Below are positions 1-58,852 of a stretch of 58,852 bases of DNA, one piece after another. The stretch's first letter is position 1. Each line of letters starts with the position of its first letter. The position numbers and the translations under genes are program-made. The notes under the pieces were generated by a model, which had not been told where the DNA came from, searched no databases, and saw nothing but the letters and a program-made list of their open reading frames with translations. The DNA is from Oscillospiraceae bacterium (GTDB lineage Bacteria > Bacillota > Clostridia > Oscillospirales > Oscillospiraceae), in contig CACWLG010000009.1 of assembly GCA_902761635.1 (NCBI GenBank), positions 1 through 58,852 of the forward strand, read 5' to 3'.

Positions 1-1446
<1,446 letters not shown>

Positions 1447-1526
1447 TTTTGTTTCCTCCTGTATATGTGATATATTTTTTAACAAAATGAATCTATACTC
1501 AACGGCTTTCGCCGGAGTGTGCGCAT

Positions 1527-2156
1527 TTAGTTGGCCACCTTGACCATGGCGAAGCGGATCACCTTGTCGCCCAGCATGAAGCCCTGCTGGAAGACCTCCA
1601 CGATCTCGTTGTCGCCCTTCTCCTCGTCGTCCACATGCATGACCGCGTTATGGTAGGCGGGGTCAAATTTCTGTCCCAGGCAGTCCATTTCCTTGACGCC
1701 CAGCTTTTCCATCGTGGCCTTGAACTGGCTCATGATCATCTCGACGCCCTTCTTGTAGGCCTCATCCTCGGTGGACTGATTGAGGGCGCGGACCAGGTTA
1801 TCATACACCGGCAGGAACGCCATCACCGCGCTTGCCTTGACATCGGCGTAGAGGGCATCCTTTTCCTTCTGGCTGCGCTTGCGGAAGTTATCGTACTCGG
1901 CGCAAAGGCGCAGGTACTTATCGTTCATGGCGGCAAGGGCGGGGTCCCTGGGCTGCTCCGCCGTCTCTTCGGCGGGCTTTTCCTCACTCCCGGTTTTCTC
2001 TTCCGTCGCGGGTTTTTCTTCCGCCGCGGGCTTTTCTTCCGCCGCAGGCTTTTCTTTCGCCTTGGTCCCGGTCGTTTCTTCCGCGGTCGCCTCCGGGGCC
2101 GTCCCGGTCTTCTCCTGTTCGACCTCTTCCGCGGCGGTCTGCTTCTTCTTACTCAT
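1527..2156 (-). CDS. grpE: Nucleotide exchange factor GrpE
   Basis: Releases ADP from DnaK. The 209-residue protein has a long low-complexity N-terminus (residues 1-65) made of repeated EEKPA units rich in Glu, Lys, Ala and Thr, followed by the conserved GrpE coiled coil ([19 protein letters not shown]) and the C-terminal beta domain ([15 protein letters not shown] ... [19 protein letters not shown]). It is about the usual length for Firmicutes. Its start overlaps the end of hrcA by 8 bases, which suggests translational coupling. The acidic repeat tail is longer and more regular than in most relatives and is probably disordered. Confidence 0.97.
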
Positions 2157-3234
2157 TTCCTGTATCTCCCTTGATGATCAGTTTGTTATGCATGCCCTCC
2201 GGCGGCGCCTCTCCCCCGCCGAGCCTCCGCGAGAGGCCCGCGGCCAGGATCGAAAGCTTGGCCGCCACAGCGGAGTAATCCATGCGCGTCGGCCCGACCA
2301 CGCCGATCATGCCTCTGGTATTGTCACCTGCGTCGTAGGTCGCGATCACGACACTGGAATCCTTGAGCTCCTCGGCCACGTTCTCCGGGCCGATGAGGAC
2401 CTTGATCTCCCCCGCCTCGTCCATGTTCGCGTTCGGCGGGAGGATATAGCCGCCGCCGGAGAGATAGCCCATCAGGCGGTGGGCCTTGTCGGGGTCGCGG
2501 AACTCCGGCTGGTTGAGCAGCCGGTTTTCCCCGCTCACATAGGCGGAGGGGGCGGCCGCTTCGGTCAGCACCTCAATGGCGAAGGCCGCGATGACGGAGG
2601 TGACGCCCATGGTGTCGTCCGCCGCGCGCTCGGTCGAATTGATGAGCAGCGGTGTGACGGCGTCCTCGGTGATGCCGGTAAAGCCGGAATTGAAGAGGGC
2701 GGACAGGCGCTGCACCAGCTTCTGGTCCACGGACACCGGCAGCTTCACAAGCTTGTTCTTCACCGTGTTGTCACTGAGCATGACGACGATGATAAAGGTG
2801 TTGGCGTCCACATAGATGATATCGAAGCGCTTGATGGTTACCGCCGTGCGGGTGGTGAGGGCGAGTGCCGGGTAATCCGTGAGCTGGGAGGCCAGGCGGC
2901 TGACGTCACTGATGGTATCGTCAAGTTCCCGGAGCTTCTGGTTCATGCGGCGGTTGATTTCCTCCGTCTCCTCCAGACTCAGGCGCTGCTTTTCCATGAG
3001 CTCGTTGACATACATGCGGTAGCCCATCGGCGTCGGCATGCGCCCGGCGGAGGTATGGGGCTGCTCGAGATACCCGAGGCTCACAAGCTCGGCCAGCTCA
3101 TTGCGGATGGTGGCGGAGGAGCAGCCGAGGCCGGCCTTGGCGGCAATGGCCTTGCTGCCGACAGGCTCCGCCGTCCGGACGTATTCATCCACCACGGCGG
3201 CGAGTATTTTCTTTTTGCGTTCACTTAAAACCAT
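2149..3234 (-). CDS. hrcA: Heat-inducible transcription repressor HrcA
   Basis: Represses its own heat-shock operon by binding CIRCE. The 361-residue protein begins MVLSERKKKILAAVVDEYVRT, with a winged-helix DNA-binding domain (AEPVGSKAIAAKAGLGCSSATIRNEL, residues about 18-55) and SAGRMPTPMGYRMYV, then a GAF-like core. An in-frame upstream start would add nine residues, but the family normally begins at this Met, so I place the start at 3234. First gene of the operon; a near-perfect CIRCE lies 44 bases upstream and overlaps the promoter -10 box. Confidence 0.96.
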   Translation of the reverse strand: MVLSERKKKILAAVVDEYVRTAEPVGSKAIAAKAGLGCSSATIRNELAELVSLGYLEQPHTSAGRMPTPMGYRMYVNELMEKQRLSLEETEEINRRMNQKLRELDDTISDVSRLASQLTDYPALALTTRTAVTIKRFDIIYVDANTFIIVVMLSDNTVKNKLVKLPVSVDQKLVQRLSALFNSGFTGITEDAVTPLLINSTERAADDTMGVTSVIAAFAIEVLTEAAAPSAYVSGENRLLNQPEFRDPDKAHRLMGYLSGGGYILPPNANMDEAGEIKVLIGPENVAEELKDSSVVIATYDAGDNTRGMIGVVGPTRMDYSAVAAKLSILAAGLSRRLGGGEAPPEGMHNKLIIKGDTGNE

Positions 3235-3277
3235 TGTCCATTCGCCTGCCTGAATTAGCACTCTCGCCGTTCGACTG

Positions 3278-3304
3278 TTGGCACTCTTTTCTTTCGAGTG
3301 CTAA
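3278..3304. promoter_or_regulatory. CIRCE operator with an extra half-site
   Basis: Inverted repeat TTGGCACTC-N9-GAGTGCTAA (arms 3278-3286 and 3296-3304), one base off the consensus TTAGCACTC-N9-GAGTGCTAA, the known HrcA target. It overlaps the -10 box, so repression by occlusion is expected. A third perfect arm TTAGCACTC lies at 3255-3263, between CIRCE and hrcA, and could pair with GAGTGCTAA at 3296-3304 as an alternative site with a longer spacer. Confidence 0.95.
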
Positions 3305-3331
3305 TATAGCATTCCTCCGGCCCATTGTCAA
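3303..3331 (-). promoter_or_regulatory. Sigma-A promoter of hrcA-grpE-dnaK
   Basis: Reading the minus strand: -35 TTGACA (3326-3331), 17-base spacer, -10 TATATT (3303-3308). The CIRCE arm begins within the -10 box. Confidence 0.9.
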
Positions 3332-3395
3332 GTGTTCCCCGGGGCGAATGCAGAAAATTCACACTTTGTACAAATGCATTTTTCCTTTTTTTGTA

Positions 3396-3424
3396 TTTAC
3401 AATGCCGGATATTTGAAGTAAAAT
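3396..3424 (+). promoter_or_regulatory. Promoter of the MarR regulator operon
   Basis: -35 TTTACA (3396-3401), 17-base spacer, -10 TAAAAT (3419-3424), followed 36 bases later by an AAGGAGG site and the MarR gene. It is divergent from the hrcA promoter. Confidence 0.7.
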
Positions 3425-3475
3425 AAAGTATAGAAAGCAAATCATATAAAATACATCAGAAAGGAGGATATGTCA

Positions 3476-3916
3476 ATGCTGGAAAAACATTTCGCCGACG
3501 TCTATAATAAATTCAAGTTACAGTTCTACCGCCGCGTTTTCGAGCTGGTGCGGGAGCGGGACGGGTCTCTGTCCGCGATGGAGGCCTTCTCGCTGGAGGT
3601 CATCTATATGCTGGGGCAGCCGACCGTCAGCCAGTTCGCGGACTTTCTGAACATCTCCCAGTCAAACGCCACCTACAAGGTCAATAACCTTATCAAAAAG
3701 GGCTATCTTGAGCGCCAGAACTCCACCGTGGACCGCCGCGAATACCATCTGATCCTCTCCGAGAAATACTATACATACATGAATCTCTATGCCAATTACG
3801 AGCTCACTGTCATGCGCCGCGTGGCTGAGCGCTTTCCGCCTGAGGATGTCGCCGTATTTGACCGCATTCTCCAGGTCATGTCGGACGAACTCATGCCAGA
3901 GTGCAAGCAGCCGTAA
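3476..3916 (+). CDS. MarR family transcriptional regulator
   Basis: Winged-helix regulator of 146 residues. The segment TVSQFADFLNISQSNATYKVNNLIKKGYLERQNSTVDRREYHLILSEK carries the MarR helix-turn-helix, recognition helix and wing with the DRR motif (residues about 50-98), flanked by dimerisation helices. Two in-frame ATGs are possible (3470 and 3476). The AAGGAGG at 3461-3467 sits 2 bases before the first and 8 before the second, so the second is chosen. The next gene, a sugar/cation symporter, starts 28 bases downstream on the same strand, so it probably regulates that transporter in response to its substrate. The ligand cannot be read from sequence. Confidence 0.9.
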   Translation: MLEKHFADVYNKFKLQFYRRVFELVRERDGSLSAMEAFSLEVIYMLGQPTVSQFADFLNISQSNATYKVNNLIKKGYLERQNSTVDRREYHLILSEKYYTYMNLYANYELTVMRRVAERFPPEDVAVFDRILQVMSDELMPECKQP

Positions 3917-3944
3917 CCATTCCTGCTCTTCGGAGGTCTGAGAC

Positions 3945-5387
3945 ATGAACGAAAAACCGCAGGTCGAGCTGAAGCTCAACTACAAGCGCACCTTCCTCAT
4001 CGGCTTTGCCTTCTTCGGCATCCTGCTGCTGTGGCAGGTGTATGACTCCTGGTGCCCCACCTTTCTGACGGATATCTTTGCCCGGCGCATGTACGGGATC
4101 TCCTCGGCCCAGCTCAAGGCGGGCGACCCGGCGAAGATTCTGAATGTGCAGTGGCTGGTCGGCATCATCATGGCCTGTGACAATCTGGCCGCGCTGATCC
4201 TCCTGCCGATCTTCGGCAACCTCTCGGACAAGACGCAAACGCCCATCGGCAAGCGCATGCCCTATATCCTGACGGGCACCTTCGTCTCGGCAGTGGCGTT
4301 TCCCTTCATCCCCTTCTTCTTCCACCACAACAACATGCTCGGCATGGTGCTGCTGATGGGGATCGTGCTGATGTTCATGATGATGTACCGCAACCCCGCC
4401 GTCGCTCTCATGCCGGATATCACGCCGAAGCCGCTGCGGGCCAAGGCCAACGGCATCATCAACATCATGGGCTATTTCGGCGGCGCCTTTGCCACGGTCC
4501 TCGGCATCTTCCTCAAGCTCTCCGACTACATCAATGCCGCCGACGAGGCCAGAAAGATCTGGACCATTGAGATCCCCTTCCTGGTCGCCTCGGTGCTCAT
4601 GGTCATCTCCGCGCTGGTGCTGTTCTTCACCATCCGCGAAAATGAAATTGCCGAAGAAATGAAGGACCAGATGGCCGAGGGTGAACGCCTCGCCGCCATT
4701 GCCACCCCGGTGGACGACTCGAGGCCCATGTCGAAGGCGAACAAGATCATGCTGCTTGCGATCCTGGGCGCGGAATTTCTGTGGTTCATGTCCGATAACG
4801 CCATCGGCACCTATATCGGCAACTACGTTATCTATTACCTGAACTCCGTCTCCAGCGCCACGATGGTGCTGACCATTGCCGGCGGCCTTGCCTCCGTGCT
4901 GGGCTTTGCCATCGCCGGCGCCATTGCGGATAAGATCGGCCGCAAGTGGACCATTTCCTGCGGCCTCGGCATCACGTTCCTTGCCCTTGTCATCATGTGC
5001 ACGGTGGCCCCCACCGGCGTCACTGCGCCGAATGCCGCCCACGGGGAGTTCACCTTCCCGCCCGTCCTGTATGCCGTCTGGGCCATCAAGGGCTTCGGCA
5101 TGGCCCTGGTGCACAACTGCTCCTTCCCCATGGTGGTGGAGCTCTGCTCGTCGAAGAAGATCGGCCGCTTCACCGGCTATTATTACGCATCCTCCATGTC
5201 CGCGCAGACGGTCACGCCGATCCTGCTGGGCCTCATGTTCAACCGCACGGGCGCCTGGCGCACCCTGCCGGTGTACTCCTGCGTGCTGACGGTGCTGTCG
5301 TTCATCGTGTTCACGGCGCTTGTCAAGAACATCAAGGCGCGCAAGGTGGAGAACGTGGTCGGCCTGGAAGCGCTGGACGGTGATTAA
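3945..5387 (+). CDS. MFS transporter of the GPH / SLC45-like sugar:cation symporter type
   Basis: A 480-residue inner-membrane transporter with about 12 hydrophobic segments. After the second to third helix it has GNLSDKTQTPIGKRMPY, the loop motif typical of glycoside-pentoside-hexuronide and sucrose-type symporters, and a matching motif GAIADKIGRKW in the second half. A long cytoplasmic loop (residues about 235-270) separates the halves. It probably moves a glycoside or related solute with H+ or Na+. It forms an operon with the MarR gene 28 bases upstream. Substrate unknown. There is no T-rich terminator directly after the stop; repeat copy A follows. Confidence 0.85.
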   Translation: MNEKPQVELKLNYKRTFLIGFAFFGILLLWQVYDSWCPTFLTDIFARRMYGISSAQLKAGDPAKILNVQWLVGIIMACDNLAALILLPIFGNLSDKTQTPIGKRMPYILTGTFVSAVAFPFIPFFFHHNNMLGMVLLMGIVLMFMMMYRNPAVALMPDITPKPLRAKANGIINIMGYFGGAFATVLGIFLKLSDYINAADEARKIWTIEIPFLVASVLMVISALVLFFTIRENEIAEEMKDQMAEGERLAAIATPVDDSRPMSKANKIMLLAILGAEFLWFMSDNAIGTYIGNYVIYYLNSVSSATMVLTIAGGLASVLGFAIAGAIADKIGRKWTISCGLGITFLALVIMCTVAPTGVTAPNAAHGEFTFPPVLYAVWAIKGFGMALVHNCSFPMVVELCSSKKIGRFTGYYYASSMSAQTVTPILLGLMFNRTGAWRTLPVYSCVLTVLSFIVFTALVKNIKARKVENVVGLEALDGD

Positions 5388-5395
5388 CGTCAAAC

Positions 5396-5499
5396 GAAAC
5401 TCGCTCCGGTCCTCTTTTCCGGTTTCAAAGAGCCGGAAAAGCTCCCTTTCCGTTCCTTCCGTTTTCCTCCCAAATTCAAAGCCAACTGCTTTGAATTTG
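5396..5499 (+). repeat. Structured intergenic repeat, copy A
   Basis: About 100 bases that align along their whole length with 42874-42979 (copy B). Shared blocks include GAAACTCGCTCC at the start, GGTTTC, AGAGCCG and GCTCCCT. An internal hairpin CTTTTCCGG ... CCGGAAAAG is followed by a perfect 12-bp stem (5471-5482 with 5488-5499). In copy B the same hairpins exist with changed bases on both arms. Copy A lacks the T-run that follows the last stem in copy B. Confidence 0.75.
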
Positions 5500-5518
5500 A
5501 ATAAGAGTACGATCATGT

Positions 5519-5628
5519 CATACTAGAACCTCATGAAAACCTTTAACCCCTTAAAGGTTTTCATAGCGCCATAAGGCGCGTAGAGGTTCTTGTATGAGAC
5601 GTGTTTTCAGCGTTTCATCGAGAAATAG
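5519..5628 (+). repeat. Modular hairpin repeat, left copy
   Basis: Inverted partner of 6532-6645. Three blocks are identical between the copies in opposite orientation: 5520-5540 with 6625-6645 (21 bases), 5584-5617 with 6591-6624 (34 bases), and 5618-5628 with 6532-6542 (11 bases). Between the first two blocks this copy carries a private 43-base insert with two hairpins (CCTTTAA-CCCC-TTAAAGG and GCGCC-ATAA-GGCGC). The outer arms AGAACCTC and GAGGTTCT pair around the insert, giving a cruciform-like fold. Confidence 0.9.
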
Positions 5629-5671
5629 GATCAGATGAAACTCGTTTTCATTCTATTTTGAGGTGTCCATT

Positions 5672-6514
5672 ATGAACAGTAGTTTTTCCCAGAAGCTCAG
5701 ACGAGCCGCGCTCATCGGCTCCGGCGCTGCCGCTGCCGCAGGCCTGCCGTTGTTCCTGCTGGCCCCCGGCAAGGTCACGAAGCGGCAGAAGGCGCCCTTC
5801 TACGGGCGCAACTTCGCCCACCGCGGCCTGCACAGTGAAGACAAAAGCGTCCCCGAAAATTCGCTGGAGGCCTTCCGGCTCGCCAGCCGCGCGGGTTACG
5901 GCGCGGAGCTGGACGTACACCTGACCAGGGACGGGCAGGTGGTGGTCTTCCATGACGACACGCTTGACCGCATGTGCGGCGTGCCCGGCCGGATCGAGGA
6001 CAAGAGCTATGACGAGCTGAAGCTTCTGTCGCTCTGCGGCACAAACCAGCGCATCCCGCTTCTGACCGAGGTGCTGGAGCTCTACGCCGGGCGCGGCCCG
6101 CTGATCGTGGAGCTCAAGACCGGCAGCCGCAACCGGGAGCTGTGTGAGAAGACCTACGCCATACTCTCCGACTACCCGGGCGAGGTGTGCATCGAGAGCT
6201 TCAATCCCATGATCGTGCGCTGGTTCCGCCTGCACGCAAAGGACATTGTGCGCGGCCAGCTCGCCACGCAGACCTGGGAATACGGCGACGGTGTTGCAAA
6301 GCCCACCGCTTTCCTGCTCGGTCACTGCCTGCTGAACTTCCTCGCCCGGCCGCAGTTCATTGCCTACCACACGGGATATCGCCCGCTGAGCGCGCGCCTG
6401 TCCGAGGCCATGGGCGCCATGCGCTTTGCCTGGACCGCCCACAACGAGCGGGCCGAACACGGCAGGGACGGCGTGATCTTTGAATTTTACCGCCCGCAGC
6501 TGCGGTTTAAGTAA
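5672..6514 (+). CDS. Glycerophosphodiester phosphodiesterase family protein
   Basis: Predicted metal-dependent hydrolase of glycerophosphodiesters, giving glycerol-3-phosphate and an alcohol. The 280-residue protein has an N-terminal hydrophobic segment (residues about 10-32) that would anchor it outside the membrane, then the GDPD TIM-barrel motifs FAHRGLHSE, PENSLEAF, ELDVHLTRDGQVVVFHDDTLDR and VELKTG, containing the catalytic His pair and metal ligands Glu/Asp/Glu. A GTG at 5663 is in frame, but GAGG at 5660-5663 places the ribosome on the ATG at 5672. It stands alone between inverted copies of a hairpin repeat. Confidence 0.92.
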   Translation: MNSSFSQKLRRAALIGSGAAAAAGLPLFLLAPGKVTKRQKAPFYGRNFAHRGLHSEDKSVPENSLEAFRLASRAGYGAELDVHLTRDGQVVVFHDDTLDRMCGVPGRIEDKSYDELKLLSLCGTNQRIPLLTEVLELYAGRGPLIVELKTGSRNRELCEKTYAILSDYPGEVCIESFNPMIVRWFRLHAKDIVRGQLATQTWEYGDGVAKPTAFLLGHCLLNFLARPQFIAYHTGYRPLSARLSEAMGAMRFAWTAHNERAEHGRDGVIFEFYRPQLRFK

Positions 6515-6531
6515 AGAAGCGGTGTGTAATA

Positions 6532-6645
6532 CTATTTCTCGATTAAATTCTTTAATCAAGAAAGCCGCAGTTCCTGCGGCGTTTTCAGCGTGAAACGCTG
6601 AAAACACGTCTCATACAAGAACCTGTTTTCATGAGGTTCTAGTAT
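6532..6645 (-). repeat. Modular hairpin repeat, right copy (inverted)
   Basis: Opposite-orientation copy of 5519-5628, starting 17 bases after the glycerophosphodiesterase stop. It shares the three identical blocks but has its own 48-base insert at a different junction (6543-6590), which contains GCCGCAG-TTC-CTGCGGC and an A/T-rich hairpin, and lacks the 43-base insert of the left copy. Confidence 0.9.
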
Positions 6646-6646
6646 A

Positions 6647-6696
6647 AAAACACGACGGATTCGTGAACGCATAAACGCGCGAATCCGCCGTGTTTT
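6647..6696. terminator. Bidirectional intrinsic terminator
   Basis: A 17-bp stem with one mismatch (6647-6663 with 6680-6696) and a 16-base loop. On the minus strand it is followed by a T-run, ending the lysA-cyclo-ligase operon; on the plus strand the stem ends TGTTTTCTT, serving the glycerophosphodiesterase. Confidence 0.88.
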
Positions 6697-6697
6697 C

Positions 6698-7252
6698 TTA
6701 TATGATCCCGTCCTCCGTGACCACATGGTCCATCGGGACATCGTGTTCATCCATCGGGAGGGTCCGGGCCAGCATGCTCCCATAGCACAGGCACATCGTC
6801 TCACAGCCGTGCAGGCGCAGGAAGCGGTCATAATAGCCTGCGCCGTGACCCAGGCGCGCGCCGTTCTCCGCCGCCGACACGCAAGGGACGATGGCAAGCT
6901 CCGGCTCCCCCGGCTTCGCCGTCTCCGCGTCGCGGGGCGGCTCCGGGATGCCGTAGGTGCCGGGCCGGAGCACGTCAAGGCTCTGGATGCGCACGGCCTT
7001 CATCACCCGGTCCGGGCAGCAGAGCGGCACATAGACCCGCTTGCCCGCGCGAAAGGCCTCGGCAAAGAGCGGCCCCGTGTCTGGCTCAGCCCACATGCTG
7101 ACGAAGAGGAAGACGCTCTCTGCCCGCTGCCACGCTTCCGATGCCAGCACCGCCGCGCAGATCGCGCGGTCAGCGGCCTCGCGATAGTCTTCCGCGAGCG
7201 TCTCACCCCGCGCCCGATACACCCGGCGAAGCTCCTTTTTCTCTCTATCCAT
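6698..7252 (-). CDS. 5-formyltetrahydrofolate cyclo-ligase
   Basis: Converts 5-formyl-THF with ATP to 5,10-methenyl-THF, salvaging an inhibitory folate. The 184-residue protein is of family length. It starts MDREKKELRRVYRARGETL, has the N-terminal basic ATP/folate region, the YVPLCCPDRVMKAVRI strand and the signature GARLGHGAGYYDRFL (residues about 134-148), the ATP-binding glycine-rich loop. It lies 24 bases after lysA on the same strand, so it is probably cotranscribed from the lysA promoter and ends at the adjacent terminator. Confidence 0.95.
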   Translation of the reverse strand: MDREKKELRRVYRARGETLAEDYREAADRAICAAVLASEAWQRAESVFLFVSMWAEPDTGPLFAEAFRAGKRVYVPLCCPDRVMKAVRIQSLDVLRPGTYGIPEPPRDAETAKPGEPELAIVPCVSAAENGARLGHGAGYYDRFLRLHGCETMCLCYGSMLARTLPMDEHDVPMDHVVTEDGII

Positions 7253-7276
7253 GCTTATCGCCGTAACTCCAAACTC

Positions 7277-8581
7277 TCACACATCCAGGGCACAGAGATC
7301 CTCAAGACCCTCGCGCCTGACGGCGATATAGCTCTCCCCATCCCGCAGCATGACCACAGGCGGGCGGCCCTGGCGGTTGTAGTTGGAAGCCATGGAATAG
7401 TTATAGGCCCCGGTGGTGCAGACGGCCACCTGCTCTCCGCGCCGGATATCGGCAGGCAGCGTGACCGCAGGCTGGAGGATGTCGCCGCTCTCACAGCAGC
7501 ACCCGGCGAGATCGAAGACCGCCGTCTCCCCCGTCTCCCGTCCGGCATGCAGGACGGTGTACCTGGCCTTGTAGAGGCAGTAGCGGGGATTGTCCGTCAT
7601 GCCGCCGTCCACAATCACATGGTTCTTAAAGCCCGGGATGCGCTTGACGGCGCACACGGTATAGACCGTAAGTCCCGCGTCGGCCACGATGCTGCGCCCC
7701 GGCTCCATGAGGATATACGGTACGGGCAGGCCCAGCTCTGCCGCGCGGCTTCTCAAATGGGCAGCCAGCGCCGTGATGCGCCCCGGGATATCCACCTGCT
7801 TATCCTCGTTCACGTAGCGCACCCCGTAGCCGCCGCCGAGATCCAGCGTGCCCGCCGTGCAGCCGAGGGTATTCCGCAGCGTAAGCATGAAAGCGAGCAT
7901 GAGATCGACGGTATCCTCAAACACATTCTCGTCAAAGACCATGGAGCCCACATGGCAGTGCAGGCCGTCCAGCACGAGATGCGGGGCGTTCAGCGCCGCT
8001 CTGACAAAGTCCAGGGCCTGGCCGGTGCCGATGGGGACGCCGAACTTCACATCCACGCGCCCGGTGTTCACCGCCTCGTAGGTGTGCGGGTCGATGCCCG
8101 GCGTGACGCGCAGCAGGATCTTCTGCCTCACGCCGCGCCTGCCGGCCTCGGCGTTCAGAGCCTCCAGCTCCTCCATGCCGTCCACGATAAAGCAGCCCAC
8201 GCCCTGCTCGAGGGCATAGCGGATATCTTCGTCCGTTTTGCCGCAGCCGTGGAACCAGATCCGCTCCGCCGGAAACCCGGCCGCAATCGCGGTTTGGATC
8301 TCCCCGCGGGAGACGGCGTCCACACCCATCCCCTCCTCGGCCATGATGCGGTACATCTGCTTGAAGCAGCAGGCCTTCCCGGCGTACAGGGGCAGAGCCG
8401 CGCCGCAGAAGGCTGTTTCAAAGACGTTTTTGTACATCCGGCAGTTTGCGCGGATGCGCGCCTCATCCATCAGATACAGGGGCGTGCCGCAGCGCTGCGC
8501 CAGGTCCGGGACGCTCTGCCCGGCAAAGCACAGGGCTCCGTTTTCATCGCGTGTGATATTTGAACTGAGCATGGTCTTCAC
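7277..8581 (-). CDS. lysA: Diaminopimelate decarboxylase
   Basis: PLP enzyme converting meso-diaminopimelate to lysine, the last step of lysine synthesis. 434 residues, usual length. Motifs in order: LYAGKACCFK with the PLP lysine (about residue 68), HCHVGS, LDLGGGYGVRY phosphate-binding loop, EPGRSIVADAG, and CCCESGDILQ with the catalytic Cys of the neighbouring subunit, then TGAYNYSMASNYN. A good promoter sits just upstream with a leader of only about 15 bases, leaving no room for a lysine riboswitch. The cyclo-ligase follows in the operon. Confidence 0.97.
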   Translation of the reverse strand: MKTMLSSNITRDENGALCFAGQSVPDLAQRCGTPLYLMDEARIRANCRMYKNVFETAFCGAALPLYAGKACCFKQMYRIMAEEGMGVDAVSRGEIQTAIAAGFPAERIWFHGCGKTDEDIRYALEQGVGCFIVDGMEELEALNAEAGRRGVRQKILLRVTPGIDPHTYEAVNTGRVDVKFGVPIGTGQALDFVRAALNAPHLVLDGLHCHVGSMVFDENVFEDTVDLMLAFMLTLRNTLGCTAGTLDLGGGYGVRYVNEDKQVDIPGRITALAAHLRSRAAELGLPVPYILMEPGRSIVADAGLTVYTVCAVKRIPGFKNHVIVDGGMTDNPRYCLYKARYTVLHAGRETGETAVFDLAGCCCESGDILQPAVTLPADIRRGEQVAVCTTGAYNYSMASNYNRQGRPPVVMLRDGESYIAVRREGLEDLCALDV

Positions 8582-8602
8582 CCGCTTCCATAAGATGGGC
8601 GA

Positions 8603-8631
8603 ATTTTAGCACGTTAAACCAGTGAAGTCAA
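8603..8631 (-). promoter_or_regulatory. lysA promoter
   Basis: Minus strand: -35 TTGACT (8626-8631), 17-base spacer, -10 TAAAAT (8603-8608). It abuts the stop of the upstream small gene at 8635. Confidence 0.85.
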
Positions 8632-8634
8632 TGC

Positions 8635-8802
8635 CTATTCCGTTTTTCGTTCATCTTCGGCACAGATGTACAAGTCCTCCGCCTCCGACAGGGCATTTTG
8701 CAGCAAATTTACCGCCCCGGCGCCGTCCCCGCTTCCGATGCGGTCGATCGCCTCGGAAGCCGCGGCGCAGAGGATGGCGTACATTTTCGGATAGTTGGGC
8801 AT
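8635..8802 (-). CDS. Small conserved-looking protein of unknown function (55 aa)
   Basis: I do not recognise a named family. The 55-residue product starts MPNYPKMYAILCAAASEAIDR and ends ICAEDERKTE, acidic and helical in character, with no signal or membrane segment. Support for being real: an AGGAGG site 7 bases before the ATG, a promoter (TTTACT-17-TATGAT) just upstream, and divergent pairing with a ribbon-helix-helix regulator that shares operator-like sequences. The pairing suggests that the regulator controls it. A toxin-antitoxin role is conceivable, but nothing in the sequence shows toxicity. Confidence 0.75.
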   Translation of the reverse strand: MPNYPKMYAILCAAASEAIDRIGSGDGAGAVNLLQNALSEAEDLYICAEDERKTE

Positions 8803-8826
8803 GGCAGGCCTCCTGATTTGTTTTGT

Positions 8827-8894
8827 AGATATACGATATATCTATTTCAGGCATCATACACCGGATCTGCCATAAAGTAAAGTCACCGTATATC
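8827..8894. promoter_or_regulatory. Operator-like repeats in the divergent small-gene promoter
   Basis: A 17-base palindrome AGATATA-CGA-TATATCT (8827-8843) lies at the expected transcription start of the 55-aa gene. Its internal GATATACG (8828-8835) recurs inverted as CGTATATC at 8887-8894, directly before the ribosome binding site of the ribbon-helix-helix gene. Repeated short sites of this type are typical targets of ribbon-helix-helix repressors. Binding by the neighbouring gene product is inferred. Confidence 0.65.
8853..8881 (-). promoter_or_regulatory. Promoter of the 55-aa gene
   Basis: Minus strand: -35 TTTACT (8876-8881), 17-base spacer, -10 TATGAT (8853-8858), ending ten bases above the palindrome at 8827-8843. 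Confidence 0.65.
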
Positions 8895-8908
8895 TATGAG
8901 GTGATGAA

Positions 8909-9121
8909 ATGGCAATCAAAAGCGTGTCCATCCGCATTGAAGAAGAAATGCTTGAGAAGCTGTCCTATGTCGCCGACTATGAAGGGCGTTCTCTCAACAG
9001 CCATATCCTTGTCCTGATCCGGCAGAGCATCCGCGCCTTTGAGGAAAGCAACGGCGTCATTGAGGGCGGCATACGTCCCGATCTGAATGTGAAGCCTGCG
9101 CGACGTAGTCCGGCGGAATAA
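8909..9121 (+). CDS. Ribbon-helix-helix (Arc-like) DNA-binding protein
   Basis: A 70-residue regulator. KSVSIRIEEEMLEKLSYVADYEGRSLNSHILVLIRQSIRAFEE shows the family pattern: an N-terminal beta strand with alternating residues that enters the major groove, then two helices joined by the GRSLNSH turn. The C-terminal 20 residues are polar and probably disordered. GAGGTGAT lies 5 bases before the ATG. It is divergent from the 55-aa gene and probably autoregulates through the nearby GATATACG/CGTATATC sites. A strong terminator follows. Confidence 0.88.
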   Translation: MAIKSVSIRIEEEMLEKLSYVADYEGRSLNSHILVLIRQSIRAFEESNGVIEGGIRPDLNVKPARRSPAE

Positions 9122-9135
9122 CACGGATCACGCAG

Positions 9136-9180
9136 AAATCCCGGCAGCCTCTTGAAAGCTGCCGGGATTTCTGTTTGTTT
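9136..9180 (+). terminator. Intrinsic terminator after the ribbon-helix-helix gene
   Basis: Perfect 13-bp stem (9136-9148 with 9158-9170), 9-base loop, then CTGTTTGTTTG. On the minus strand it may also stop transcripts of the giant LysM gene, though without a T-run. Confidence 0.9.
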
Positions 9181-9269
9181 GCTTCTATTGCATTGCTCCC
9201 TGAAAGTGAGCGACTGGACCTTGGCGGCCCAGCCGCTCAGGGGGGAGATAAAGGGAATTGGCTGGGGAA

Positions 9270-12200
9270 TCAGGCTGTGGCCTGGAGAGCCAGGGCGATG
9301 GACGCGTTGCCGTTGACCGTGTAGCCGGTGTTGTCCAGGATCTTGTAGCCGCTGGGTGCGGTGAAGGTGAGCTTCTGGCCGATGCTGGCGCTGATGCTCT
9401 GGCCATGGGTCACGGTCGTTGCCGCAGCTCCGTTAACGCTCACAGATACGGGAACATCGGGCAGCGGCACATTGCCGTTGTTGGCGTCCAGGATGCTGAA
9501 GGTGACGGTGAAAGCGTCGATTGTGAAGGTCGCGTTGACCTTGACGCCGCCGGCGGGCATCTTGAACATCCAGCGTGCCGGGTGAGTTGCATCGGGCGTG
9601 AGCTCTGTCAGCTCAACGAGGCTGTTGTCGGTGATTCTCGTGATCTTGAGGTCTTCCTTCTTCAGGGCATTGTAGCCTTTGTCCGGCAGATCCAGGATGT
9701 AAACCTCATCGTCGGTATCAGCCGCGCCTGCATAGAGGTTCTTCATATCCTTGTCGTCGGCAAACTGCATGTTGCCGTGAGAGTAGGTGCCCTTTGTGAT
9801 GGGGTTCTTGGAGCTGGTGAGATTGATGAGCACGTGTGCGTCGCCGTTGGGAACCATGTACTTGTTGCCGTTGATGGTGCCGATGTCGGCGTTCAGGCTG
9901 AGCTGGTCAAAGCCCTCGGTCGCGGACTCGATCGTGATGATCGTGCCGGGCTCGATCATGTTGTAGGTCTGGGTGCCGCTGATCTCAGTGGAGAGGCTGC
10001 CCATGGTGAGCTTGGCGGATGCGCCGTCCGGCTTCACCATGAAGGACACGCTTCTGGAGGCAGTGTCGAAAGCTGTGGAGAAGTAGATGCCGCCGCCCTC
10101 AGTGGGAATGACCACATAGTCTGCCAACTCGCCGGCGCCCGGTGTGTAGTCGCTGACTGTGACGCGTGTGCCGTTGACGTCCGCGGCGAAGATATCCGCC
10201 GCATCGGGGAGCTCATACCCCTCGGCTGCCGTACCCATAATGTACAGGGGGCTGCCGATGACATACTCGGTCGTAAGAGGATCCATGGTGGGATTCAGGC
10301 TGTAGGACAGGGTGCCGCCGCTGACATCGTTCGTGATCTTGTTGCTGGTGCTCTTGAGACCAACGTAGAGCTGATCGGTGATGATGTCTTCGGGAACAAC
10401 ATACACGTTGCCGGTACCGATGTCGCCCTTGCCGCTCTGGGACAGGACTCTGAGGATGTCATAGCCGTTCATGGCGGAGGTGATGGTCACGCTCTGACCG
10501 GTCAGGGCCTTGATGTGGCCGGAGCCGGTGATCTCGACGACGTTGCCGCCCACGGTGGCATAGACCTTGCCGTCGGGGAAGGAAGTGCCGTCCTTATCCA
10601 TCACGTCGATGCTGAGATCGACGGTGAGGGCTTCCGCCTTCGGGAAGTCGGCCTTTATGATGATGGTGCCCTGCGGCATGGTGAAGGACCAGATGTGCGG
10701 TCTGCCGTCCGAGCTGCCGCTGTCGACCTGCTGGACGTTCACGGTGTTCTGCACGCCGTTGACGTAGATCTTGAGGTCGCCGAGGCCGAGGTGGTCATAT
10801 CCGTTATCGGGCTCGTCGAAGACATAGACGATCTCGCCGGGCGCAAACTCCTCAAGGGCAAGCACGGGATCGGTAGGATCCGCGCTTCTTCTGTAAACGA
10901 AGTCGCCGTTCTTGACCTGGGTATCAATGACCACGGTGGGAACGTTGGGATAGTAGCGGTCGTCGATGCGGATGATGACCCACACGGGCTCATCGGGCAT
11001 CATGAACTGGATGCCTTCGCCGGCGTTTGTCATATCCGTGTAGGGGACAGACTTGCCGCTGCCGGTGCTGATCTCGACGTCTCTGATGACCTTGTTCTCA
11101 GCAAGCGCCAGCTCGCTGCGCAGAATCTGGACAGGCGTCTTGTAGGCGATGTCTGCGAAGTTGAAGTCGGTGCCGACGTCGCGGTAGACGTTATTGGCGA
11201 AGACTCTGACCATGCCGGCGACAGGCTTGTTGTCGGCGTCGTAGACACTGATGACCATACCCTGCTGCGTGCCGCTGAAGTTCAGCGTGATGGACATGTC
11301 GCAGTCAGGCATCGTGAAGGTGAAGACGCGGATGGCGCCGTCTGCATAAGGCGCCGCGGGTGCGCCGTTGGCGTAGATCCATTCCTCGGTGGGAACGATG
11401 CGGTCAGCATCGGTGCCGAAGGGGATGATGGTGATATCGCTTGCCTTGACGGTGTACTTGGAGTCGATGGAGTTTGCAACGATGGCGACCTTATCGCCGG
11501 CGATGGCGCGGTTGACGTACTTGAGCGGTGCGCCGTCCACGTTCGGGCTTCTGCGGAACTCGTCGCTGTAGCCGGACGGGGAGGCGACGATCATGAACTC
11601 GACGCCGGCCTTGGTCACGTCGTACATGGCGTTGAGGTTGTGGATCGCGGAAACCGTCTTGGGTCTGAGGACTGCGGTGATGACGTGATCGCAGGCGCGG
11701 TCATCGATCATCTGGAAGTTATAGAAGTAGTTGAGCTGATCGGCGGTGTACTGCTGATCGTCGATGCGGAAGGAGACCATGTCGTACTTGGACCAGCCGG
11801 CCTCGGTCATGGCGACGGTGACGTAATCGCCGTAGGACACGTCGAACTTCGTCTCGAAGTCGAACCAGTTGATGTTGGTCGCATTGTCCAGGATGCCGGG
11901 GACCCAGTCGATGGCGATCTGCCACAGGCCCAGACCGGTCAGGTCGTTGCCGACCTCGTCCACGCACTTCATGGTGATGACGAAGGGCTTGGGATCGAAG
12001 ATGGCCTGCACGTTCACGCCGGATGCGGGCATTTTGAAGGTAAAGGCATAGCTGTTGGGATCGAGGCTCGGCACGGAGATATAGTCAACCGTGACGCGGG
12101 CGCCGTTGTCCTTGCGGGTGACGATGAGCTTGCTGTCAAGCTTCGTGGCGTCGAAGCGATAACCGTTGCCGTTGGTGACGACGATCATCACCTGAGCGCC

Positions 12201-14663
12201 CGGCTCGCAGGTGTTGGAGGACTTCCAGTTGCCGTTGGCGTCCAGGATCTTGTAGCCGACGGAGCCGATGCCGGTGATGGCAGCGGGACCCATGGCGACT
12301 TTGCCGGTCTCAAAGTAGGCCTGGATGGTGTATTCGACAACCACGCCGTCGGTATCGGGGATCTGGAAGTAGCCGTAGGTATTGGCTTCGTTCTGCATCT
12401 GCTCGATCAGCAGGTCGATTTCTGCCAGCTCTTCATCTGTGGGGTTGCCTTTAAGGGTCGGCACGATCTTGTACTGGACGAAGGCCACGCCGTCTGCGAC
12501 CGTGGTGCGCAGATCCACGTACTCAAGCACGGGGATGGAGGCAGACTTGTCGTTCTTGCCGGTGAACTCCACGCGCTTTTCCTTGCCGCCTTCCTTGTAG
12601 GTGACGGAGAAGCTGCAGTCGCGGTAGCTGGTGGCGGCAGTGGTCTCCTTGTTCATGTAGATCTCGCCGCTGATGGTGGCAGGCGTTGCAGCCGTGACGA
12701 TCGGGGTAACGGTGACGCCGCCCTTGGGCATCTTGAATCTGCCGCGCAGATTTGCGCCCTTGGAGACGGAGACCTTGAGGCCGTCGCTGTTGCGGACCAC
12801 GTCGTACTCGACCTTGTAGCCGCTGGTGATCTCGTTGCCGTCCTCGTCATAGGGCGCGAGGATGACGACTTCGTTGGTGTCCTGATCGGTGATGACCAGA
12901 TCCTCATCGACCGGACTCTTAATATCGCCGGCATCGTCAAAGGCGTAGATATTGCCGATCTGGGACGGCATGATCAGGATGTTGTTGCCCTTGGCGCCGA
13001 ATCTGACACTCACGTCCACGTCGAAGGCGGGCATGGTGAAGGTGTTGCTGAAAACGTTGACGATCTTCGTCGGATCGCCGTGCTTGTTGACGGTCAGTTC
13101 AACAGGCTCATACCCGTCCATTGCCTTGGCAACGACCGTGACGCTTGTGCCCTTGGCCGCGCGGGTCACGGCATTGCCGTTGACCTGCAGGTAGAAGCTG
13201 CCGCGTGCGGGCGTGGGCTCAATCACGTAGAAGGAGTACGTGGAGACAGGCGTGAGGACGACTTCGACATCCACATCCGCATCGGGCATGATGAAGGCCC
13301 TGGAGCTGCTCACGGTGAGCGCGGTCTTCGTGGAGGCGGTGATCATCTTCTTGTAGTAGGCATACACAGCAGAGATCTCATAGTTGGGATCGGTGCTCTT
13401 GATGACGACTGCAGAGCCCTTGACCGCGGACGAGACGGACACGCCGCCGACGGAGGCCGCAGCCTTGCCGCTGTAGTTGGCGGAGATGTTGATGTCGTGG
13501 CCGGTCTTGATGGCGGCGTCCACGCGGACGTTGCAGCTCGGCATCACGAAGGTGTCGCTGGTCAGGTGCAGGTCGGCGGTGCCGTCGGTGTACTTGACCG
13601 CGAGGCTCTGGATGGCTCTGCCGGAGTAGGTCTGGGTCACGATGGTGACCTTCGCGCCGGCAGGAGCAGCGGTAACAGCCTGGTTGTTCACGTAGAAGAG
13701 CATGGTGCCGTCAGAGGCGGACATGCCGCTCGTGAGGGTGTAGAGCTTCGACGTGCTGGTCGTGCTCGTGGTGGTGGTGCCGTTGCCGTCGGTGACGGTG
13801 GTGACGGTGGTCGTCGTGGCGGTGGTGCCGGGGTTGCCGGTGCCGGGCACGGAGACCGTCAGAGGCACGGGGTAGAAGAAGTTCGACCCGGCCCGGATCG
13901 CCGCGAGGTTGTCCGTCTGGTTCAGCGCCTTGAGCAGAAGCTCGTTGGCGTTGTAGGAGACACCCTTGGAGCTGACGATGCCGTAGGCAGTGTCACTGCC
14001 CGCGACCACATGCTGCATAACACCGTAGCAGGTGGTGCCGACAACAGGGCACACAGGCGTCGGGACGATGATGGTGTCCCCTGCTCTCACCTTGCTCCAG
14101 TCGGAGATGTTGTTCACCTGCTTGATGAACGGATTGAAGATGGAGAAGTTGACGCCCAGGTTGTTGCACACGCCGGAGACAGTCTCGCCGTAGGACATGG
14201 TGTAGGGCACCAGGTAGTAGGCAAGCGTATCCGCGGACTTGGCGGACGTGAAGTTCGCCGTGGACGCGGTGCTGACTGTGCCGGTGGTGGCAGTGCCGGT
14301 GATCGTGCCGGTAGAGGCGGTGGTGGCGGCGGCACCCGTGTTATAGGTGGTCGTGCGCGCACCGTTGGCGATCAGGACTGCATCATTATCGCTCGCAGGC
14401 AGAGTCAGGACTCTGCCGACAGCCAGCTTGCTCCACTGGCCGTCATAAATGTTGTTGAGGATCATGATAGCGTCCTTGCACGTGTAGTAGTTCAGACCTA
14501 ACTTCTGGCAGATCCTCAGAACGTAGTCGCCCTGTCCCATCGTATATTCGATGACATTGGCGCCGTACGCGGTGGTTGCGGCGTACGCATTGACGCTCAG
14601 CCCCGAGAACAGGGACAGAATCATCAATACCGTAAGCAGCAGACTTATGAACCGTTTCTTCAT
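9270..14663 (-). CDS. Giant secreted LysM and InlB B-repeat-like protein (1797 aa)
   Basis: A signal peptide (KKRFISLLLTVLMILSLFSG, cleavage near AYA-A) is followed by three LysM-like modules at about residues 40-90, 147-200 and 212-265 (for example QGDYVLRICQKLGLN and AVGRVLTLP), joined by Thr/Ala/Gly-rich linkers. The rest is a long chain of beta modules, each closing with an F-x-MP ... V-x-V-x-x-x-F motif (FVMPSCNVRVDAAI, FTMPAFDVDVSVRF, FKMPASGVNVQAIF, FTMPQGTIIIKADF, FKMPAGGVKVNATF and others), resembling divergent InlB B-repeats. It ends without an LPxTG sorting signal or membrane helix, so LysM binding to peptidoglycan is the likely anchor. An upstream in-frame start adding 26 residues lacks a signal; GGGGGAG precedes the chosen ATG. 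Role is inferred: surface scaffold or adhesin. No catalytic domain seen. Confidence 0.85.
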   Translation of the reverse strand: MKKRFISLLLTVLMILSLFSGLSVNAYAATTAYGANVIEYTMGQGDYVLRICQKLGLNYYTCKDAIMILNNIYDGQWSKLAVGRVLTLPASDNDAVLIANGARTTTYNTGAAATTASTGTITGTATTGTVSTASTANFTSAKSADTLAYYLVPYTMSYGETVSGVCNNLGVNFSIFNPFIKQVNNISDWSKVRAGDTIIVPTPVCPVVGTTCYGVMQHVVAGSDTAYGIVSSKGVSYNANELLLKALNQTDNLAAIRAGSNFFYPVPLTVSVPGTGNPGTTATTTTVTTVTDGNGTTTTSTTSTSKLYTLTSGMSASDGTMLFYVNNQAVTAAPAGAKVTIVTQTYSGRAIQSLAVKYTDGTADLHLTSDTFVMPSCNVRVDAAIKTGHDINISANYSGKAAASVGGVSVSSAVKGSAVVIKSTDPNYEISAVYAYYKKMITASTKTALTVSSSRAFIMPDADVDVEVVLTPVSTYSFYVIEPTPARGSFYLQVNGNAVTRAAKGTSVTVVAKAMDGYEPVELTVNKHGDPTKIVNVFSNTFTMPAFDVDVSVRFGAKGNNILIMPSQIGNIYAFDDAGDIKSPVDEDLVITDQDTNEVVILAPYDEDGNEITSGYKVEYDVVRNSDGLKVSVSKGANLRGRFKMPKGGVTVTPIVTAATPATISGEIYMNKETTAATSYRDCSFSVTYKEGGKEKRVEFTGKNDKSASIPVLEYVDLRTTVADGVAFVQYKIVPTLKGNPTDEELAEIDLLIEQMQNEANTYGYFQIPDTDGVVVEYTIQAYFETGKVAMGPAAITGIGSVGYKILDANGNWKSSNTCEPGAQVMIVVTNGNGYRFDATKLDSKLIVTRKDNGARVTVDYISVPSLDPNSYAFTFKMPASGVNVQAIFDPKPFVITMKCVDEVGNDLTGLGLWQIAIDWVPGILDNATNINWFDFETKFDVSYGDYVTVAMTEAGWSKYDMVSFRIDDQQYTADQLNYFYNFQMIDDRACDHVITAVLRPKTVSAIHNLNAMYDVTKAGVEFMIVASPSGYSDEFRRSPNVDGAPLKYVNRAIAGDKVAIVANSIDSKYTVKASDITIIPFGTDADRIVPTEEWIYANGAPAAPYADGAIRVFTFTMPDCDMSITLNFSGTQQGMVISVYDADNKPVAGMVRVFANNVYRDVGTDFNFADIAYKTPVQILRSELALAENKVIRDVEISTGSGKSVPYTDMTNAGEGIQFMMPDEPVWVIIRIDDRYYPNVPTVVIDTQVKNGDFVYRRSADPTDPVLALEEFAPGEIVYVFDEPDNGYDHLGLGDLKIYVNGVQNTVNVQQVDSGSSDGRPHIWSFTMPQGTIIIKADFPKAEALTVDLSIDVMDKDGTSFPDGKVYATVGGNVVEITGSGHIKALTGQSVTITSAMNGYDILRVLSQSGKGDIGTGNVYVVPEDIITDQLYVGLKSTSNKITNDVSGGTLSYSLNPTMDPLTTEYVIGSPLYIMGTAAEGYELPDAADIFAADVNGTRVTVSDYTPGAGELADYVVIPTEGGGIYFSTAFDTASRSVSFMVKPDGASAKLTMGSLSTEISGTQTYNMIEPGTIITIESATEGFDQLSLNADIGTINGNKYMVPNGDAHVLINLTSSKNPITKGTYSHGNMQFADDKDMKNLYAGAADTDDEVYILDLPDKGYNALKKEDLKITRITDNSLVELTELTPDATHPARWMFKMPAGGVKVNATFTIDAFTVTFSILDANNGNVPLPDVPVSVSVNGAAATTVTHGQSISASIGQKLTFTAPSGYKILDNTGYTVNGNASIALALQATA

Positions 14664-15134
14664 AATTGCTCCCCCTAAACTACCCTTTCGGGTAAAATGA
14701 TTACTGCGCTGAGACTTGCTTTGAACCGCAGCTCTTTTCAAATGATGAAAAAAGTATTACGATTCGGCTATAATATTACAACAACTCTCCCTAAATTGCA
14801 AGACCCAAAAACACAAAAATTTCAAAAAATTTCAATTCAGTTACACGCCTAATTTGTCCAAAGCTCCCAAATGTCTGGTTTTTCAAGGCTTTTAACGCTT
14901 TTCGGCGGGTGGCGGCAATGGTTGCAAAAGAAAAACATTTATTTGGTTTTCCCATAAGGGAGGAGAAAAACGGGCCCGATTTCCTGTTTTGTCTTTAAGA
15001 CGCCGGACAGGCCGCTTTGTTCCCGTTTTTTCTCGGGAGAAGAAAAAAAGTCCAGGCGCCCCGGAGGGATCGCTTGTATTTTCAGGCCGTCGATGATACA
15101 CTTGGGTATATAGATATATTTAAAAGGAGAAGCC
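14664..15134. promoter_or_regulatory. Divergent intergenic region, LysM gene / pseudouridine synthase
   Basis: Holds a likely promoter for the LysM gene on the minus strand (-35 TTGCAA at 14796-14801, 17-base spacer, -10 TAATAT at 14773-14778), and a weaker plus-strand candidate for the pseudouridine synthase (TTGTAT, 17-base spacer, TACACT at about 15075-15105). The A/T-rich 14800-14960 stretch shows no ORF, riboswitch or repeat that I can support. Confidence 0.55.
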
Positions 15135-15800
15135 ATGGACATTCCCCTGCTGTTTCACGACAAGTGCATCGCCGTGTGCCGCAAGCCCCCGGGTCTGGAT
15201 TCCGAGGCGGACATGCCCGCCCTGCTCTCCGAATGTCTTGCGGTGCCCTCGGTCTTCTGCGTGCACCGGCTGGACCGGGCCGTAGGCGGCGTGATGGTCT
15301 ATGCCCTCAGGCGGGAGAGCGCCGCCGTGCTGAGCCGTCAGATGGCCGACGAGCGCTTTCAGAAGGAATATCTCGCCGTGGTGCACGGGCGGCCGGAGCC
15401 GGATGCGGACACACTGCGGGATCTGCTGTATCACGACCGAGGGCGGAACAAGAGCTTTGTTGTCAACCGCAGGCGCGCGGGCGTGAAGGAAGCGGTCCTG
15501 GACTACCGGGTGCTCGAGGAGGCGGAAGATCTGAGCCTGCTGTCGGTTCGCCTGCACACGGGGCGCACACACCAGATCCGCGTCCAGCTTGCCGCGCGGC
15601 GGCATCCGCTGGTGGGTGACAGCAAGTACGGCAGTCCGCGGCGGGACTGCGCCCTTGCGCTCTTTTCCCGTGAGCTGGGCTTCTCTCACCCGCAGACGGG
15701 CGAGGCGCTGCGCTTCTGTGCTCCCCCGCCCCCGGGCTTTCCCTGGGAATTGTTTCATGATGCGTATAACGGAGGTTTGACATGCGATACATCGAAGTGA
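15135..15800 (+). CDS. RluA-family RNA pseudouridine synthase
   Basis: Isomerises uridine to pseudouridine in rRNA or tRNA; the target cannot be told. The 221-residue protein is compact and lacks an S4 domain. Motifs: KPPGLDSE near the N-terminus, the catalytic HRLDRAVGGVMVYA (Asp at about residue 40), EYLAVVHG, and TGRTHQIRVQLAARRHPLVGDSKYG. GGAGAAGCC precedes the ATG. The last 19 bases overlap prmA, so the two are coupled. Confidence 0.93.
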   Translation: MDIPLLFHDKCIAVCRKPPGLDSEADMPALLSECLAVPSVFCVHRLDRAVGGVMVYALRRESAAVLSRQMADERFQKEYLAVVHGRPEPDADTLRDLLYHDRGRNKSFVVNRRRAGVKEAVLDYRVLEEAEDLSLLSVRLHTGRTHQIRVQLAARRHPLVGDSKYGSPRRDCALALFSRELGFSHPQTGEALRFCAPPPPGFPWELFHDAYNGGLTCDTSK

Positions 15801-16708
15801 CCGTAAACACCCCGAAGGAGGAGCTGGACGCGCGCTGCGAGCAGATGGCAGCCATGGGCGCGGGCGGCTTCGTCATTGAAAACGAGGAGGATTTCCGGGC
15901 GTTTTTCGAGCATAACCGCCAGTACTGGGATTATGTGGATGAGGAGCTGGAAAACAAATTCCTCGGCGTCAGCCGCATCAAGTGCTACCTGACGGATGAT
16001 GAGGATGGCCTTGCCGTACTTCGGCAGATGAAGGCGGCCTTCCCCACGCTTAGCACCGCCTTTGTGGAGGACAGCGACTGGGAGAACAACTGGCGCGAAT
16101 ACTATAAGCCCATCGAGGTGGGTGAAAAGCTCGTTGTGGTGCCCGAGTGGGAACAGGCCCCGGACGACGGGCGCGTGCCCCTGCGCCTGGACCCGGGTCT
16201 CATCTTCGGCACCGGCAGCCACGCCACCACCCGCATGTGCCTTGCGGCTCTGGAGCCGTACTGTACCCCGGGCGCGCGCGTGCTGGACCTCGGCTGCGGC
16301 AGCGGCATTCTCGGCATCGGGGCGCTGCTGCTGGGCTGCGACACCTGCCTCGGCGTGGATATCGACCCCAAGGCGCCGGACGTGGTCATGTCCAACGCCG
16401 CCCTCAACGGCATCGGGCCGGAGCGCATGAGCGCCTGGGCAGGCGACATTCTGGGCGACGCGGGCCTGCGCGCGAGGATCGGCGGAGGCTATCAGCTCGT
16501 GCTTGCCAACATCGTGGCCGATGTGATCATTTCCCTCTCGTCACTGGCAGGGCAGTTCATGGCCCCGGGGGCGGTGTTCATCTGCTCGGGGATCATCGAA
16601 AACCGCTGGCCGGAGACGGCTGCCGCCCTGAAGAGCAGCGGCTTTGAAATCACGGACCACCGCTCGGAGGAGGAGTGGCACTGCTTCGTGTGCAGGAGAG
16701 CGGAATAA
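15782..16708 (+). CDS. prmA: Ribosomal protein L11 methyltransferase
   Basis: SAM-dependent trimethylation of L11 lysines. 308 residues with an N-terminal substrate domain (RYIEVTVNTPKEELDARCEQ), the linker motif DWENNWREYYKP, then the Rossmann methyltransferase with LDPGLIFGTGSHATTRMCL, LDLGCGSGILGIGA (SAM loop) and VLANIVADVI, all diagnostic of PrmA. It overlaps the upstream pseudouridine synthase and is followed by two hairpins that belong to a dispersed intergenic repeat and probably terminate it. Confidence 0.97.
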   Translation: MRYIEVTVNTPKEELDARCEQMAAMGAGGFVIENEEDFRAFFEHNRQYWDYVDEELENKFLGVSRIKCYLTDDEDGLAVLRQMKAAFPTLSTAFVEDSDWENNWREYYKPIEVGEKLVVVPEWEQAPDDGRVPLRLDPGLIFGTGSHATTRMCLAALEPYCTPGARVLDLGCGSGILGIGALLLGCDTCLGVDIDPKAPDVVMSNAALNGIGPERMSAWAGDILGDAGLRARIGGGYQLVLANIVADVIISLSSLAGQFMAPGAVFICSGIIENRWPETAAALKSSGFEITDHRSEEEWHCFVCRRAE

Positions 16709-16725
16709 AGGGTATAAAAAATGCC

Positions 16726-16804
16726 GCAGGGGCCGATTCCCTCATCGGCCCGCCGTTTTGCGACACTGTGCGTAATTCGACGGGTCGATCAGGGGATCGA
16801 CCCC
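16726..16804 (+). repeat. Two-hairpin dispersed repeat acting as prmA terminator, copy 1
   Basis: Hairpin GGGCCGAT-N6-ATCGGCCC (16730-16751), then GGGTCGATC-AGGG-GATCGACCC (16782-16803) followed by CAACTTTTTTT. The same two palindromes, in the same order and linked by a related spacer with ATTCG-CGGG, occur inverted at 31274-31392. The second hairpin plus T-run is a good plus-strand terminator. Confidence 0.85.
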
Positions 16805-16822
16805 AACTTTTTTTAATTGGTA

Positions 16823-17431
16823 TTAAAAGATAAACGCTTCGGACTCGTTGCCCTCCGGCTGAGTCTCGACCGTGGTCTGCTCCTGCACGGGCTGGACCTC
16901 CTGCTGGGGCGGGGTGTAGCCGGTGCCCGGCTCCTCGCCGGTCTGGATCACAAGGTCGGCATTGTTCGTCTCGATCAGGCCGTTTTCGATCGTGCTGCCC
17001 AGCTCTTCGCCGCCGGTGAAGGCGTTCTCGGCGCTGTTTTCTTCCTCCTGCGCCTCACTGCCCTCCTCCCCTTCCGGGACCTCCTCCGGGTTCCAGGCCT
17101 GCGGCGCGGGATTTGCGGCAGCGACAGGCTGCTGCACCGGCCGCGGCGTGGGTACAGGTGTCGGCGTCGGGACCGGCGTCGGCGGCGCCGTCGGCAGGAC
17201 CACCGGTGTCGGGGTCGGGGCGGCGGTCGGGCGCGGCGTGGCTGCGGCACGCGGGAGCAGGCTCCCGCTCTGGGTCACGGTGTTCTCGGCTTCGGCGGCG
17301 GCTGCGCGCTGCTCGTTCGAGGCGAAGCGAAAGCCGAAGCCGAAGAGCGGCGACATGAGCATCACTGCCAGGATCAGGATCAGCCCCAGGGCCCGGTTGA
17401 CGGCTCTTGCGGCTTTGTGTTTTCGGTTCAT
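16823..17431 (-). CDS. Proline/threonine-rich single-pass membrane protein, unknown function
   Basis: 202 residues: a basic N-terminus, one membrane helix or uncleaved signal (residues about 14-37, ALGLILILAVMLMSPLFGFG), then an extracytoplasmic low-complexity part with PTP/PTPTPVP repeats (residues 64-105) and an acidic Glu/Gln/Thr-rich tail. No domain recognised. It follows the transglutaminase gene with a 6-base gap and its own AAGGAG site, so both are likely exported partners. A wall-spanning spacer is the simplest reading. Confidence 0.8.
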   Translation of the reverse strand: MNRKHKAARAVNRALGLILILAVMLMSPLFGFGFRFASNEQRAAAAEAENTVTQSGSLLPRAAATPRPTAAPTPTPVVLPTAPPTPVPTPTPVPTPRPVQQPVAAANPAPQAWNPEEVPEGEEGSEAQEEENSAENAFTGGEELGSTIENGLIETNNADLVIQTGEEPGTGYTPPQQEVQPVQEQTTVETQPEGNESEAFIF

Positions 17432-17437
17432 GGCTCC

Positions 17438-19996
17438 TTATCCTCCGAAGTACTTCTCAGCGGCGCGGTTGAAGAGATAGAGCGCCCTGCCGAGATTGGC
17501 AAGATCCGTACCGCCGCGCTCGATGGCGGTTTTGGCATAGCTGAGGACGCTGGCCGTGATGGTGAAGCTGTCCGTTCCGTCGCTCACGGTGAAGCGGTGG
17601 GGCACGTCCAGATCGTTTGCCGCGATGCTGTCCACACCCAGGCAGCAGCTCCCGTCGCTCTTCCTCACAACGTTCGCCGCGCGCCCGTCGATCTCATACT
17701 GATAGGCGCCCGGGTCTGCGCCGTCTTCAAAATACAGGTAGACGTGCAGGCTGTTGTCCGCATCGAAGAGGGCCGTGATGGCGGTATCCCGGAAGCCCCG
17801 GGGCTTGACGCCCTCGGTGACGGCTGCCCACGGGGAGAGATCCCCTGCGGTGACCGCCGTCACCTCGCTTCGCAAGGTCTCGCCGGCCTTGTCGAAGTAG
17901 TTCCGGGCCGCAAGCCCGTAGTCCTCCAGCGCCTGAGCAAGCCCCCGCATGGCTGCGGTGGTGCCCTTGGTCTTCATCTGGGCGGCGTACTCCATGGCGG
18001 AGAAGAAAACGCCATTGGGATAGCTTTTCCCGTCCGCCGCGCTGATCAGCACGTTTTGGCCGTTCCCGTCCAGGATCCTGACCTGCACGGGATCGGCAAT
18101 GTTTTTCACGCTCACGCTGCAGTCAAACACGCTGTAGCCTCCGTCCTGCCCGGCCTGGGAGAGCGGTACCGTCGCGATGACGCTGCCGCCACGGCTAAAC
18201 TGGACCGAAGCGCCCCGCGCCCCCGCAAGCCAGTCGGGCAGCTGGAAATAATAGCGGATGCGCAGCATCCCGTCAAAGAGCACCGAGGCCGAATGGATGG
18301 TCACGCCGCTCTCTCCGCCGTAATCGGCCTGGGGGAAGTCGTAGGCCTCGAACTTGCCCTCGGTGAACTCATCGCCGAGCTCGTGGTTTTTGAGCCAGCT
18401 CTCCCGGCCATTGAGATAGTAGAGCCACTGCTCCGGGCTTTTCCCGGCGTCCCAGGTCGCGTCCACGGCGTAATAGTGTCTGCCGTCCGCGCGCACGATG
18501 TTCCAGGCGTGGCCCATGCCCCGGCTGGTGACAAGGCGCGTGTCCACGCCGAGCTCCAGGCAGAGGCGGTAAAAGGCCACCGCAATGCCCTGGCAGGCTG
18601 CCCTGCCGTGTCTGAGGGCGGCATAGGCCGTAAAGATCAGGGTATCGTCAGACTCGGTATAGCGCACATGGCTGGTGAGGTATTCATAGACCGCGCGGAT
18701 CTTCTCCGCGTCGTTCTTCCCGGCAGGCTGGAGGCCGTCGAGGATGTTGGCAACGATGCCGTTGAGCTCCGACTCCTGAGTCAGGGTGGTGAAGTAGAGC
18801 GGGGAATAGATGAATTTATAATAGTACTCCCCCGGCGTCTCCGCCGTGACGGCAGAGCCGTTGCAGTTTGCCCCGCCGTACTCATAGCGCAGATAGTCTC
18901 CCTCGGTCGGGGCGCCGGTATGGCGGATGGCGATGTCATAGATCATCCAGCACATGGTCCGCCAGACCTCGGTAGTGGGCTTGATGTGGGTGCGCACGCA
19001 CACAGCGATCTCCTCCTGGCGGAGGATGAGGTTTCGCTTGAGTCCCGCACCCGCGGCCTCGGCATTGGTATAGACCACCGGGGTAGGCCAGGGCTCTCCC
19101 GACTCCTTGCCGAGGACCAGCTCCTGCCCGGCGTAGTAGGTATCGCTCATTTCGGGGGCGGCACTGAGGTTTTCGACCTCCCGGCGAAGCTGCTGAAGGC
19201 TCTCCTCCGGGCTTGTGGAGGGTTCGGGAATGCTGTCCTCCCGGATAATATTGGCGTAGTAGGGGTTGATGGCCGTGGAGGAGAAACACATGCCCTCGTC
19301 CGCCGCCGTGAGCGTGAGCGTCACGACCTGCATGCCGGTATTGCTCACCGTAAAGCTGCCAGCCCCATCTTCATTCTGCCCGCTGGGATCGTGGTAATAA
19401 TAGCTGTACTGCCCCGGCAGGAGCAGATAGCGGTCAAACCGCAGCGTTCCGGTCTCAGACTCGGTGTAGGGCGAACAGATCACACCGGCGGCGTTCGTCA
19501 CCGTAAGGCCGGAGAAGTCGTGTGTGCTGTCACTCTCAAAGAGGACCGGCATGGGACCGCTCTCCCCGTCAGCGTCCGTGTCCATGCCCGTCAGGATTGG
19601 CAGCTCCCCGGCTGCTTCGTCAGAGACCGCCAAAGGCGCTGCGGCAGGGGCCGGGGTCAGCGTGATCTCCACGCGCGGCTGACTGCCGTCGATGGTGAGG
19701 GGGATGACGCTGACAGACTCCGCCGCGGCCCGGGGGTCCAGATAATAATAGCTGTAGCTGCCCGGGGCCAGCACATAGCTGCCGCCCGCGTCGCTGAGCG
19801 GAAGAACGACATTGCCCGCCGCGTCCAGCAGGGTCAGGCCGCGCAGGTCCGTCTCGGCATCGCCGGCGAAAACCAGGCTCACAAGCCCGGTGCCGACAGA
19901 AAACGCCGCGCCCTCCTCAGCGGATGCAGACAGCGGCGTCAGTGCTGCAAGCATGCATAAAACAAGAAAAAGCGCCAGTATTCTTTTCCCGCTCAT
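17438..19996 (-). CDS. Secreted transglutaminase-like (papain-fold) protein
   Basis: 852 residues with a signal peptide (SGKRILALFLVLCMLAALTP, cleaved near ASA-EE). The N-terminal half holds two repeated beta modules, each with a LLPGQYSYYYHDP-like motif (SYYYLDPRA, SYYYHDPSG). The transglutaminase core is in the middle: GRAACQGIAVAFYRLC with the Cys (near residue 467), GMGHAWNIV with the His, and YAVDATWD with the Asp. Further beta modules follow to the C-terminus. Such domains act as proteases or crosslinkers; which applies here is unknown. GAGGTG favours the second ATG, 9 bases into the longest frame. It heads an operon with the 202-aa membrane protein. Confidence 0.87.
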   Translation of the reverse strand: MSGKRILALFLVLCMLAALTPLSASAEEGAAFSVGTGLVSLVFAGDAETDLRGLTLLDAAGNVVLPLSDAGGSYVLAPGSYSYYYLDPRAAAESVSVIPLTIDGSQPRVEITLTPAPAAAPLAVSDEAAGELPILTGMDTDADGESGPMPVLFESDSTHDFSGLTVTNAAGVICSPYTESETGTLRFDRYLLLPGQYSYYYHDPSGQNEDGAGSFTVSNTGMQVVTLTLTAADEGMCFSSTAINPYYANIIREDSIPEPSTSPEESLQQLRREVENLSAAPEMSDTYYAGQELVLGKESGEPWPTPVVYTNAEAAGAGLKRNLILRQEEIAVCVRTHIKPTTEVWRTMCWMIYDIAIRHTGAPTEGDYLRYEYGGANCNGSAVTAETPGEYYYKFIYSPLYFTTLTQESELNGIVANILDGLQPAGKNDAEKIRAVYEYLTSHVRYTESDDTLIFTAYAALRHGRAACQGIAVAFYRLCLELGVDTRLVTSRGMGHAWNIVRADGRHYYAVDATWDAGKSPEQWLYYLNGRESWLKNHELGDEFTEGKFEAYDFPQADYGGESGVTIHSASVLFDGMLRIRYYFQLPDWLAGARGASVQFSRGGSVIATVPLSQAGQDGGYSVFDCSVSVKNIADPVQVRILDGNGQNVLISAADGKSYPNGVFFSAMEYAAQMKTKGTTAAMRGLAQALEDYGLAARNYFDKAGETLRSEVTAVTAGDLSPWAAVTEGVKPRGFRDTAITALFDADNSLHVYLYFEDGADPGAYQYEIDGRAANVVRKSDGSCCLGVDSIAANDLDVPHRFTVSDGTDSFTITASVLSYAKTAIERGGTDLANLGRALYLFNRAAEKYFGG

Positions 19997-20070
19997 GCGT
20001 TCCATTCACCTCACGAAAGACATGTCACCGTAAGATTGACATATCTCGATTTACATAATTTACTTTCCTT

Positions 20071-20098
20071 ATATTATCAGATCGGGAAAAAAAGTCAA
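20071..20098 (-). promoter_or_regulatory. Promoter of the transglutaminase-like gene
   Basis: Minus strand: -35 TTGACT (20093-20098), 16-base spacer, -10 TAATAT (20071-20076). The remainder of the gap up to 20463 holds two hairpins and no gene that I can support. Confidence 0.7.
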
Positions 20099-20311
20099 GG
20101 CAAAAGCGACACATCCCCTCTTTTTCCCGGTATATTTTTTTCGGATCGTGCCATAATAAAGCTGCCCGCTTAAGCTTCACCCGCCTCAGGCACGGCGGTC
20201 TGGTCCCGACCGTTGACGCGCAGCTGTCGATGCCGGCTCCCGCCGCGCTTGTCAACCGGCACGGTGCGATACTCCTTCTGGCGGCGGCCATTTGCACCAT
20301 GCCGGTATAAA

Positions 20312-20348
20312 GAGGGGGACGATACGTCAAAAACGTATCGTCCCCCTC
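20312..20348. repeat. Perfect 16-bp palindrome
   Basis: GAGGGGGACGATACGT (20312-20327), loop CAAAA, and its exact complement (20333-20348). There is no T-run on either side, so it is not a normal terminator. Its perfection and isolation suggest a mobile or dispersed palindromic repeat unit. Confidence 0.8.
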
Positions 20349-20378
20349 GTGCTCGTCTGCCGCACAATCCGCCGCATC

Positions 20379-20414
20379 AAACAGCCCCGGGGCGATTGAT
20401 CCCCGGGGCTGTTT
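20379..20414 (-). terminator. Terminator of the histidine kinase-htrA operon
   Basis: AAACAGCCCCGGGG, 8-base loop, CCCCGGGGCTGTTT: a perfect 14-bp stem 50 bases after the htrA stop. The T-run is short. Confidence 0.75.
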
Positions 20415-20463
20415 CGGCTTAAGGCCGCGCCTCATAATGCATGCTGCTTTGCGCGATGCTCAC

Positions 20464-21765
20464 TCAATACACGTCGTTCATTTCCATCATGGCCACGTCC
20501 ACGTCAAAGCTCTCCCCGTCGCGCCAGACGGTGAAGCGGATGGTGTCGCCGATCTGCAGGCCGTCCCTGACCTTCAGGATATCGTTCGTGCTTCGGGCGG
20601 GCTCGCCGTTGACGGCGGTGATGATGTCGCCGACCCGGATGCCCTTGTCCCAGGCGTCCGTGCCCTCGGTGACGGCGGATACATACAGACCCTCCGGCAG
20701 CTCATAGTGCTCTGCCGCCGTATCGACGACGGCGCCCACGGTGATGCCGATGGCGGGGCGGCCGACGACCTTCCCCTCCCGGATGAGGGCGTTGACCACG
20801 GTGCGCACCGTGGTGCTCGGGATGGCAAAGCCGATGCCCTCAATGCTCGAAAAGCTGGACATCATCTTCATATTCGTCACTCCCACGACCTGACCCCAGC
20901 GGTTGACGAGCGCGCCGCCGGAGCTGCCCTCGTTGATGGCGGTGTCGGTCTGGATGAGGCTGATGCTGTGGCCGTCATAATTCATACCGCGGTCGATGGC
21001 GGAGACGATGCCGTCCGTGAGGGTGGAGCGGAAGTCCTCCCCCAGGGGGTTGCCGATGGCGGCGACGCTGTCCCCGACGGTGAGCGCGTCGCTGTCGCCG
21101 AACACGGCCGGGGTCAGGCCCTTCGCCTCGATCTTCAGCACCGCAAGGTCGCTCTGCCTGTCATAGCCCACAAGAAGCGCCTCATGCACCGTGTCGTCCT
21201 GGAGGATGACCTCTCCCCTGTTGCAGCCCTCGATCATATGGGCGTTGGTGAGGATCAGGCCGTCCTTACTCAGGATGATGCCGGAGCCCCAGTAATAGCC
21301 GAGCTCCTTCTCCTCATAGGCGCGGATGCCGACGATGGAGGGCACACAGCTCCGGTAGATCTCCTGCAGGTTCATTTCCTCCCCGTCCGTCGGCACAAGC
21401 TTCAGCTCCCAGTCGGGGCGCTTTTCCACCTCGGGGATCTCCGGGTCCTTGCCGGTATTGTCCTCGGTGACATAGAAGGAGTCGAAAAAATCCTTCCAGT
21501 CTTCCGGCAGCTCATCCTCCGTCCGGATGGACGGCGTGGGCAGCGGCTCCCAGAGGCCCGGGAGCTGGGCGGGCTCTGCGGGACTGCCGTCGGAGAAAAG
21601 GCGCGCGCTTAACGCGATGAGCCCCACGACCACCAGCGAGCCCAGCAGGATCTTAAGCCCCAGGGGCATGCTCTTTTTCTTTTTCGGCGCGGTCTCCCGC
21701 TGCGTCTTCGGCTGCCGAAGGGGGGCATACCAGTCGGAGCCCTGCAGCCTTGGTTCGTTGTTCAT
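20464..21765 (-). CDS. HtrA/Deg-type serine protease with PDZ domain
   Basis: Membrane-anchored quality-control protease. 433 residues: cytoplasmic basic N-terminus, one membrane helix (residues about 35-55), a linker, then a trypsin-like domain with the triad His in LILTNAHMIEG, Asp in DRQSDLAVLKI and Ser in INEGSSGGALVN, and one C-terminal PDZ domain (LPEGLYVSAVTEGTDAWDKGIRVGDIITAVNGEPA). It lies 12 bases after a histidine kinase in the same operon, implying envelope-stress control. Confidence 0.95.
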   Translation of the reverse strand: MNNEPRLQGSDWYAPLRQPKTQRETAPKKKKSMPLGLKILLGSLVVVGLIALSARLFSDGSPAEPAQLPGLWEPLPTPSIRTEDELPEDWKDFFDSFYVTEDNTGKDPEIPEVEKRPDWELKLVPTDGEEMNLQEIYRSCVPSIVGIRAYEEKELGYYWGSGIILSKDGLILTNAHMIEGCNRGEVILQDDTVHEALLVGYDRQSDLAVLKIEAKGLTPAVFGDSDALTVGDSVAAIGNPLGEDFRSTLTDGIVSAIDRGMNYDGHSISLIQTDTAINEGSSGGALVNRWGQVVGVTNMKMMSSFSSIEGIGFAIPSTTVRTVVNALIREGKVVGRPAIGITVGAVVDTAAEHYELPEGLYVSAVTEGTDAWDKGIRVGDIITAVNGEPARSTNDILKVRDGLQIGDTIRFTVWRDGESFDVDVAMMEMNDVY

Positions 21766-21777
21766 ACGTGTTCCCTC

Positions 21778-23202
21778 TTATTTTGCAAGCTTCAGTGTAA
21801 AGACAAACTCGGTCATGCCGTCCTCACTCTTGACGGCGATATCCTCGTCATGGGCGTTGATGATGGTTTTCACGAGATAGAGTCCCAGGCCCATTCCCTC
21901 CTTGTCCAGGCTGCGGGAGCGGTCGGACTTGTGAAAACGGTCGAAGATGAAGGGCAGATCGTCCGGCGGGATGGTCTCGCCGATATCCTTGACGGAGACG
22001 TAGGCCTTCTCCTCGTCCTTATACAGGCGCACCGTAAGACAGCTCCCGGGGGAGGCAAACTTGACGGCGTTATCAAGCAGGTTATAAATAACCCGGGTAA
22101 TGGCGTCCTTGTCGGCCACGACCATGATATTGTTCTCCGGCAGCTGCGGGTCCACGTCGAGATTTTTCTTTGTGGCCCGGTCCTCAAAGCTCAAGAGCGT
22201 CTGCAGCACGAGCTCGTTGAGGTCGAAGACCGTGCGCCGGCTCTGGTCGGCGGCGAGGTTCCGGGCAGACGATACATCCAGCATGTCTCGCACGAGGCGG
22301 GACAGGCGCCTTGTCTCATCCCGGATGGAGATCAGATACTTGCGCTCCTCCTCCCGCGGGATCGTGCCGTCGAGGATACCGTCGGCAAAGCCCGCGATGG
22401 TGGTCATGGGGGTCCTGAGCTCGTGGGAGACGTTGGCAATAAACTCGCTGCGCCGCGCCTCGGCCTTCTCCAGCGAGTCGGCCATCTTGTTGAACGAGTC
22501 GATGAGTGCGCCCATCTCATCGGTGGAGTCGTACTCCTGCCTGACGCGCACCGAGAAATCGCCCCGGGCAAATTTCCGGGAGGCCGCGGCGATCTCGTCC
22601 AGGGGCCGGGCCATGCGCTTGGAGTAGACCAGCGTCACGATCATGAAGACGAAGAGCACGCCGCCCGTCACCGCGGCGGCCAGGGTCAGGAAGGTCGACC
22701 AGTCGCCCAGGATCTTGCCGGGGGAGCTGATGACAAACACATAGCCCATGGTGCTGCCGTCCGTCTCCGAATCAATGGTGCGTCCCACCACATAGCGGTT
22801 TTCCGGAAAGAGTCCGTCCAGATTCGTCAGGCCGAAGACGGTGTTCTCCCTTGCCCACTCCAGCACGTTTTCCGAGAGCCGCATGCCGATGTGGCAGCAG
22901 CTGGAAGGTTTTTCGGAGCAGCGCACGATGCGCCCCTTCTCCTCGGCGATCATGATCTGGTTGTCGGCGGCGTTTGCGATGGCGGTCACGTTCATGCCGA
23001 GCAGCCAGCTGTCCATCGTGTCGTTCTGCCCGATGGCGGAGGCGAGGCGCGCCACCTCCTTGGCGCTGGCAAGCATGTTGGCCTGCAGCTCGCGCACCAG
23101 GTGCATGCGCCCGATCCCCACCAGGGAGAGGCAGATCAGCATCATGCAGAAAAAAACCAGCACGGCCATCGCCGTGAAGTTTCTGAGATAAATGCTCTTC
23201 AC
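21778..23202 (-). CDS. Sensor histidine kinase
   Basis: 474 residues from a GTG with AGAGGAGG 8 bases upstream; the frame stays open further upstream but without a better start. Order: membrane helix 1 (about residues 8-30), extracytoplasmic sensor of about 130 residues, helix 2 (about 170-192), HAMP, dimerisation domain with the phospho-acceptor in ANVSHELRTPMTT, and ATPase domain with NLLDNAVKF and GMGLGLYLVK. The usual DxGxGI of the G1 box reads KDIGETIP, a deviation. No response regulator gene is adjacent: serA lies upstream behind a terminator and htrA follows 12 bases downstream. Confidence 0.93.
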   Translation of the reverse strand: MKSIYLRNFTAMAVLVFFCMMLICLSLVGIGRMHLVRELQANMLASAKEVARLASAIGQNDTMDSWLLGMNVTAIANAADNQIMIAEEKGRIVRCSEKPSSCCHIGMRLSENVLEWARENTVFGLTNLDGLFPENRYVVGRTIDSETDGSTMGYVFVISSPGKILGDWSTFLTLAAAVTGGVLFVFMIVTLVYSKRMARPLDEIAAASRKFARGDFSVRVRQEYDSTDEMGALIDSFNKMADSLEKAEARRSEFIANVSHELRTPMTTIAGFADGILDGTIPREEERKYLISIRDETRRLSRLVRDMLDVSSARNLAADQSRRTVFDLNELVLQTLLSFEDRATKKNLDVDPQLPENNIMVVADKDAITRVIYNLLDNAVKFASPGSCLTVRLYKDEEKAYVSVKDIGETIPPDDLPFIFDRFHKSDRSRSLDKEGMGLGLYLVKTIINAHDEDIAVKSEDGMTEFVFTLKLAK

Positions 23203-23239
23203 ACTGTCCGCCTCCTCTGCGCAGATTTTCTGAATGATT

Positions 23240-23267
23240 ATTATATCCCTTTTTCGCTCTTTTTCAA
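23240..23267 (-). promoter_or_regulatory. Promoter of the histidine kinase-htrA operon
   Basis: Minus strand: -35 TTGAAA (23262-23267), 16-base spacer, -10 TATAAT (23240-23245), about 30 bases before the GTG start. Confidence 0.75.
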
Positions 23268-23351
23268 TGGCGTCTTTGTGAACAAAGTGGACGGGTCTGT
23301 CTCCGGCTCCCTCGAAAGGAGAGCTGCCGCCCCATTGATTATCTTGCTGAA

Positions 23352-23383
23352 AAAAGAGCACCGGGAGCTCCCGATGCTCTTTT
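23352..23383 (-). terminator. Terminator of serC-serA
   Basis: Near-perfect inverted repeat AAAAGAGCA ... TGCTCTTTT with a GGGAGCTCCC core; on the minus strand it ends in TTTTTT. It lies 9 bases after the serA stop. Confidence 0.9.
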
Positions 23384-23391
23384 GCCTGTTC

Positions 23392-24558
23392 TCAGTACAG
23401 CACCCGCACGCGCAGCACGTCGCCCATGTTGCGGATGGCGGTGGCGGTGGGCTCCCCGATGGACTCGGCGAGGTCCACGATGGTGTAGGCATACTCCCCG
23501 CGGGGCTTGTTGATCATGTGCTCGACGTTGATGTTGCGGTCGCTGATAAAGTCGAGAATGCGCGTGATCATGCGCGGGACGTTGCGGTGCAGCACGCAGA
23601 GCCTGCACACGCCCATGCGCGAGAGGGTCGCGTCCGGCAGGTTCACGGAGTTTTTGATGTTGCCGTTCAGGAGATAGTCATACAGCTCCATCGCGGCCAT
23701 GGCCGCGCAGCGGTCCTCACTCTCCGGGGTGCAGGCGCCGATGTGCGGCAGAGCGATCACGTTCGGGGCCTGGAGGATGACCTTGTTGGGAAAGTCCGTC
23801 ACGTACTTGCCCACGCGGCCGCAGTCGAGGGCGCGGGTCATGGCCTCGTCGTCCACCACCTCGGCCCGGGATTCGTTGACGATGCGCACGCCCATCTTCA
23901 TCTTGCCGAAGGCCTCATCGTCAAACATGTGGTGCGTCTGGTCGTTATAGGGGACGTTGATGCTGATGTAGTCGGCCTTGGCGTAGATGGTGTCCACATC
24001 CTCAGCCCGGATCACATCCCGGGAGAGGCGCCAGGCGGCGTCCACCGACATGAACGGGTCATAGCCGTAGACCACCATGCCGAGATCCAGCGCCGCGTTT
24101 GCCACCAGCGCCCCGATGGCGCCGAGGCCGACGACGCCGAGGGTCTTGCCCTGCAGCTCGGGCCCTGCGAAGGAGGCCTTGCCCCGCTCCACCATCTCGG
24201 GGATCTCATCGCCCTTGTCAGCGATGGAGCGCACCCAGTCGATGGCGCCGATCATGTCGCGCGAGGCCATGACGAGGGAGGCGATCTCCTGCTCCTTGAC
24301 AGCCTCGGCATTGGCGCCGGGGCTGTTGAAGACGACGATGCCCTTCTCCGCGCACTCCTCGATGGGGATGTTGTTGAAACCCGCCCCGGCCCGCGCAATG
24401 GCCAGCAGATTGTCGCCGAACTCCATGTCGTGGAGATTGGCGCTGCGGATAAGCATCCCGTCCGGGTTCTCCACCTCCGGCCCGACCATGCAGCCGCGCT
24501 TTAAGAGCGCGCCGGTGCCGTGCTCGGAAATGGTGTTCATGGTTCTGATCTTAAACAT
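23392..24558 (-). CDS. serA: D-3-phosphoglycerate dehydrogenase
   Basis: Oxidises 3-phosphoglycerate to 3-phosphohydroxypyruvate, the first step of serine synthesis. 388 residues: substrate-binding part, NAD Rossmann loop LGVVGLGAIGALVANAA, catalytic region with VNESRAEVVDD and LPHIGACTPES (His), and a C-terminal ACT domain (RMITRILDFISDRNINVEHMINKPRGEYAYTIVDL) that commonly binds serine for feedback control. The ATG overlaps the serC stop by 8 bases (ATGTTTAA), so translation is coupled; a TTG 12 bases earlier is also in frame but badly placed. Confidence 0.95.
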   Translation of the reverse strand: MFKIRTMNTISEHGTGALLKRGCMVGPEVENPDGMLIRSANLHDMEFGDNLLAIARAGAGFNNIPIEECAEKGIVVFNSPGANAEAVKEQEIASLVMASRDMIGAIDWVRSIADKGDEIPEMVERGKASFAGPELQGKTLGVVGLGAIGALVANAALDLGMVVYGYDPFMSVDAAWRLSRDVIRAEDVDTIYAKADYISINVPYNDQTHHMFDDEAFGKMKMGVRIVNESRAEVVDDEAMTRALDCGRVGKYVTDFPNKVILQAPNVIALPHIGACTPESEDRCAAMAAMELYDYLLNGNIKNSVNLPDATLSRMGVCRLCVLHRNVPRMITRILDFISDRNINVEHMINKPRGEYAYTIVDLAESIGEPTATAIRNMGDVLRVRVLY

Positions 24559-25633
24559 GTCTGACTTCAAACTCCTTCATATAGTTCACGAGCGCCTGCA
24601 CGCCCTCCACGGGCATGGCGTTATAGACAGAGGCCCGCATGCCGCCGGCGATCTTGTGGCCCTTGAGGTTCAGAAGGCCGCGCTCCGCCGCGCCCTTTAC
24701 AAAGGCCGCGTCCGTATCGGCATCGCCGGTGCGGAAGGTGACGTTCATGAAACTGCGTGAGCCGGGCAGGGCGTGGGCCTTGAAGAGGCGGCTCTCGTCC
24801 AGGAAATCGTAGAGAAGCCGTGCCCGCTCGCGCCGGAGGGCGTCCATGGCCTTTACGCCGCCCTGGGCAAGTACCCAATCGAGGGTCAGGTCCAGCATGT
24901 AGATGCACCAGCAGGGTGGGGTGTTGAGCATGGAGCCGGTCTCGATCATGGTCTTGTAGCTCAGGATCTTCGGCGTGATGGGCAGCTCCCGCCCCGCGAG
25001 GGCTTTGTCCACGATTACCACCGTGAGGCCCGCGGGGGCCATGTTCTTCTGCGCGCCCGCGTAGATGAGGCCGAATTTCGATACATCCACCTCCCGCGAG
25101 AGGATGTCGGAGGACATGTCGCACACAAGGGTGGACCGGGTTTCGGGCACATACTGCCACTCGGTCCCGTAGACGGTGTTGTTGGCGCAGTAGTAAAAAT
25201 ACTTCGCCCCCGGCGTGAGCTTGAGTTCCGTCTGGGCCGGGATGCGGTCATGGCCCGTGGGCTTCGTCGTCGCCGCAATGTGGACCTTGCCGTACTTCGC
25301 CGCTTCCTCGGCAGCCTTGCCTGAGAAGTTGCCGGTCACGGCATAGTCGGCGGTGCCGCCCTCCAGAAGGTTCATGGGGATGGCCGCAAACTGGGTGGTC
25401 GCGCCGCCCTGCAGAAGCAGGATCTCGTACGTGTCCGGCACGTTCATGAGCTGTCTGAGCTTTTGGCAGGCGGAGTCGAAGACCTCCTGAAACAGGGCGC
25501 TGCGATGGCTGATCTCCATGACAGACATGCCGCTGCCGCGGAAGTTCAGAAGCTCGGCCGCCGCGGTCTTCAGGGCGCTCTCCGGCATGGTGGAGGGCCC
25601 GGGCGCGAAATTATAGACCTGATCTCTCAGCAT
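24551..25633 (-). CDS. serC: Phosphoserine aminotransferase
   Basis: Transfers an amino group from glutamate to 3-phosphohydroxypyruvate, using PLP. 360 residues beginning VYNFAPGPSTMPESAL, the family hallmark, with LLLQGGATTQFAAIPMNLL, SDILSREVDVSKFGLIYAGAQKNMAPAG (PLP lysine in the last part) and a C-terminal GGMRASVYNAMPVEGVQALV. AAAGGAG lies 9 bases before the ATG at 25633; a longer frame upstream has no site. First gene of serC-serA. Confidence 0.97.
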   Translation of the reverse strand: MLRDQVYNFAPGPSTMPESALKTAAAELLNFRGSGMSVMEISHRSALFQEVFDSACQKLRQLMNVPDTYEILLLQGGATTQFAAIPMNLLEGGTADYAVTGNFSGKAAEEAAKYGKVHIAATTKPTGHDRIPAQTELKLTPGAKYFYYCANNTVYGTEWQYVPETRSTLVCDMSSDILSREVDVSKFGLIYAGAQKNMAPAGLTVVIVDKALAGRELPITPKILSYKTMIETGSMLNTPPCWCIYMLDLTLDWVLAQGGVKAMDALRRERARLLYDFLDESRLFKAHALPGSRSFMNVTFRTGDADTDAAFVKGAAERGLLNLKGHKIAGGMRASVYNAMPVEGVQALVNYMKEFEVRHV

Positions 25634-25661
25634 CGTTACCATCTCCTTTGTAATCCCACAC

Positions 25662-25691
25662 ATTTTACAATATGCAGCGAGGCTTCGTCAA
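25662..25691 (-). promoter_or_regulatory. serC-serA promoter
   Basis: Minus strand: -35 TTGACG (25686-25691), 18-base spacer, -10 TAAAAT (25662-25667). The short leader leaves no room for a riboswitch or T-box. Confidence 0.75.
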
Positions 25692-25705
25692 TGTGCCATT
25701 TACAC

Positions 25706-25733
25706 GAAACAACCCCGGTTTCGGGGCTGTTTC
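25706..25733 (-). terminator. Probable terminator of mtaB
   Basis: GAAACA-A-CCCCG / CGGGG-C-TGTTTC (25706-25717 with 25722-25733), 55 bases after the mtaB stop, with only a weak T-run on the minus strand. Confidence 0.6.
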
Positions 25734-25787
25734 ATCCATAATTTAGGGCAATACCGCACAATCCGTCACCGGTGTTTCCCGCAGTTT

Positions 25788-27074
25788 TCAGAGAAGCGTG
25801 CCGCACAGGGTCTCGCCCTCGACGCGCTCGATGCGCACATCGAGGAGCCGGCCGCGAAGGGCTGTCCCCTTGACTCTCACGGGCATGTAGGTGTCGCTGT
25901 GGCCGGTGCAGAAGCCGTCCTCCTCCGATTCAAAGAGGACCGGCAGGGTCTGCCCCACGCAGGAGCGGAGGAAGTCCCGGTGCATCGAATCGCACAGGCG
26001 CTGCTGCTCATGGGCGCGCTCCTCCTTGACCTTCTTCGGGCACTGGTCGGGCATCTCGTCCGCGGGCGTGCCGGGGCGGCGGGAATACGGGAAAACGTGC
26101 ATGGCGGCAAAGCTGCACTTTTCGAGGAAGGCGGCGGTCGCGGCGTTGTCCTCCCCCGTCTCGCCGGGAAAACCTGTGATGAGATCGCCGGTCAGGGCGC
26201 AGCCGGGGAAGTATTTGCGCAGAAGCTCGGTCTTTTCAAAAAACGCCGCGGTGTCGTACTTGCGGTTCATGGCCTTGAGCGTGCGGTCACAGCCCGATTG
26301 GAGCGAGAGGTGGAAGTGGCGGCAGAGCTTGCCGGTTGCCGCAAGGCGGCGGCAGAAATCCTCCGTGATGACCGTCGGCTCCAGGGAGCCCAGCCGGATA
26401 CGCATATGGGGGCTTGCCGCGGCGACGGCCTCAATGACATCGGCAAGGCCGGGCTTTCCGGGCAGGTCCACCCCGTAGGAGGCGACCTCAATGCCGGTGA
26501 GCACGATCTCCCGGTAGCCCTCGGCGTCGAGCCTTGCGCTCTCCCGGGCTGCCTCGTCACAGGGAAGGCTCCGCAGTCTCCCGCGCGTGTAGGGGATGAT
26601 GCAGTAGGTGCAGAAGTTGACGCAGCCGTCCTGGATCTTGAGCATGGCGCGGGTGCGGTGGTCCACCGCCCCGGCGGGCAGGCGCTCGATCTCGCGGCGC
26701 TTGAAGGGCTCGTCGATATCCCTTGTCTTCTCCCCGGCTGTGCAGGCTTTCACCACCGCGTCCACCAGCTTTTTCCGGTCAGCCGCGCCGAAGATCACGT
26801 CAGCGCCGATCTCCTTCACCGCGTCCGGCTCGATCTGGGAATAGCAGCCGCACACAGCCAGCACCGCGCCGGGGTTCTCGTCCCGCAGGCGGCGGATCAT
26901 CTGGCGGGATTTGCGCCCGCTCTCGGCGGTCACGGCGCAGGTATTGACGATCACGGCGTCCGCGATCTCCCCGGGCGCGGCGTGCTCAAAGCCCGCCTCA
27001 TTCAAAAAGCCCTCCATGGCCTGGGTCTCATACTGGTTGACCTTGCAGCCGAGAGTGGATATAATGTATTTCAT
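25788..27074 (-). CDS. mtaB: tRNA t6A37 methylthiotransferase, MtaB type
   Basis: Radical-SAM enzyme adding a methylthio group to t6A37 of tRNAs that read ANN codons. 428 residues from MKYIISTLGCKVNQYETQAM, typical of the family. The N-terminal UPF0004 domain supplies three cluster cysteines (LGCKVNQ, VNTCAVT, VCGCYSQ); the radical-SAM motif is QDGCVNFCTYCIIPYTRGR (CxxxCxxC); a C-terminal TRAM domain follows (QTLPVLFESEED...). The frame extends 22 codons further upstream but the family start is the Met at 27074. Divergent from the cysteine desulfurase, a potential sulfur supplier. Confidence 0.93.
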   Translation of the reverse strand: MKYIISTLGCKVNQYETQAMEGFLNEAGFEHAAPGEIADAVIVNTCAVTAESGRKSRQMIRRLRDENPGAVLAVCGCYSQIEPDAVKEIGADVIFGAADRKKLVDAVVKACTAGEKTRDIDEPFKRREIERLPAGAVDHRTRAMLKIQDGCVNFCTYCIIPYTRGRLRSLPCDEAARESARLDAEGYREIVLTGIEVASYGVDLPGKPGLADVIEAVAAASPHMRIRLGSLEPTVITEDFCRRLAATGKLCRHFHLSLQSGCDRTLKAMNRKYDTAAFFEKTELLRKYFPGCALTGDLITGFPGETGEDNAATAAFLEKCSFAAMHVFPYSRRPGTPADEMPDQCPKKVKEERAHEQQRLCDSMHRDFLRSCVGQTLPVLFESEEDGFCTGHSDTYMPVRVKGTALRGRLLDVRIERVEGETLCGTLL

Positions 27075-27170
27075 GCGTTTCTCCGTTTCGTATCTTTGCC
27101 TTCCCCCGGAGGGAAAGGCGAAAGTGCCATTAGTAAACATAATCTTGTAAACATAAAGAGGTTAACATAA

Positions 27171-28301
27171 ATGGAACACTATCTTGACAATTCCGCCACC
27201 ACGCAGGTCTGCCCAGAGGCGGCAGAGGCAGCCCTGGACGCCATGCTCCATACCTACGGCAATCCCAGCTCCACCTATACCAAGGGGCGGGAGGCGAAAA
27301 AGCTGCTGGACCGCTCCCGGAAGCTTGTGGCCGGGGCGCTGGGCTGCGAGGCGAAGGAGCTGGTGTTCACCTCCTGCGGCTCAGAGAGCGACAACTGGGC
27401 CCTGCTCTCGGGAGCCGAGGCCATGGCGCGCCGGGGCAGGCACGTCATCACGTCCCTTGTGGAGCACGACGCGGTGCGAAAAGCTGCCGAAGAGCTGGAG
27501 CGCCGCGGCTTTGAGCTGACCTGGCTCAAGCCCGACCGCACCGGGGCAGTGGACCCTGCTGCGCTGCGGGCCGCGCTCCGCCCTGATACTATACTCGTTT
27601 CCCTGATGCTGGTCAACAACGAAACCGGGGCTGTGACGGATATTGCCGCCATGTCCCGTGTTTTGAAGGAGGCCGGCTCCCAGGCCCTGCTGCATACGGA
27701 CGCGGTGCAGGCCTTTATGAAGCTGGACTTCACGCCCAGGCGCCTCGGCGCCGATCTCGTGAGCATCAGCGGGCACAAGATCCACGCCCCCAAGGGGATC
27801 GGGGCCCTGTACATCCGGGATGGGCTGCGCCTGCGCCCCTGTATCCTCGGCGGCGCGCAGGAGGAGGGCCGCCGCGCCGGGACCGAGGCCGTGCCGCAGA
27901 TCGCCGCCTTTGGGGAGGCCGCGCGCATCGCAAGGGCGGGCCTCGCGGAAAATGCCGCACACATGGCCGCGCTCAAGGCGGTGACGAAGGAGCGGCTGCA
28001 GGCCGTGATCCCGGAGATACAGATCCTGGATACCGCCGCGCCGCACATCCTCTCCGTCTCCCTGCCGGGCTTTCGCAGCGAGGTGCTGATGAACTGGCTG
28101 GAGGCAAAGGAGATCTATGTATCCCGCAGCTCCGCCTGCAAGAAGGGCGCGCGCAGCCACGTGCTGGAGGCCATCGGCATGGACCCGCGCCGCATCGACG
28201 GGGCCCTGCGCATCGGCTTCAGCCGCTATAACACCCGGGAGGACGCGGACGCCCTCTGCATCGCCCTGGAGGAGGCGCACAGGACGCTCGCCCACCGATA
28301 A
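27171..28301 (+). CDS. Cysteine desulfurase, NifS/IscS family
   Basis: PLP enzyme that takes sulfur from cysteine for Fe-S clusters and tRNA thiolation. 376 residues: YLDNSATTQVCPEA at the start, GNPSSTYTKGREAKKLL, VNNETGAVTDI, the PLP lysine in SISGHKIHAPKGIGALY, GGAQEEGRRAGTEAVPQIAAFG and the catalytic Cys in SRSSACKKGARSHVL, with the short loop of the NifS/IscS class I group. It is divergent from mtaB across 96 bases. AGAGG precedes the start. No scaffold gene is adjacent. Confidence 0.94.
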   Translation: MEHYLDNSATTQVCPEAAEAALDAMLHTYGNPSSTYTKGREAKKLLDRSRKLVAGALGCEAKELVFTSCGSESDNWALLSGAEAMARRGRHVITSLVEHDAVRKAAEELERRGFELTWLKPDRTGAVDPAALRAALRPDTILVSLMLVNNETGAVTDIAAMSRVLKEAGSQALLHTDAVQAFMKLDFTPRRLGADLVSISGHKIHAPKGIGALYIRDGLRLRPCILGGAQEEGRRAGTEAVPQIAAFGEAARIARAGLAENAAHMAALKAVTKERLQAVIPEIQILDTAAPHILSVSLPGFRSEVLMNWLEAKEIYVSRSSACKKGARSHVLEAIGMDPRRIDGALRIGFSRYNTREDADALCIALEEAHRTLAHR

Positions 28302-28306
28302 GCAAG

Positions 28307-28457
28307 GGGCGCGCTGCAAAATGCGTTAAACCGTCATTCCGAACCAGTGACCGACGTCACTGGTGTGGGAATCCGTCCTCTTAAAGCAGAGAAAACGGAT
28401 TGCCACGACCAGTTAGCGAACTGGTCTCGCAATGACAGCGCATATTGCAGCGCGCCC
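28307..28457. repeat. Nested palindromic repeats inside a terminator-like stem
   Basis: Outer arms GGGCGCGCTGCAAAATGCG (28307-28325) and CGCATATTGCAGCGCGCCC (28439-28457) pair with one mismatch and are followed by TGTTTTTTT, a terminator for the cysteine desulfurase. The 113 bases between them contain a second palindromic element bounded by GTCATT (28333) and AATGAC (28436), with internal hairpins built on CCAGTGAC-CGAC-GTCACTGG and GACCAGTTAGCGAACTGGTC. The inner unit resembles the widespread CGTCATTGCGAG...GGCAATCC type of bacterial interspersed repeat. Confidence 0.85.
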
Positions 28458-28464
28458 TGTTTTT

Positions 28465-29724
28465 TTACTCGTCCTCCGGATTGCTGTGGATGGGCTTGAG
28501 CGTTACAGGGTCGATGTAGTCAACGCCCTTGTAGTCCTCCTCCCCCTCCGGCAGATTGCTGCGCTGGAGGCGTTTTTTGATGCCCTCGTTGATGAAGGTG
28601 TAGATCACGACGAAGATCGGCACACCGAGTACCATGCCCCAGAAGCCGAAGAGGCCCGCGCCCACGATGATGGCAAACATGACCCAGAAGCCGCTGATGC
28701 CGACGGTGCTGCCCAGAATCTTGGGCCCGATGAAGTTGCCGTCGAGCTGCTGGAGCAGGATGACGAAGATGATGAAGATCAGGCACTTGACGGGATCGAC
28801 CATGAGAATGATGATCGCACTCGGGACAGCGCCGATCAGCGGGCCGAAGAAGGGAATGATATTCGTCACGCCGATCATCACGCTCACGAGCAGGGCGTAG
28901 GGCATCTGGAAGATCACGCAGAAGATGTAGCAAATGAGGCCCACGATGGCCGAATCCAGGAGCTTGCCGTTGAGAAAGCCGATGAAGGTCCGGTCGGTAA
29001 AGCGCAGGGCGTCCAGAAATTTCTTGGCGGATTCCACGCTCATAATGCTGTAAAGCATGCGCTTGGCCCGGGCGCTGAAGCCCTCCATATCATAGAGCAC
29101 ATAGATGGAGACGATGATGCCGATAACGATGTTGTAAACCGTCGTCACCACGTAGCGCACGCCCGTGCCCACGTTGGAAAGGAGATTGCCGAGCTTCGGC
29201 AGGATCGTCGTCTGCAGCCAGGAGACGATGTTCGTGTTCACATCGCCCAGGGTCTGGGCGACATAGCTGCTGATCTCGGGATAGTCGCTCAGGAGCTTGG
29301 TGGCCCAGTTGGTCAGCGACTCGATATAGGTCGGGGAGTTGATGACGATGGTCTCGATGCTGCTGTAGAGCTGGGGGATGATGAGGAAGAACAGCCCCGT
29401 CACCAGAGCCACCATGAACAGCACTGCCAGGATCACCGAGATCATGCGCGCCGCGCTGCCGCCCCCCTTGCCGCCCCTGGAGAGCTTCGCGAACAGCGGG
29501 CCGAAGAGCCTGTTCTGCAAAAAGCGCACGAGGGGGTTTAAGAGATACGCGATCACAAGGCCCCAGATAAAGGGACTGAGGATCTGCAGCAGCCGCGCGA
29601 TCCCGTTTCTGAGCTCGTCGATATACTTGAGCGCCATGAAAAACAGGATGGAACAGGCGATCACGCAAAAGGCCGTGATCCCCCAGTACAGATATTTTTT
29701 ATCCCATCGGAAAAACCGTCTCAT
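28465..29724 (-). CDS. AI-2E family transporter (PerM/YtvI type)
   Basis: 419-residue integral membrane protein with about 8 helices, from RRFFRWDKKYLYWGITAFCVIACS. It has the family features: an N-terminal helix pair, a periplasm-facing domain (residues about 140-205), IGVTNIIPFFGPLIGAVPSAIIIL, LLQQLDGNFIGPKILGSTVG and LVPIFVV-like ends. Members have been linked to autoinducer or ion export and to sporulation; the substrate here is not known. A longer frame exists upstream, but the start chosen follows the promoter and matches the family. Confidence 0.9.
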   Translation of the reverse strand: MRRFFRWDKKYLYWGITAFCVIACSILFFMALKYIDELRNGIARLLQILSPFIWGLVIAYLLNPLVRFLQNRLFGPLFAKLSRGGKGGGSAARMISVILAVLFMVALVTGLFFLIIPQLYSSIETIVINSPTYIESLTNWATKLLSDYPEISSYVAQTLGDVNTNIVSWLQTTILPKLGNLLSNVGTGVRYVVTTVYNIVIGIIVSIYVLYDMEGFSARAKRMLYSIMSVESAKKFLDALRFTDRTFIGFLNGKLLDSAIVGLICYIFCVIFQMPYALLVSVMIGVTNIIPFFGPLIGAVPSAIIILMVDPVKCLIFIIFVILLQQLDGNFIGPKILGSTVGISGFWVMFAIIVGAGLFGFWGMVLGVPIFVVIYTFINEGIKKRLQRSNLPEGEEDYKGVDYIDPVTLKPIHSNPEDE

Positions 29725-29785
29725 TCGCTGCTCCTCTCCGGCAGGCACTGTTCTGATTGCCTGCGGCTGCCGCTTATCTCTCCTT

Positions 29786-29814
29786 ATTTTATCCGCCCGT
29801 GTCCGCGCCGTCAA
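29786..29814 (-). promoter_or_regulatory. Promoter of the AI-2E family gene
   Basis: Minus strand: -35 TTGACG (29809-29814), 17-base spacer, -10 TAAAAT (29786-29791). Confidence 0.8.
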
Positions 29815-29866
29815 GCGGCAAAGCATTATTTTGTCTCCGACGTCTCGCCGGAAGCTGTGTTATGTT

Positions 29867-29894
29867 AACCGAATGCCCCGTATTCGGTTTTTTT
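29867..29894 (+). terminator. Orphan intrinsic terminator
   Basis: AACCGAAT, 7-base loop, ATTCGGTT with TTTTTTT on the plus strand. No plus-strand gene ends before it, so it may close a small RNA or act as a leader attenuator for the carboxypeptidase 200 bases downstream. Confidence 0.7.
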
Positions 29895-30091
29895 ATGCTC
29901 TGTCAGAGCTGTGGAAAACCCTGTGGAAAATGTTCAAAACACCGATGCCGCAAGGGATTTGTTCAAGCTCTGTTCATGAATCCCCTGCCGAAAAAAGTCG
30001 ATTTATACATAATCCGCGTAACCGCTGCATAAGCTCTCCCCGGCATTCATAGCTTCCAGACGGGACTATTTTTCGTTTTCGGGAGGGAGCT

Positions 30092-31234
30092 ATGAAGCGC
30101 ATTGTCTGCTGTATCCTGATTCTTACCCTGCCGGTGCTGCTCTGCGCCGGCGCCCATGCCGCGCCTGCGCAGACGCCGGCACTGACGATTGCGGCGCCGT
30201 CCGCGATCCTGATGGAGAAGGAGACCGGCGAGGTCCTGTACGAAAAGAACGCCGATGAGCCAGGCTTTCCCGCAAGCGTCACCAAGATCATGACGATGCT
30301 GCTGATCCTCGAGGCCATGGAGAAGGGCGCGCTCAGCCCCGACGACACCGTGGTCGCGAGCGCCCGGGCGGCCTCCTTCGGCGGAAGCTGCGTCTATCTC
30401 GAGGCGGGCGAACGCATGAGCGTGCACGACATGCTCAAGTGCATCGCCGTGGTCTCCGCCAACGACTGCGCCGTGGCCATGGCAGAGCATCTCAGCGGCA
30501 GTGAGGAGGCCTTTGTCAAAAAAATGAACGAGCGGGCCAGGGAGCTCGGCCTCACCCACACGCACTTTTCCAACTGCACAGGGCTTTTTGACGACGGGGA
30601 GCACTACACCACCGCGCGGGACGTGGCGATCCTGTCCCGGGAGCTGATACGCCACGAAGCCGTCAAGGCCTACACCACCATCTGGATGGACAGCATACGC
30701 GGCGGCAGCTTCGAGCTTGCCAACACCAACAAGCTGGTGTACTGGTATCCCGGCTGCACGGGCCTCAAGACCGGCTATACCTCCACGGCGCGCTACTGCC
30801 TCTCCGCAACCGCCGAACGGGGCGGCGTGGAGTACATCGCCGTCGTCATGCACGGCGAGAGCGCCGACTCCCGCAACCGGGATGCCGAGACGCTTTTGAG
30901 CTACGGCTTTGCCAATTTCCGGCTGATCCCCCTCACGGACGGGAAAGCCCTTCCGTCTGTGCCGGTGGAGCTGGGGAAAAAGAAGCTTGTCCCCCTCACG
31001 CTGGACGGTCCGGCCTGTCGTCTGGCCCCCAAGGGCGCGGAGCCGTCCTACACGCTCTCCCTCTCCCCCTCTGCCGCCGCGCCGGTACAGAAGGGGCAGC
31101 GGCTCGGGAGTCTCATCGTCACGGTCGGCGGAGAGCGGATCGCGGAGGTCCCGGTCTGCGCGGCGGAGGATGTGGACCGCATCGGCTTCGGGGGCCTGTT
31201 TGCCAGGCTTGGACTGAGCCTGCTGGGGGTATAA
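30092..31234 (+). CDS. D-alanyl-D-alanine carboxypeptidase (PBP5/DacF-like)
   Basis: Trims the terminal D-Ala of peptidoglycan stems. 380 residues with a signal peptide (KRIVCCILILTLPVLLCAGA), then a serine peptidase S11 domain: SxxK in FPASVTKIMTM, SxN in VVSANDCAVAM and KTG in GLKTGYTSTARYCLSA. A C-terminal PBP5-like beta domain and an amphipathic end (GGLFARLGLSLL) suit outer-leaflet membrane attachment. GGGAGGGAG precedes the ATG. Single gene, ended by a repeat-derived terminator. Confidence 0.95.
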   Translation: MKRIVCCILILTLPVLLCAGAHAAPAQTPALTIAAPSAILMEKETGEVLYEKNADEPGFPASVTKIMTMLLILEAMEKGALSPDDTVVASARAASFGGSCVYLEAGERMSVHDMLKCIAVVSANDCAVAMAEHLSGSEEAFVKKMNERARELGLTHTHFSNCTGLFDDGEHYTTARDVAILSRELIRHEAVKAYTTIWMDSIRGGSFELANTNKLVYWYPGCTGLKTGYTSTARYCLSATAERGGVEYIAVVMHGESADSRNRDAETLLSYGFANFRLIPLTDGKALPSVPVELGKKKLVPLTLDGPACRLAPKGAEPSYTLSLSPSAAAPVQKGQRLGSLIVTVGGERIAEVPVCAAEDVDRIGFGGLFARLGLSLLGV

Positions 31235-31236
31235 AG

Positions 31237-31407
31237 GCACGCGCTGCAGCATGCATATGGATGCAAAACCACAGGGTCGATCCCCAGATCGACCCGCCGA
31301 ATATGCGCAATGCTGCACAAACGACGGGCCGATGAGGGGAAGGTGAATTGCCCCGCAGGGGCAAGAGAGGCCGGCCTGGGCCGCATCGGCCCCTGCGACC
31401 TTTTTTT
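31237..31407 (-). repeat. Two-hairpin dispersed repeat, copy 2 (inverted, with nested insert)
   Basis: Inverted relative of 16726-16804. GGGTCGATC-CCCA-GATCGACCC (31274-31295) is linked through a CGAAT segment to GGGCCGAT (31326-31333), but the partner ATCGGCCC lies at 31385-31392; the loop has grown from 6 to 51 bases and holds its own hairpin TTGCCCCGCAGGGGCAA. A further pair, GCAGCAT...ATGCTGC, encloses the first hairpin. CCTTTTTTT after the last arm gives a plus-strand terminator for the carboxypeptidase. Confidence 0.8.
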
Positions 31408-31423
31408 GCGGCGTGCCTGTGTA

Positions 31424-32809
31424 TTACCCGTTCACCAGGTCCGCGACCCATTTGCGGCGCTTGACAAAGAAGCAGCCGAGCACGCACTTGATAAGCTCCA
31501 TGCCGTTGATGCAGAAGGACATGGGCACAAGGGGCAGCGCCGTATAGCGGGAGAGCACGAAGGCCAGCGGCACAACCAGCGCCCACTGATAGCAGCTGTC
31601 AAAGAGGAAGGTGATGAAGGACTGCCCGCCGGCCCGCAGCGTGAAGTAGCAGGCGTTGGTAAAGCCGTAGGCCGGCATGAAGACCGCCGTCACGAGGATG
31701 AGCCGGGAGGCAAGCCGCCGCACCGTGTCGGAGGTGTTGTAGATGCGCGGCATGAGCGGCGCAAAAAGGCCCATCACAAGCCCCACGGCGGCGCACAGGA
31801 CCACCGAGAAGACAAGGAGCTTTCTGTCCTCGTCCACGGCGCCCTCCAGATCCCCGGCGCCGAGGAGCTGGCCGACGATGATGGAGATGGCGTTGCCCAT
31901 GGAGAGGAAGGCGCAGAAGAAGAGATTGGAAACCGTGCGGCAGATATTGTCCGCCGAGACGGCCTCCAGCCCGCGCGTGGAATAGCACTGGCCCAGAAAG
32001 GTCATGCCGCTGGACCAGAGAAGCTCGTTTACAAGCAGCGGAAAGCCGATCACCGCGATCTGCCTTGCAAGCGCCCCGGGGATGCGGAGGCTTGCGAAGG
32101 CCGTTTCCAGGAAGCGGTTCTGCGCCCGGTGGCAGTGGGTCCAGACGATGACGATGCCGCACTCGATATAGCGGGCAATCACCGTGGCGACAGCCGCGCC
32201 CTCCACGCCGAGCGCGGGCGCGCCGAGCTTGCCGAAGATCAGGATATAGTTCAGCACAAGGTTCACCAGCACCGCCGCAATGCCCGCCTTCATGGGCAGC
32301 ACGGTCTCTCCCGTCTCACGCAGGGTGCTGGCATAGGCCATCTGCAGGGCAAAGGGCGGGAGCTGAAAAAGCATGATGTCGAGATAATCACGCTCGTGAC
32401 GGAAGGTGGCCTCCATGTCCAGGGCCTCCGATCCCTCATGGATGAACTGGCGGATCAGCGCGTCCCCGCCGAAGAAGAGCACAGCCCAGAAGCCCAGCAC
32501 TGCCGCAAAGCCGATATAGAGCTTGGCGCGGAAGGTATCCGCCACGCCCTTATGATCCCCGCTGCCGTAAAACTGGGCGGTGAGGATGCCCGCGCCCGCA
32601 AAGCCGCCGAAGATGCAGAGGTTGAAGACAAAGAGGAGCTGGTTGACGATGGCGACGCCCGACATGGGCTCCGTCCCCACCTGGCCGACCATGATGTTGT
32701 CGAGGAGGTTTACGAAATTCGTGATGAGATTCTGGATCAGAATGGGGACCATGATTGCGAACAGGCGCCGATAAAAGGCCCGGTCGCCGAAATATTTCTC
32801 AAGGGGCAT
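31424..32809 (-). CDS. MATE family efflux transporter
   Basis: 461-residue multidrug/toxin extrusion type antiporter with about 12 membrane segments in two pseudo-symmetric halves (IMVPILIQNLITNFVNLLDNIMVGQVG in the first, AVIGFPLLVNELLWSSGMTFLGQCY in the second). Likely driven by Na+ or H+; substrate unknown. AAAGGA lies 8 bases before the ATG at 32809, inside the end of the GLUG gene, overlapping it by 11 bases. Third gene of the MMPL-GLUG-MATE operon. Confidence 0.9.
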   Translation of the reverse strand: MPLEKYFGDRAFYRRLFAIMVPILIQNLITNFVNLLDNIMVGQVGTEPMSGVAIVNQLLFVFNLCIFGGFAGAGILTAQFYGSGDHKGVADTFRAKLYIGFAAVLGFWAVLFFGGDALIRQFIHEGSEALDMEATFRHERDYLDIMLFQLPPFALQMAYASTLRETGETVLPMKAGIAAVLVNLVLNYILIFGKLGAPALGVEGAAVATVIARYIECGIVIVWTHCHRAQNRFLETAFASLRIPGALARQIAVIGFPLLVNELLWSSGMTFLGQCYSTRGLEAVSADNICRTVSNLFFCAFLSMGNAISIIVGQLLGAGDLEGAVDEDRKLLVFSVVLCAAVGLVMGLFAPLMPRIYNTSDTVRRLASRLILVTAVFMPAYGFTNACYFTLRAGGQSFITFLFDSCYQWALVVPLAFVLSRYTALPLVPMSFCINGMELIKCVLGCFFVKRRKWVADLVNG

Positions 32810-35417
32810 GTGTGTCATCCTTTTTTGCTTTCCCTTTCTTTTTTCGCGCATGGCGCAGCGCTGCAAGAGCGATGAGGGCAGCGCCGCCTGCCGCCGCGGG
32901 GATCAGCCAGGGCGGGCGGGACTGCTCCGTTTTCCTCGCCCAGACGATGCTGCCGCCGTTTTCCAGCGGGAAGACAAGGTAGCTGCCGTCGCGCTCAAAG
33001 CCGAGCTTTTCCAGCGTCCCGTCCGCATTCGCCCGGTAAAGGACGCCGTCCTCCGGAGCCTGCATGCGCACGGTGAGGTCTCCTTCATAGCCGCTGACAT
33101 AGAGTGTGGCGCTGCGCAGCACCTCCTCCGGCGGAAGCGGCGCCGTGTAGTCTGCGGCGGTGAGCTGCTGGCCCTCATAGAACACGCCTTCCACAAGAAA
33201 GCGCGGGACCTCCTCCCCGGTGGAGAGGGTGCTGCCCGGCGCATAGTAACGGCCTTCCACGGTGGTGCTGTAGTAGATATGGTTCCTGTCAAATTCGTCC
33301 CAGCGCCAGAAGGCGCCGCTGCGGTTCGGGACACTCGGCAGGCTTTCGATGCTGCCGCCGAAGGGCACCTCCACTGTCTTTGTGCCGCCGCCCGGCAGGA
33401 CAAAGCGCAGCGTGATCCGGTCAAAGTCCCCCGGGGCCTCCGGCAGGGCCAGCAGCGCCTCGGCGGAGCTGCGGGCCGTCTGTCCCAGAAGGCTCACCCC
33501 GTCCACGCCGTCGGGCGCGTCGGGGACATAGAGATTATCCGCGACCGTACCCGTGGTCCAGCCCGCAACCGCGCCCCGGTACTCCCTGGCCTCGTCGATA
33601 TGCGTCCAGCTCCGGCAGCCCTTGAGATCCGTCCCGAGGCCCGCGATCCCGCCCACATACTTCCGGCCCGAGAGGACCGCGCGGGACCAGCAGCCGATCA
33701 CGCTGCCTCCGGACGAACCGACGATGCCGCCCACGCAGTCGCCGCTCTGGGCTCTCGCCTCGCCGACGCCGATGCAGTTGATGACCACGCCGATGTCCGC
33801 CGTGCCCGCAACGCAGCCCGCGCCCTCGTTCTTCACGGTGACGGCGCCATAGCTGCTGCAGCCGCGCACCGCGGCAAAGAGATAGCGCCTCGCGTCACTG
33901 ACAAGAAAGTCCGAGGCATGGAGCCGGTCCTCCATATCAAAGTCCAGCTCGAAGGCGACGGTGCCGGTCACGCCGCCGGCGTTGCTCTCGGCGTCCACCG
34001 CGCCCGTGTTGCGGCAGGCGTCCACCGCGCCCGTGTCGCGCTGGTAGGCCTGGCTCTCCGAGAGATCATAGGTCGCGCCGTAGCTGCCCGCCGCGTTGAC
34101 CGTGTTCAGCAGGGTGGAGAAGACAGCGTCCATCTGCTTTGCCACGGCGCCCAGATCGTTTGCCGCCGTGTGCAGGCCGTCTCCCGCGAGGGCGGCGATA
34201 TACTGGGCCTCGCCGCGCATATTGTTCAATGCCTCGTTGAGGGCTTCGACATCGAGGCTCCAGAGATCCGAGGCGGAGAAGTCAAACACCGGCTGCTCCC
34301 CGTCATAGGTGAAGGAGGCCTCGATCGTAAGCTCGTTCTCCACAGTCTTCCCCATGAGCTCCTCCACCGCGTCCAGGGCCTGGTGGGTATAGTCGTTGAG
34401 CAGGGAGAGCTCCCAGGCGATATCCTCGGAGAAGCTTTTCACATCCCGGCGCAGATCATTCAGCAGATTCTGCATGCCGCCGAGCCTGCCTGCCAGCTCC
34501 TCGAGCCTGCCGTTGGAGAGGTCCCAGGCCGCGAAGGGGATGAGCTGACCCACGATGCCGCCCACGTCCCGCCGGCCGGTGACGGGGGCGCTGTTCGCGC
34601 AGTCATAGACATAGCCCGCGCTTTTGCCCACGATGCCGCCGACGTTGAAGCCATCATGCTTATAGCCCACCGGGCCGCGGTTTACGCAGGCGAGGACGCT
34701 GCCGTTATTGTCCCCGGCGATGCCGCCGAGGTTTGCGATGTTCACAAAGTCGTCCTCATGCACGGCGGAGAGGTCGAAGCGCAGCTCCCCGCGCGCCGTG
34801 ACGGCGACAGTGTTGATCGCCCCATGGTTTGTGCAGGCCTTGATATGCCCGTCGTTTCGGCCTGCGATGCCGCCGGCCTGATGCTCCGCCGTGAGGGCGC
34901 CGGAGAAGCTGCAGCTCTCCACAAGCCCCGCGGCGGTGTTCGTTCCCGTGATGCCGCCCACGTTCTCGATGCCGCTGACGCTCCCGTCGAAGCCGCAGGC
35001 GATGATGCTGCCCGCGTTCTCCCCGGCGATGCCGCCGACAGACACGGCCGTGCCGCCCGGCGAAACCGTGCCGCGTACCGTGAGCTCCCGGATCTCCGCC
35101 CCCGGCGCCACCCGGCGGAAAAGGCCGAGGCGGGAGCCGTCCCCCGTCACGCTGAGCCCTGTGATGAGGCGGTGGTTGCCGAGAAAGCGCCCGGCGAAGT
35201 AGGGCACAGGCTCAAAGGCGGTATTGGAAAGATCGAGGTCGGCCGTGAGCTCAAACACACGCCCGGCGGAATAGCTTTCCTCCGCGCAGGCTGCGGCAAA
35301 GCGCAGAAACTCCTCGGCGCTGCCGATCCGCACGCGCTCCTCCCCCTCGGCAGAGGCTGCCGGGACGAGGCTCAGCAGCAGTAACAGCATAAGCAGCAGG
35401 GACGTCATGCGTCTCAC
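32799..35417 (-). CDS. Surface protein with GLUG-type repeats and C-terminal anchor helix
   Basis: 872 residues. A signal peptide (TSLLLMLLLLLSLVPAASA) is followed by many GLUG-like units with the pattern G-G-I-x-G-x-N-x-G-x-I-x-x-C (NVGGITGTNTAAGLVESC, NLGGIAGDNNGSVLACVN, NVGGIVGKSAGYVYDC, CVGGIVGSSGGSVIGC), forming a beta-solenoid. The run is interrupted by a helical, coiled-coil-like section (residues about 300-470). A beta domain follows, and the protein ends in one membrane helix (PPWLIPAAAGGAALIALAAL) with a basic tail. The first codon could be a GTG overlapping the MMPL stop or the ATG at 35408. Probably a membrane-tethered partner of the MMPL protein; function unknown. Confidence 0.85.
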   Translation of the reverse strand: MRRMTSLLLMLLLLLSLVPAASAEGEERVRIGSAEEFLRFAAACAEESYSAGRVFELTADLDLSNTAFEPVPYFAGRFLGNHRLITGLSVTGDGSRLGLFRRVAPGAEIRELTVRGTVSPGGTAVSVGGIAGENAGSIIACGFDGSVSGIENVGGITGTNTAAGLVESCSFSGALTAEHQAGGIAGRNDGHIKACTNHGAINTVAVTARGELRFDLSAVHEDDFVNIANLGGIAGDNNGSVLACVNRGPVGYKHDGFNVGGIVGKSAGYVYDCANSAPVTGRRDVGGIVGQLIPFAAWDLSNGRLEELAGRLGGMQNLLNDLRRDVKSFSEDIAWELSLLNDYTHQALDAVEELMGKTVENELTIEASFTYDGEQPVFDFSASDLWSLDVEALNEALNNMRGEAQYIAALAGDGLHTAANDLGAVAKQMDAVFSTLLNTVNAAGSYGATYDLSESQAYQRDTGAVDACRNTGAVDAESNAGGVTGTVAFELDFDMEDRLHASDFLVSDARRYLFAAVRGCSSYGAVTVKNEGAGCVAGTADIGVVINCIGVGEARAQSGDCVGGIVGSSGGSVIGCWSRAVLSGRKYVGGIAGLGTDLKGCRSWTHIDEAREYRGAVAGWTTGTVADNLYVPDAPDGVDGVSLLGQTARSSAEALLALPEAPGDFDRITLRFVLPGGGTKTVEVPFGGSIESLPSVPNRSGAFWRWDEFDRNHIYYSTTVEGRYYAPGSTLSTGEEVPRFLVEGVFYEGQQLTAADYTAPLPPEEVLRSATLYVSGYEGDLTVRMQAPEDGVLYRANADGTLEKLGFERDGSYLVFPLENGGSIVWARKTEQSRPPWLIPAAAGGAALIALAALRHARKKKGKAKKDDTHAP

Positions 35418-37705
35418 AGCTCTTCACCCCCCGTCAGGTCAATGTGAAAGCGCGTCTTCTCCACCGCGCCGTCGAGCAGCACCAGCATCTGCGGCAGCAC
35501 CGTGAGCACCAGGACCACGGAGATAAACGCGCCGCGCCCTACCGCAAGGCCGATGTGGTTTACATAAACATCGCTGACCCGGTAGCCGATCAGGAGCCCC
35601 GCGATCGTCATGATCGCCCCGGAGGTCAGCACGGTCGGGAAGCTCCGGTTCACGGCCTCCGCCATGGCCTCGCGCTTGGGCAGCGCCGCCTTGCACTGCT
35701 GATAGCGGTTCATGAGCACGATGGCATAGTCGATGGTGGCGCCCATCTGGATGGCGGAGACGATCATGCTGGTGACAAAGGAGGGCACCATCCTCTGCAG
35801 ATAGGGGAAGGAGAAGTTGATCCAGATGCTGCTCTGGATCACGAAGACCAGGATGGCAGAGCCCGCGAAGGTGCGGAAGGTAAACAGCAGGATCATATAC
35901 ACGAAGGCGATGGTCAAAAGGCTTATGAGCCGGGAGTCGGAGGTATAGGCCTCGCGCAGGTCGCGGGCCGAGGTCACATCCCCGATAACAAGTACCTTCC
36001 CCTTGCCGTAATATGCCTCCGCAATGTCTCTGAGCTTTTCCACAAGGGCCACGCTCTCCTCCCCCTCCACGGGCACATCCGCCGTGAAGACAAGGCGGTT
36101 CCAGTGCTCGCCCCGGAGCTGGTCGAGACCCATGTTCAGGGTCCGGCGCAGGGAGCTGAGCTCCTCCATGCGCTCGTCCTCCAGGGTCACGACACCCCGG
36201 TCGATGAGGTCGAAGACAAAGAGGAACATGTCCACCGCGGGGACGGAATAGGTCTCCACATTGCCGACGACCGCCTGGTATTCCTCATGCCGCACCCCGT
36301 AGGCCTGAAAGAGCAGGCGGGCTTGCTCGGCGCTGATGTCCAGAAGCTCGGCAAACATGCGCAGGGTGTAGCGGTCCGTGAGTACGCGGCCTTCCTCGAT
36401 CTCGATATTGGCAAGGCCGGTGGCGCCGGTGATCTCCGGCAGCGCCTCCGCCTGACGGAGGATGGCCTTCTCACTCTCGAAATCCTCCGCCGGAACCAGC
36501 AGGGCGATCATGGTGGAGTGGGCGAAGCTGTCCTGGATCTTGTGCATGGCGGCGCGGCTCTCGGAGTAGACAAGCTCCGTCACGGCGCTGTCATTGAAGG
36601 CGTAGGTCGTGCGGCTTGAAAACCAGATCGCCTGCGGGACGATCAGGACAAAGAGCAGGACAAAGAGGACCCTGCTTTTCATCAGAAAGCGGCCCCAGGG
36701 GCGGATATCCGGGATGAGGTTTTTGTGCGCGGTGCGGCGGATGGCCCTCGGAAAGAGCATGATAAGCCCCGGCATCAGCAGGAACACCGTGAGAAGCGAG
36801 CACACGATGCTCTTGGCCAGCACCATGCCCAGATCGTAGCCCAGGCGAAACTTCATCAGCATCAGCGCGACCAGGCCCGAGATGGTGGTCAGGCTCGAGG
36901 CGGAGATCTCAATGATGGATTTTGCCAGCGCCTCCACCAGCGCGTCCCGGCAGGAGGCAAAGTGCGGCACCTCGTCCTGGTAGCGGTGGGAGAAGATGAT
37001 GGCATAGTCGATGGCGAGGGCGAGCTGCATGATGATGGCGATGGAGTTTGTAATGGAGGAGATCTGCCCCAGCCAGAAATTCGTCCCCATGTTGAGAAGC
37101 GCCGCAAACACAAAGACGATAAAGAAAATGACCACTTCAAAATAGCTGCGCGAGGTAAACAGCAGGATCGCGACGATCACCGTCACGGCAATGAGCAGCA
37201 CGCCCGCCATCTCCTGCGCAAGCGTGGCGAAGTAGTTTTTCACGTCCATATGGTAGCTGTAGCTGTCATAGGGCGCGAGGATGGAACGGATCTGCCCTTC
37301 TGCCGCGCTTACCGCGGGGTCGTCGGAGGGCCCGGCATAGCTCACGGACAGGAGCGCCGCGGCCCGGTTATAGTGGGCGGGGCTGTTGTCGAAGCTCACA
37401 TCCGCGACGCCGTCCAGCTCCCGGATCTCGCCGGCAAGCGCCTCAGCCCGCTCGCAGGTGATGTTGGCGACCATGATGTTCTCGGAGGCGTAGGCGATAA
37501 ATTCCTCCTCCATGATGGTCAGGCCCCGGCGTGTCTCCGTCTCGGGGCCGAGAAACATGGTGAGGTCCGAGCTCACCTGCACCTTGCCGACCGACAGAGC
37601 GCAGTATACCGCCGCCGCAAAAAACAGCAGCATGATGACAAAGCGCCACCGGACGACAGCCGAGGCGATCCAATGCATCATATCCTTTTTTTCTGTGCTC
37701 TGCAT
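35414..37705 (-). CDS. MMPL/RND-superfamily transporter
   Basis: 763 residues with the two-fold RND layout: one helix (VVRWRFVIMLLFFAAAVYCA), an extracellular domain (residues about 45-190), five to six helices, a second helix-domain-helices set. The second transmembrane block of each half carries the Asp-Tyr proton-relay motif (LALAIDYAIIFSHRY and GATIDYAIVLMNRY). Members export lipids, polyketides or surface material. AAGGAG lies 9 bases before the ATG. First gene of an operon with the GLUG surface protein (overlapping) and the MATE transporter. Confidence 0.92.
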   Translation of the reverse strand: MQSTEKKDMMHWIASAVVRWRFVIMLLFFAAAVYCALSVGKVQVSSDLTMFLGPETETRRGLTIMEEEFIAYASENIMVANITCERAEALAGEIRELDGVADVSFDNSPAHYNRAAALLSVSYAGPSDDPAVSAAEGQIRSILAPYDSYSYHMDVKNYFATLAQEMAGVLLIAVTVIVAILLFTSRSYFEVVIFFIVFVFAALLNMGTNFWLGQISSITNSIAIIMQLALAIDYAIIFSHRYQDEVPHFASCRDALVEALAKSIIEISASSLTTISGLVALMLMKFRLGYDLGMVLAKSIVCSLLTVFLLMPGLIMLFPRAIRRTAHKNLIPDIRPWGRFLMKSRVLFVLLFVLIVPQAIWFSSRTTYAFNDSAVTELVYSESRAAMHKIQDSFAHSTMIALLVPAEDFESEKAILRQAEALPEITGATGLANIEIEEGRVLTDRYTLRMFAELLDISAEQARLLFQAYGVRHEEYQAVVGNVETYSVPAVDMFLFVFDLIDRGVVTLEDERMEELSSLRRTLNMGLDQLRGEHWNRLVFTADVPVEGEESVALVEKLRDIAEAYYGKGKVLVIGDVTSARDLREAYTSDSRLISLLTIAFVYMILLFTFRTFAGSAILVFVIQSSIWINFSFPYLQRMVPSFVTSMIVSAIQMGATIDYAIVLMNRYQQCKAALPKREAMAEAVNRSFPTVLTSGAIMTIAGLLIGYRVSDVYVNHIGLAVGRGAFISVVLVLTVLPQMLVLLDGAVEKTRFHIDLTGGEEL

Positions 37706-37745
37706 GGCGAAACGCTCCTTGACAAGAAACGCAAATTATAATTTA

Positions 37746-37774
37746 ATTGTACAGAATTATTATTCTCCCGTCAA
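37746..37774 (-). promoter_or_regulatory. Promoter of the MMPL-GLUG-MATE operon
   Basis: Minus strand: -35 TTGACG (37769-37774), 17-base spacer, -10 TACAAT (37746-37751). Confidence 0.75.
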
Positions 37775-37815
37775 GTTTCATGTTTTTCCCAAGTCCGTTC
37801 TTTCAGGAGGGAGCC

Positions 37816-38205
37816 ATGGCGAAGGTACTGCTGTATAACATCAAGGACGCGGACAAGCTGATGAAGGTCCGCATTGCGGCCCTGCGCGCGGGGCTGGAGG
37901 CCGTTGAGGTGGCGGAAGAGGATTATGCCCACCCCATCGGCTGGCTTCTGGGGCTGGAGGGCTTTTCCCCCGCGGCGGGCGCGGAGCATTTTGAGGACGA
38001 GATGCTCGTCATGCAGGAGCTCTCCTCTCCCCTTCTGGACATGCTGCGCGCCTCGGGCGCACCCGTTGCCCTCAAGGCTGTGGTCACGGAGCAGAACAGG
38101 AGCTGGAGCTCCGCCGCTCTCTGCCGGGAGCTCAAGCGCGAGCACGAGGCCATGCGCGCCGGTATCGCGAAAAAGCCCGTACACCCGCACAAAAAGCGCC
38201 GCTGA
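37816..38205 (+). CDS. DUF3783-like protein
   Basis: 129-residue soluble protein starting MAKVLLYNIKDADKLMKVRIAALRAGLE, with EDYAHPIGWLLGL and EMLVMQELSSPLLDMLRASGAPVALKAVVTEQNRSWSSAALCREL, matching the pattern of the Clostridia DUF3783 family. Function unknown. AGGAGG lies 8 bases before the ATG; an in-frame extension upstream is not used. The tail is basic (HKKRR). Single gene with its own terminator, divergent from the MMPL operon. Confidence 0.85.
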   Translation: MAKVLLYNIKDADKLMKVRIAALRAGLEAVEVAEEDYAHPIGWLLGLEGFSPAAGAEHFEDEMLVMQELSSPLLDMLRASGAPVALKAVVTEQNRSWSSAALCRELKREHEAMRAGIAKKPVHPHKKRR

Positions 38206-38216
38206 GGCGCAGCGTC

Positions 38217-38262
38217 CAAACGGCGGCCCAGGCATGAGAGCCCGGGCCGCCGTTTGGTTTTT
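38217..38262 (+). terminator. Terminator after the DUF3783 gene
   Basis: Perfect 13-bp stem CAAACGGCGGCCC / GGGCCGCCGTTTG (38217-38229 with 38244-38256), then GTTTTT. Confidence 0.9.
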
Positions 38263-38298
38263 CTCAAGCCGGGTCCGCCCCCTGCGGCGTTCCCGCTG

Positions 38299-38742
38299 TT
38301 ATTGCGTCGGATGCTTTTTTTCGCCGCGATTTGTAAGCAGCGTACACAGGATAATCCCCGTGACGGCGCCGGCGAAGTCCAGCACCACGTCCAGGACCTG
38401 AGAGCCGCGCCCGGAGAAGACCTGGATCGTCTCATCCGCCACGGCTGTGAGCAGAGCCGCGAAAGCGCTGTTGCAGAGGCACTGAAAGCCGCGGCCTCCC
38501 CGGAGCCGAAAAAGCAGGACGAGCTCCGCCCCCAGAAGGCCGAACTCACAGAAGTGGGCCGACTTGCGCACGAAGTGGTTCGAGACCGGCAGACCGATGC
38601 TTCTGAGCCAGGCGGTAAGTCCGCTGCTGAGGGCCGAAGAGTCCTCCCTTGACAGGAGGGAGTTGCCCCAGATGATGCAGAGCGTCACGATCAGCAGCAG
38701 CCGGAGAAACAGGCGAAGCTGTTGTTTTCTTGCCTCGCCCAT
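38299..38742 (-). CDS. VanZ family membrane protein
   Basis: 147 residues, about four helices. Conserved VanZ features: RKSAHFCEFGLLGAELVLL (the K-x-x-H-x-x-E/F block) and ADETIQVFSGRGSQVLDVVLDFAGAVTG (D-E-x-x-Q ... R-x-x-x-x-D-V-x-x-D). The family includes teicoplanin-resistance VanZ, but most members have unknown roles. Its ATG shares one base with the obg stop (TGATG), so the genes are coupled. Confidence 0.9.
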   Translation of the reverse strand: MGEARKQQLRLFLRLLLIVTLCIIWGNSLLSREDSSALSSGLTAWLRSIGLPVSNHFVRKSAHFCEFGLLGAELVLLFRLRGGRGFQCLCNSAFAALLTAVADETIQVFSGRGSQVLDVVLDFAGAVTGIILCTLLTNRGEKKHPTQ

Positions 38743-40025
38743 CAGTCCTTGTACTCAAACATCAGGTCATACATGCTGACGGTGTCGCCGTCGCGCACGC
38801 CCATCTCTTCCATGCGCTTAAACACCCCGGCCTCCCGCAGGACGCGGTCAAAGTACATGCGGCTTTCATAGTCGGAGAAATTGACCGTCGCCACAAGGCG
38901 CTGCAGCCAGGGCCCTTCCACAAGCCACATATCGTCGAAGTGCTCGATGGTGAGCTCGCCCGAGGTGTCCACCTTCGGCTCCGGCGGCACATAGTCCGCC
39001 TCATAGCGCAGGATCGGCGGCAGCTCCTTGAGTCTGCGGGCGCACTCCTGCACGAGCTCCCGTGTCCCCGTGTGCGCGGCGGCGCTGAGCTCGAAGAAGC
39101 TGTAGCCCTGCTTCTCCACATGCGCCTTCAGCTTTTCGATGTTCTCCCGGTCCTCGCCCAGAAGGTCGCACTTGTTGCCGACGACGATCTGCGGGCGCTC
39201 GGAAAGCGCGGGGCTGTATTCCCGGAGCTCCGCGTTGATGGCCTCGAAGTCCTCCACGGGGTCGCGCCCCTCGCTGCCGGAGACATCCACCAGATGCACA
39301 AGCAGGCGGCAGCGGTCGATGTGCCGCAGAAAATCATGCCCGAGGCCCGCGCCCTCCGACGCGCCCTCGATGATGCCGGGGATGTCCGCCATGACGAAGG
39401 ACACGCCCTCATCCACGTACACGACGCCGAGGTTCGGGAAGAGCGTGGTGAAGTGGTAGTTTGCGATCTTGGGGTGGGCCTTGCTCACCACGGACAGGAG
39501 GGTGGACTTGCCCACGTTCGGAAAGCCCACAAGGCCCACGTCGGCCAGGAGCTTGAGCTCGAGTGTGATGTCGTGGCTCTCGCCGGGCAGGCCCGGCTTT
39601 GCAAAGCGCGGCACCTGGCGCGTGGGGGTGGCAAAGTGCATATTGCCCCAGCCGCCGCGCCCGCCCCGGGCTGCGATCCAGTCCTCTCCGTCGGACATGT
39701 CGTGCATGATGGCGCCGCTCTCGGTATCGCGGACGATGGTGCCGCGCGGGACCTTGATATACAGGGTCTCCCCGTCCCTGCCGTAGCAGCGCTTGCCGGC
39801 GCCGTTTGCGCCGTTGCCCGCGACATACTTGCGCTTGTAGCGAAAGTCCATCAGGGTGGACATGTTCTCGTCCACGCGGAAGACCACATTGCCGCCGCGC
39901 CCGCCGTCGCCTCCGTCCGGGCCGCCCGCCGCCACGTATTTTTCACGGTGAAAGGCCACCGCCCCGTCGCCGCCCTTGCCGGCGTGCACCGAGATCCGGG
40001 CCTTATCGACAAAAGATGAAGCCAT
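38742..40025 (-). CDS. obg: GTPase Obg/CgtA
   Basis: Essential GTPase for 50S assembly and stress response. 427 residues in three parts: glycine-rich Obg fold (residues 1-157, AGKGGDGAVAFHREKYVAAGGPDGG), G domain with GFPNVGKSTLL (P-loop), TTLFPNLGVV (switch I), DIPGIIEGA (G3) and NKCD (G4), and the C-terminal OCT domain (residues about 355-427) found in Firmicutes forms. It lies after rplU-rpmA behind a terminator, so it depends on read-through or its own promoter. Confidence 0.97.
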   Translation of the reverse strand: MASSFVDKARISVHAGKGGDGAVAFHREKYVAAGGPDGGDGGRGGNVVFRVDENMSTLMDFRYKRKYVAGNGANGAGKRCYGRDGETLYIKVPRGTIVRDTESGAIMHDMSDGEDWIAARGGRGGWGNMHFATPTRQVPRFAKPGLPGESHDITLELKLLADVGLVGFPNVGKSTLLSVVSKAHPKIANYHFTTLFPNLGVVYVDEGVSFVMADIPGIIEGASEGAGLGHDFLRHIDRCRLLVHLVDVSGSEGRDPVEDFEAINAELREYSPALSERPQIVVGNKCDLLGEDRENIEKLKAHVEKQGYSFFELSAAAHTGTRELVQECARRLKELPPILRYEADYVPPEPKVDTSGELTIEHFDDMWLVEGPWLQRLVATVNFSDYESRMYFDRVLREAGVFKRMEEMGVRDGDTVSMYDLMFEYKD

Positions 40026-40046
40026 ATCGCGCCTCCTCTCAATTTG

Positions 40047-40081
40047 AAAAAAAGGCCGGACACAGAGCTGTCCGGCCTTTT
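40047..40081 (-). terminator. Terminator between rpmA and obg
   Basis: Perfect 13-bp stem (40050-40062 with 40069-40081), 6-base loop, and seven Ts on the minus strand. It lies 22 bases before the obg start, so it may tune obg relative to the ribosomal proteins. Confidence 0.9.
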
Positions 40082-40087
40082 GGTCAC

Positions 40088-40351
40088 TTACTGGGCGATC
40101 TCTTCGTAAACGGAGACCTTTTTGCGTTCCTTGCCCATGCGCTCGAACTTCACGGTGCCGTCCACAAGGGCGAACAGCGTGTCGTCCTTACCCTTACCGA
40201 CATTGGTACCCGGGTGGATCTTCGTTCCGCGCTGTCTGACAAGGATGTTGCCGGCGAGAACAAACTGACCGTCAGCTCTCTTGGCGCCAAGACGCTTGGA
40301 CTCGCTGTCGCGGCCGTTCTTGGTAGAACCCATACCTTTTTTATGTGCCAT
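40088..40351 (-). CDS. rpmA: 50S ribosomal protein L27
   Basis: 87 residues, [22 protein letters not shown] onward, with the conserved [15 protein letters not shown] and GKDDTLFAL. The N-terminus reaches the peptidyl-transferase centre. Many Firmicutes make L27 with an extra N-terminal peptide (ending FFAS) that the protease Prp removes; this one lacks it and begins like the processed or proteobacterial form. No prp gene lies between rplU and rpmA, where it is often found. Confidence 0.98.
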
Positions 40352-40392
40352 TAGGTTGCTCCTCCTTCAGTCAAATTCAGTTGCGGAATAAA

Positions 40393-40707
40393 TCAGGCGT
40401 TGATCGCTTCGATCTGAACCTTGGTGTAGGGCTGTCTGTGGCCCTGGGTACGACGATAGCCCTTTTTGGGCTTCATCTTGTAGACACGGACCTTCGCGCC
40501 TTTGCCGTTCTTGACGACGTTGGCGGAAACGCTGGCGCCCTTGATCGCGGGCTTGCCGAACTTGGCGTCGTCCCCGTCGATCACGGCCAGAACCTGATCG
40601 AAGGAAACCTTTTCGCCGGCTGCCTTATCCAGCTTCTCAACGAAAATAACGTCGCCCTCGGCCACGCGGTACTGCTTGCCGCCGGTCACGATGATAGCAT
40701 GCTTCAT
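40393..40707 (-). CDS. rplU: 50S ribosomal protein L21
   Basis: 104 residues, [26 protein letters not shown], with [28 protein letters not shown], the rRNA-binding signature. The ATG at 40713 is too close to the GGAGG; the one at 40707 has 8-base spacing and gives the family N-terminus. First gene of rplU-rpmA, 41 bases before L27. Confidence 0.97.
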
Positions 40708-40785
40708 GAACATATCCTCCCTCTTTACAGGACTCGCTCTCAGGGTGGAGGGCGCGCCTCTTCTTGTTTACCCCTTCAATGCGGC
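40708..40785 (-). promoter_or_regulatory. Candidate L21 leader
   Basis: About 78 bases of 5' leader between the promoter and rplU. It contains the hairpin GAGGCGCGCCCTC, and its CCTCC can pair with the GGAGG ribosome site, a layout suited to autogenous control by L21. L21 leaders are known in Firmicutes, but I cannot confirm a match to the published model by eye. Confidence 0.45.
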
Positions 40786-40791
40786 TTGAGT

Positions 40792-40820
40792 AGTGTAACA
40801 TGAGGGCGGGACAAAGTCAA
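40792..40820 (-). promoter_or_regulatory. rplU-rpmA promoter
   Basis: Minus strand: -35 TTGACT (40815-40820), 17-base spacer, -10 TACACT (40792-40797). Confidence 0.8.
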
Positions 40821-40851
40821 GCAATTTTTATTATCCTTGATGAAAAACTTT

Positions 40852-42141
40852 TTACCCCACGGCCTCGATGCTGTCGTCGGCCAGGATGAGGCTGCCGTCC
40901 TCCCCGCTCTCGGTGAGGTAGAAGTTTTTGAGCCCGTCCTGGGCGCGGTAGCTGATCTTCAGATTCGGCATGCCCTCGGGGATGACGGTGGAGATCTGCA
41001 CGGCGCAGTCGTGCATGATGCTGCGCGACCAGAGCTGGGCCGTGTCATAGAAGGCGCCGGAATAGGCGACCTGGGTAAGGCGCACGTCCCGCGCGGTACC
41101 GTTTACGAGCAGATACAGCGTCGTCCCCTCCTCGCCGAGCCTCACCATGTCGACGATCTCGGTGTTGCCCTCGCTCATCCTGTCGGCCGGGACCACATAG
41201 AAGACAGCCTCGGCCGCGGGGGCCTCGGGGATATAGCGCGGGATCAGCCAGCTTGCTGCCCGGTCATAGGGGATGCTGAAGCTGATGGGACCGGAGGCGT
41301 GGCTGCTGATCTCATAGTCGTCGGAGAAGACCACGATGCCGCTGTAGTCGAAGTACCAGGACCCGTCGCGCACCAGGGCGGAGAGCGCGGAGGCAAGGTC
41401 GGTGTTCAACAGGTCGATGCGCGCCATGGTGTTGGGGTCTGCCTGGGCCATGTCGATCATCGCGTCTGCGAGGCCACGGGCAAAGGCGGCCTTGTCGGTG
41501 CTGACCTTCTCGAGGGTCAGCAGCTCCCCTGTCGCGGCGTCGAAGCAGTAGCCCCGCGTGATGACGCCGCCGTGAGCCCCGCCGAGATAGCTGTAGTCGT
41601 TGAAGACCAGGGTCAGAACAATGCCGTCGTTTCGCACGACCGACACGCTGCGGTCGGCGCTGTACTCGATGGCGGGCGTCTCCGTCCCGCTCTCCACGAG
41701 GTACAGATAATTGTCCTCGGCCAGCGTCAGCATGTTGTTGTAGCCGGTGCCGTAGCCGTCGCCGTAATCCTCGCCGGTGTAGAAGGCCTCGTTCTGCAGG
41801 GCGATAAACTCATTGATGGCCTGGGCGGCCTTGGGATTGTCCTCGATCTCGATGACAGGCGTGTCATAGGAAAAGTGCAGGATGCAGTTTTTCCCGGTTT
41901 GGGGGTCCATGGCCGTGAGCTCGGTGCGCTCGATGGAGACGGTTACGCGCTCCTCCGTCGGCGGAGCGGGCGTGGGGATGGGGGTCGGCTCCGGCGTGGG
42001 TTCGGGCGTCGGCTCCGGCGTGGGTTCGGGCGTCGGTTCCGCAGTGGGCGCGGGTGTCGGCAGGGGCTTGCTCACCGCGCCGCAGGCGCCGAGGCCCAGG
42101 CAGAGGGTCAGGGCCAGGAACAGGGCAATCGCTTTTTTCAT
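40852..42141 (-). CDS. DUF3298/RsiV-like lipoprotein with proline-rich linker
   Basis: 429 residues. A lipoprotein signal (KKAIALFLALTLCLGLGAC, lipobox LGAC) is followed by a PTPEP repeat linker (residues about 30-60) and a large domain with INEFIALQNEAFY, NYLYLVESGTETPAIEYSADRSVSVVRNDG, SYLGGAHGGVITRGYCFDAATGELLTL and FDYSGIVVFSDDYEISSHASGPISFSIPY, the DUF4163/DUF3298 pattern seen in RsiV and lysozyme-binding proteins. Function here unknown; lysozyme sensing or inhibition is possible. It starts 18 bases after the CYTH gene. Confidence 0.85.
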   Translation of the reverse strand: MKKAIALFLALTLCLGLGACGAVSKPLPTPAPTAEPTPEPTPEPTPEPTPEPTPIPTPAPPTEERVTVSIERTELTAMDPQTGKNCILHFSYDTPVIEIEDNPKAAQAINEFIALQNEAFYTGEDYGDGYGTGYNNMLTLAEDNYLYLVESGTETPAIEYSADRSVSVVRNDGIVLTLVFNDYSYLGGAHGGVITRGYCFDAATGELLTLEKVSTDKAAFARGLADAMIDMAQADPNTMARIDLLNTDLASALSALVRDGSWYFDYSGIVVFSDDYEISSHASGPISFSIPYDRAASWLIPRYIPEAPAAEAVFYVVPADRMSEGNTEIVDMVRLGEEGTTLYLLVNGTARDVRLTQVAYSGAFYDTAQLWSRSIMHDCAVQISTVIPEGMPNLKISYRAQDGLKNFYLTESGEDGSLILADDSIEAVG

Positions 42142-42159
42142 GGTCATCATCCTTTCCTT

Positions 42160-42666
42160 TCAGGATTCGATTTCCTCCTCGGGGATATGCAGGGAGAGAG
42201 CCGCGTTTGTGTAGCGCGGATCGTCCGTAACCTCCCGGATCAGGCGGATGCCGGGCGGGAGGGCAAAGGCTTCCTCCTCGTCTGTGAGCTCGATCTCCAG
42301 GAAGGCCCGGTCGTCCCAGAAGGGGAACACGTCCAGCTCCCAGAGGAGATCATCATGCGTGAAGCAGTGGCGCACCTTCTCAATGGGCGTGCGCGCGGGG
42401 TCCGCCCGCTGCAGAAGCCGCGTGTATTCCGCCTCGCTGATCACGTTCTCCGTCTCGATACGGCGCAGGCTGTTGAGCTTTACCTTGACCGTGTGGGTAT
42501 ATTCGCACCCCTCCGCGCGCACGCGCTTGCGCACGCGCTCGGTGGTGTTCACGTCGCCCAGCAGGTAGGTCTGGGTGATGGCCGAGCGCTCGCACTTCTC
42601 CAGAAATTCCTTCTCCGGCATGGCGATCAGAAACTTGCGCTCGATTTCAAAGCCGTCGATGTTCAT
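42160..42666 (-). CDS. CYTH domain protein
   Basis: 168 residues starting MNIDGFEIERKFLIA with the ExExK signature of CYTH tunnel-fold phosphohydrolases. Alternating charged strands follow (ERVRKRVRAEGCEYTHTVKVKL, LLWELDVFPFWDDRAFLEIEL) with the Arg/Lys/Glu residues that line the triphosphate and metal-binding tunnel. Likely an inorganic triphosphatase or related enzyme; adenylate cyclase or thiamine triphosphatase are less likely. First gene of a pair with the DUF3298 lipoprotein. Confidence 0.9.
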   Translation of the reverse strand: MNIDGFEIERKFLIAMPEKEFLEKCERSAITQTYLLGDVNTTERVRKRVRAEGCEYTHTVKVKLNSLRRIETENVISEAEYTRLLQRADPARTPIEKVRHCFTHDDLLWELDVFPFWDDRAFLEIELTDEEEAFALPPGIRLIREVTDDPRYTNAALSLHIPEEEIES

Positions 42667-42804
42667 ACAATCCGTCCTTCTGTTCAGCGATTCATGACAA
42701 GTTTTTCCTAAGGAAGCATCTCACTCTGTATCAGTTCCCTTTTTATTATATCATGATTCAATATCAATATAACACATTTTCCAGGCATGGCGTGATGCAG
42801 GCGA

Positions 42805-42834
42805 TTGACAAATCGTGTCGAATTATTATAGAAT
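42805..42834 (+). promoter_or_regulatory. Promoter for the candidate structured RNA
   Basis: -35 TTGACA (42805-42810), 18-base spacer, -10 TAGAAT (42829-42834; TATAGA with 16-base spacing also possible). Expected start near 42841. Confidence 0.8.
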
Positions 42835-42840
42835 TTATAT

Positions 42841-42990
42841 CCCCATACGGGGGAAGGCGTTGTCTCGTCAGAAGAAACTCGCTCCAGTTCGCATGTGCGG
42901 TTTCCGTAAGAGCCGCAAACGCTCCCTATACGCTCCTTCCTTCTTCCTCTCCCAATCAAAGCTTTTTGCTTCGATTGGGTTTTTTGTTTT
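42841..42990 (+). ncRNA. Candidate structured RNA or leader, repeat copy B
   Basis: About 150 bases from the predicted start to a terminator. Folds visible: CCCC-ATAC-GGGG at the 5' end; TGCGG / CCGCA around a loop reading TTTC...AGAG; and a near-perfect 11-bp terminator stem (42951-42961 with 42969-42979) followed by a TTTTTTGTTTT run. From 42874 on it aligns with 5396-5499, where the internal stem is TCCGG / CCGGA, a two-sided change that keeps pairing, and the last stem also changes on both arms. A 27-codon ORF begins 38 bases after the terminator, so this could be a free small RNA or an attenuating leader. Confidence 0.6.
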
Positions 42991-43027
42991 AGGCGGTTCC
43001 GCTACATCTCCGAAAGGAGGTGTTATG

Positions 43028-43111
43028 ATGCCGATTACAATAACGTTCCATATCCTTAACTGGACAGTAACGATTACTGTAAAGAGCAGAAACCGCCACT
43101 CTGCCAAGTGA
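43028..43111 (+). CDS. Predicted 27-aa microprotein
   Basis: Starts MPITITFHILNWTVTITVKS and ends in basic residues RNRHSAK. The pattern is an alternating Thr/Ile beta-like stretch with a basic tail, possibly membrane-active. AAGGAGG at 43014-43020 sits 7 bases before this ATG (another ATG is directly upstream, 4 bases away). The stop codon lies in a hairpin (43088-43095 with 43112-43119, plus inner CACT/AGTG). It lies downstream of the candidate leader RNA. No function recognised. Confidence 0.6.
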   Translation: MPITITFHILNWTVTITVKSRNRHSAK

Positions 43112-43230
43112 CGGTTTCTAAGACAACTTAGAACAATCCTGGGCGGAGCCGCTTTTCGGCAACGCCTTTTATATTTTTATTATAGCGGTTCGGAGCTTAT
43201 GTGTCAAGGCTTTTCCATGCCGCTTCCCGT

Positions 43231-45594
43231 TCAGCCTGTCTTCTCCATATGCGCTGCGGCGGCGCGCAGCATGAGCTTTTTCACCCCGGCCTCAAAGCGG
43301 ATCTCGATCAGGAAGTCCCCGCCCATCGGGGTCATCTTCACGATCTCGCCCGGGCCGAAGGCCTTGTGCCGCACCCGATCGCCGACAGAAAAGCTCACGG
43401 CGGGGGCGGGCTTCGGCGCGGCGGGCGCGGGATACGCCGGGGCCCTGGGCTTCGGCGCCTCGCGTTTCGCCGCCGTGCTCTCCTGCTCCCGATTCCCGTA
43501 GGAATAGCTGCGCGGGATGCTCTTTTGGATATGCTCCTCCGGGATCTCGGAGACGAAGCGGGAGACGCGGTTTGCGGTGGTGCGGCCGAAGAGCATGCGC
43601 TGATGGGCGGAGGTGAGATACAGCTTCTCCTTCGCCCGCGTGATGGCCACATAGCATAGCCTGCGCTCCTCCTCCATCTCCTCCGGCTCCCCGATGGCGC
43701 GGGTGCCGGGGAAAATGGTCTCCTCCATGCCGACGATGAACACCGTCGGAAACTCGAGGCCCTTGGCGCTGTGGATGGTCATGAGCACCACGGCGTCGGC
43801 GTCGGCATCGTAGGTATCCATGTCCGTATAGAGGGCTACGTTTGCCAGGTACCCCTCCAGCGTCTCGTCCCCGGACTCCTTCATGTAGGTGAGGATGCTC
43901 GTCTTGAGTTCGCGCACGTTCTCCGCGCGGGCGGTGTCCTCGGTGGTGTTCTTCTCCTCTAAAATGCGCACGTACCCGGTCTTCTCCAGAAGCTCGTCCA
44001 GCACCTCGTCCGGCCTGTGGGCGGCGGCGAAGTCCTTGAGCTCGAGGATCAGGTTTGCAAAGAGCCGGAGCTTCATCCCCGCGCGCTGGAGCTGAGGGAT
44101 CTCCTCGGCATGGCGCAGGACCTCGAACATGGACTCGTTCCGCTCGGCGGCAAGCTCCCCCACAAGCTCCACGGTCCTTGGGCCGATGCCCCTTGCCGGG
44201 ACGTTGATGACGCGCGTAAGGCGCAGATCGTCCGACGGGGCGGAGATGAGGCAGAGGTAGGCCAGGATGTCCTTGATCTCGGCCCGGTCAAAAAAGCGCG
44301 TGCCGCCGATGATGCGGTAAGGGATGCCGCTGCGCTTGAAGGCGTACTCAAACTGGTTGGACTGGGCGTTCATGCGGTATAATACCGCATGGTCATGCCA
44401 GTTTTCTCCGCGCCCGTAGGCCGAGAGGATGCGGGAGGCGACGTACTGGGCCTCGTCCCGCTCGTCGTCGGCAAAGTAGTGGGTCAGCAGCTCTCCCCCG
44501 GCCTTGTCGGTCCAGAGCTCCTTGCCCTTGCGCTGACGATTGTGGGCGATGACGGCGTTGGCCGCGTCCAGGATGTGGGAGGAGCTGCGGTAGTTCTGCT
44601 CGAGGCGGATGACCCGGCAGCCCTTGTACTGGCTTTCAAAGCTCAGGATATTTTCAATGGTGGCGCCGCGGAATTTATAAATGCTCTGGTCATCGTCCCC
44701 CACCACGCAGATATTGCCCCAGCCCCCCGCCAGAAGCGAGGACAGGCGGTACTGCAGGCGGTTCGTGTCCTGGTACTCGTCGATGAGCACATAGCGGAAG
44801 CGGCGCTGCCAGTGCTCGAGCACGTCCGGGTTTTCCTCCAGGAGCCTGACGGTGTTGTAAATGAGATCGTCAAAGTCCATGGCGTTGGCGGCAAAGCAGC
44901 GGCGGCTGTACTCCTGATAGACCTCCCCGATTTTGCGGCGGCGGAGATCGGAAGCGGCTCCGGCGTATTGCAGATACACCGAGGGAGAGACCCCCTCGTC
45001 CTTGGCCCGGCCCAGCTCGGAAAGGATCGTGCGCGGCGCGTACGTTTTCTCGTCCAGATCCATGTCCTTGATAATGTGCTTTAATAAACTCAGGCTGTCG
45101 GAGGTATCATAGATGGTGAAGGAGCCGGTATAGCCCAGGCGCTCGGCGTCCCGGCGCAGGATGCGCACGCAGGCCGAGTGGAAGGTGCAGGCCCAGATAT
45201 CCTCCGCCTCCTCCCCCAGCATGCGGGAAAGGCGCTCCTTGAGCTCTCCGGCGGCCTTGTTGGTAAAGGTGATGGCGAGGATGCGCCAGGGCTCCACCCT
45301 GTCCCAGGCGGCAAGGCGTCTGGCCTCCTCCCCGCCCTGCCGTAAAAGGGCGAGCTGTTTTTCGTCCGCGTCGTCGGGGATCTCGTCACAGTCGCCCGCC
45401 CGCCCGTATTTCAGGAGCTTTGCGATGCGGTTGATGAGGACTGTGGTTTTCCCGCTGCCCGCCCCGGCCAGGATCAGAAGCGGCCCCTCCGTGGCCAGCA
45501 CAGCCTCCTGCTGCATGGGGTTGAGCGCGGCAAAATCGCTGAGAATGAGCGCCCGGCGCGCGTCAAGATATTGTTTTTCAAAGTCAGTCATCAT
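43231..45594 (-). CDS. pcrA: ATP-dependent DNA helicase PcrA/UvrD
   Basis: SF1A 3'-5' helicase for repair and rolling-circle replication. 787 residues: Q-motif LNPMQQEAVLATEGPLLILAGAGSGKTTVL (Walker A), TFTNKAAGELKERL (Ia), LIDEYQDTNRLQY (Walker B), VGDDDQSIYKFRGA (III), LEQNYRSS (IV), VVLMTIHSAKGLEFPTVF (V) and YVAITRAKEKLYL (VI). The C-terminus has the Tudor-like SVGDRVRHKAFGPGEIVKM typical of PcrA. A charged insert of about 30 residues occurs after motif I. No ribosome binding site precedes the ATG; the -10 box is only 6 bases upstream. Confidence 0.97.
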   Translation of the reverse strand: MMTDFEKQYLDARRALILSDFAALNPMQQEAVLATEGPLLILAGAGSGKTTVLINRIAKLLKYGRAGDCDEIPDDADEKQLALLRQGGEEARRLAAWDRVEPWRILAITFTNKAAGELKERLSRMLGEEAEDIWACTFHSACVRILRRDAERLGYTGSFTIYDTSDSLSLLKHIIKDMDLDEKTYAPRTILSELGRAKDEGVSPSVYLQYAGAASDLRRRKIGEVYQEYSRRCFAANAMDFDDLIYNTVRLLEENPDVLEHWQRRFRYVLIDEYQDTNRLQYRLSSLLAGGWGNICVVGDDDQSIYKFRGATIENILSFESQYKGCRVIRLEQNYRSSSHILDAANAVIAHNRQRKGKELWTDKAGGELLTHYFADDERDEAQYVASRILSAYGRGENWHDHAVLYRMNAQSNQFEYAFKRSGIPYRIIGGTRFFDRAEIKDILAYLCLISAPSDDLRLTRVINVPARGIGPRTVELVGELAAERNESMFEVLRHAEEIPQLQRAGMKLRLFANLILELKDFAAAHRPDEVLDELLEKTGYVRILEEKNTTEDTARAENVRELKTSILTYMKESGDETLEGYLANVALYTDMDTYDADADAVVLMTIHSAKGLEFPTVFIVGMEETIFPGTRAIGEPEEMEEERRLCYVAITRAKEKLYLTSAHQRMLFGRTTANRVSRFVSEIPEEHIQKSIPRSYSYGNREQESTAAKREAPKPRAPAYPAPAAPKPAPAVSFSVGDRVRHKAFGPGEIVKMTPMGGDFLIEIRFEAGVKKLMLRAAAAHMEKTG

Positions 45595-45600
45595 GCGCTC

Positions 45601-45629
45601 ATTGTATCACATTTCGGCGGGGTGCACAA
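45601..45629 (-). promoter_or_regulatory. pcrA promoter
   Basis: Minus strand: -35 TTGTGC (45624-45629), 17-base spacer, -10 TACAAT (45601-45606). The expected start falls on or next to the ATG. Confidence 0.65.
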
Positions 45630-45682
45630 GATGAAACGGAGCGCATCTCCTGCCTCCCTCAGCGAGGGAGCCAACCCCCGCC

Positions 45683-45711
45683 TTGACATTTTCCACGCCG
45701 CACAGTATTAT
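45683..45711 (+). promoter_or_regulatory. Promoter of the GH25-DHHW-MBOAT operon
   Basis: -35 TTGACA (45683-45688), 17-base spacer, -10 TATTAT (45706-45711). A short palindrome GGCTCCCTCGCTGAGGGAGGC lies just upstream (about 45652-45672, read on the minus strand). Confidence 0.85.
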
Positions 45712-45754
45712 TGCCCTGTCTTTTTATCTATTTTATTAAGGAACGGTCACGCGC

Positions 45755-46750
45755 ATGCACGAGAGTGAGCAACAACAGAACACGAAAAAGCCCGACAGAC
45801 GAAGGGCCCTTCTGATCACGCTGCTGTGTGTGTGCGCGCTGATCATGCTGACGTCCCTGGTGTCGATCTTCTACTCCCTGCATCAGTTTCGGACGCTGAA
45901 CGCGGAGGAGCCCGTTTCCCTGACCGCCGATCCCTACTATATCCCGACGACGGAGCCGCCCCTGTCACCCACGCCGAAGCCGACGCCTGTCCCGGCGCCG
46001 GAGCCGACGCCCGAAAGTCCATGGGGCTGGAAGGAATACGCGGGGCAGCAGTACTATCTGCTCCCTGACAGCAGCGTTCTGACGGGGCTGCACCTCATCG
46101 GGGGAAAGCTCCACTACTTCAACGAGTACGGCGAGCACGCCAGCTCCCTCGGCGTTGACGTGTCCTATCACAACAAGGGCATCAACTGGGAGGCGGTGCG
46201 CGCCCAGGGTGTGGACTTTGCCATCATCCGCCTGGGCTACCGCGGCTGGGAATCGGGCCTGCTGCATGAGGATGAATGCTTCCGCCAGAACCTGCGCGGG
46301 GCGAAGGCTGCGGGGCTCAAGGTCGGGGTCTACCTCTACTCCACCGCCGTGAACGCCGCGGAGGCGCAGGAGGAGGCCGCCTTTGTCCTCACCGGGCTCA
46401 GGGGCTTTCCCCTGGATCTGCCGGTGTATCTGGATACGGAGCAGTCCGGCGAATATCCCTGGGGCCGGGCCGACCGTCTGCACAAGGTGCGCCGCTATGA
46501 GATCATCACGAGCTTCTGCCGCACGATCCTCGACGGGGGCTACGCGGTCGGCGTATACTCCGGGCAGAACTACCTGAAAAACCACGTGGCGATCCACACC
46601 TTTTCCCGGCACCCCATCTGGCTTGCCAGCTACACGCGCTCAAACCGCCTGCCCGACTTCCCCTATGCCTACGACATGTGGCAGTTTACGGACCGGGCCG
46701 TGGTGGGCGGCGTCCGGGGCCTGGTGGATCTGTCAGCGGTCTATGATTGA
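45755..46750 (+). CDS. Membrane-anchored GH25 muramidase
   Basis: Predicted lysozyme cutting the MurNAc-GlcNAc bond. 331 residues: cytoplasmic basic N-terminus, one membrane helix (about residues 18-42), a PTPKPTPVPAPEPTP linker, a short segment like a cell-wall binding repeat (GWKEYAGQQYYLLPDSSVLTG), then the GH25 barrel: LGVDVSYHNKGINWEAV with the catalytic Asp, DFAIIRLGYRGW, GVYLYSTAVN, LPVYLDTEQSG with the acidic pair, and MWQFTDRAVVGGVRGLVDLS. Heads a four-gene operon; 8 bases separate it from the DHHW gene. Confidence 0.94.
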   Translation: MHESEQQQNTKKPDRRRALLITLLCVCALIMLTSLVSIFYSLHQFRTLNAEEPVSLTADPYYIPTTEPPLSPTPKPTPVPAPEPTPESPWGWKEYAGQQYYLLPDSSVLTGLHLIGGKLHYFNEYGEHASSLGVDVSYHNKGINWEAVRAQGVDFAIIRLGYRGWESGLLHEDECFRQNLRGAKAAGLKVGVYLYSTAVNAAEAQEEAAFVLTGLRGFPLDLPVYLDTEQSGEYPWGRADRLHKVRRYEIITSFCRTILDGGYAVGVYSGQNYLKNHVAIHTFSRHPIWLASYTRSNRLPDFPYAYDMWQFTDRAVVGGVRGLVDLSAVYD

Positions 46751-46758
46751 GGCGCAGT

Positions 46759-47907
46759 ATGAACAGACGAATCCAGATTTGCGCGGCGGCGCTCTGCCTC
46801 CTGTTTCTGCTGGCGGGGCTTGCGCGCGCCCTCCTCTCCCCCGAGACGGAGATCGCTTACGAAAACCGGCCCGCAAGGCGCTGGCCCGCGTTCAGCGCGC
46901 TCGCCTTTCTCCGGGGAGATTACCAGGCCGCGGCGGAGGATGCCCTCGCCGATCAGATCCCCGAGGCAAGCCGCATGAAAAAGCTCTATAACATCTACGA
47001 CACCTCGCTCGCCCTGCCGCTGATCCGTTTTTTAGGGCGGGACGGGGGCTATGTCGGCTTCCGGGACATCTGCTTCTTTCACGACATGCTGGTCGTGCGT
47101 CCGATCCCCCTTGCGGAGAAGGCAGCGGCGCTTGAAGAGAGTGCGCGTAAGATCTCTGCCTGGGCGGCGGTCTCCCCCGGCACGGACTTCTATGTCTACT
47201 ATATTGAGACGGACCGTGACTTAAATCTCGAGACCGGGGAAAAGTCGGGTCTCTTTGACTGTCTGGCAGCAGCGCTCAGCCTCCCGGCGGGGCATGCCGA
47301 AAGGCTGCGCGTCGATTCCTTTGACGATTACCGCCGGGACTTCTTCAAAACCGACCACCACTGGAACGCCGCGGGCTCGTACCGCGGGTACGCGGAGCTC
47401 TGCGCCCTGCTCAAGGTCGAGCCCCTGCCGCAGCCGGACAGATACACCGTGCCCGCCTGCTATCGCGGCACCCGCGCCGCGGGCGTGGAGGGCGTACCGG
47501 CGGAGGATTTCGCGGTCAATCTCTACGACTGTCCGGACATGACGGTCACGATTCCCGCCGGGCAGATCCCGGACTACGGGATGCAGGCGCTCTTTGTAAG
47601 CGGGGAGCTTGAGAACGTCTCCTACGGCAGCGTCTTCGGCGTGGACTGCGGGGAGCTGGTTTTCGACACCGGAACGCCGGGGAAAAACCTGCTTGTGATG
47701 GGCGACTCCTACGATAACGCCATTGTCAAGCCGCTGGCCGCGTCCTTTGCGAAAACATGCTGCGTCGATCTGCGCTCCTATGCAAGCGAGCTGGGCCGCC
47801 CGTTTGTGATGGCGGAGTTTCTCCGGGAGCATGACATTGACGCGGTGCTCTTTGTCGGCGGCATCGACTACTTCGGCGCGACGCTGCCGACGGCGGAAGG
47901 AGGCTGA
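46759..47907 (+). CDS. DHHW family protein (AlgJ/AlgX-like SGNH)
   Basis: 382 residues with an N-terminal signal-anchor (QICAAALCLLFLLAGLARAL). The diagnostic block DDYRRDFFKTDHHWNAAGSYRGY has the catalytic Asp-His pair, and LLVMGDSYDNAIVKPLA carries the GDS serine; the C-terminus reads HDIDAVLFVGGIDYF. Such proteins pair with MBOAT membrane acyltransferases and pass acetyl groups onto polysaccharide outside the cell. It ends one base before the MBOAT ATG, so the two form a unit. Confidence 0.9.
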   Translation: MNRRIQICAAALCLLFLLAGLARALLSPETEIAYENRPARRWPAFSALAFLRGDYQAAAEDALADQIPEASRMKKLYNIYDTSLALPLIRFLGRDGGYVGFRDICFFHDMLVVRPIPLAEKAAALEESARKISAWAAVSPGTDFYVYYIETDRDLNLETGEKSGLFDCLAAALSLPAGHAERLRVDSFDDYRRDFFKTDHHWNAAGSYRGYAELCALLKVEPLPQPDRYTVPACYRGTRAAGVEGVPAEDFAVNLYDCPDMTVTIPAGQIPDYGMQALFVSGELENVSYGSVFGVDCGELVFDTGTPGKNLLVMGDSYDNAIVKPLAASFAKTCCVDLRSYASELGRPFVMAEFLREHDIDAVLFVGGIDYFGATLPTAEGG

Positions 47908-47908
47908 C

Positions 47909-49258
47909 ATGCTGTTTTCGAGCCTCAGCTTTCTCTTTCTTTTCCTGCCGCCGGTTTTGATCCTGTATCATATCCATCCCTCGCCGCGCTGGCGAAACGG
48001 GGTGCTGCTTGTATCCTCGCTGCTCTTCTACGCCTGGGGCGCGCCGAAGGCCCTGCCGCTTCTCGTCGGCACGGCGGCGCTGGTCTGGCTCTGCGGCCTC
48101 GGGACGGAGAAGGGGCGGCGCTTCTGCTTCCCGCTTGCCGTCGGCTTTGTGCTGGGAAGCCTCATGCTCTTCAAGTACCTCGGCTTTTTCGCCGGGATCT
48201 TCGGCGCGCGGCTCGGCTTTTCACTCCTGCTGCCTGCCGGCATCAGCTTTTACAGCTTTCAGCTTCTCGCGTACAGCCTTGACCTCCGGCGCGGCACGAT
48301 CCGGGCGGAGCGCAGCTTTTTCCGCTTCCTGCTCTATGTCGCCTTCTTCCCCCAGCTTTTGCAGGGGCCGATCCTGCGCTATGGGAAGACCGCCCCGATG
48401 CTCGGAGCGAGAGCGCTTACATGGGACGGCGCGTTCTATGGTATGCGCCGCTTTCTGACGGGACTTGCCAAAAAGCTGCTGATTGCCGATCAGGTCGCCG
48501 TTCTCGCCGCTTCGATCTACGGTTCGTCAAGATATGTCGGCACAGGCGCGCTGTGGCTTGCGGCGCTGTGCTATACCTTACAGATTTACTTTGATTTTTC
48601 CGGCTACAGCGACATGGCGATCGGCCTCGGTCAGCTCTTCGGCTTTTCCCTGCCGGAGAATTTCAACTATCCCTATACCGCTCTTTCGATCACGGAGTTC
48701 TGGCGGCGCTGGCACATCACGCTCTCCCTCTGGTTTCGGGACTATGTGTATATCCCGCTCGGCGGCAACCGGGTTTCCCGCGCCCGCTTCGTGCTGAACA
48801 TTCTGACCGTCTGGGCCCTCACCGGGCTCTGGCACGGCGCGTCCTGGAACTTCGTGTTCTGGGGCCTCTATTACGGGGTGCTGCTGCTTGCGGAAAAGCT
48901 TGTGCTCGGCAAGCGCCTCGAGCGCGTGCCGCGGCTTCTGCGCTGGCTCGTCACCTTCACGCTTGTCAATGTCGGCTGGGTGATGTTCCGTCTCACGGAC
49001 GCGGGGCAGCTTGCCGCCGTGCTGCGCGGCATGTTCGTCTATGCCCCGACGGATTGGCGGGCCCTGCTGGCGCTCGACGCCTCCGTCGTCTCCAGGCTTC
49101 TCATGGTCCCCCTTGCGCTGTGGCTGAGCTTCCCGGTGCAGCGGGTCCCGGAGAAGGCCGGTCCCCTCCTGAGCCTGGGCTATCTCGCGCTCTTCGGCCT
49201 GTGTGTGCTGTTTCTTGTCAGCGCATCCTTCACGCCGTTCATCTATTTTAATTTCTGA
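47909..49258 (+). CDS. MBOAT family O-acyltransferase (AlgI-like)
   Basis: 449 residues, about ten helices. Motifs: LLPAGISFYSFQLLAYSLDLRRG, FFPQLLQGPILRY, IYFDFSGYSDMAIGLGQLFGF, ITEFWRRWHITLSLWFRDY and TGLWHGASWNFVFWGLYYG with the conserved catalytic His. It should shuttle acyl groups, usually acetyl, across the membrane to the DHHW partner, which O-acylates a wall polymer. AAGGAGG lies about 7 bases before the ATG. Confidence 0.94.
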   Translation: MLFSSLSFLFLFLPPVLILYHIHPSPRWRNGVLLVSSLLFYAWGAPKALPLLVGTAALVWLCGLGTEKGRRFCFPLAVGFVLGSLMLFKYLGFFAGIFGARLGFSLLLPAGISFYSFQLLAYSLDLRRGTIRAERSFFRFLLYVAFFPQLLQGPILRYGKTAPMLGARALTWDGAFYGMRRFLTGLAKKLLIADQVAVLAASIYGSSRYVGTGALWLAALCYTLQIYFDFSGYSDMAIGLGQLFGFSLPENFNYPYTALSITEFWRRWHITLSLWFRDYVYIPLGGNRVSRARFVLNILTVWALTGLWHGASWNFVFWGLYYGVLLLAEKLVLGKRLERVPRLLRWLVTFTLVNVGWVMFRLTDAGQLAAVLRGMFVYAPTDWRALLALDASVVSRLLMVPLALWLSFPVQRVPEKAGPLLSLGYLALFGLCVLFLVSASFTPFIYFNF

Positions 49259-49272
49259 AAGAGAGAAGTGCC

Positions 49273-49827
49273 ATGTATATTGATCCCACCGTCTATTCCG
49301 GAAAGCCTCTTGATGAGCGCATCGAGCGGGAGGCGCGCTGCTACGGGCTGCTGGAAAAGCTCGGTGTCGCCTATACCCGGGTCGATCACGAGCACGCCGA
49401 CACCATTGAGGCCTGCCATGAGATCGAAAAGCTCCTGGGCTGCCGTATCTGCAAAAACCTTTTGCTCACGAACCGGCAGATGACGGAACTGTGGCTGCTG
49501 CTCATGCCGGGGGACAAGCCCTTCAAGACCAGGGTACTGTCCAAACAGATCGGTACGGCCCGCCTCTCCTTCGCAAGTCCCGAGCAGATGCTGCGGCACC
49601 TGGATCTCACGCCCGGCTCGGTGAGTGTGCTGGGCCTCATGAACGATCACGAGCACAAGGTCCGCCTGCTCATGGATCGGGACCTGCTGGCGGAGGACGC
49701 CATCGGCATGCACCCCTGCAACAACACCTCGTCCCTGCGCATTGCAAGGGACGATCTGCTGAACACGATCCTGCCCGCGCTGGGCTATGAGCCGACCTTT
49801 GTCGATCTCCCCTGGGAGACGGAGTAA
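49273..49827 (+). CDS. Prolyl-tRNA editing protein (ProXp-ala/YbaK family)
   Basis: Hydrolyses mischarged Ala-tRNAPro. 184 residues of the YbaK domain: RIEREARCYGLLEKLGVAYTRVDHEHADT, IEACHEIEKLLGCRICKNLLLTNRQMTELWLLLMPGDKPF, GTARLSFASPEQMLRHLDLTPGSVSVLGL and GMHPCNNTSSLRIARDDLL. A free-standing deacylase with no tRNA-synthetase fusion. It follows MBOAT by 14 bases, though no functional link is obvious. Confidence 0.92.
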   Translation: MYIDPTVYSGKPLDERIEREARCYGLLEKLGVAYTRVDHEHADTIEACHEIEKLLGCRICKNLLLTNRQMTELWLLLMPGDKPFKTRVLSKQIGTARLSFASPEQMLRHLDLTPGSVSVLGLMNDHEHKVRLLMDRDLLAEDAIGMHPCNNTSSLRIARDDLLNTILPALGYEPTFVDLPWETE

Positions 49828-49828
49828 A

Positions 49829-49886
49829 ACAGCGCGGCGCCCCGATTCCGATCCGGAACCGGGGCGCCGCGCTGTCTTCTTTTTTA
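49829..49886. terminator. Bidirectional terminator
   Basis: Long stem ACAGCGCGGCGCCCCG...CGGGGCGCCGCGCTGT (49829-49850 with 49854-49875, one mismatch) with CTTCTTTTTT on the plus side, ending the GH25 operon; it also faces the dipeptidase stop. Confidence 0.93.
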
Positions 49887-50849
49887 CCCGATCACGTCCC
49901 GCAGCACCCGGAGGGCGTTGCCGCTGCAGATCTTCTCCGCCGCGTCATAGCCGAAGCGGTCCGCGATCTGCTCGCCGAGGCGCGGCAGGCCGCCGTAGTT
50001 TTCCATCTCCAGCGTGCACTCGATCCCGTCAAAGTCCGAGCCGAGGGCCACGGCCTCGATCCCGGCGTGGTCGGCGATGTACGCCATGTGGCGCAGGATG
50101 TCCGCGTTTTCCGTGTGTCCGGCGTTTTCCCGCAGGAATTTGGAATAGAAGTTCACTCCGCACACGCCGCCCGCATCCCCGAGGGCGCGAAGCTGCGCGT
50201 CGGTGAGGTTCCGGCTGTGCCCGCACAGGGCCCGGGCGCAGGAGTGGGAGGCCACAAAGGGCTTTTTGCTCGCGCGCGCCACGTCCCAGAAGCCCCCCTC
50301 GGAGAGATGGGACACGTCCGCCGCGATGCCGAGTCTCGCCATCTCCTCCAGCGCCTCAAAGCCGAAGTCCTTGAGGCCCTTCGCGTGCAGGGCGGGGTCG
50401 GGGGAATTGGGATAGCCGAAGCAGTTTTCATAGTTCCAGGTCAGGGTGATGAGGCGCACGCCCAGCTCGTACATGATCTTCAGGCGCGAAAGTTCCCCCT
50501 CGACGCCGACACCGTCTTCCACCGTGAGCAGGGCCGAGACCTTGCCCGCCGCCCTGTTGCGCTCCAGGTCCGCCATGCGTTTAACCGGGGCAAGCCTGTC
50601 CCCGCACTGAGCGCACATGGAAGCAAAGCGCTCTGCCTGGTGCAGGAAGAAGTCCCATGCGTTTTCACGGATGCCGAAGCCTTCGGCGCAGTCGTGCGTG
50701 GGGATGAACGCGGCAAAGCACTGCAGCAGCGCACCATTGTCCGTAAGCCTGTCCAGGCTGATGTGCCCGGGGGCGTTTTCCAGGGTGCAGTTTTCCTGCT
50801 GCATGGTCAGCAGCGTGTCGCAGTGCAGGTCAACAAAGAGCTGATTCAT
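49884..50849 (-). CDS. Membrane dipeptidase family enzyme (peptidase M19)
   Basis: Zinc dipeptidase of 321 residues. [10 protein letters not shown] gives the His-x-Asp ligands, [10 protein letters not shown] the bridging Glu, [12 protein letters not shown] and ASHSCARAL the later His ligands, and LGSDFDGIE the C-terminal Asp. No signal peptide, so cytoplasmic; it acts on dipeptides, including D-amino acid forms. Its ATG overlaps the lipoprotein stop (ATGA). Confidence 0.94.
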
Positions 50850-51640
50850 GGTTCGTTTCCTCTCTCTCCGATCTGATCCGGCATCGGCTTTCCCGCCTCG
50901 ATCAGCGGCAGATACCAGCTCGCGTAATAATAGGGCTTCTCATCCTCGCTCCCCGGCCAGCGGCTGCCCCAGGGGCGCAGGTAGATTACATAGTGAAACC
51001 CGCCCCTGCCGACAGCCCGGTAGTATCCCTCGATCTCCCGGCAGGCCCCGCAGTCATCCTCCCGGCGCGTAATCGACCAGTCCTCCGCCGTGAGCGCCCG
51101 GTCGAGAAAGCTCCCCTCCGTGCATCGCAGCACACCGTCCTCCTCCGTGAGGCGGGCCTGGGCGAGGCACTTTTCCTTCGGCAGATCCTCATCCCAGAGC
51201 AGGAGCCGCAGCGCGCCGTCCTCCTCCGTGAGCTCGGCGCAGCAGTCCCAGTAGTAGCCGTACATATGCGCCCAGTCGCCGCTGCAGCGGTCCATCTTCC
51301 ACCAGCCGTACCAGTCGCGCGGCAGGGGCTCCGCCGTCGGTGCAGGCATCGGCGCAGGTGTCGGTGTCGGCGCAGGTGTCAGCGTCGGCGCAGGCGTTGG
51401 TGTCGGCGCAGATGTCGGTGTCGGCGCAGGTGTCGGCGCAGGTGTCGGCGCAGGCGTCGGCGCAGGCCTTGGTGTCGGCGCAGGCCTTGGTGTTGGCGCA
51501 GGCCTTGGTGTTGGCGCAGGTGTCGCTGTCTGTTCGATCACAACGACGGTTTTTCCCGCCGTGTTTTTCACCGTGCAGGCGCACAGGAAAAGAGCCGCCA
51601 GGATCAGCGCGGCGAGGGCCGCAGCTCTCGATCCTCTCAT
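50846..51640 (-). CDS. Lipoprotein with long Pro-Thr-Pro linker
   Basis: 264 residues: a lipoprotein signal ([16 protein letters not shown], lipobox LCAC), a [11 protein letters not shown]-type linker of about 65 residues (residues 38-103) encoded by tandem GGCGCAGGTGTC-like DNA, and an acidic globular domain ([29 protein letters not shown] ... [12 protein letters not shown]) with several Cys and Trp, unlike any family I recognise. It lies in an operon between the GtrII-like gene and the dipeptidase. Confidence 0.85.
51335..51530. repeat. Tandem coding repeat of the Pro-Thr-Pro linker
   Basis: About 195 bases of 6- to 18-base units built from GGCGCAGG and GTGTCG; every unit stays in frame with the lipoprotein. 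The length is likely to vary by slippage. Confidence 0.9.
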
Positions 51641-51673
51641 TTCATCAGCCCCCCCGGAGTCGCGGCCGCCGCC

Positions 51674-53167
51674 TTAACCCAGCCGGACCACGATCATGTC
51701 GTCAATTTTCTGAACCGAGCCGTCATAAGGGTATTGCGCCATGGCAAGCACACGCGCATCCTCCTCCAAAGCCTCCGTGTCCGTTTCGGATGCGAAGGGA
51801 AGGTCGAGGCCGAGATAGAAGCGGATGAAGTTTTCCCGGGAATAGATATTGACAAGCTCCCGGTTCACGCCCATGAAGAGCTCTGTATCAAGCTCCGGGA
51901 AGGTATGCAGGAGCTTTTCCTGCCGCCCCACCAGGGCGATCTTGCTGTTTTCGTCAAAGCCCTCCGTCCGCTCGATCCGGGCGGCGAGGACGGTATAGAA
52001 CGCGCGCGCGTTTTCATACTGGAGCGTGAGCTTCAGATAGCACATGTTGGCGAAGTAGATGTTGCAGAGGATCACCGCCGCAAGGGCCAGCGAAAGCGGC
52101 CCGACCGCGCCCCGGATACGCTCGGCCGTGAGGCCCGTCAGCAGGTACAGGCACACGAAGCTGTACATGACAAGGGTATGGATCGACTCCTGCGACATGA
52201 TGAGGAACATGCAGCAGATCGCAAGCGGCAGCAGGAGCAGCAGCGCGCCGAGCAGCGCCGTGCGCAGGAGGCTGCGCCCCCGCAGCGTGAGCCACCCGAG
52301 GCCCGCGAGGGTCAGGGCGAGCAGGGCGATGTGGAGATAGCGTGAGGCCTCGGACGTGATGAGGTAGAAGTTTCGGAAGCTAAAGATATAAAGAAAAGCG
52401 TCATAGGCCATGCGCACCCGGCGCGGAAGACTCACCGCGCCGTTTACGTTTTCGGTGACGTAGGTATTGAATTGCGCCCCCGTCACCCGGAACACGAGCT
52501 GCGTCACGCCGTAATAGAGCGCAACGACCGCGAGCATCATGGCGAGGGCCGCGACCCCGAAGCGGATGATCTCCGGGACGCTGCGCTCCCCGTCCACGGT
52601 ATCGCGGATCATGAGCACGAGAAAGAGACTCGCCGCAAGGGAGATATAGGCCTGATAGATCCCGAGGGCCAGCACCAGCGGCAGGACGCTGAGAAAGCGG
52701 TAAGCGCGGGAGAGCGTGCAGAACAGAAAAACCGCAAGCGCCGCCAGGAAAAAGGACCACGCATAGGCAGCGCTTGTGAACATGAAGCAGAAATTGCCGG
52801 TGAGGGACGGAAAGCACACGATCATCCCCGGCAGCAGGATACGCATAGCCGTACTGCGGACAGACAGGAGCCTGAGCATCAGGCAGGCGGCGGCCCCGAT
52901 CAGCACAAGGCTCAAAATCCCGTAGATCCAGGGCATGGACCAGTCCGGGAACAGGAGCTTCACAAGCTCCAGCCCCCAGCGCCCGGAGGTCACCGTGGCC
53001 CCCTTGCCGAAGAGGGATTCGATTTCGTCATGGTTGAGGAGCTTGTTTGTAAAGGCATAGCCGTGGGCGGCAAGGCCGAACAGCAGCGCCGAGAGGAAGG
53101 GCGTCCTGTTCTCCCGCCAGAGCGCCGCGAGGGCAGCGCCGGAGAGCTTCGGTTTCTTTGTTGTCAT
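51674..53167 (-). CDS. GtrII-like glucosyltransferase domain membrane protein
   Basis: 497 residues, about 11 helices. [24 protein letters not shown] (after the first helix) matches the opening motif of GtrII-like glucosyltransferases that use a lipid-linked sugar, with [22 protein letters not shown] and [13 protein letters not shown] helices behind. A C-terminal extracytoplasmic domain of about 90 residues follows. It probably transfers a sugar to a surface polymer. Its start overlaps the preceding gene by four bases (ATGA). Confidence 0.85.
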
Positions 53168-54717
53168 GAGCGGTGTTCGACCCTTCTGAACAAGGTAAAG
53201 AGGCCGTGGGCGGCGACCGGCATGATGAGCACATAGTAGGGCATGGCGTACTGACTCTTGGCCTCAAACAACAGGTGGTAGCTCAGGCCCCCCAGCAGGA
53301 TGAGCGGCAGCAGGCAGCGCAGCGGGTCCTTCTTCTGCCAGAGGCGGATGATCCCAGCCAGCACCCCGAGATACGCAAACTGCTGCAGCTTGTCCATCAC
53401 GGCGAGCATGACGCGCTCCCCTTTCTCACACAGGAGGGTATAGAGCACGCCCTTCTCGCTGTAGCTCGGAAAGACCCTGTTGATCCAGAGCGAGCCGAAG
53501 CTCGGCTCATTCCACTGGCTGCGCAGCTTCTGCGTGAAAAAGCGCAGGGCCTCGCCGGGGTTTTCGCGGAAACAGTCCAGCCGCTCCCTGAGGACGCGAC
53601 GGGCGTTTTCGGCCGTGGCGGCGCTGTCGCGCCCGCTCTGCTCAAAGGCGGTGACGGTGCAGTCCTCCCGGTACCAGCCGGGGGCGGCATGTCCCTCGGA
53701 AAAGCCCATGGCCATCCAGGCGATCATGGGGATCCCGTCCCCATAGAGGACATCCAGCCGGTCCTCGTAGATCTTCTGCGGCACGGAGGGCAGCACCAGC
53801 ACGCACGCCGCCGTCAGAAGGAAGCAGAGCAGGGATTCGCGCGTGCGCTTTTTCACGAGGCGCAGCAGCCACACGATCCCGATGGCAAGACACACGATCA
53901 GCAGATTCAGCTTCAGCGTCACCGCGAGCGTGAGAAACACCGGGCACAAAAGCGCATAACGCAGCCCGCCTTTTTTCATATAGCGCAGGAACATCCAGAC
54001 GGCCAGGCTCCCGCAGGAGAAGGCGGGGATATTCCCGTAGAGGAAGGTGATCGCAAACACCGGAGGCAGGCAGACAAACAGCAGCAGGACCAGCAGCTTG
54101 TGGATGCGCGCATCCTTGAACATCAGCTTTGTGATCTCGATGAGCGCGTGATACTCCGCCATCAGCCAGAAGAGATTGATCTCCTGCAGGGCAAGGACCG
54201 CGTAGCCCTCCGGCACGCCGCGCATGAGGAAGTTAAAGATGCGGATCAGGATCTCCGAATACAGCACATAGCCGAGCTGGAAGGGAAAGCGGTAGAAATA
54301 GCCCTCCTCGAGGATCGCGTAATCCCCCAGCGCCGCCCTCTGCGCGCCGTAAGTGACAAGGAAGGAGTCGCTGTACACGGGGCTTCTCAGCTTCGTGGTG
54401 GCGATGAAGGCCGTGCCGAAGGCGAAGAGGCAGAACATCAGGGCGTTTTCCATCCGGTTGAGCCGCACCGCCTCCCCGTGGCGATAAAAGAGATACCCGG
54501 CTGAGAGCAGGATCGCCTGCACGAGGATGTTGAGAAAAACATTGTCCCGGTAAAACTCGATATTCTCCCCGGAGCTGTTTTCCGTGTTCAGCACGCTCGT
54601 CTCCACGAAGGAGGACAGGCACAGATAGAGCATGAAGGCAAAGAGCAGCACCAGGATCACGACGACGGCAGCCTTCTCCAAGCTGCCGGCGACCCGGTCA
54701 AGTCTGTCTGTTTTCAT
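53164..54717 (-). CDS. Multispanning membrane protein, GT-C type glycosyltransferase-like
   Basis: 517 residues with about 11 helices. The first large loop between helices carries acidic residues (RSPVYSDSFLVTYGAQRAALGDYAILEEGYFYRFPFQLGY), as in GT-C sugar transferases, and a C-terminal loop holds WYREDCTVTAFEQSGRDSAATAENARRVLRERLDCF. Exact family uncertain. GGGAGG lies 8 bases before the ATG at 54717. Operon order: this gene, GtrII-like, lipoprotein, dipeptidase. Confidence 0.75.
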   Translation of the reverse strand: MKTDRLDRVAGSLEKAAVVVILVLLFAFMLYLCLSSFVETSVLNTENSSGENIEFYRDNVFLNILVQAILLSAGYLFYRHGEAVRLNRMENALMFCLFAFGTAFIATTKLRSPVYSDSFLVTYGAQRAALGDYAILEEGYFYRFPFQLGYVLYSEILIRIFNFLMRGVPEGYAVLALQEINLFWLMAEYHALIEITKLMFKDARIHKLLVLLLFVCLPPVFAITFLYGNIPAFSCGSLAVWMFLRYMKKGGLRYALLCPVFLTLAVTLKLNLLIVCLAIGIVWLLRLVKKRTRESLLCFLLTAACVLVLPSVPQKIYEDRLDVLYGDGIPMIAWMAMGFSEGHAAPGWYREDCTVTAFEQSGRDSAATAENARRVLRERLDCFRENPGEALRFFTQKLRSQWNEPSFGSLWINRVFPSYSEKGVLYTLLCEKGERVMLAVMDKLQQFAYLGVLAGIIRLWQKKDPLRCLLPLILLGGLSYHLLFEAKSQYAMPYYVLIMPVAAHGLFTLFRRVEHRS

Positions 54718-54748
54718 ATCTACCGCCTCCCGCGTGTTCATTTACATA

Positions 54749-54777
54749 ATTATAACGCATCCGGTGCGTTTTGTGAA
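54749..54777 (-). promoter_or_regulatory. Promoter of the glycosyltransferase-lipoprotein-dipeptidase operon
   Basis: Minus strand: -35 TTCACA (54772-54777), 17-base spacer, -10 TATAAT (54749-54754), placed inside the last codons of the metallophosphoesterase. Confidence 0.75.
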
Positions 54778-55442
54778 TGCTGTTTTTCAGGTTTTGCGCG
54801 GAAAAAACGCCCGCCCTTCTTTTCTGTCCGAGCGCGGGTTTTCAGCTTTTGCTCGTCCAGCTCGATGATGCAGTAATCCCAGGCGTTGATGACCGTCGTA
54901 TCCCCATAGCGGCAGCGCTGGGGGATCCGGGCGCCGTAGTTGCGGTGGACGTGGCCGTGGACAAAATACGCGGGCTGCCAGCGGTCCAGCAGCGTCCGAA
55001 AGCAGCTGAAGCCCCGGTGCGGCAGGCTCTCCAGATCGTTCAGACCGTGCATCGGCGCGTGGGTCAGCAGGATGTCAAAGCCGCCGCTGCGCCTGAGGGC
55101 ATAGCCCAGGCGGAAAATACGCCGCTTCATCTGCCGCTCGGTGTACATGTACTTCCCCTCCCGATAGCGATAAGAGCCGCCGAGGCCCACAATGCGCAGC
55201 CCCCGGCAGATAAAGAGCTTATCGTCGAGGCAGATGCAGCCCTCCGGCTCCCGATCGTAATGATCGTCGTGGTTGCCGTGGACATAGAGCACCGGGCAGT
55301 GGGCCATGGTCACCAGAAATTCCAGATACGCCGGGTGCAGATCCCCGCAGGAGAGGATCAGATCAAAGCCGTCCAGCCTGCCGGGCCGGTAGTGCTCGTA
55401 AAAATATTTGGATTCCTCGTCCGACACGGCCAGGATCCGCAC
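54750..55442 (-). CDS. Metallophosphoesterase
   Basis: Calcineurin-like phosphoesterase of 230 residues. VRILAVSDEES, DLILSCGDLHPAYLEF, VHGNHDDHYD, LLTHAPMHG and YFVHGHVHRNYG give the metal ligands, although the first motif reads SDEES rather than the usual D-x-H. The GTG at 55442 is 9 bases after AAGGAG; an ATG at 55451 is directly next to it and unlikely. Substrate unknown. Transcribed from a promoter with a hairpin in its leader. Confidence 0.9.
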   Translation of the reverse strand: MRILAVSDEESKYFYEHYRPGRLDGFDLILSCGDLHPAYLEFLVTMAHCPVLYVHGNHDDHYDREPEGCICLDDKLFICRGLRIVGLGGSYRYREGKYMYTERQMKRRIFRLGYALRRSGGFDILLTHAPMHGLNDLESLPHRGFSCFRTLLDRWQPAYFVHGHVHRNYGARIPQRCRYGDTTVINAWDYCIIELDEQKLKTRARTEKKGGRFFRAKPEKQHSQNAPDAL

Positions 55443-55473
55443 GGCCACCATCTCCTTGTGTCTTCTGTCTCCG

Positions 55474-55496
55474 CGCTCCCTTTGCGAAAGGGAGCG
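55474..55496 (-). promoter_or_regulatory. Leader hairpin of the metallophosphoesterase
   Basis: CGCTCCCTTT-CGC-AAAGGGAGCG on the minus strand, a perfect 10-bp stem at the start of the transcript, with no T-run after it. It may protect the 5' end or block initiation. Confidence 0.65.
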
Positions 55497-55508
55497 GATG
55501 CTCAAAAA

Positions 55509-55537
55509 ATTTTAATGGTTTCGCTCTCCCTTGTCAA
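55509..55537 (-). promoter_or_regulatory. Promoter of the metallophosphoesterase
   Basis: Minus strand: -35 TTGACA (55532-55537), 17-base spacer, -10 TAAAAT (55509-55514), 20 bases after the LysR stop. Confidence 0.85.
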
Positions 55538-55557
55538 GGGTGCGCACCGCCCGTCCA

Positions 55558-56469
55558 CTATGTTTTGGGTGTGTTCTTATCCAGGATGCGGCCTACGATC
55601 TGGATGAAGCCCTCGGCATAGCGGGGCAGTTTCTCGCCCTTGCGCCAGCAGGCGTAGAGATGGCGCCTGTTTTCATAGTCCATCAGCGGATAGAAAACCG
55701 CGCCGCGCCGGGCGTACTCGTCCACAAAGATGTCCGAGCAGAGCATGCAGGCTCCCGCCTGGATCGCCACGCGCTTGGCCACCTCCAGCGAGTCCGTCTC
55801 CAGCAGGATCTGGGGCCGAAGCCCCTCGGCGTGAAAAAGGCTGTCCTGCACCACGCGCACGCTGTGTCCCGGCTTGAGGGAGACAAAGGCGTCCTCCCGG
55901 ATCATGCTCAGGGAGACAGGCGTGCCGGGCGGGAGCTGCTGGGCGATGTTGGCGCCCCGGCCCGCGAGCACGCCGATGATCTCCTTTTCGATCAGCGTGT
56001 AGGAAAGGCGCGGGCTGACCGACTCGATGGCCGCAAGGGCAAGGTCGATCTCCCCGTCCTCCAGGAGCTTTTCGAGCCGGGCGCTGCCCTCCTCCCTGAG
56101 GTCGATGCTGACCTTGGGAAACTGCATGGTGAACCAGGGCAGCGCCACCGGCAGGATCTGCATGGCGCGCTGCACGCTGATGCCGAGGCGCAGAAGCCCG
56201 CTGTTTTCCTGCCGGATCTCCCTGAGCTCGTTTTCGAGCCTCTCATTGGCCGCGAGCATGACGCTTGCCGCCTCGAGATACTTCTCCCCGGCGTAGGTCA
56301 GGCGCAGCGGCGAGACCGTGCGGTCAAAGAGCGTCACGCCGTATTCGCTCTCCACCTGGCGGACCATCTGGCTGAGCGAAGGCTGGCTCACATAGAGCTT
56401 TTTGGCAGCCGCGGTAATGCTTTCCTCCTGTGCGATGGTCCGGATATACAGCGCCTGCTTGAGGTTCAT
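55558..56469 (-). CDS. LysR family regulator, probably of citrate lyase
   Basis: 303 residues. N-terminal helix-turn-helix: TIAQEESITAAAKKLYVSQPSLSQMVRQVESEYGVTLFDRT. A linker helix and an effector-binding domain (LRLGISVQRAMQILPVALPWF ...) follow. It is divergent from citD across 221 bases containing an ATATTAT-N6-ATAATAT operator, the classic arrangement for a LysR activator and its target. The effector may be citrate or a related acid (inferred). Confidence 0.92.
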   Translation of the reverse strand: MNLKQALYIRTIAQEESITAAAKKLYVSQPSLSQMVRQVESEYGVTLFDRTVSPLRLTYAGEKYLEAASVMLAANERLENELREIRQENSGLLRLGISVQRAMQILPVALPWFTMQFPKVSIDLREEGSARLEKLLEDGEIDLALAAIESVSPRLSYTLIEKEIIGVLAGRGANIAQQLPPGTPVSLSMIREDAFVSLKPGHSVRVVQDSLFHAEGLRPQILLETDSLEVAKRVAIQAGACMLCSDIFVDEYARRGAVFYPLMDYENRRHLYACWRKGEKLPRYAEGFIQIVGRILDKNTPKT

Positions 56470-56526
56470 AAGCTTCTCCCCCTGTTCGCGCCAAATTTGA
56501 CGGAAATGTGAACAACCATAGACTAT

Positions 56527-56546
56527 ATATTATGAGTATATAATAT
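56527..56546. promoter_or_regulatory. LysR-type operator in the lysR-citD interval
   Basis: Perfect inverted repeat ATATTAT-N6-ATAATAT (56527-56533 with 56540-56546), fitting the T-N11-A form of LysR boxes, 58 bases from the lysR start. The rest of the 221-base interval is A/T-rich promoter DNA. Confidence 0.65.
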
Positions 56547-56690
56547 CTGCTTTATATTTGTCAATGTTTATAGGTGTTCCCTTATGAAGCTGTGACTAAA
56601 AAGGCATTTGCGCGAAATCGCTGAGAATGGTAAAGTATTAACAGTGCTAAACAGCATTTCCTATACTTTTGCGAGGAGGAATGATGAGAG

Positions 56691-56993
56691 ATGGAAATCC
56701 TGAAACCCGCCATGGCGGGGACCCTCGAATCCAGTGACGCCCAGGTCATGGTTGAGCCGGGCGAAGACGGGATCGAGCTCACGCTCGAGAGCAGCGTCAT
56801 GAACCAGTACGGCCGTCAGATCAAGGCCACCGTGCTGGAGACCCTTGACAGGCTCGGCGTTCAGAACGCGCGCGTGGCCGTCGTCGACAAGGGCGCGCTT
56901 GACTGCACGATCAAAGCCCGCGTGGAGTGCGCGGTATTCCGCAGCTGCGGCCAGTCCGCAGAGAATATTCCCTGGGGAGGTGCGATCCGATGA
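56691..56993 (+). CDS. citD: Citrate lyase acyl carrier protein (gamma subunit)
   Basis: 100-residue carrier for the triphosphoribosyl-dephospho-CoA arm of citrate lyase. MEILKPAMAGTLESSDAQVMVEPG has the conserved Gly-Thr-Leu-Glu-Ser-Ser-Asp block with the modified serine, and ESSVMNQYGRQIKATVLETL is typical. AGGAGG lies 11 bases upstream. Intact, and overlaps citE by ATGA. Confidence 0.96.
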   Translation: MEILKPAMAGTLESSDAQVMVEPGEDGIELTLESSVMNQYGRQIKATVLETLDRLGVQNARVAVVDKGALDCTIKARVECAVFRSCGQSAENIPWGGAIR

Positions 56994-57830
56994 TTCCTCG
57001 TCCCAGACCCGAACGCTTCCGCCTGCGCCGCACCATGATGTTCATGAACGCGCAGAAGCCCGGCCTCATCAAGGACGCCTACATCTATGGCTGCGACAGC
57101 ATCATGCTGGACCTGGAGGACGCGCGAGGTCATTGTCCGCATCAACGGTCTTGATACGCCCCACTGGCAGGAGGATATCCGCGTCTGCGTCGCCGGCGGC
57201 GCCGACGGTATCCGCATCGCCAAGTGCGAGAGCGCCCAGGACGTGCTGACGGTTGAAAAGCACGTTGAGATGGCCGAGGAGGAGTTCGGCGTGGAGAAGG
57301 GCCGCACCCTTCTGATGGCCGCCCTCGAAAGCCCCAAGGGCATCCTGAACGCCTATGAGATCTGCGCCGCGTCCGAGCGTATGCTGGGCGTCGCCATCTC
57401 CGGCGGCGACTTCCGCAAATGCATGCAGACCAAGCCCACCCGCGACGGCATCGACATGGTCACCGCCCGCGGCATGATGCTCATCGCCGCCCGCGCCGCA
57501 GGCGTGCAGTGCTTTGACACTGTGTTCACCAACCTCGACGATCAGGAGGGCTTTGAGGCCGAGGTCCAGCAGAACAAGGCCATGGGCTTTGACGGCAAGA
57601 GCCTCATCAACCCCAAGCAGATCCGCTATGTCCATCAGGTCTTCGCCCCCACCGAGAAGGAGATCATCCAGGCCGAGAAGATCGTGCGCGCCTACCGCGA
57701 GCAGAGCGCCGCGGGCGTCGGTGTGTTCACCGTCGACGGCAAGATGATCGACATCGCCTTTATCCCCGGTGCCGAGAGGACCCTTAAACTCGCCCGCGCC
57801 TGCGGACTTTGGGAGGGAGATCTGGTATGA
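56990..57830 (+). pseudogene. citE: Citrate lyase beta subunit, frame broken by internal deletion
   Basis: CitE cleaves citryl-carrier to oxaloacetate and acetyl-carrier. The first frame runs from the ATG through MMFMNAQKPGLIKDAYIYGCDSIMLDLEDA, then leaves homology at about 57120 and stops at 57154. From about 57124 the +1 frame resumes with EVIVRINGLDTPHWQEDIRVCVAGGADGIRIAKCES and continues intact to FDGKSLINPKQIRYVHQVFAP and the stop at 57830. In intact CitE about 24 residues lie between LEDA and this point, so roughly 73 bases are missing. Everything after is well conserved, so the lesion is recent or a sequencing/assembly error. Overlaps citF by ATGA. Confidence 0.9.
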
Positions 57831-58852
57831 AAAACGCAGTAGGCAGAGAGATTCCCGATTTCCTGCTGGAAAACGGCAAGGAAGTCTATCAGGGCAAGAA
57901 CTACACGCCGCTATGAAAAGCCGCAGGAGAGCAAGATCGTGGAGAGCCTCGCCGAAGCTCTCAGACAGTGCGGCGCCAAAAGCGGCATGACCTTCAGCTT
58001 CCACCACCATCTGCGCGACGGCGACTTTGTGGTCAACATGGTCATGAAGGCCGCCATCGAGGAGCTGGGGCTTGAGGATCTGACCATCGCCGCCTCCTCC
58101 CTGGGCGCGGCCCATGACCCCATCGCCGATTATATCGAGCAGGGCAAGGTCATCGGCATCCAGACCAGCGGCATCCGCGGCAGAATGGGTGAGGTCGTGT
58201 CCAAGGGCAAGCTCAGGACCCGCGCCGTCATCCGCAGCCACGGCGGCCGTCCCCGCGCCATCGAGGCGGGCGAGGTGCATATCGACATCGCCTTCATCGC
58301 CGCCCCCACCAGCGACTGCGTGGGCAACTGCCGCGGCATCGGCGGCAAGTCCAACTGCGGCTCCATGGGCTACGCCTGGGCTACGCCATGACCGACGCCA
58401 AGTACGCCGACCATGTGGTCGTCGTCACCGACTGCCTGGTGGACTTCCCGAACATGCCCGCTTCTGTTGAGGCCATCGACGTGGACGCCGTCGTGGTCGT
58501 TGACTCCATCGGCAACCCGAAGAAGATCGCCTCCGCCGCGGCCCGCATCTCCCAGAACCCCCGCGACCTGATGATGGCCGAAGACGTGGCAAAGGTTATC
58601 GCCTCCACGCCCTACTTCAAGGACGGCTTCTCCTTCCAGACCGGCGTCGGCGGCCCGTCGCTCGCTGCCAACCTCTTCCTCGAGAAGTACATGGACGAGC
58701 GCAGCATCAAGATGGGCTGGGCCATCGGCGGCATCTGCGGCCCCATGGTCGAAATGCTCAAGAAGGGCAAGGTCGGCAAGGTCATCGACGTGCAGGACTT
58801 CGACCTGGACGCCGTCAACTCCATCAACCAGACCCCGAACCACTTTGAGATG
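57827..58852 (+). pseudogene. citF: Citrate lyase alpha subunit, two frame lesions, 3' end beyond window
   Basis: CitF is the acetyl-carrier:citrate transferase. Frame one starts MKNAVGREIPDFLLENGKEVYQG and stops at 57914-57916. The +1 frame resumes at about 57912 with YEKPQESKIVESLAEALRQCGAKSGMTFSFHHHLRDGDFVVNMVM and runs through RSHGGRPRAIEAGEVHIDIAFIAAPT to GGKSNCGSMGYAW, stopping at 58391. An 11-base tandem duplication (58366-58376 and 58377-58387) causes the second shift; removing one copy restores GSMGYAMTDAKYADHVVVVTD, which continues open to the window end. All remaining sequence is well conserved. Confidence 0.9.

Follow-up and report, generated by a model that had tools for sequence, protein, structure and literature searches.

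A peptide cassette with the predicted anatomy of a type I toxin-antitoxin locus, carrying an inserted repeat RNA, in an Oscillospiraceae genome

Introduction

What is the function of a gene of only 27 codons that is preceded by its own promoter and by a folded RNA of about 150 bases? The gene in question lies in a stretch of 58,852 nucleotides from an Oscillospiraceae bacterium, the whole of which is referred to here as the window, and a preliminary description made from the sequence had seen in it the layout of a riboswitch or attenuator controlling a tiny gene, or of a small RNA next to one. The parts that it named are present. There is a strong forward-strand promoter, TTGACA-18-TAGAAT (42805..42834, with TTGACA at 42805-42810), which agrees with the consensus at 11 of 12 positions, and a folded RNA (42836-42990) with a predicted energy of -44.7 kcal/mol, compared with a mean of -34.3 kcal/mol for shuffled sequences (z -2.87; none of 200 shuffles as good). 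The latter contains a hairpin, CCCAATCaAAGC-TTTTT-GCTTcGATTGGG, followed by TTTTTT (about 42950-42985), as in a terminator, while a terminator scan that needs a perfect stem lists no terminator in the region. The microprotein gene follows behind the Shine-Dalgarno sequence AAGGAGG (43014-43020, forward strand). That first reading missed a hairpin over the stop codon, a terminator-like stem with a U-run on the forward strand, a promoter on the reverse strand that matches the consensus at 12 of 12 positions, and the make-up of the locus from two modules.

Results and discussion

Two modules at one locus

The locus is composed of two separate multi-copy modules, a cassette (module B, 42805-43207), in which the peptide gene lies between facing promoters, and a repeat RNA (element A) that is inserted in it. 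A search of the own genome with the query 42805-43119 returned 13 matches, consisting of the window itself, 11 partial matches to the leader only and one match of 35 bases to the hairpin at the end of the ORF (G000:C88). Matches were found in 22 of the 60 relatives searched, where parts of the leader and parts of the ORF match at separate places, and in G027 the promoter-part and ORF-part matches are only 11 bases apart, at the point where the window has the leader; the leader is therefore an insertion, and the cassette is usually found without it. As detected with model R1, element A is present in 6 of 73 cassette loci and absent from the remaining 67 (some of these loci being one place counted twice), and the six A-bearing cassettes belong to five genomes (G000, the genome of the window, G007, G086, G109 and, with two copies, G106). 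Within 87 further loci A is present in three, which are three of the same places again under accession numbers. On a tree of 35 rows, which is poorly supported and holds only four of the six A-bearing cassettes, the placement of A needs three changes. By these comparisons, A is a separate repeat rather than a leader that co-evolved with the tiny gene.

The 35-base match in the own genome (L110) is a lone copy of the stop-codon hairpin; the frame upstream of it is not the conserved peptide, and it is perhaps a remnant.

A conserved family of small peptides

The peptide ORF, MPITITFHILNWTVTITVKSRNRHSAK (43028..43111, forward strand; 27 codons and stop), begins at the second of two ATG codons, which is the start that matches the family, the first (43025) giving 28 codons. 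The family was compiled as 125 distinct ORFs from 216 loci and begins with the motif M[PR]IT. Comparison of its members establishes that this small ORF (<60 aa) is real and under purifying selection: for the 92 distinct 27-codon ORFs beginning MP, dN/dS over codons 2-20 is 0.169 (2161 non-independent pairs), the entropy of the third codon position is 1.35 bits versus 0.54 and 0.30 bits for the first and second, and the residues T6, H8, R23 and H24 are invariant. Inside the stop-codon hairpin synonymous change is also held down (pS 0.177 versus 0.533). A longer subfamily of 35-40 aa (seven loci) keeps the N-terminal part of the peptide and the stop-codon hairpin, the latter being read in another frame such that the peptide ends TPxK instead of NRHSAK, which indicates that the hairpin is kept at the RNA level. 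The loci of this subfamily (L297-L303) have the same facing promoters.

The physical character of the peptides was examined for 24 members of the family, in which the best 17-residue stretch has a hydropathy of 0.48-1.48, relative to a cut-off of about 1.6, and the beta moment (1.33-2.10) exceeds the alpha moment (0.18-0.98). As judged from these values, the peptide looks like an amphipathic beta-strand and not like a transmembrane helix. The net charge of the same 24 peptides is +2 to +10, with positive residues at the end, giving the cationic C-terminus that is also a mark of membrane-associated type I toxins. Comparison of three family peptides with PHROG, NCBIfam and Pfam gave no family above cut-off (the best Pfam match, SM-ATX, has an E value of 0.072 and lies below its cut-off), and the strings NRHSAK, TLTFHIFG and RNRHSAK are absent from the PMC full texts searched. 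The family, which comes from gut and rumen Clostridia, is one for which no description was found and is unnamed in the libraries searched.

Facing promoters and a predicted antisense RNA

In addition to the forward promoter, the cassette of the window contains a promoter on the reverse strand, TTGACA-17-TATAAT (43207-43179), which faces inward into the ORF. Both signals are supported by comparison across the 117 of 118 cassettes with a Shine-Dalgarno sequence and enough sequence to be counted. A forward promoter of at least 10/12 is found in 77 of these cassettes (12/12 in 3; shuffles 8/585), the other 40 scoring below 10/12 within 125 nt of the start codon, and an inward reverse promoter of at least 10/12 is found in 115 (12/12 in 74; shuffles 7/585), compared with 18 that have one of the opposite orientation in the same stretch. 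The antisense promoter is nearer to the consensus than the mRNA promoter across the cassettes, as would be expected if the antisense RNA were in excess.

Judged from the promoter positions, the mRNA would start at about 42841 and the antisense RNA at about 43172, and the facing promoters should yield an mRNA and a convergent antisense RNA that overlap at their 3' ends. The predicted antisense RNA (43076..43172, reverse strand) would be about 97 nt long, as estimated from the promoter and the stop-codon hairpin, and would cover the 3' UTR and the last codons. The hairpin in question (43088..43119) lies over the last codons and the stop codon and, with the U-rich flank GCUCUUUA that it has on the reverse strand, is likely to be the terminator of the antisense RNA. 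The 10-nt flank of this hairpin has a mean of 4.9 A (U in the antisense RNA) over 108 cassettes, compared with 1.7 in a segment further up. On the forward strand, the 3' arms GCGGAGCCGC and GGCAACGCC, which are the partners of two 5' arms of the mRNA, and a U-run (43143..43175) form a terminator or terminator-like element, and a T-run (at least 5 T in 8) is found 45-95 nt past the stop codon in 103 of 107 cassettes, a count without a shuffle control.

Conserved folding of the cassette mRNA

The predicted mRNA begins with the hairpin CCCC-AUAC-GGGG (42841..42853, forward strand), assigned from sequence and fold, which is followed by 5' arm 1 of a long-range helix, GGCGTTGTC (42856..42864, forward strand; pairing with 43158-43166 as helices 1-2), and by 5' arm 2, GCGGTTCCGC (42993..43002, forward strand; pairing with 43143-43152 as helix 3). 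The Shine-Dalgarno sequence is hidden in a local hairpin, ACATCTCC-GAAA-GGAGGTGT (43004..43023, forward strand; helix 4), and the stop-codon hairpin constitutes helix 5. Both promoters were present in 75 cassettes, of which 65 non-redundant ones were listed and 57 aligned, the eight rows left out being divergent or damaged (L068, L087, L097, L098, two of L123, L125 and L129).

Within this alignment 91.6% of 2103 cells are paired, compared with 38-50% in slid controls, where the pairs counted are those of a single member (L013), a choice that favors the real register over slid versions. Changes on both sides of a pair occur in 24 of 38 pairs and in 109 cells, versus 29.3 cells in shuffles, none of 500 being as high. 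These are distributed over all four sets of helices: they affect 5/5 pairs of the outer 5'-3' helix, 3/4 of the next and 7/10 of the inner one (helix 3), the last three pairs of which are unpaired in 12-23 of the 57 rows; 3/7 pairs of the Shine-Dalgarno hairpin (87.5% of cells paired); and 6/12 pairs of the stop-codon hairpin (97.1% of cells paired). In four rows of the latter, CACT/AGTG has become CACC/GGTG, a change that jointly turns Ser-Ala-Lys into Pro-Ala-Arg. When RNAalifold was run on the same alignment without a given structure, both local hairpins (Shine-Dalgarno and stop codon) were predicted and the 5'-3' helices were not. Folded as a single sequence, the window mRNA has 5'-3' pair probabilities of 0.97-1.0 (arm 2, 0.99-1.0), and arm 1 pairs with a probability of 0.95-1.0 in a G106 cassette that lacks A. 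As modeled, the primary transcript would be locked against translation by the Shine-Dalgarno hairpin and the 5'-3' helices together, and such a block, imposed on the primary transcript by a local anti-Shine-Dalgarno hairpin or by an interaction of its 5' and 3' ends, has been described as a hallmark of type I loci (PMC6733600).

Distribution and insertion site of the cassette

Peptide matches are found in 33 of 102 genomes of the genus, with up to 7 per genome (G094, G035 and G108 being counted by weak partial matches only, those examined in G094 and G108 belonging to the longer subfamily), and in 13 of 295 genomes and 11 of 149 genera of the order, this genome included. Named records among the best 80 of 205 relatives are mostly rumen or gut assemblies of Oscillospiraceae or Ruminococcaceae, and also include Evtepia, Anaerotruncus, Dysosmobacter, Oscillibacter and some labelled Lachnospiraceae. 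Examples of cultured relatives that carry the cassette are Vescimonas fastidiosa and Evtepia gabavorous. Among plasmid and phage records there are one Vescimonas plasmid (4 places), six phage records, four of them below 60% identity, and seven loci in IMG/VR. The neighbors of two of these seven were examined, L210 lying with terminase genes and L214 being ambiguous; on one IMG/VR contig the cassette has the terminase genes on one side and, on the other, a phage gene family whose function is unknown. One of the six phage records (L038, MT835905.1) has long ORFs that look like ordinary chromosomal enzymes.

The cassette of the window has on one side a CYTH-like gene, with a match to Pfam CYTH below cut-off, and on the other a gene for a UvrD/PcrA helicase. 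In a comparison of 18 loci, these two genes abut without a cassette in six (G107, G108, G120, G103, G094 and G105), including the closest relative at the site (G107, 95%), and G106 has a cassette without A there; apart from these seven and G095, the loci have other neighbors. The simpler reading of this pattern is that the window gained the cassette rather than that G107 lost it. The same slot in G095 (L324 2213-3081) holds genes for DUF1902, the toxin HicA and DUF1653, as though this were a site at which toxin-antitoxin genes tend to land.

Comparison with known type I systems

Gram-positive type I loci are described as overlapping at their 3' ends (PMC4147584), and the cassette, in its predicted anatomy, resembles several of them. 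As presented in that source, txpA/RatA and bsrG/SR4 of Bacillus subtilis combine a toxin mRNA with a convergent antisense RNA and a 3' overlap, and the Shine-Dalgarno sequence of bsrG lies in a stem, as it does in the cassette (PMC4147584). Both systems are also associated with prophages, as is cassette B. Their peptides, of 59 aa and 38 aa, have a membrane helix, whereas the cassette peptide (25-40 aa) is beta-patterned. No sequence family links the cassette peptide to txpA/bsrG, and the three peptides searched against Pfam, PHROG and NCBIfam showed no similarity to Fst/Ldr, TxpA/BsrG or other toxin families known from type I loci.

The aapA/IsoA systems of Helicobacter pylori share with the cassette a long-distance 5'-3' lock, hairpins that hide the Shine-Dalgarno sequence and the presence of several chromosomal copies; IsoA is described there only as cis-overlapping, whereas the cassette antisense RNA would cover the 3' end (PMC6733600). 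Fst/RNA II (par of pAD1) is similar in its convergent RNAs, in the stem that these have in common close to their 3' ends and in its end repeats, which are described as direct repeats that make the two RNAs complementary (PMC4147584). The end repeats of the cassette, in contrast, are inverted, and as a consequence the ends of each RNA pair with each other. The type I loci of Clostridioides difficile (CD2517.1-RCd8 and others) are likewise from Clostridia, present in several copies and associated with prophages, and have the convergent overlap that is predicted for the cassette; their toxins, described as having 34-59 aa, a transmembrane region and a lysine-rich end, differ by that description from the cassette peptide (PMC6563280). 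According to the same account, experimentally validated type I loci among gut and rumen Clostridia are limited to C. difficile (PMC6563280).

Interpretation of the cassette

It is probable, and we hold this view with moderate confidence, that module B works like a type I toxin-antitoxin locus with an antisense-silenced, putatively toxic peptide, and that A acts as an attenuator where it is present. According to this reading, the right-hand promoter would produce the antisense RNA of about 97 nt, which would be terminated by the stop-codon hairpin and would overlap the 3' UTR and last codons of the peptide mRNA, while the left-hand promoter would produce an mRNA locked by the 5'-3' long-range helix and the Shine-Dalgarno hairpin, and pairing with the antisense RNA would remove the peptide mRNA. 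Should the antisense RNA fall and the mRNA be trimmed or refolded, a cationic, beta-prone peptide of 25-40 aa would be made that may harm or slow the cell, and the cassette would thereby be retained. Membership of a known family is withheld because the membrane helix is missing, even though the anatomy is that of Gram-positive type I loci. If the reading is right, a peptide family without a name in the libraries searched, and hidden by annotation size limits, is to be added to the antisense-silenced cassettes that gut and rumen Clostridia carry; as it looks like a beta-strand in place of a membrane helix, the peptide might have a new mode of action.

The same hydropathy values and beta pattern clash with the membrane toxins usual in type I systems, and they are what might be expected if module B instead encoded a regulatory or signalling peptide, beta-hairpin-like and beneficial, whose dose is kept low by the antisense RNA and the mRNA folding. 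Such a peptide would be weakly hydrophobic and beta-patterned as observed, the strong constraint on its sequence is more than toxins need, and antisense silencing is not restricted to toxins. The distribution speaks against it: a gene that is patchy (33/102), multi-copy in some genomes, carried on a phage contig and missing from an empty site in the closest relative looks selfish or defensive, and we regard a non-toxic regulator as unlikely, though deserving of serious attention. The inverted repeats at both ends (GGCGTTGCC ... GGCAACGCC), which would fit a mobile element as well as a type I locus, the several copies per genome and the empty site could also be attributed to a MITE-like element, with end repeats serving as transposase sites and inward promoters present by chance. 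This is very improbable, given that the ORF is under purifying selection, that the Shine-Dalgarno and stop-codon hairpins are conserved, and that the arms covary instead of holding one sequence.

Element A, a dispersed repeat RNA

Element A (42866..42990, forward strand) is placed between 5' arm 1 and arm 2 of the cassette mRNA and comprises the helices P1 and P2, a terminator-like hairpin (P3) and a U-run, the R1 match extending over 42866-42979 with 107.8 bits. The window contains another copy (5388..5499, forward strand), directly behind the TAA stop of a long open frame. R1 is matched 20 times in this genome, with scores down to 29 bits, in 91 of 102 genomes of the genus and, across the order, in 22 of 197 genomes at E<=0.001, this one included, with the best match outside the genus at 74 bits and the rest weak. 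For an alignment of 28 copies (128 columns), the proportion of paired cells is 86% for P1 and 95% for P2, and 14 of the 23 pairs in these two helices have changed on both sides; P3 is poorly aligned (48% of cells paired). The alignment overall has 90 cells with changes on both sides, versus 33.5 in shuffles; further pair types are not above shuffles (104/500). A lack of conservation of the fold in relatives had been named beforehand as one outcome that would refute the preliminary description; the folds of A and of the cassette are both conserved with compensatory changes.

The surroundings of A were tabulated for 105 distinct copies, which were chosen from the best matches and are not a random sample. 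Of these, 27 have a same-strand tRNA ending 0-3 nt before them and 7 begin -1 to 0 nt from the stop codon of a frame with 90 codons or more, where random positions have a stop within 2 nt in 42/2040 cases; the triplet CCA is present 0-3 nt upstream of A in 53 of 98 copies. Copies 0-3 nt behind the CCA end of a tRNA occur in the own genome (L219, L224, L226, L230 and L235, behind Ser, Gly, Arg, Leu and Gly tRNAs, respectively) and in relatives (L022-L026). Upstream of tandem copies (L246, L255, L257, L274 and L275) there are 30-nt pieces, similar to one another, whose last three bases are CCA; these resemble the 3' half of a tRNA and are not called as tRNA.

A scan of the whole window with cmscan gave no Rfam family at gathering score, and element A, a structured repeat with copies that begin at the CCA of tRNAs, has no Rfam name; four weak matches obtained for the region at E values up to 10 (the ylbH leader twice, ncS025 and the Diantho 3'UTR) were taken as chance. 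REP and BIME sequences are dispersed palindromic repeats. A is like them in being a short structured repeat with tens of copies outside coding regions, and unlike them in being a two-part covarying RNA that begins where genes end, chiefly at the CCA of tRNAs, in a genome where no Y1_Tnp gene of the RAYT kind was found. An origin of A through a RAYT was rejected, with no Y1_Tnp matches in this genome (85.8% complete) and a search that was positive in 5 of 14 control genomes.

A possible role of A in the cassette

All six A-bearing cassettes place A between the promoter and the ribosome binding site, and their copies differ from those elsewhere in the sequence behind P3. As counted by script, 6 or 7 T in 8 follow P3 in four of the six cassette copies; for the other two (L103 and L105) the script picked another stem, and the tail behind the real stem, GCTTTCTTTA, is U-rich by eye. 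By comparison, only one of 92 copies elsewhere has 6 T in 8 behind P3 and none has 5 or 7. With A ended by a terminator-like hairpin and placed between promoter and ribosome binding site, the majority of transcripts would be expected to end near 42990, and peptide mRNA would arise by read-through alone; the stopped transcripts would also be a source of free A RNA. Most likely, as far as the sequence allows a judgement, A in the 5' UTR is a constitutive attenuator or terminator that lowers the amount of peptide mRNA.

The order of a promoter, a covarying structure, a terminator-like hairpin with U-run and an ORF, together with a U-rich tail that is missing from 91 of the 92 other copies, is also what a riboswitch or an attenuator sensing a ligand or a tRNA would present. 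In this respect the layout proposed at the outset stands, and attenuation is reasonable, but the leader itself is a repeat that is found mostly away from the gene, with 20 matches in the own genome, a presence in 91/102 genus genomes and only 6/73 cassette loci that contain it. A riboswitch aptamer would be conserved in front of genes that share a function; A is found mostly behind tRNA genes and elsewhere, and it belongs to no known Rfam class (0 window matches at gathering score, with only weak, chance-level hits in the region). Control of the peptide gene by a sensing RNA is on these grounds distinctly improbable, and the type I layout, with its own 5' UTR, terminator and antisense promoter, appears to fit the tiny gene better. 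The position of A behind tRNA genes (27/105 copies at 0-3 nt), the upstream CCA (53/98) and the covarying P1 and P2 can alternatively be explained if A is a trailer RNA processed from tRNA transcripts, a sponge or small RNA that turned mobile and is a passenger in the cassette without effect on the peptide. This is a possible account, albeit a somewhat doubtful one, as the U-rich tail of the cassette copies suggests a function there and one same junction is shared by the cassette copies of five genomes.

Attenuation by A can also be set in a wider and decidedly tentative scenario, which we consider rather unlikely as a whole, in which a genus-wide mobile RNA that docks at tRNA 3' ends, and at some coding genes, was captured by the new antisense-silenced beta-peptide family, gained a working terminator and meters the peptide by attenuation, perhaps in answer to the state of tRNA or RNA processing. 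If this were true, the captured A would be a third, co-opted layer of control on a type I-like cassette.

A frame of 98 codons that opens with GTG (42815-43111 of the window) crosses element A in the reading frame of the peptide and begins upstream of the predicted transcription start.
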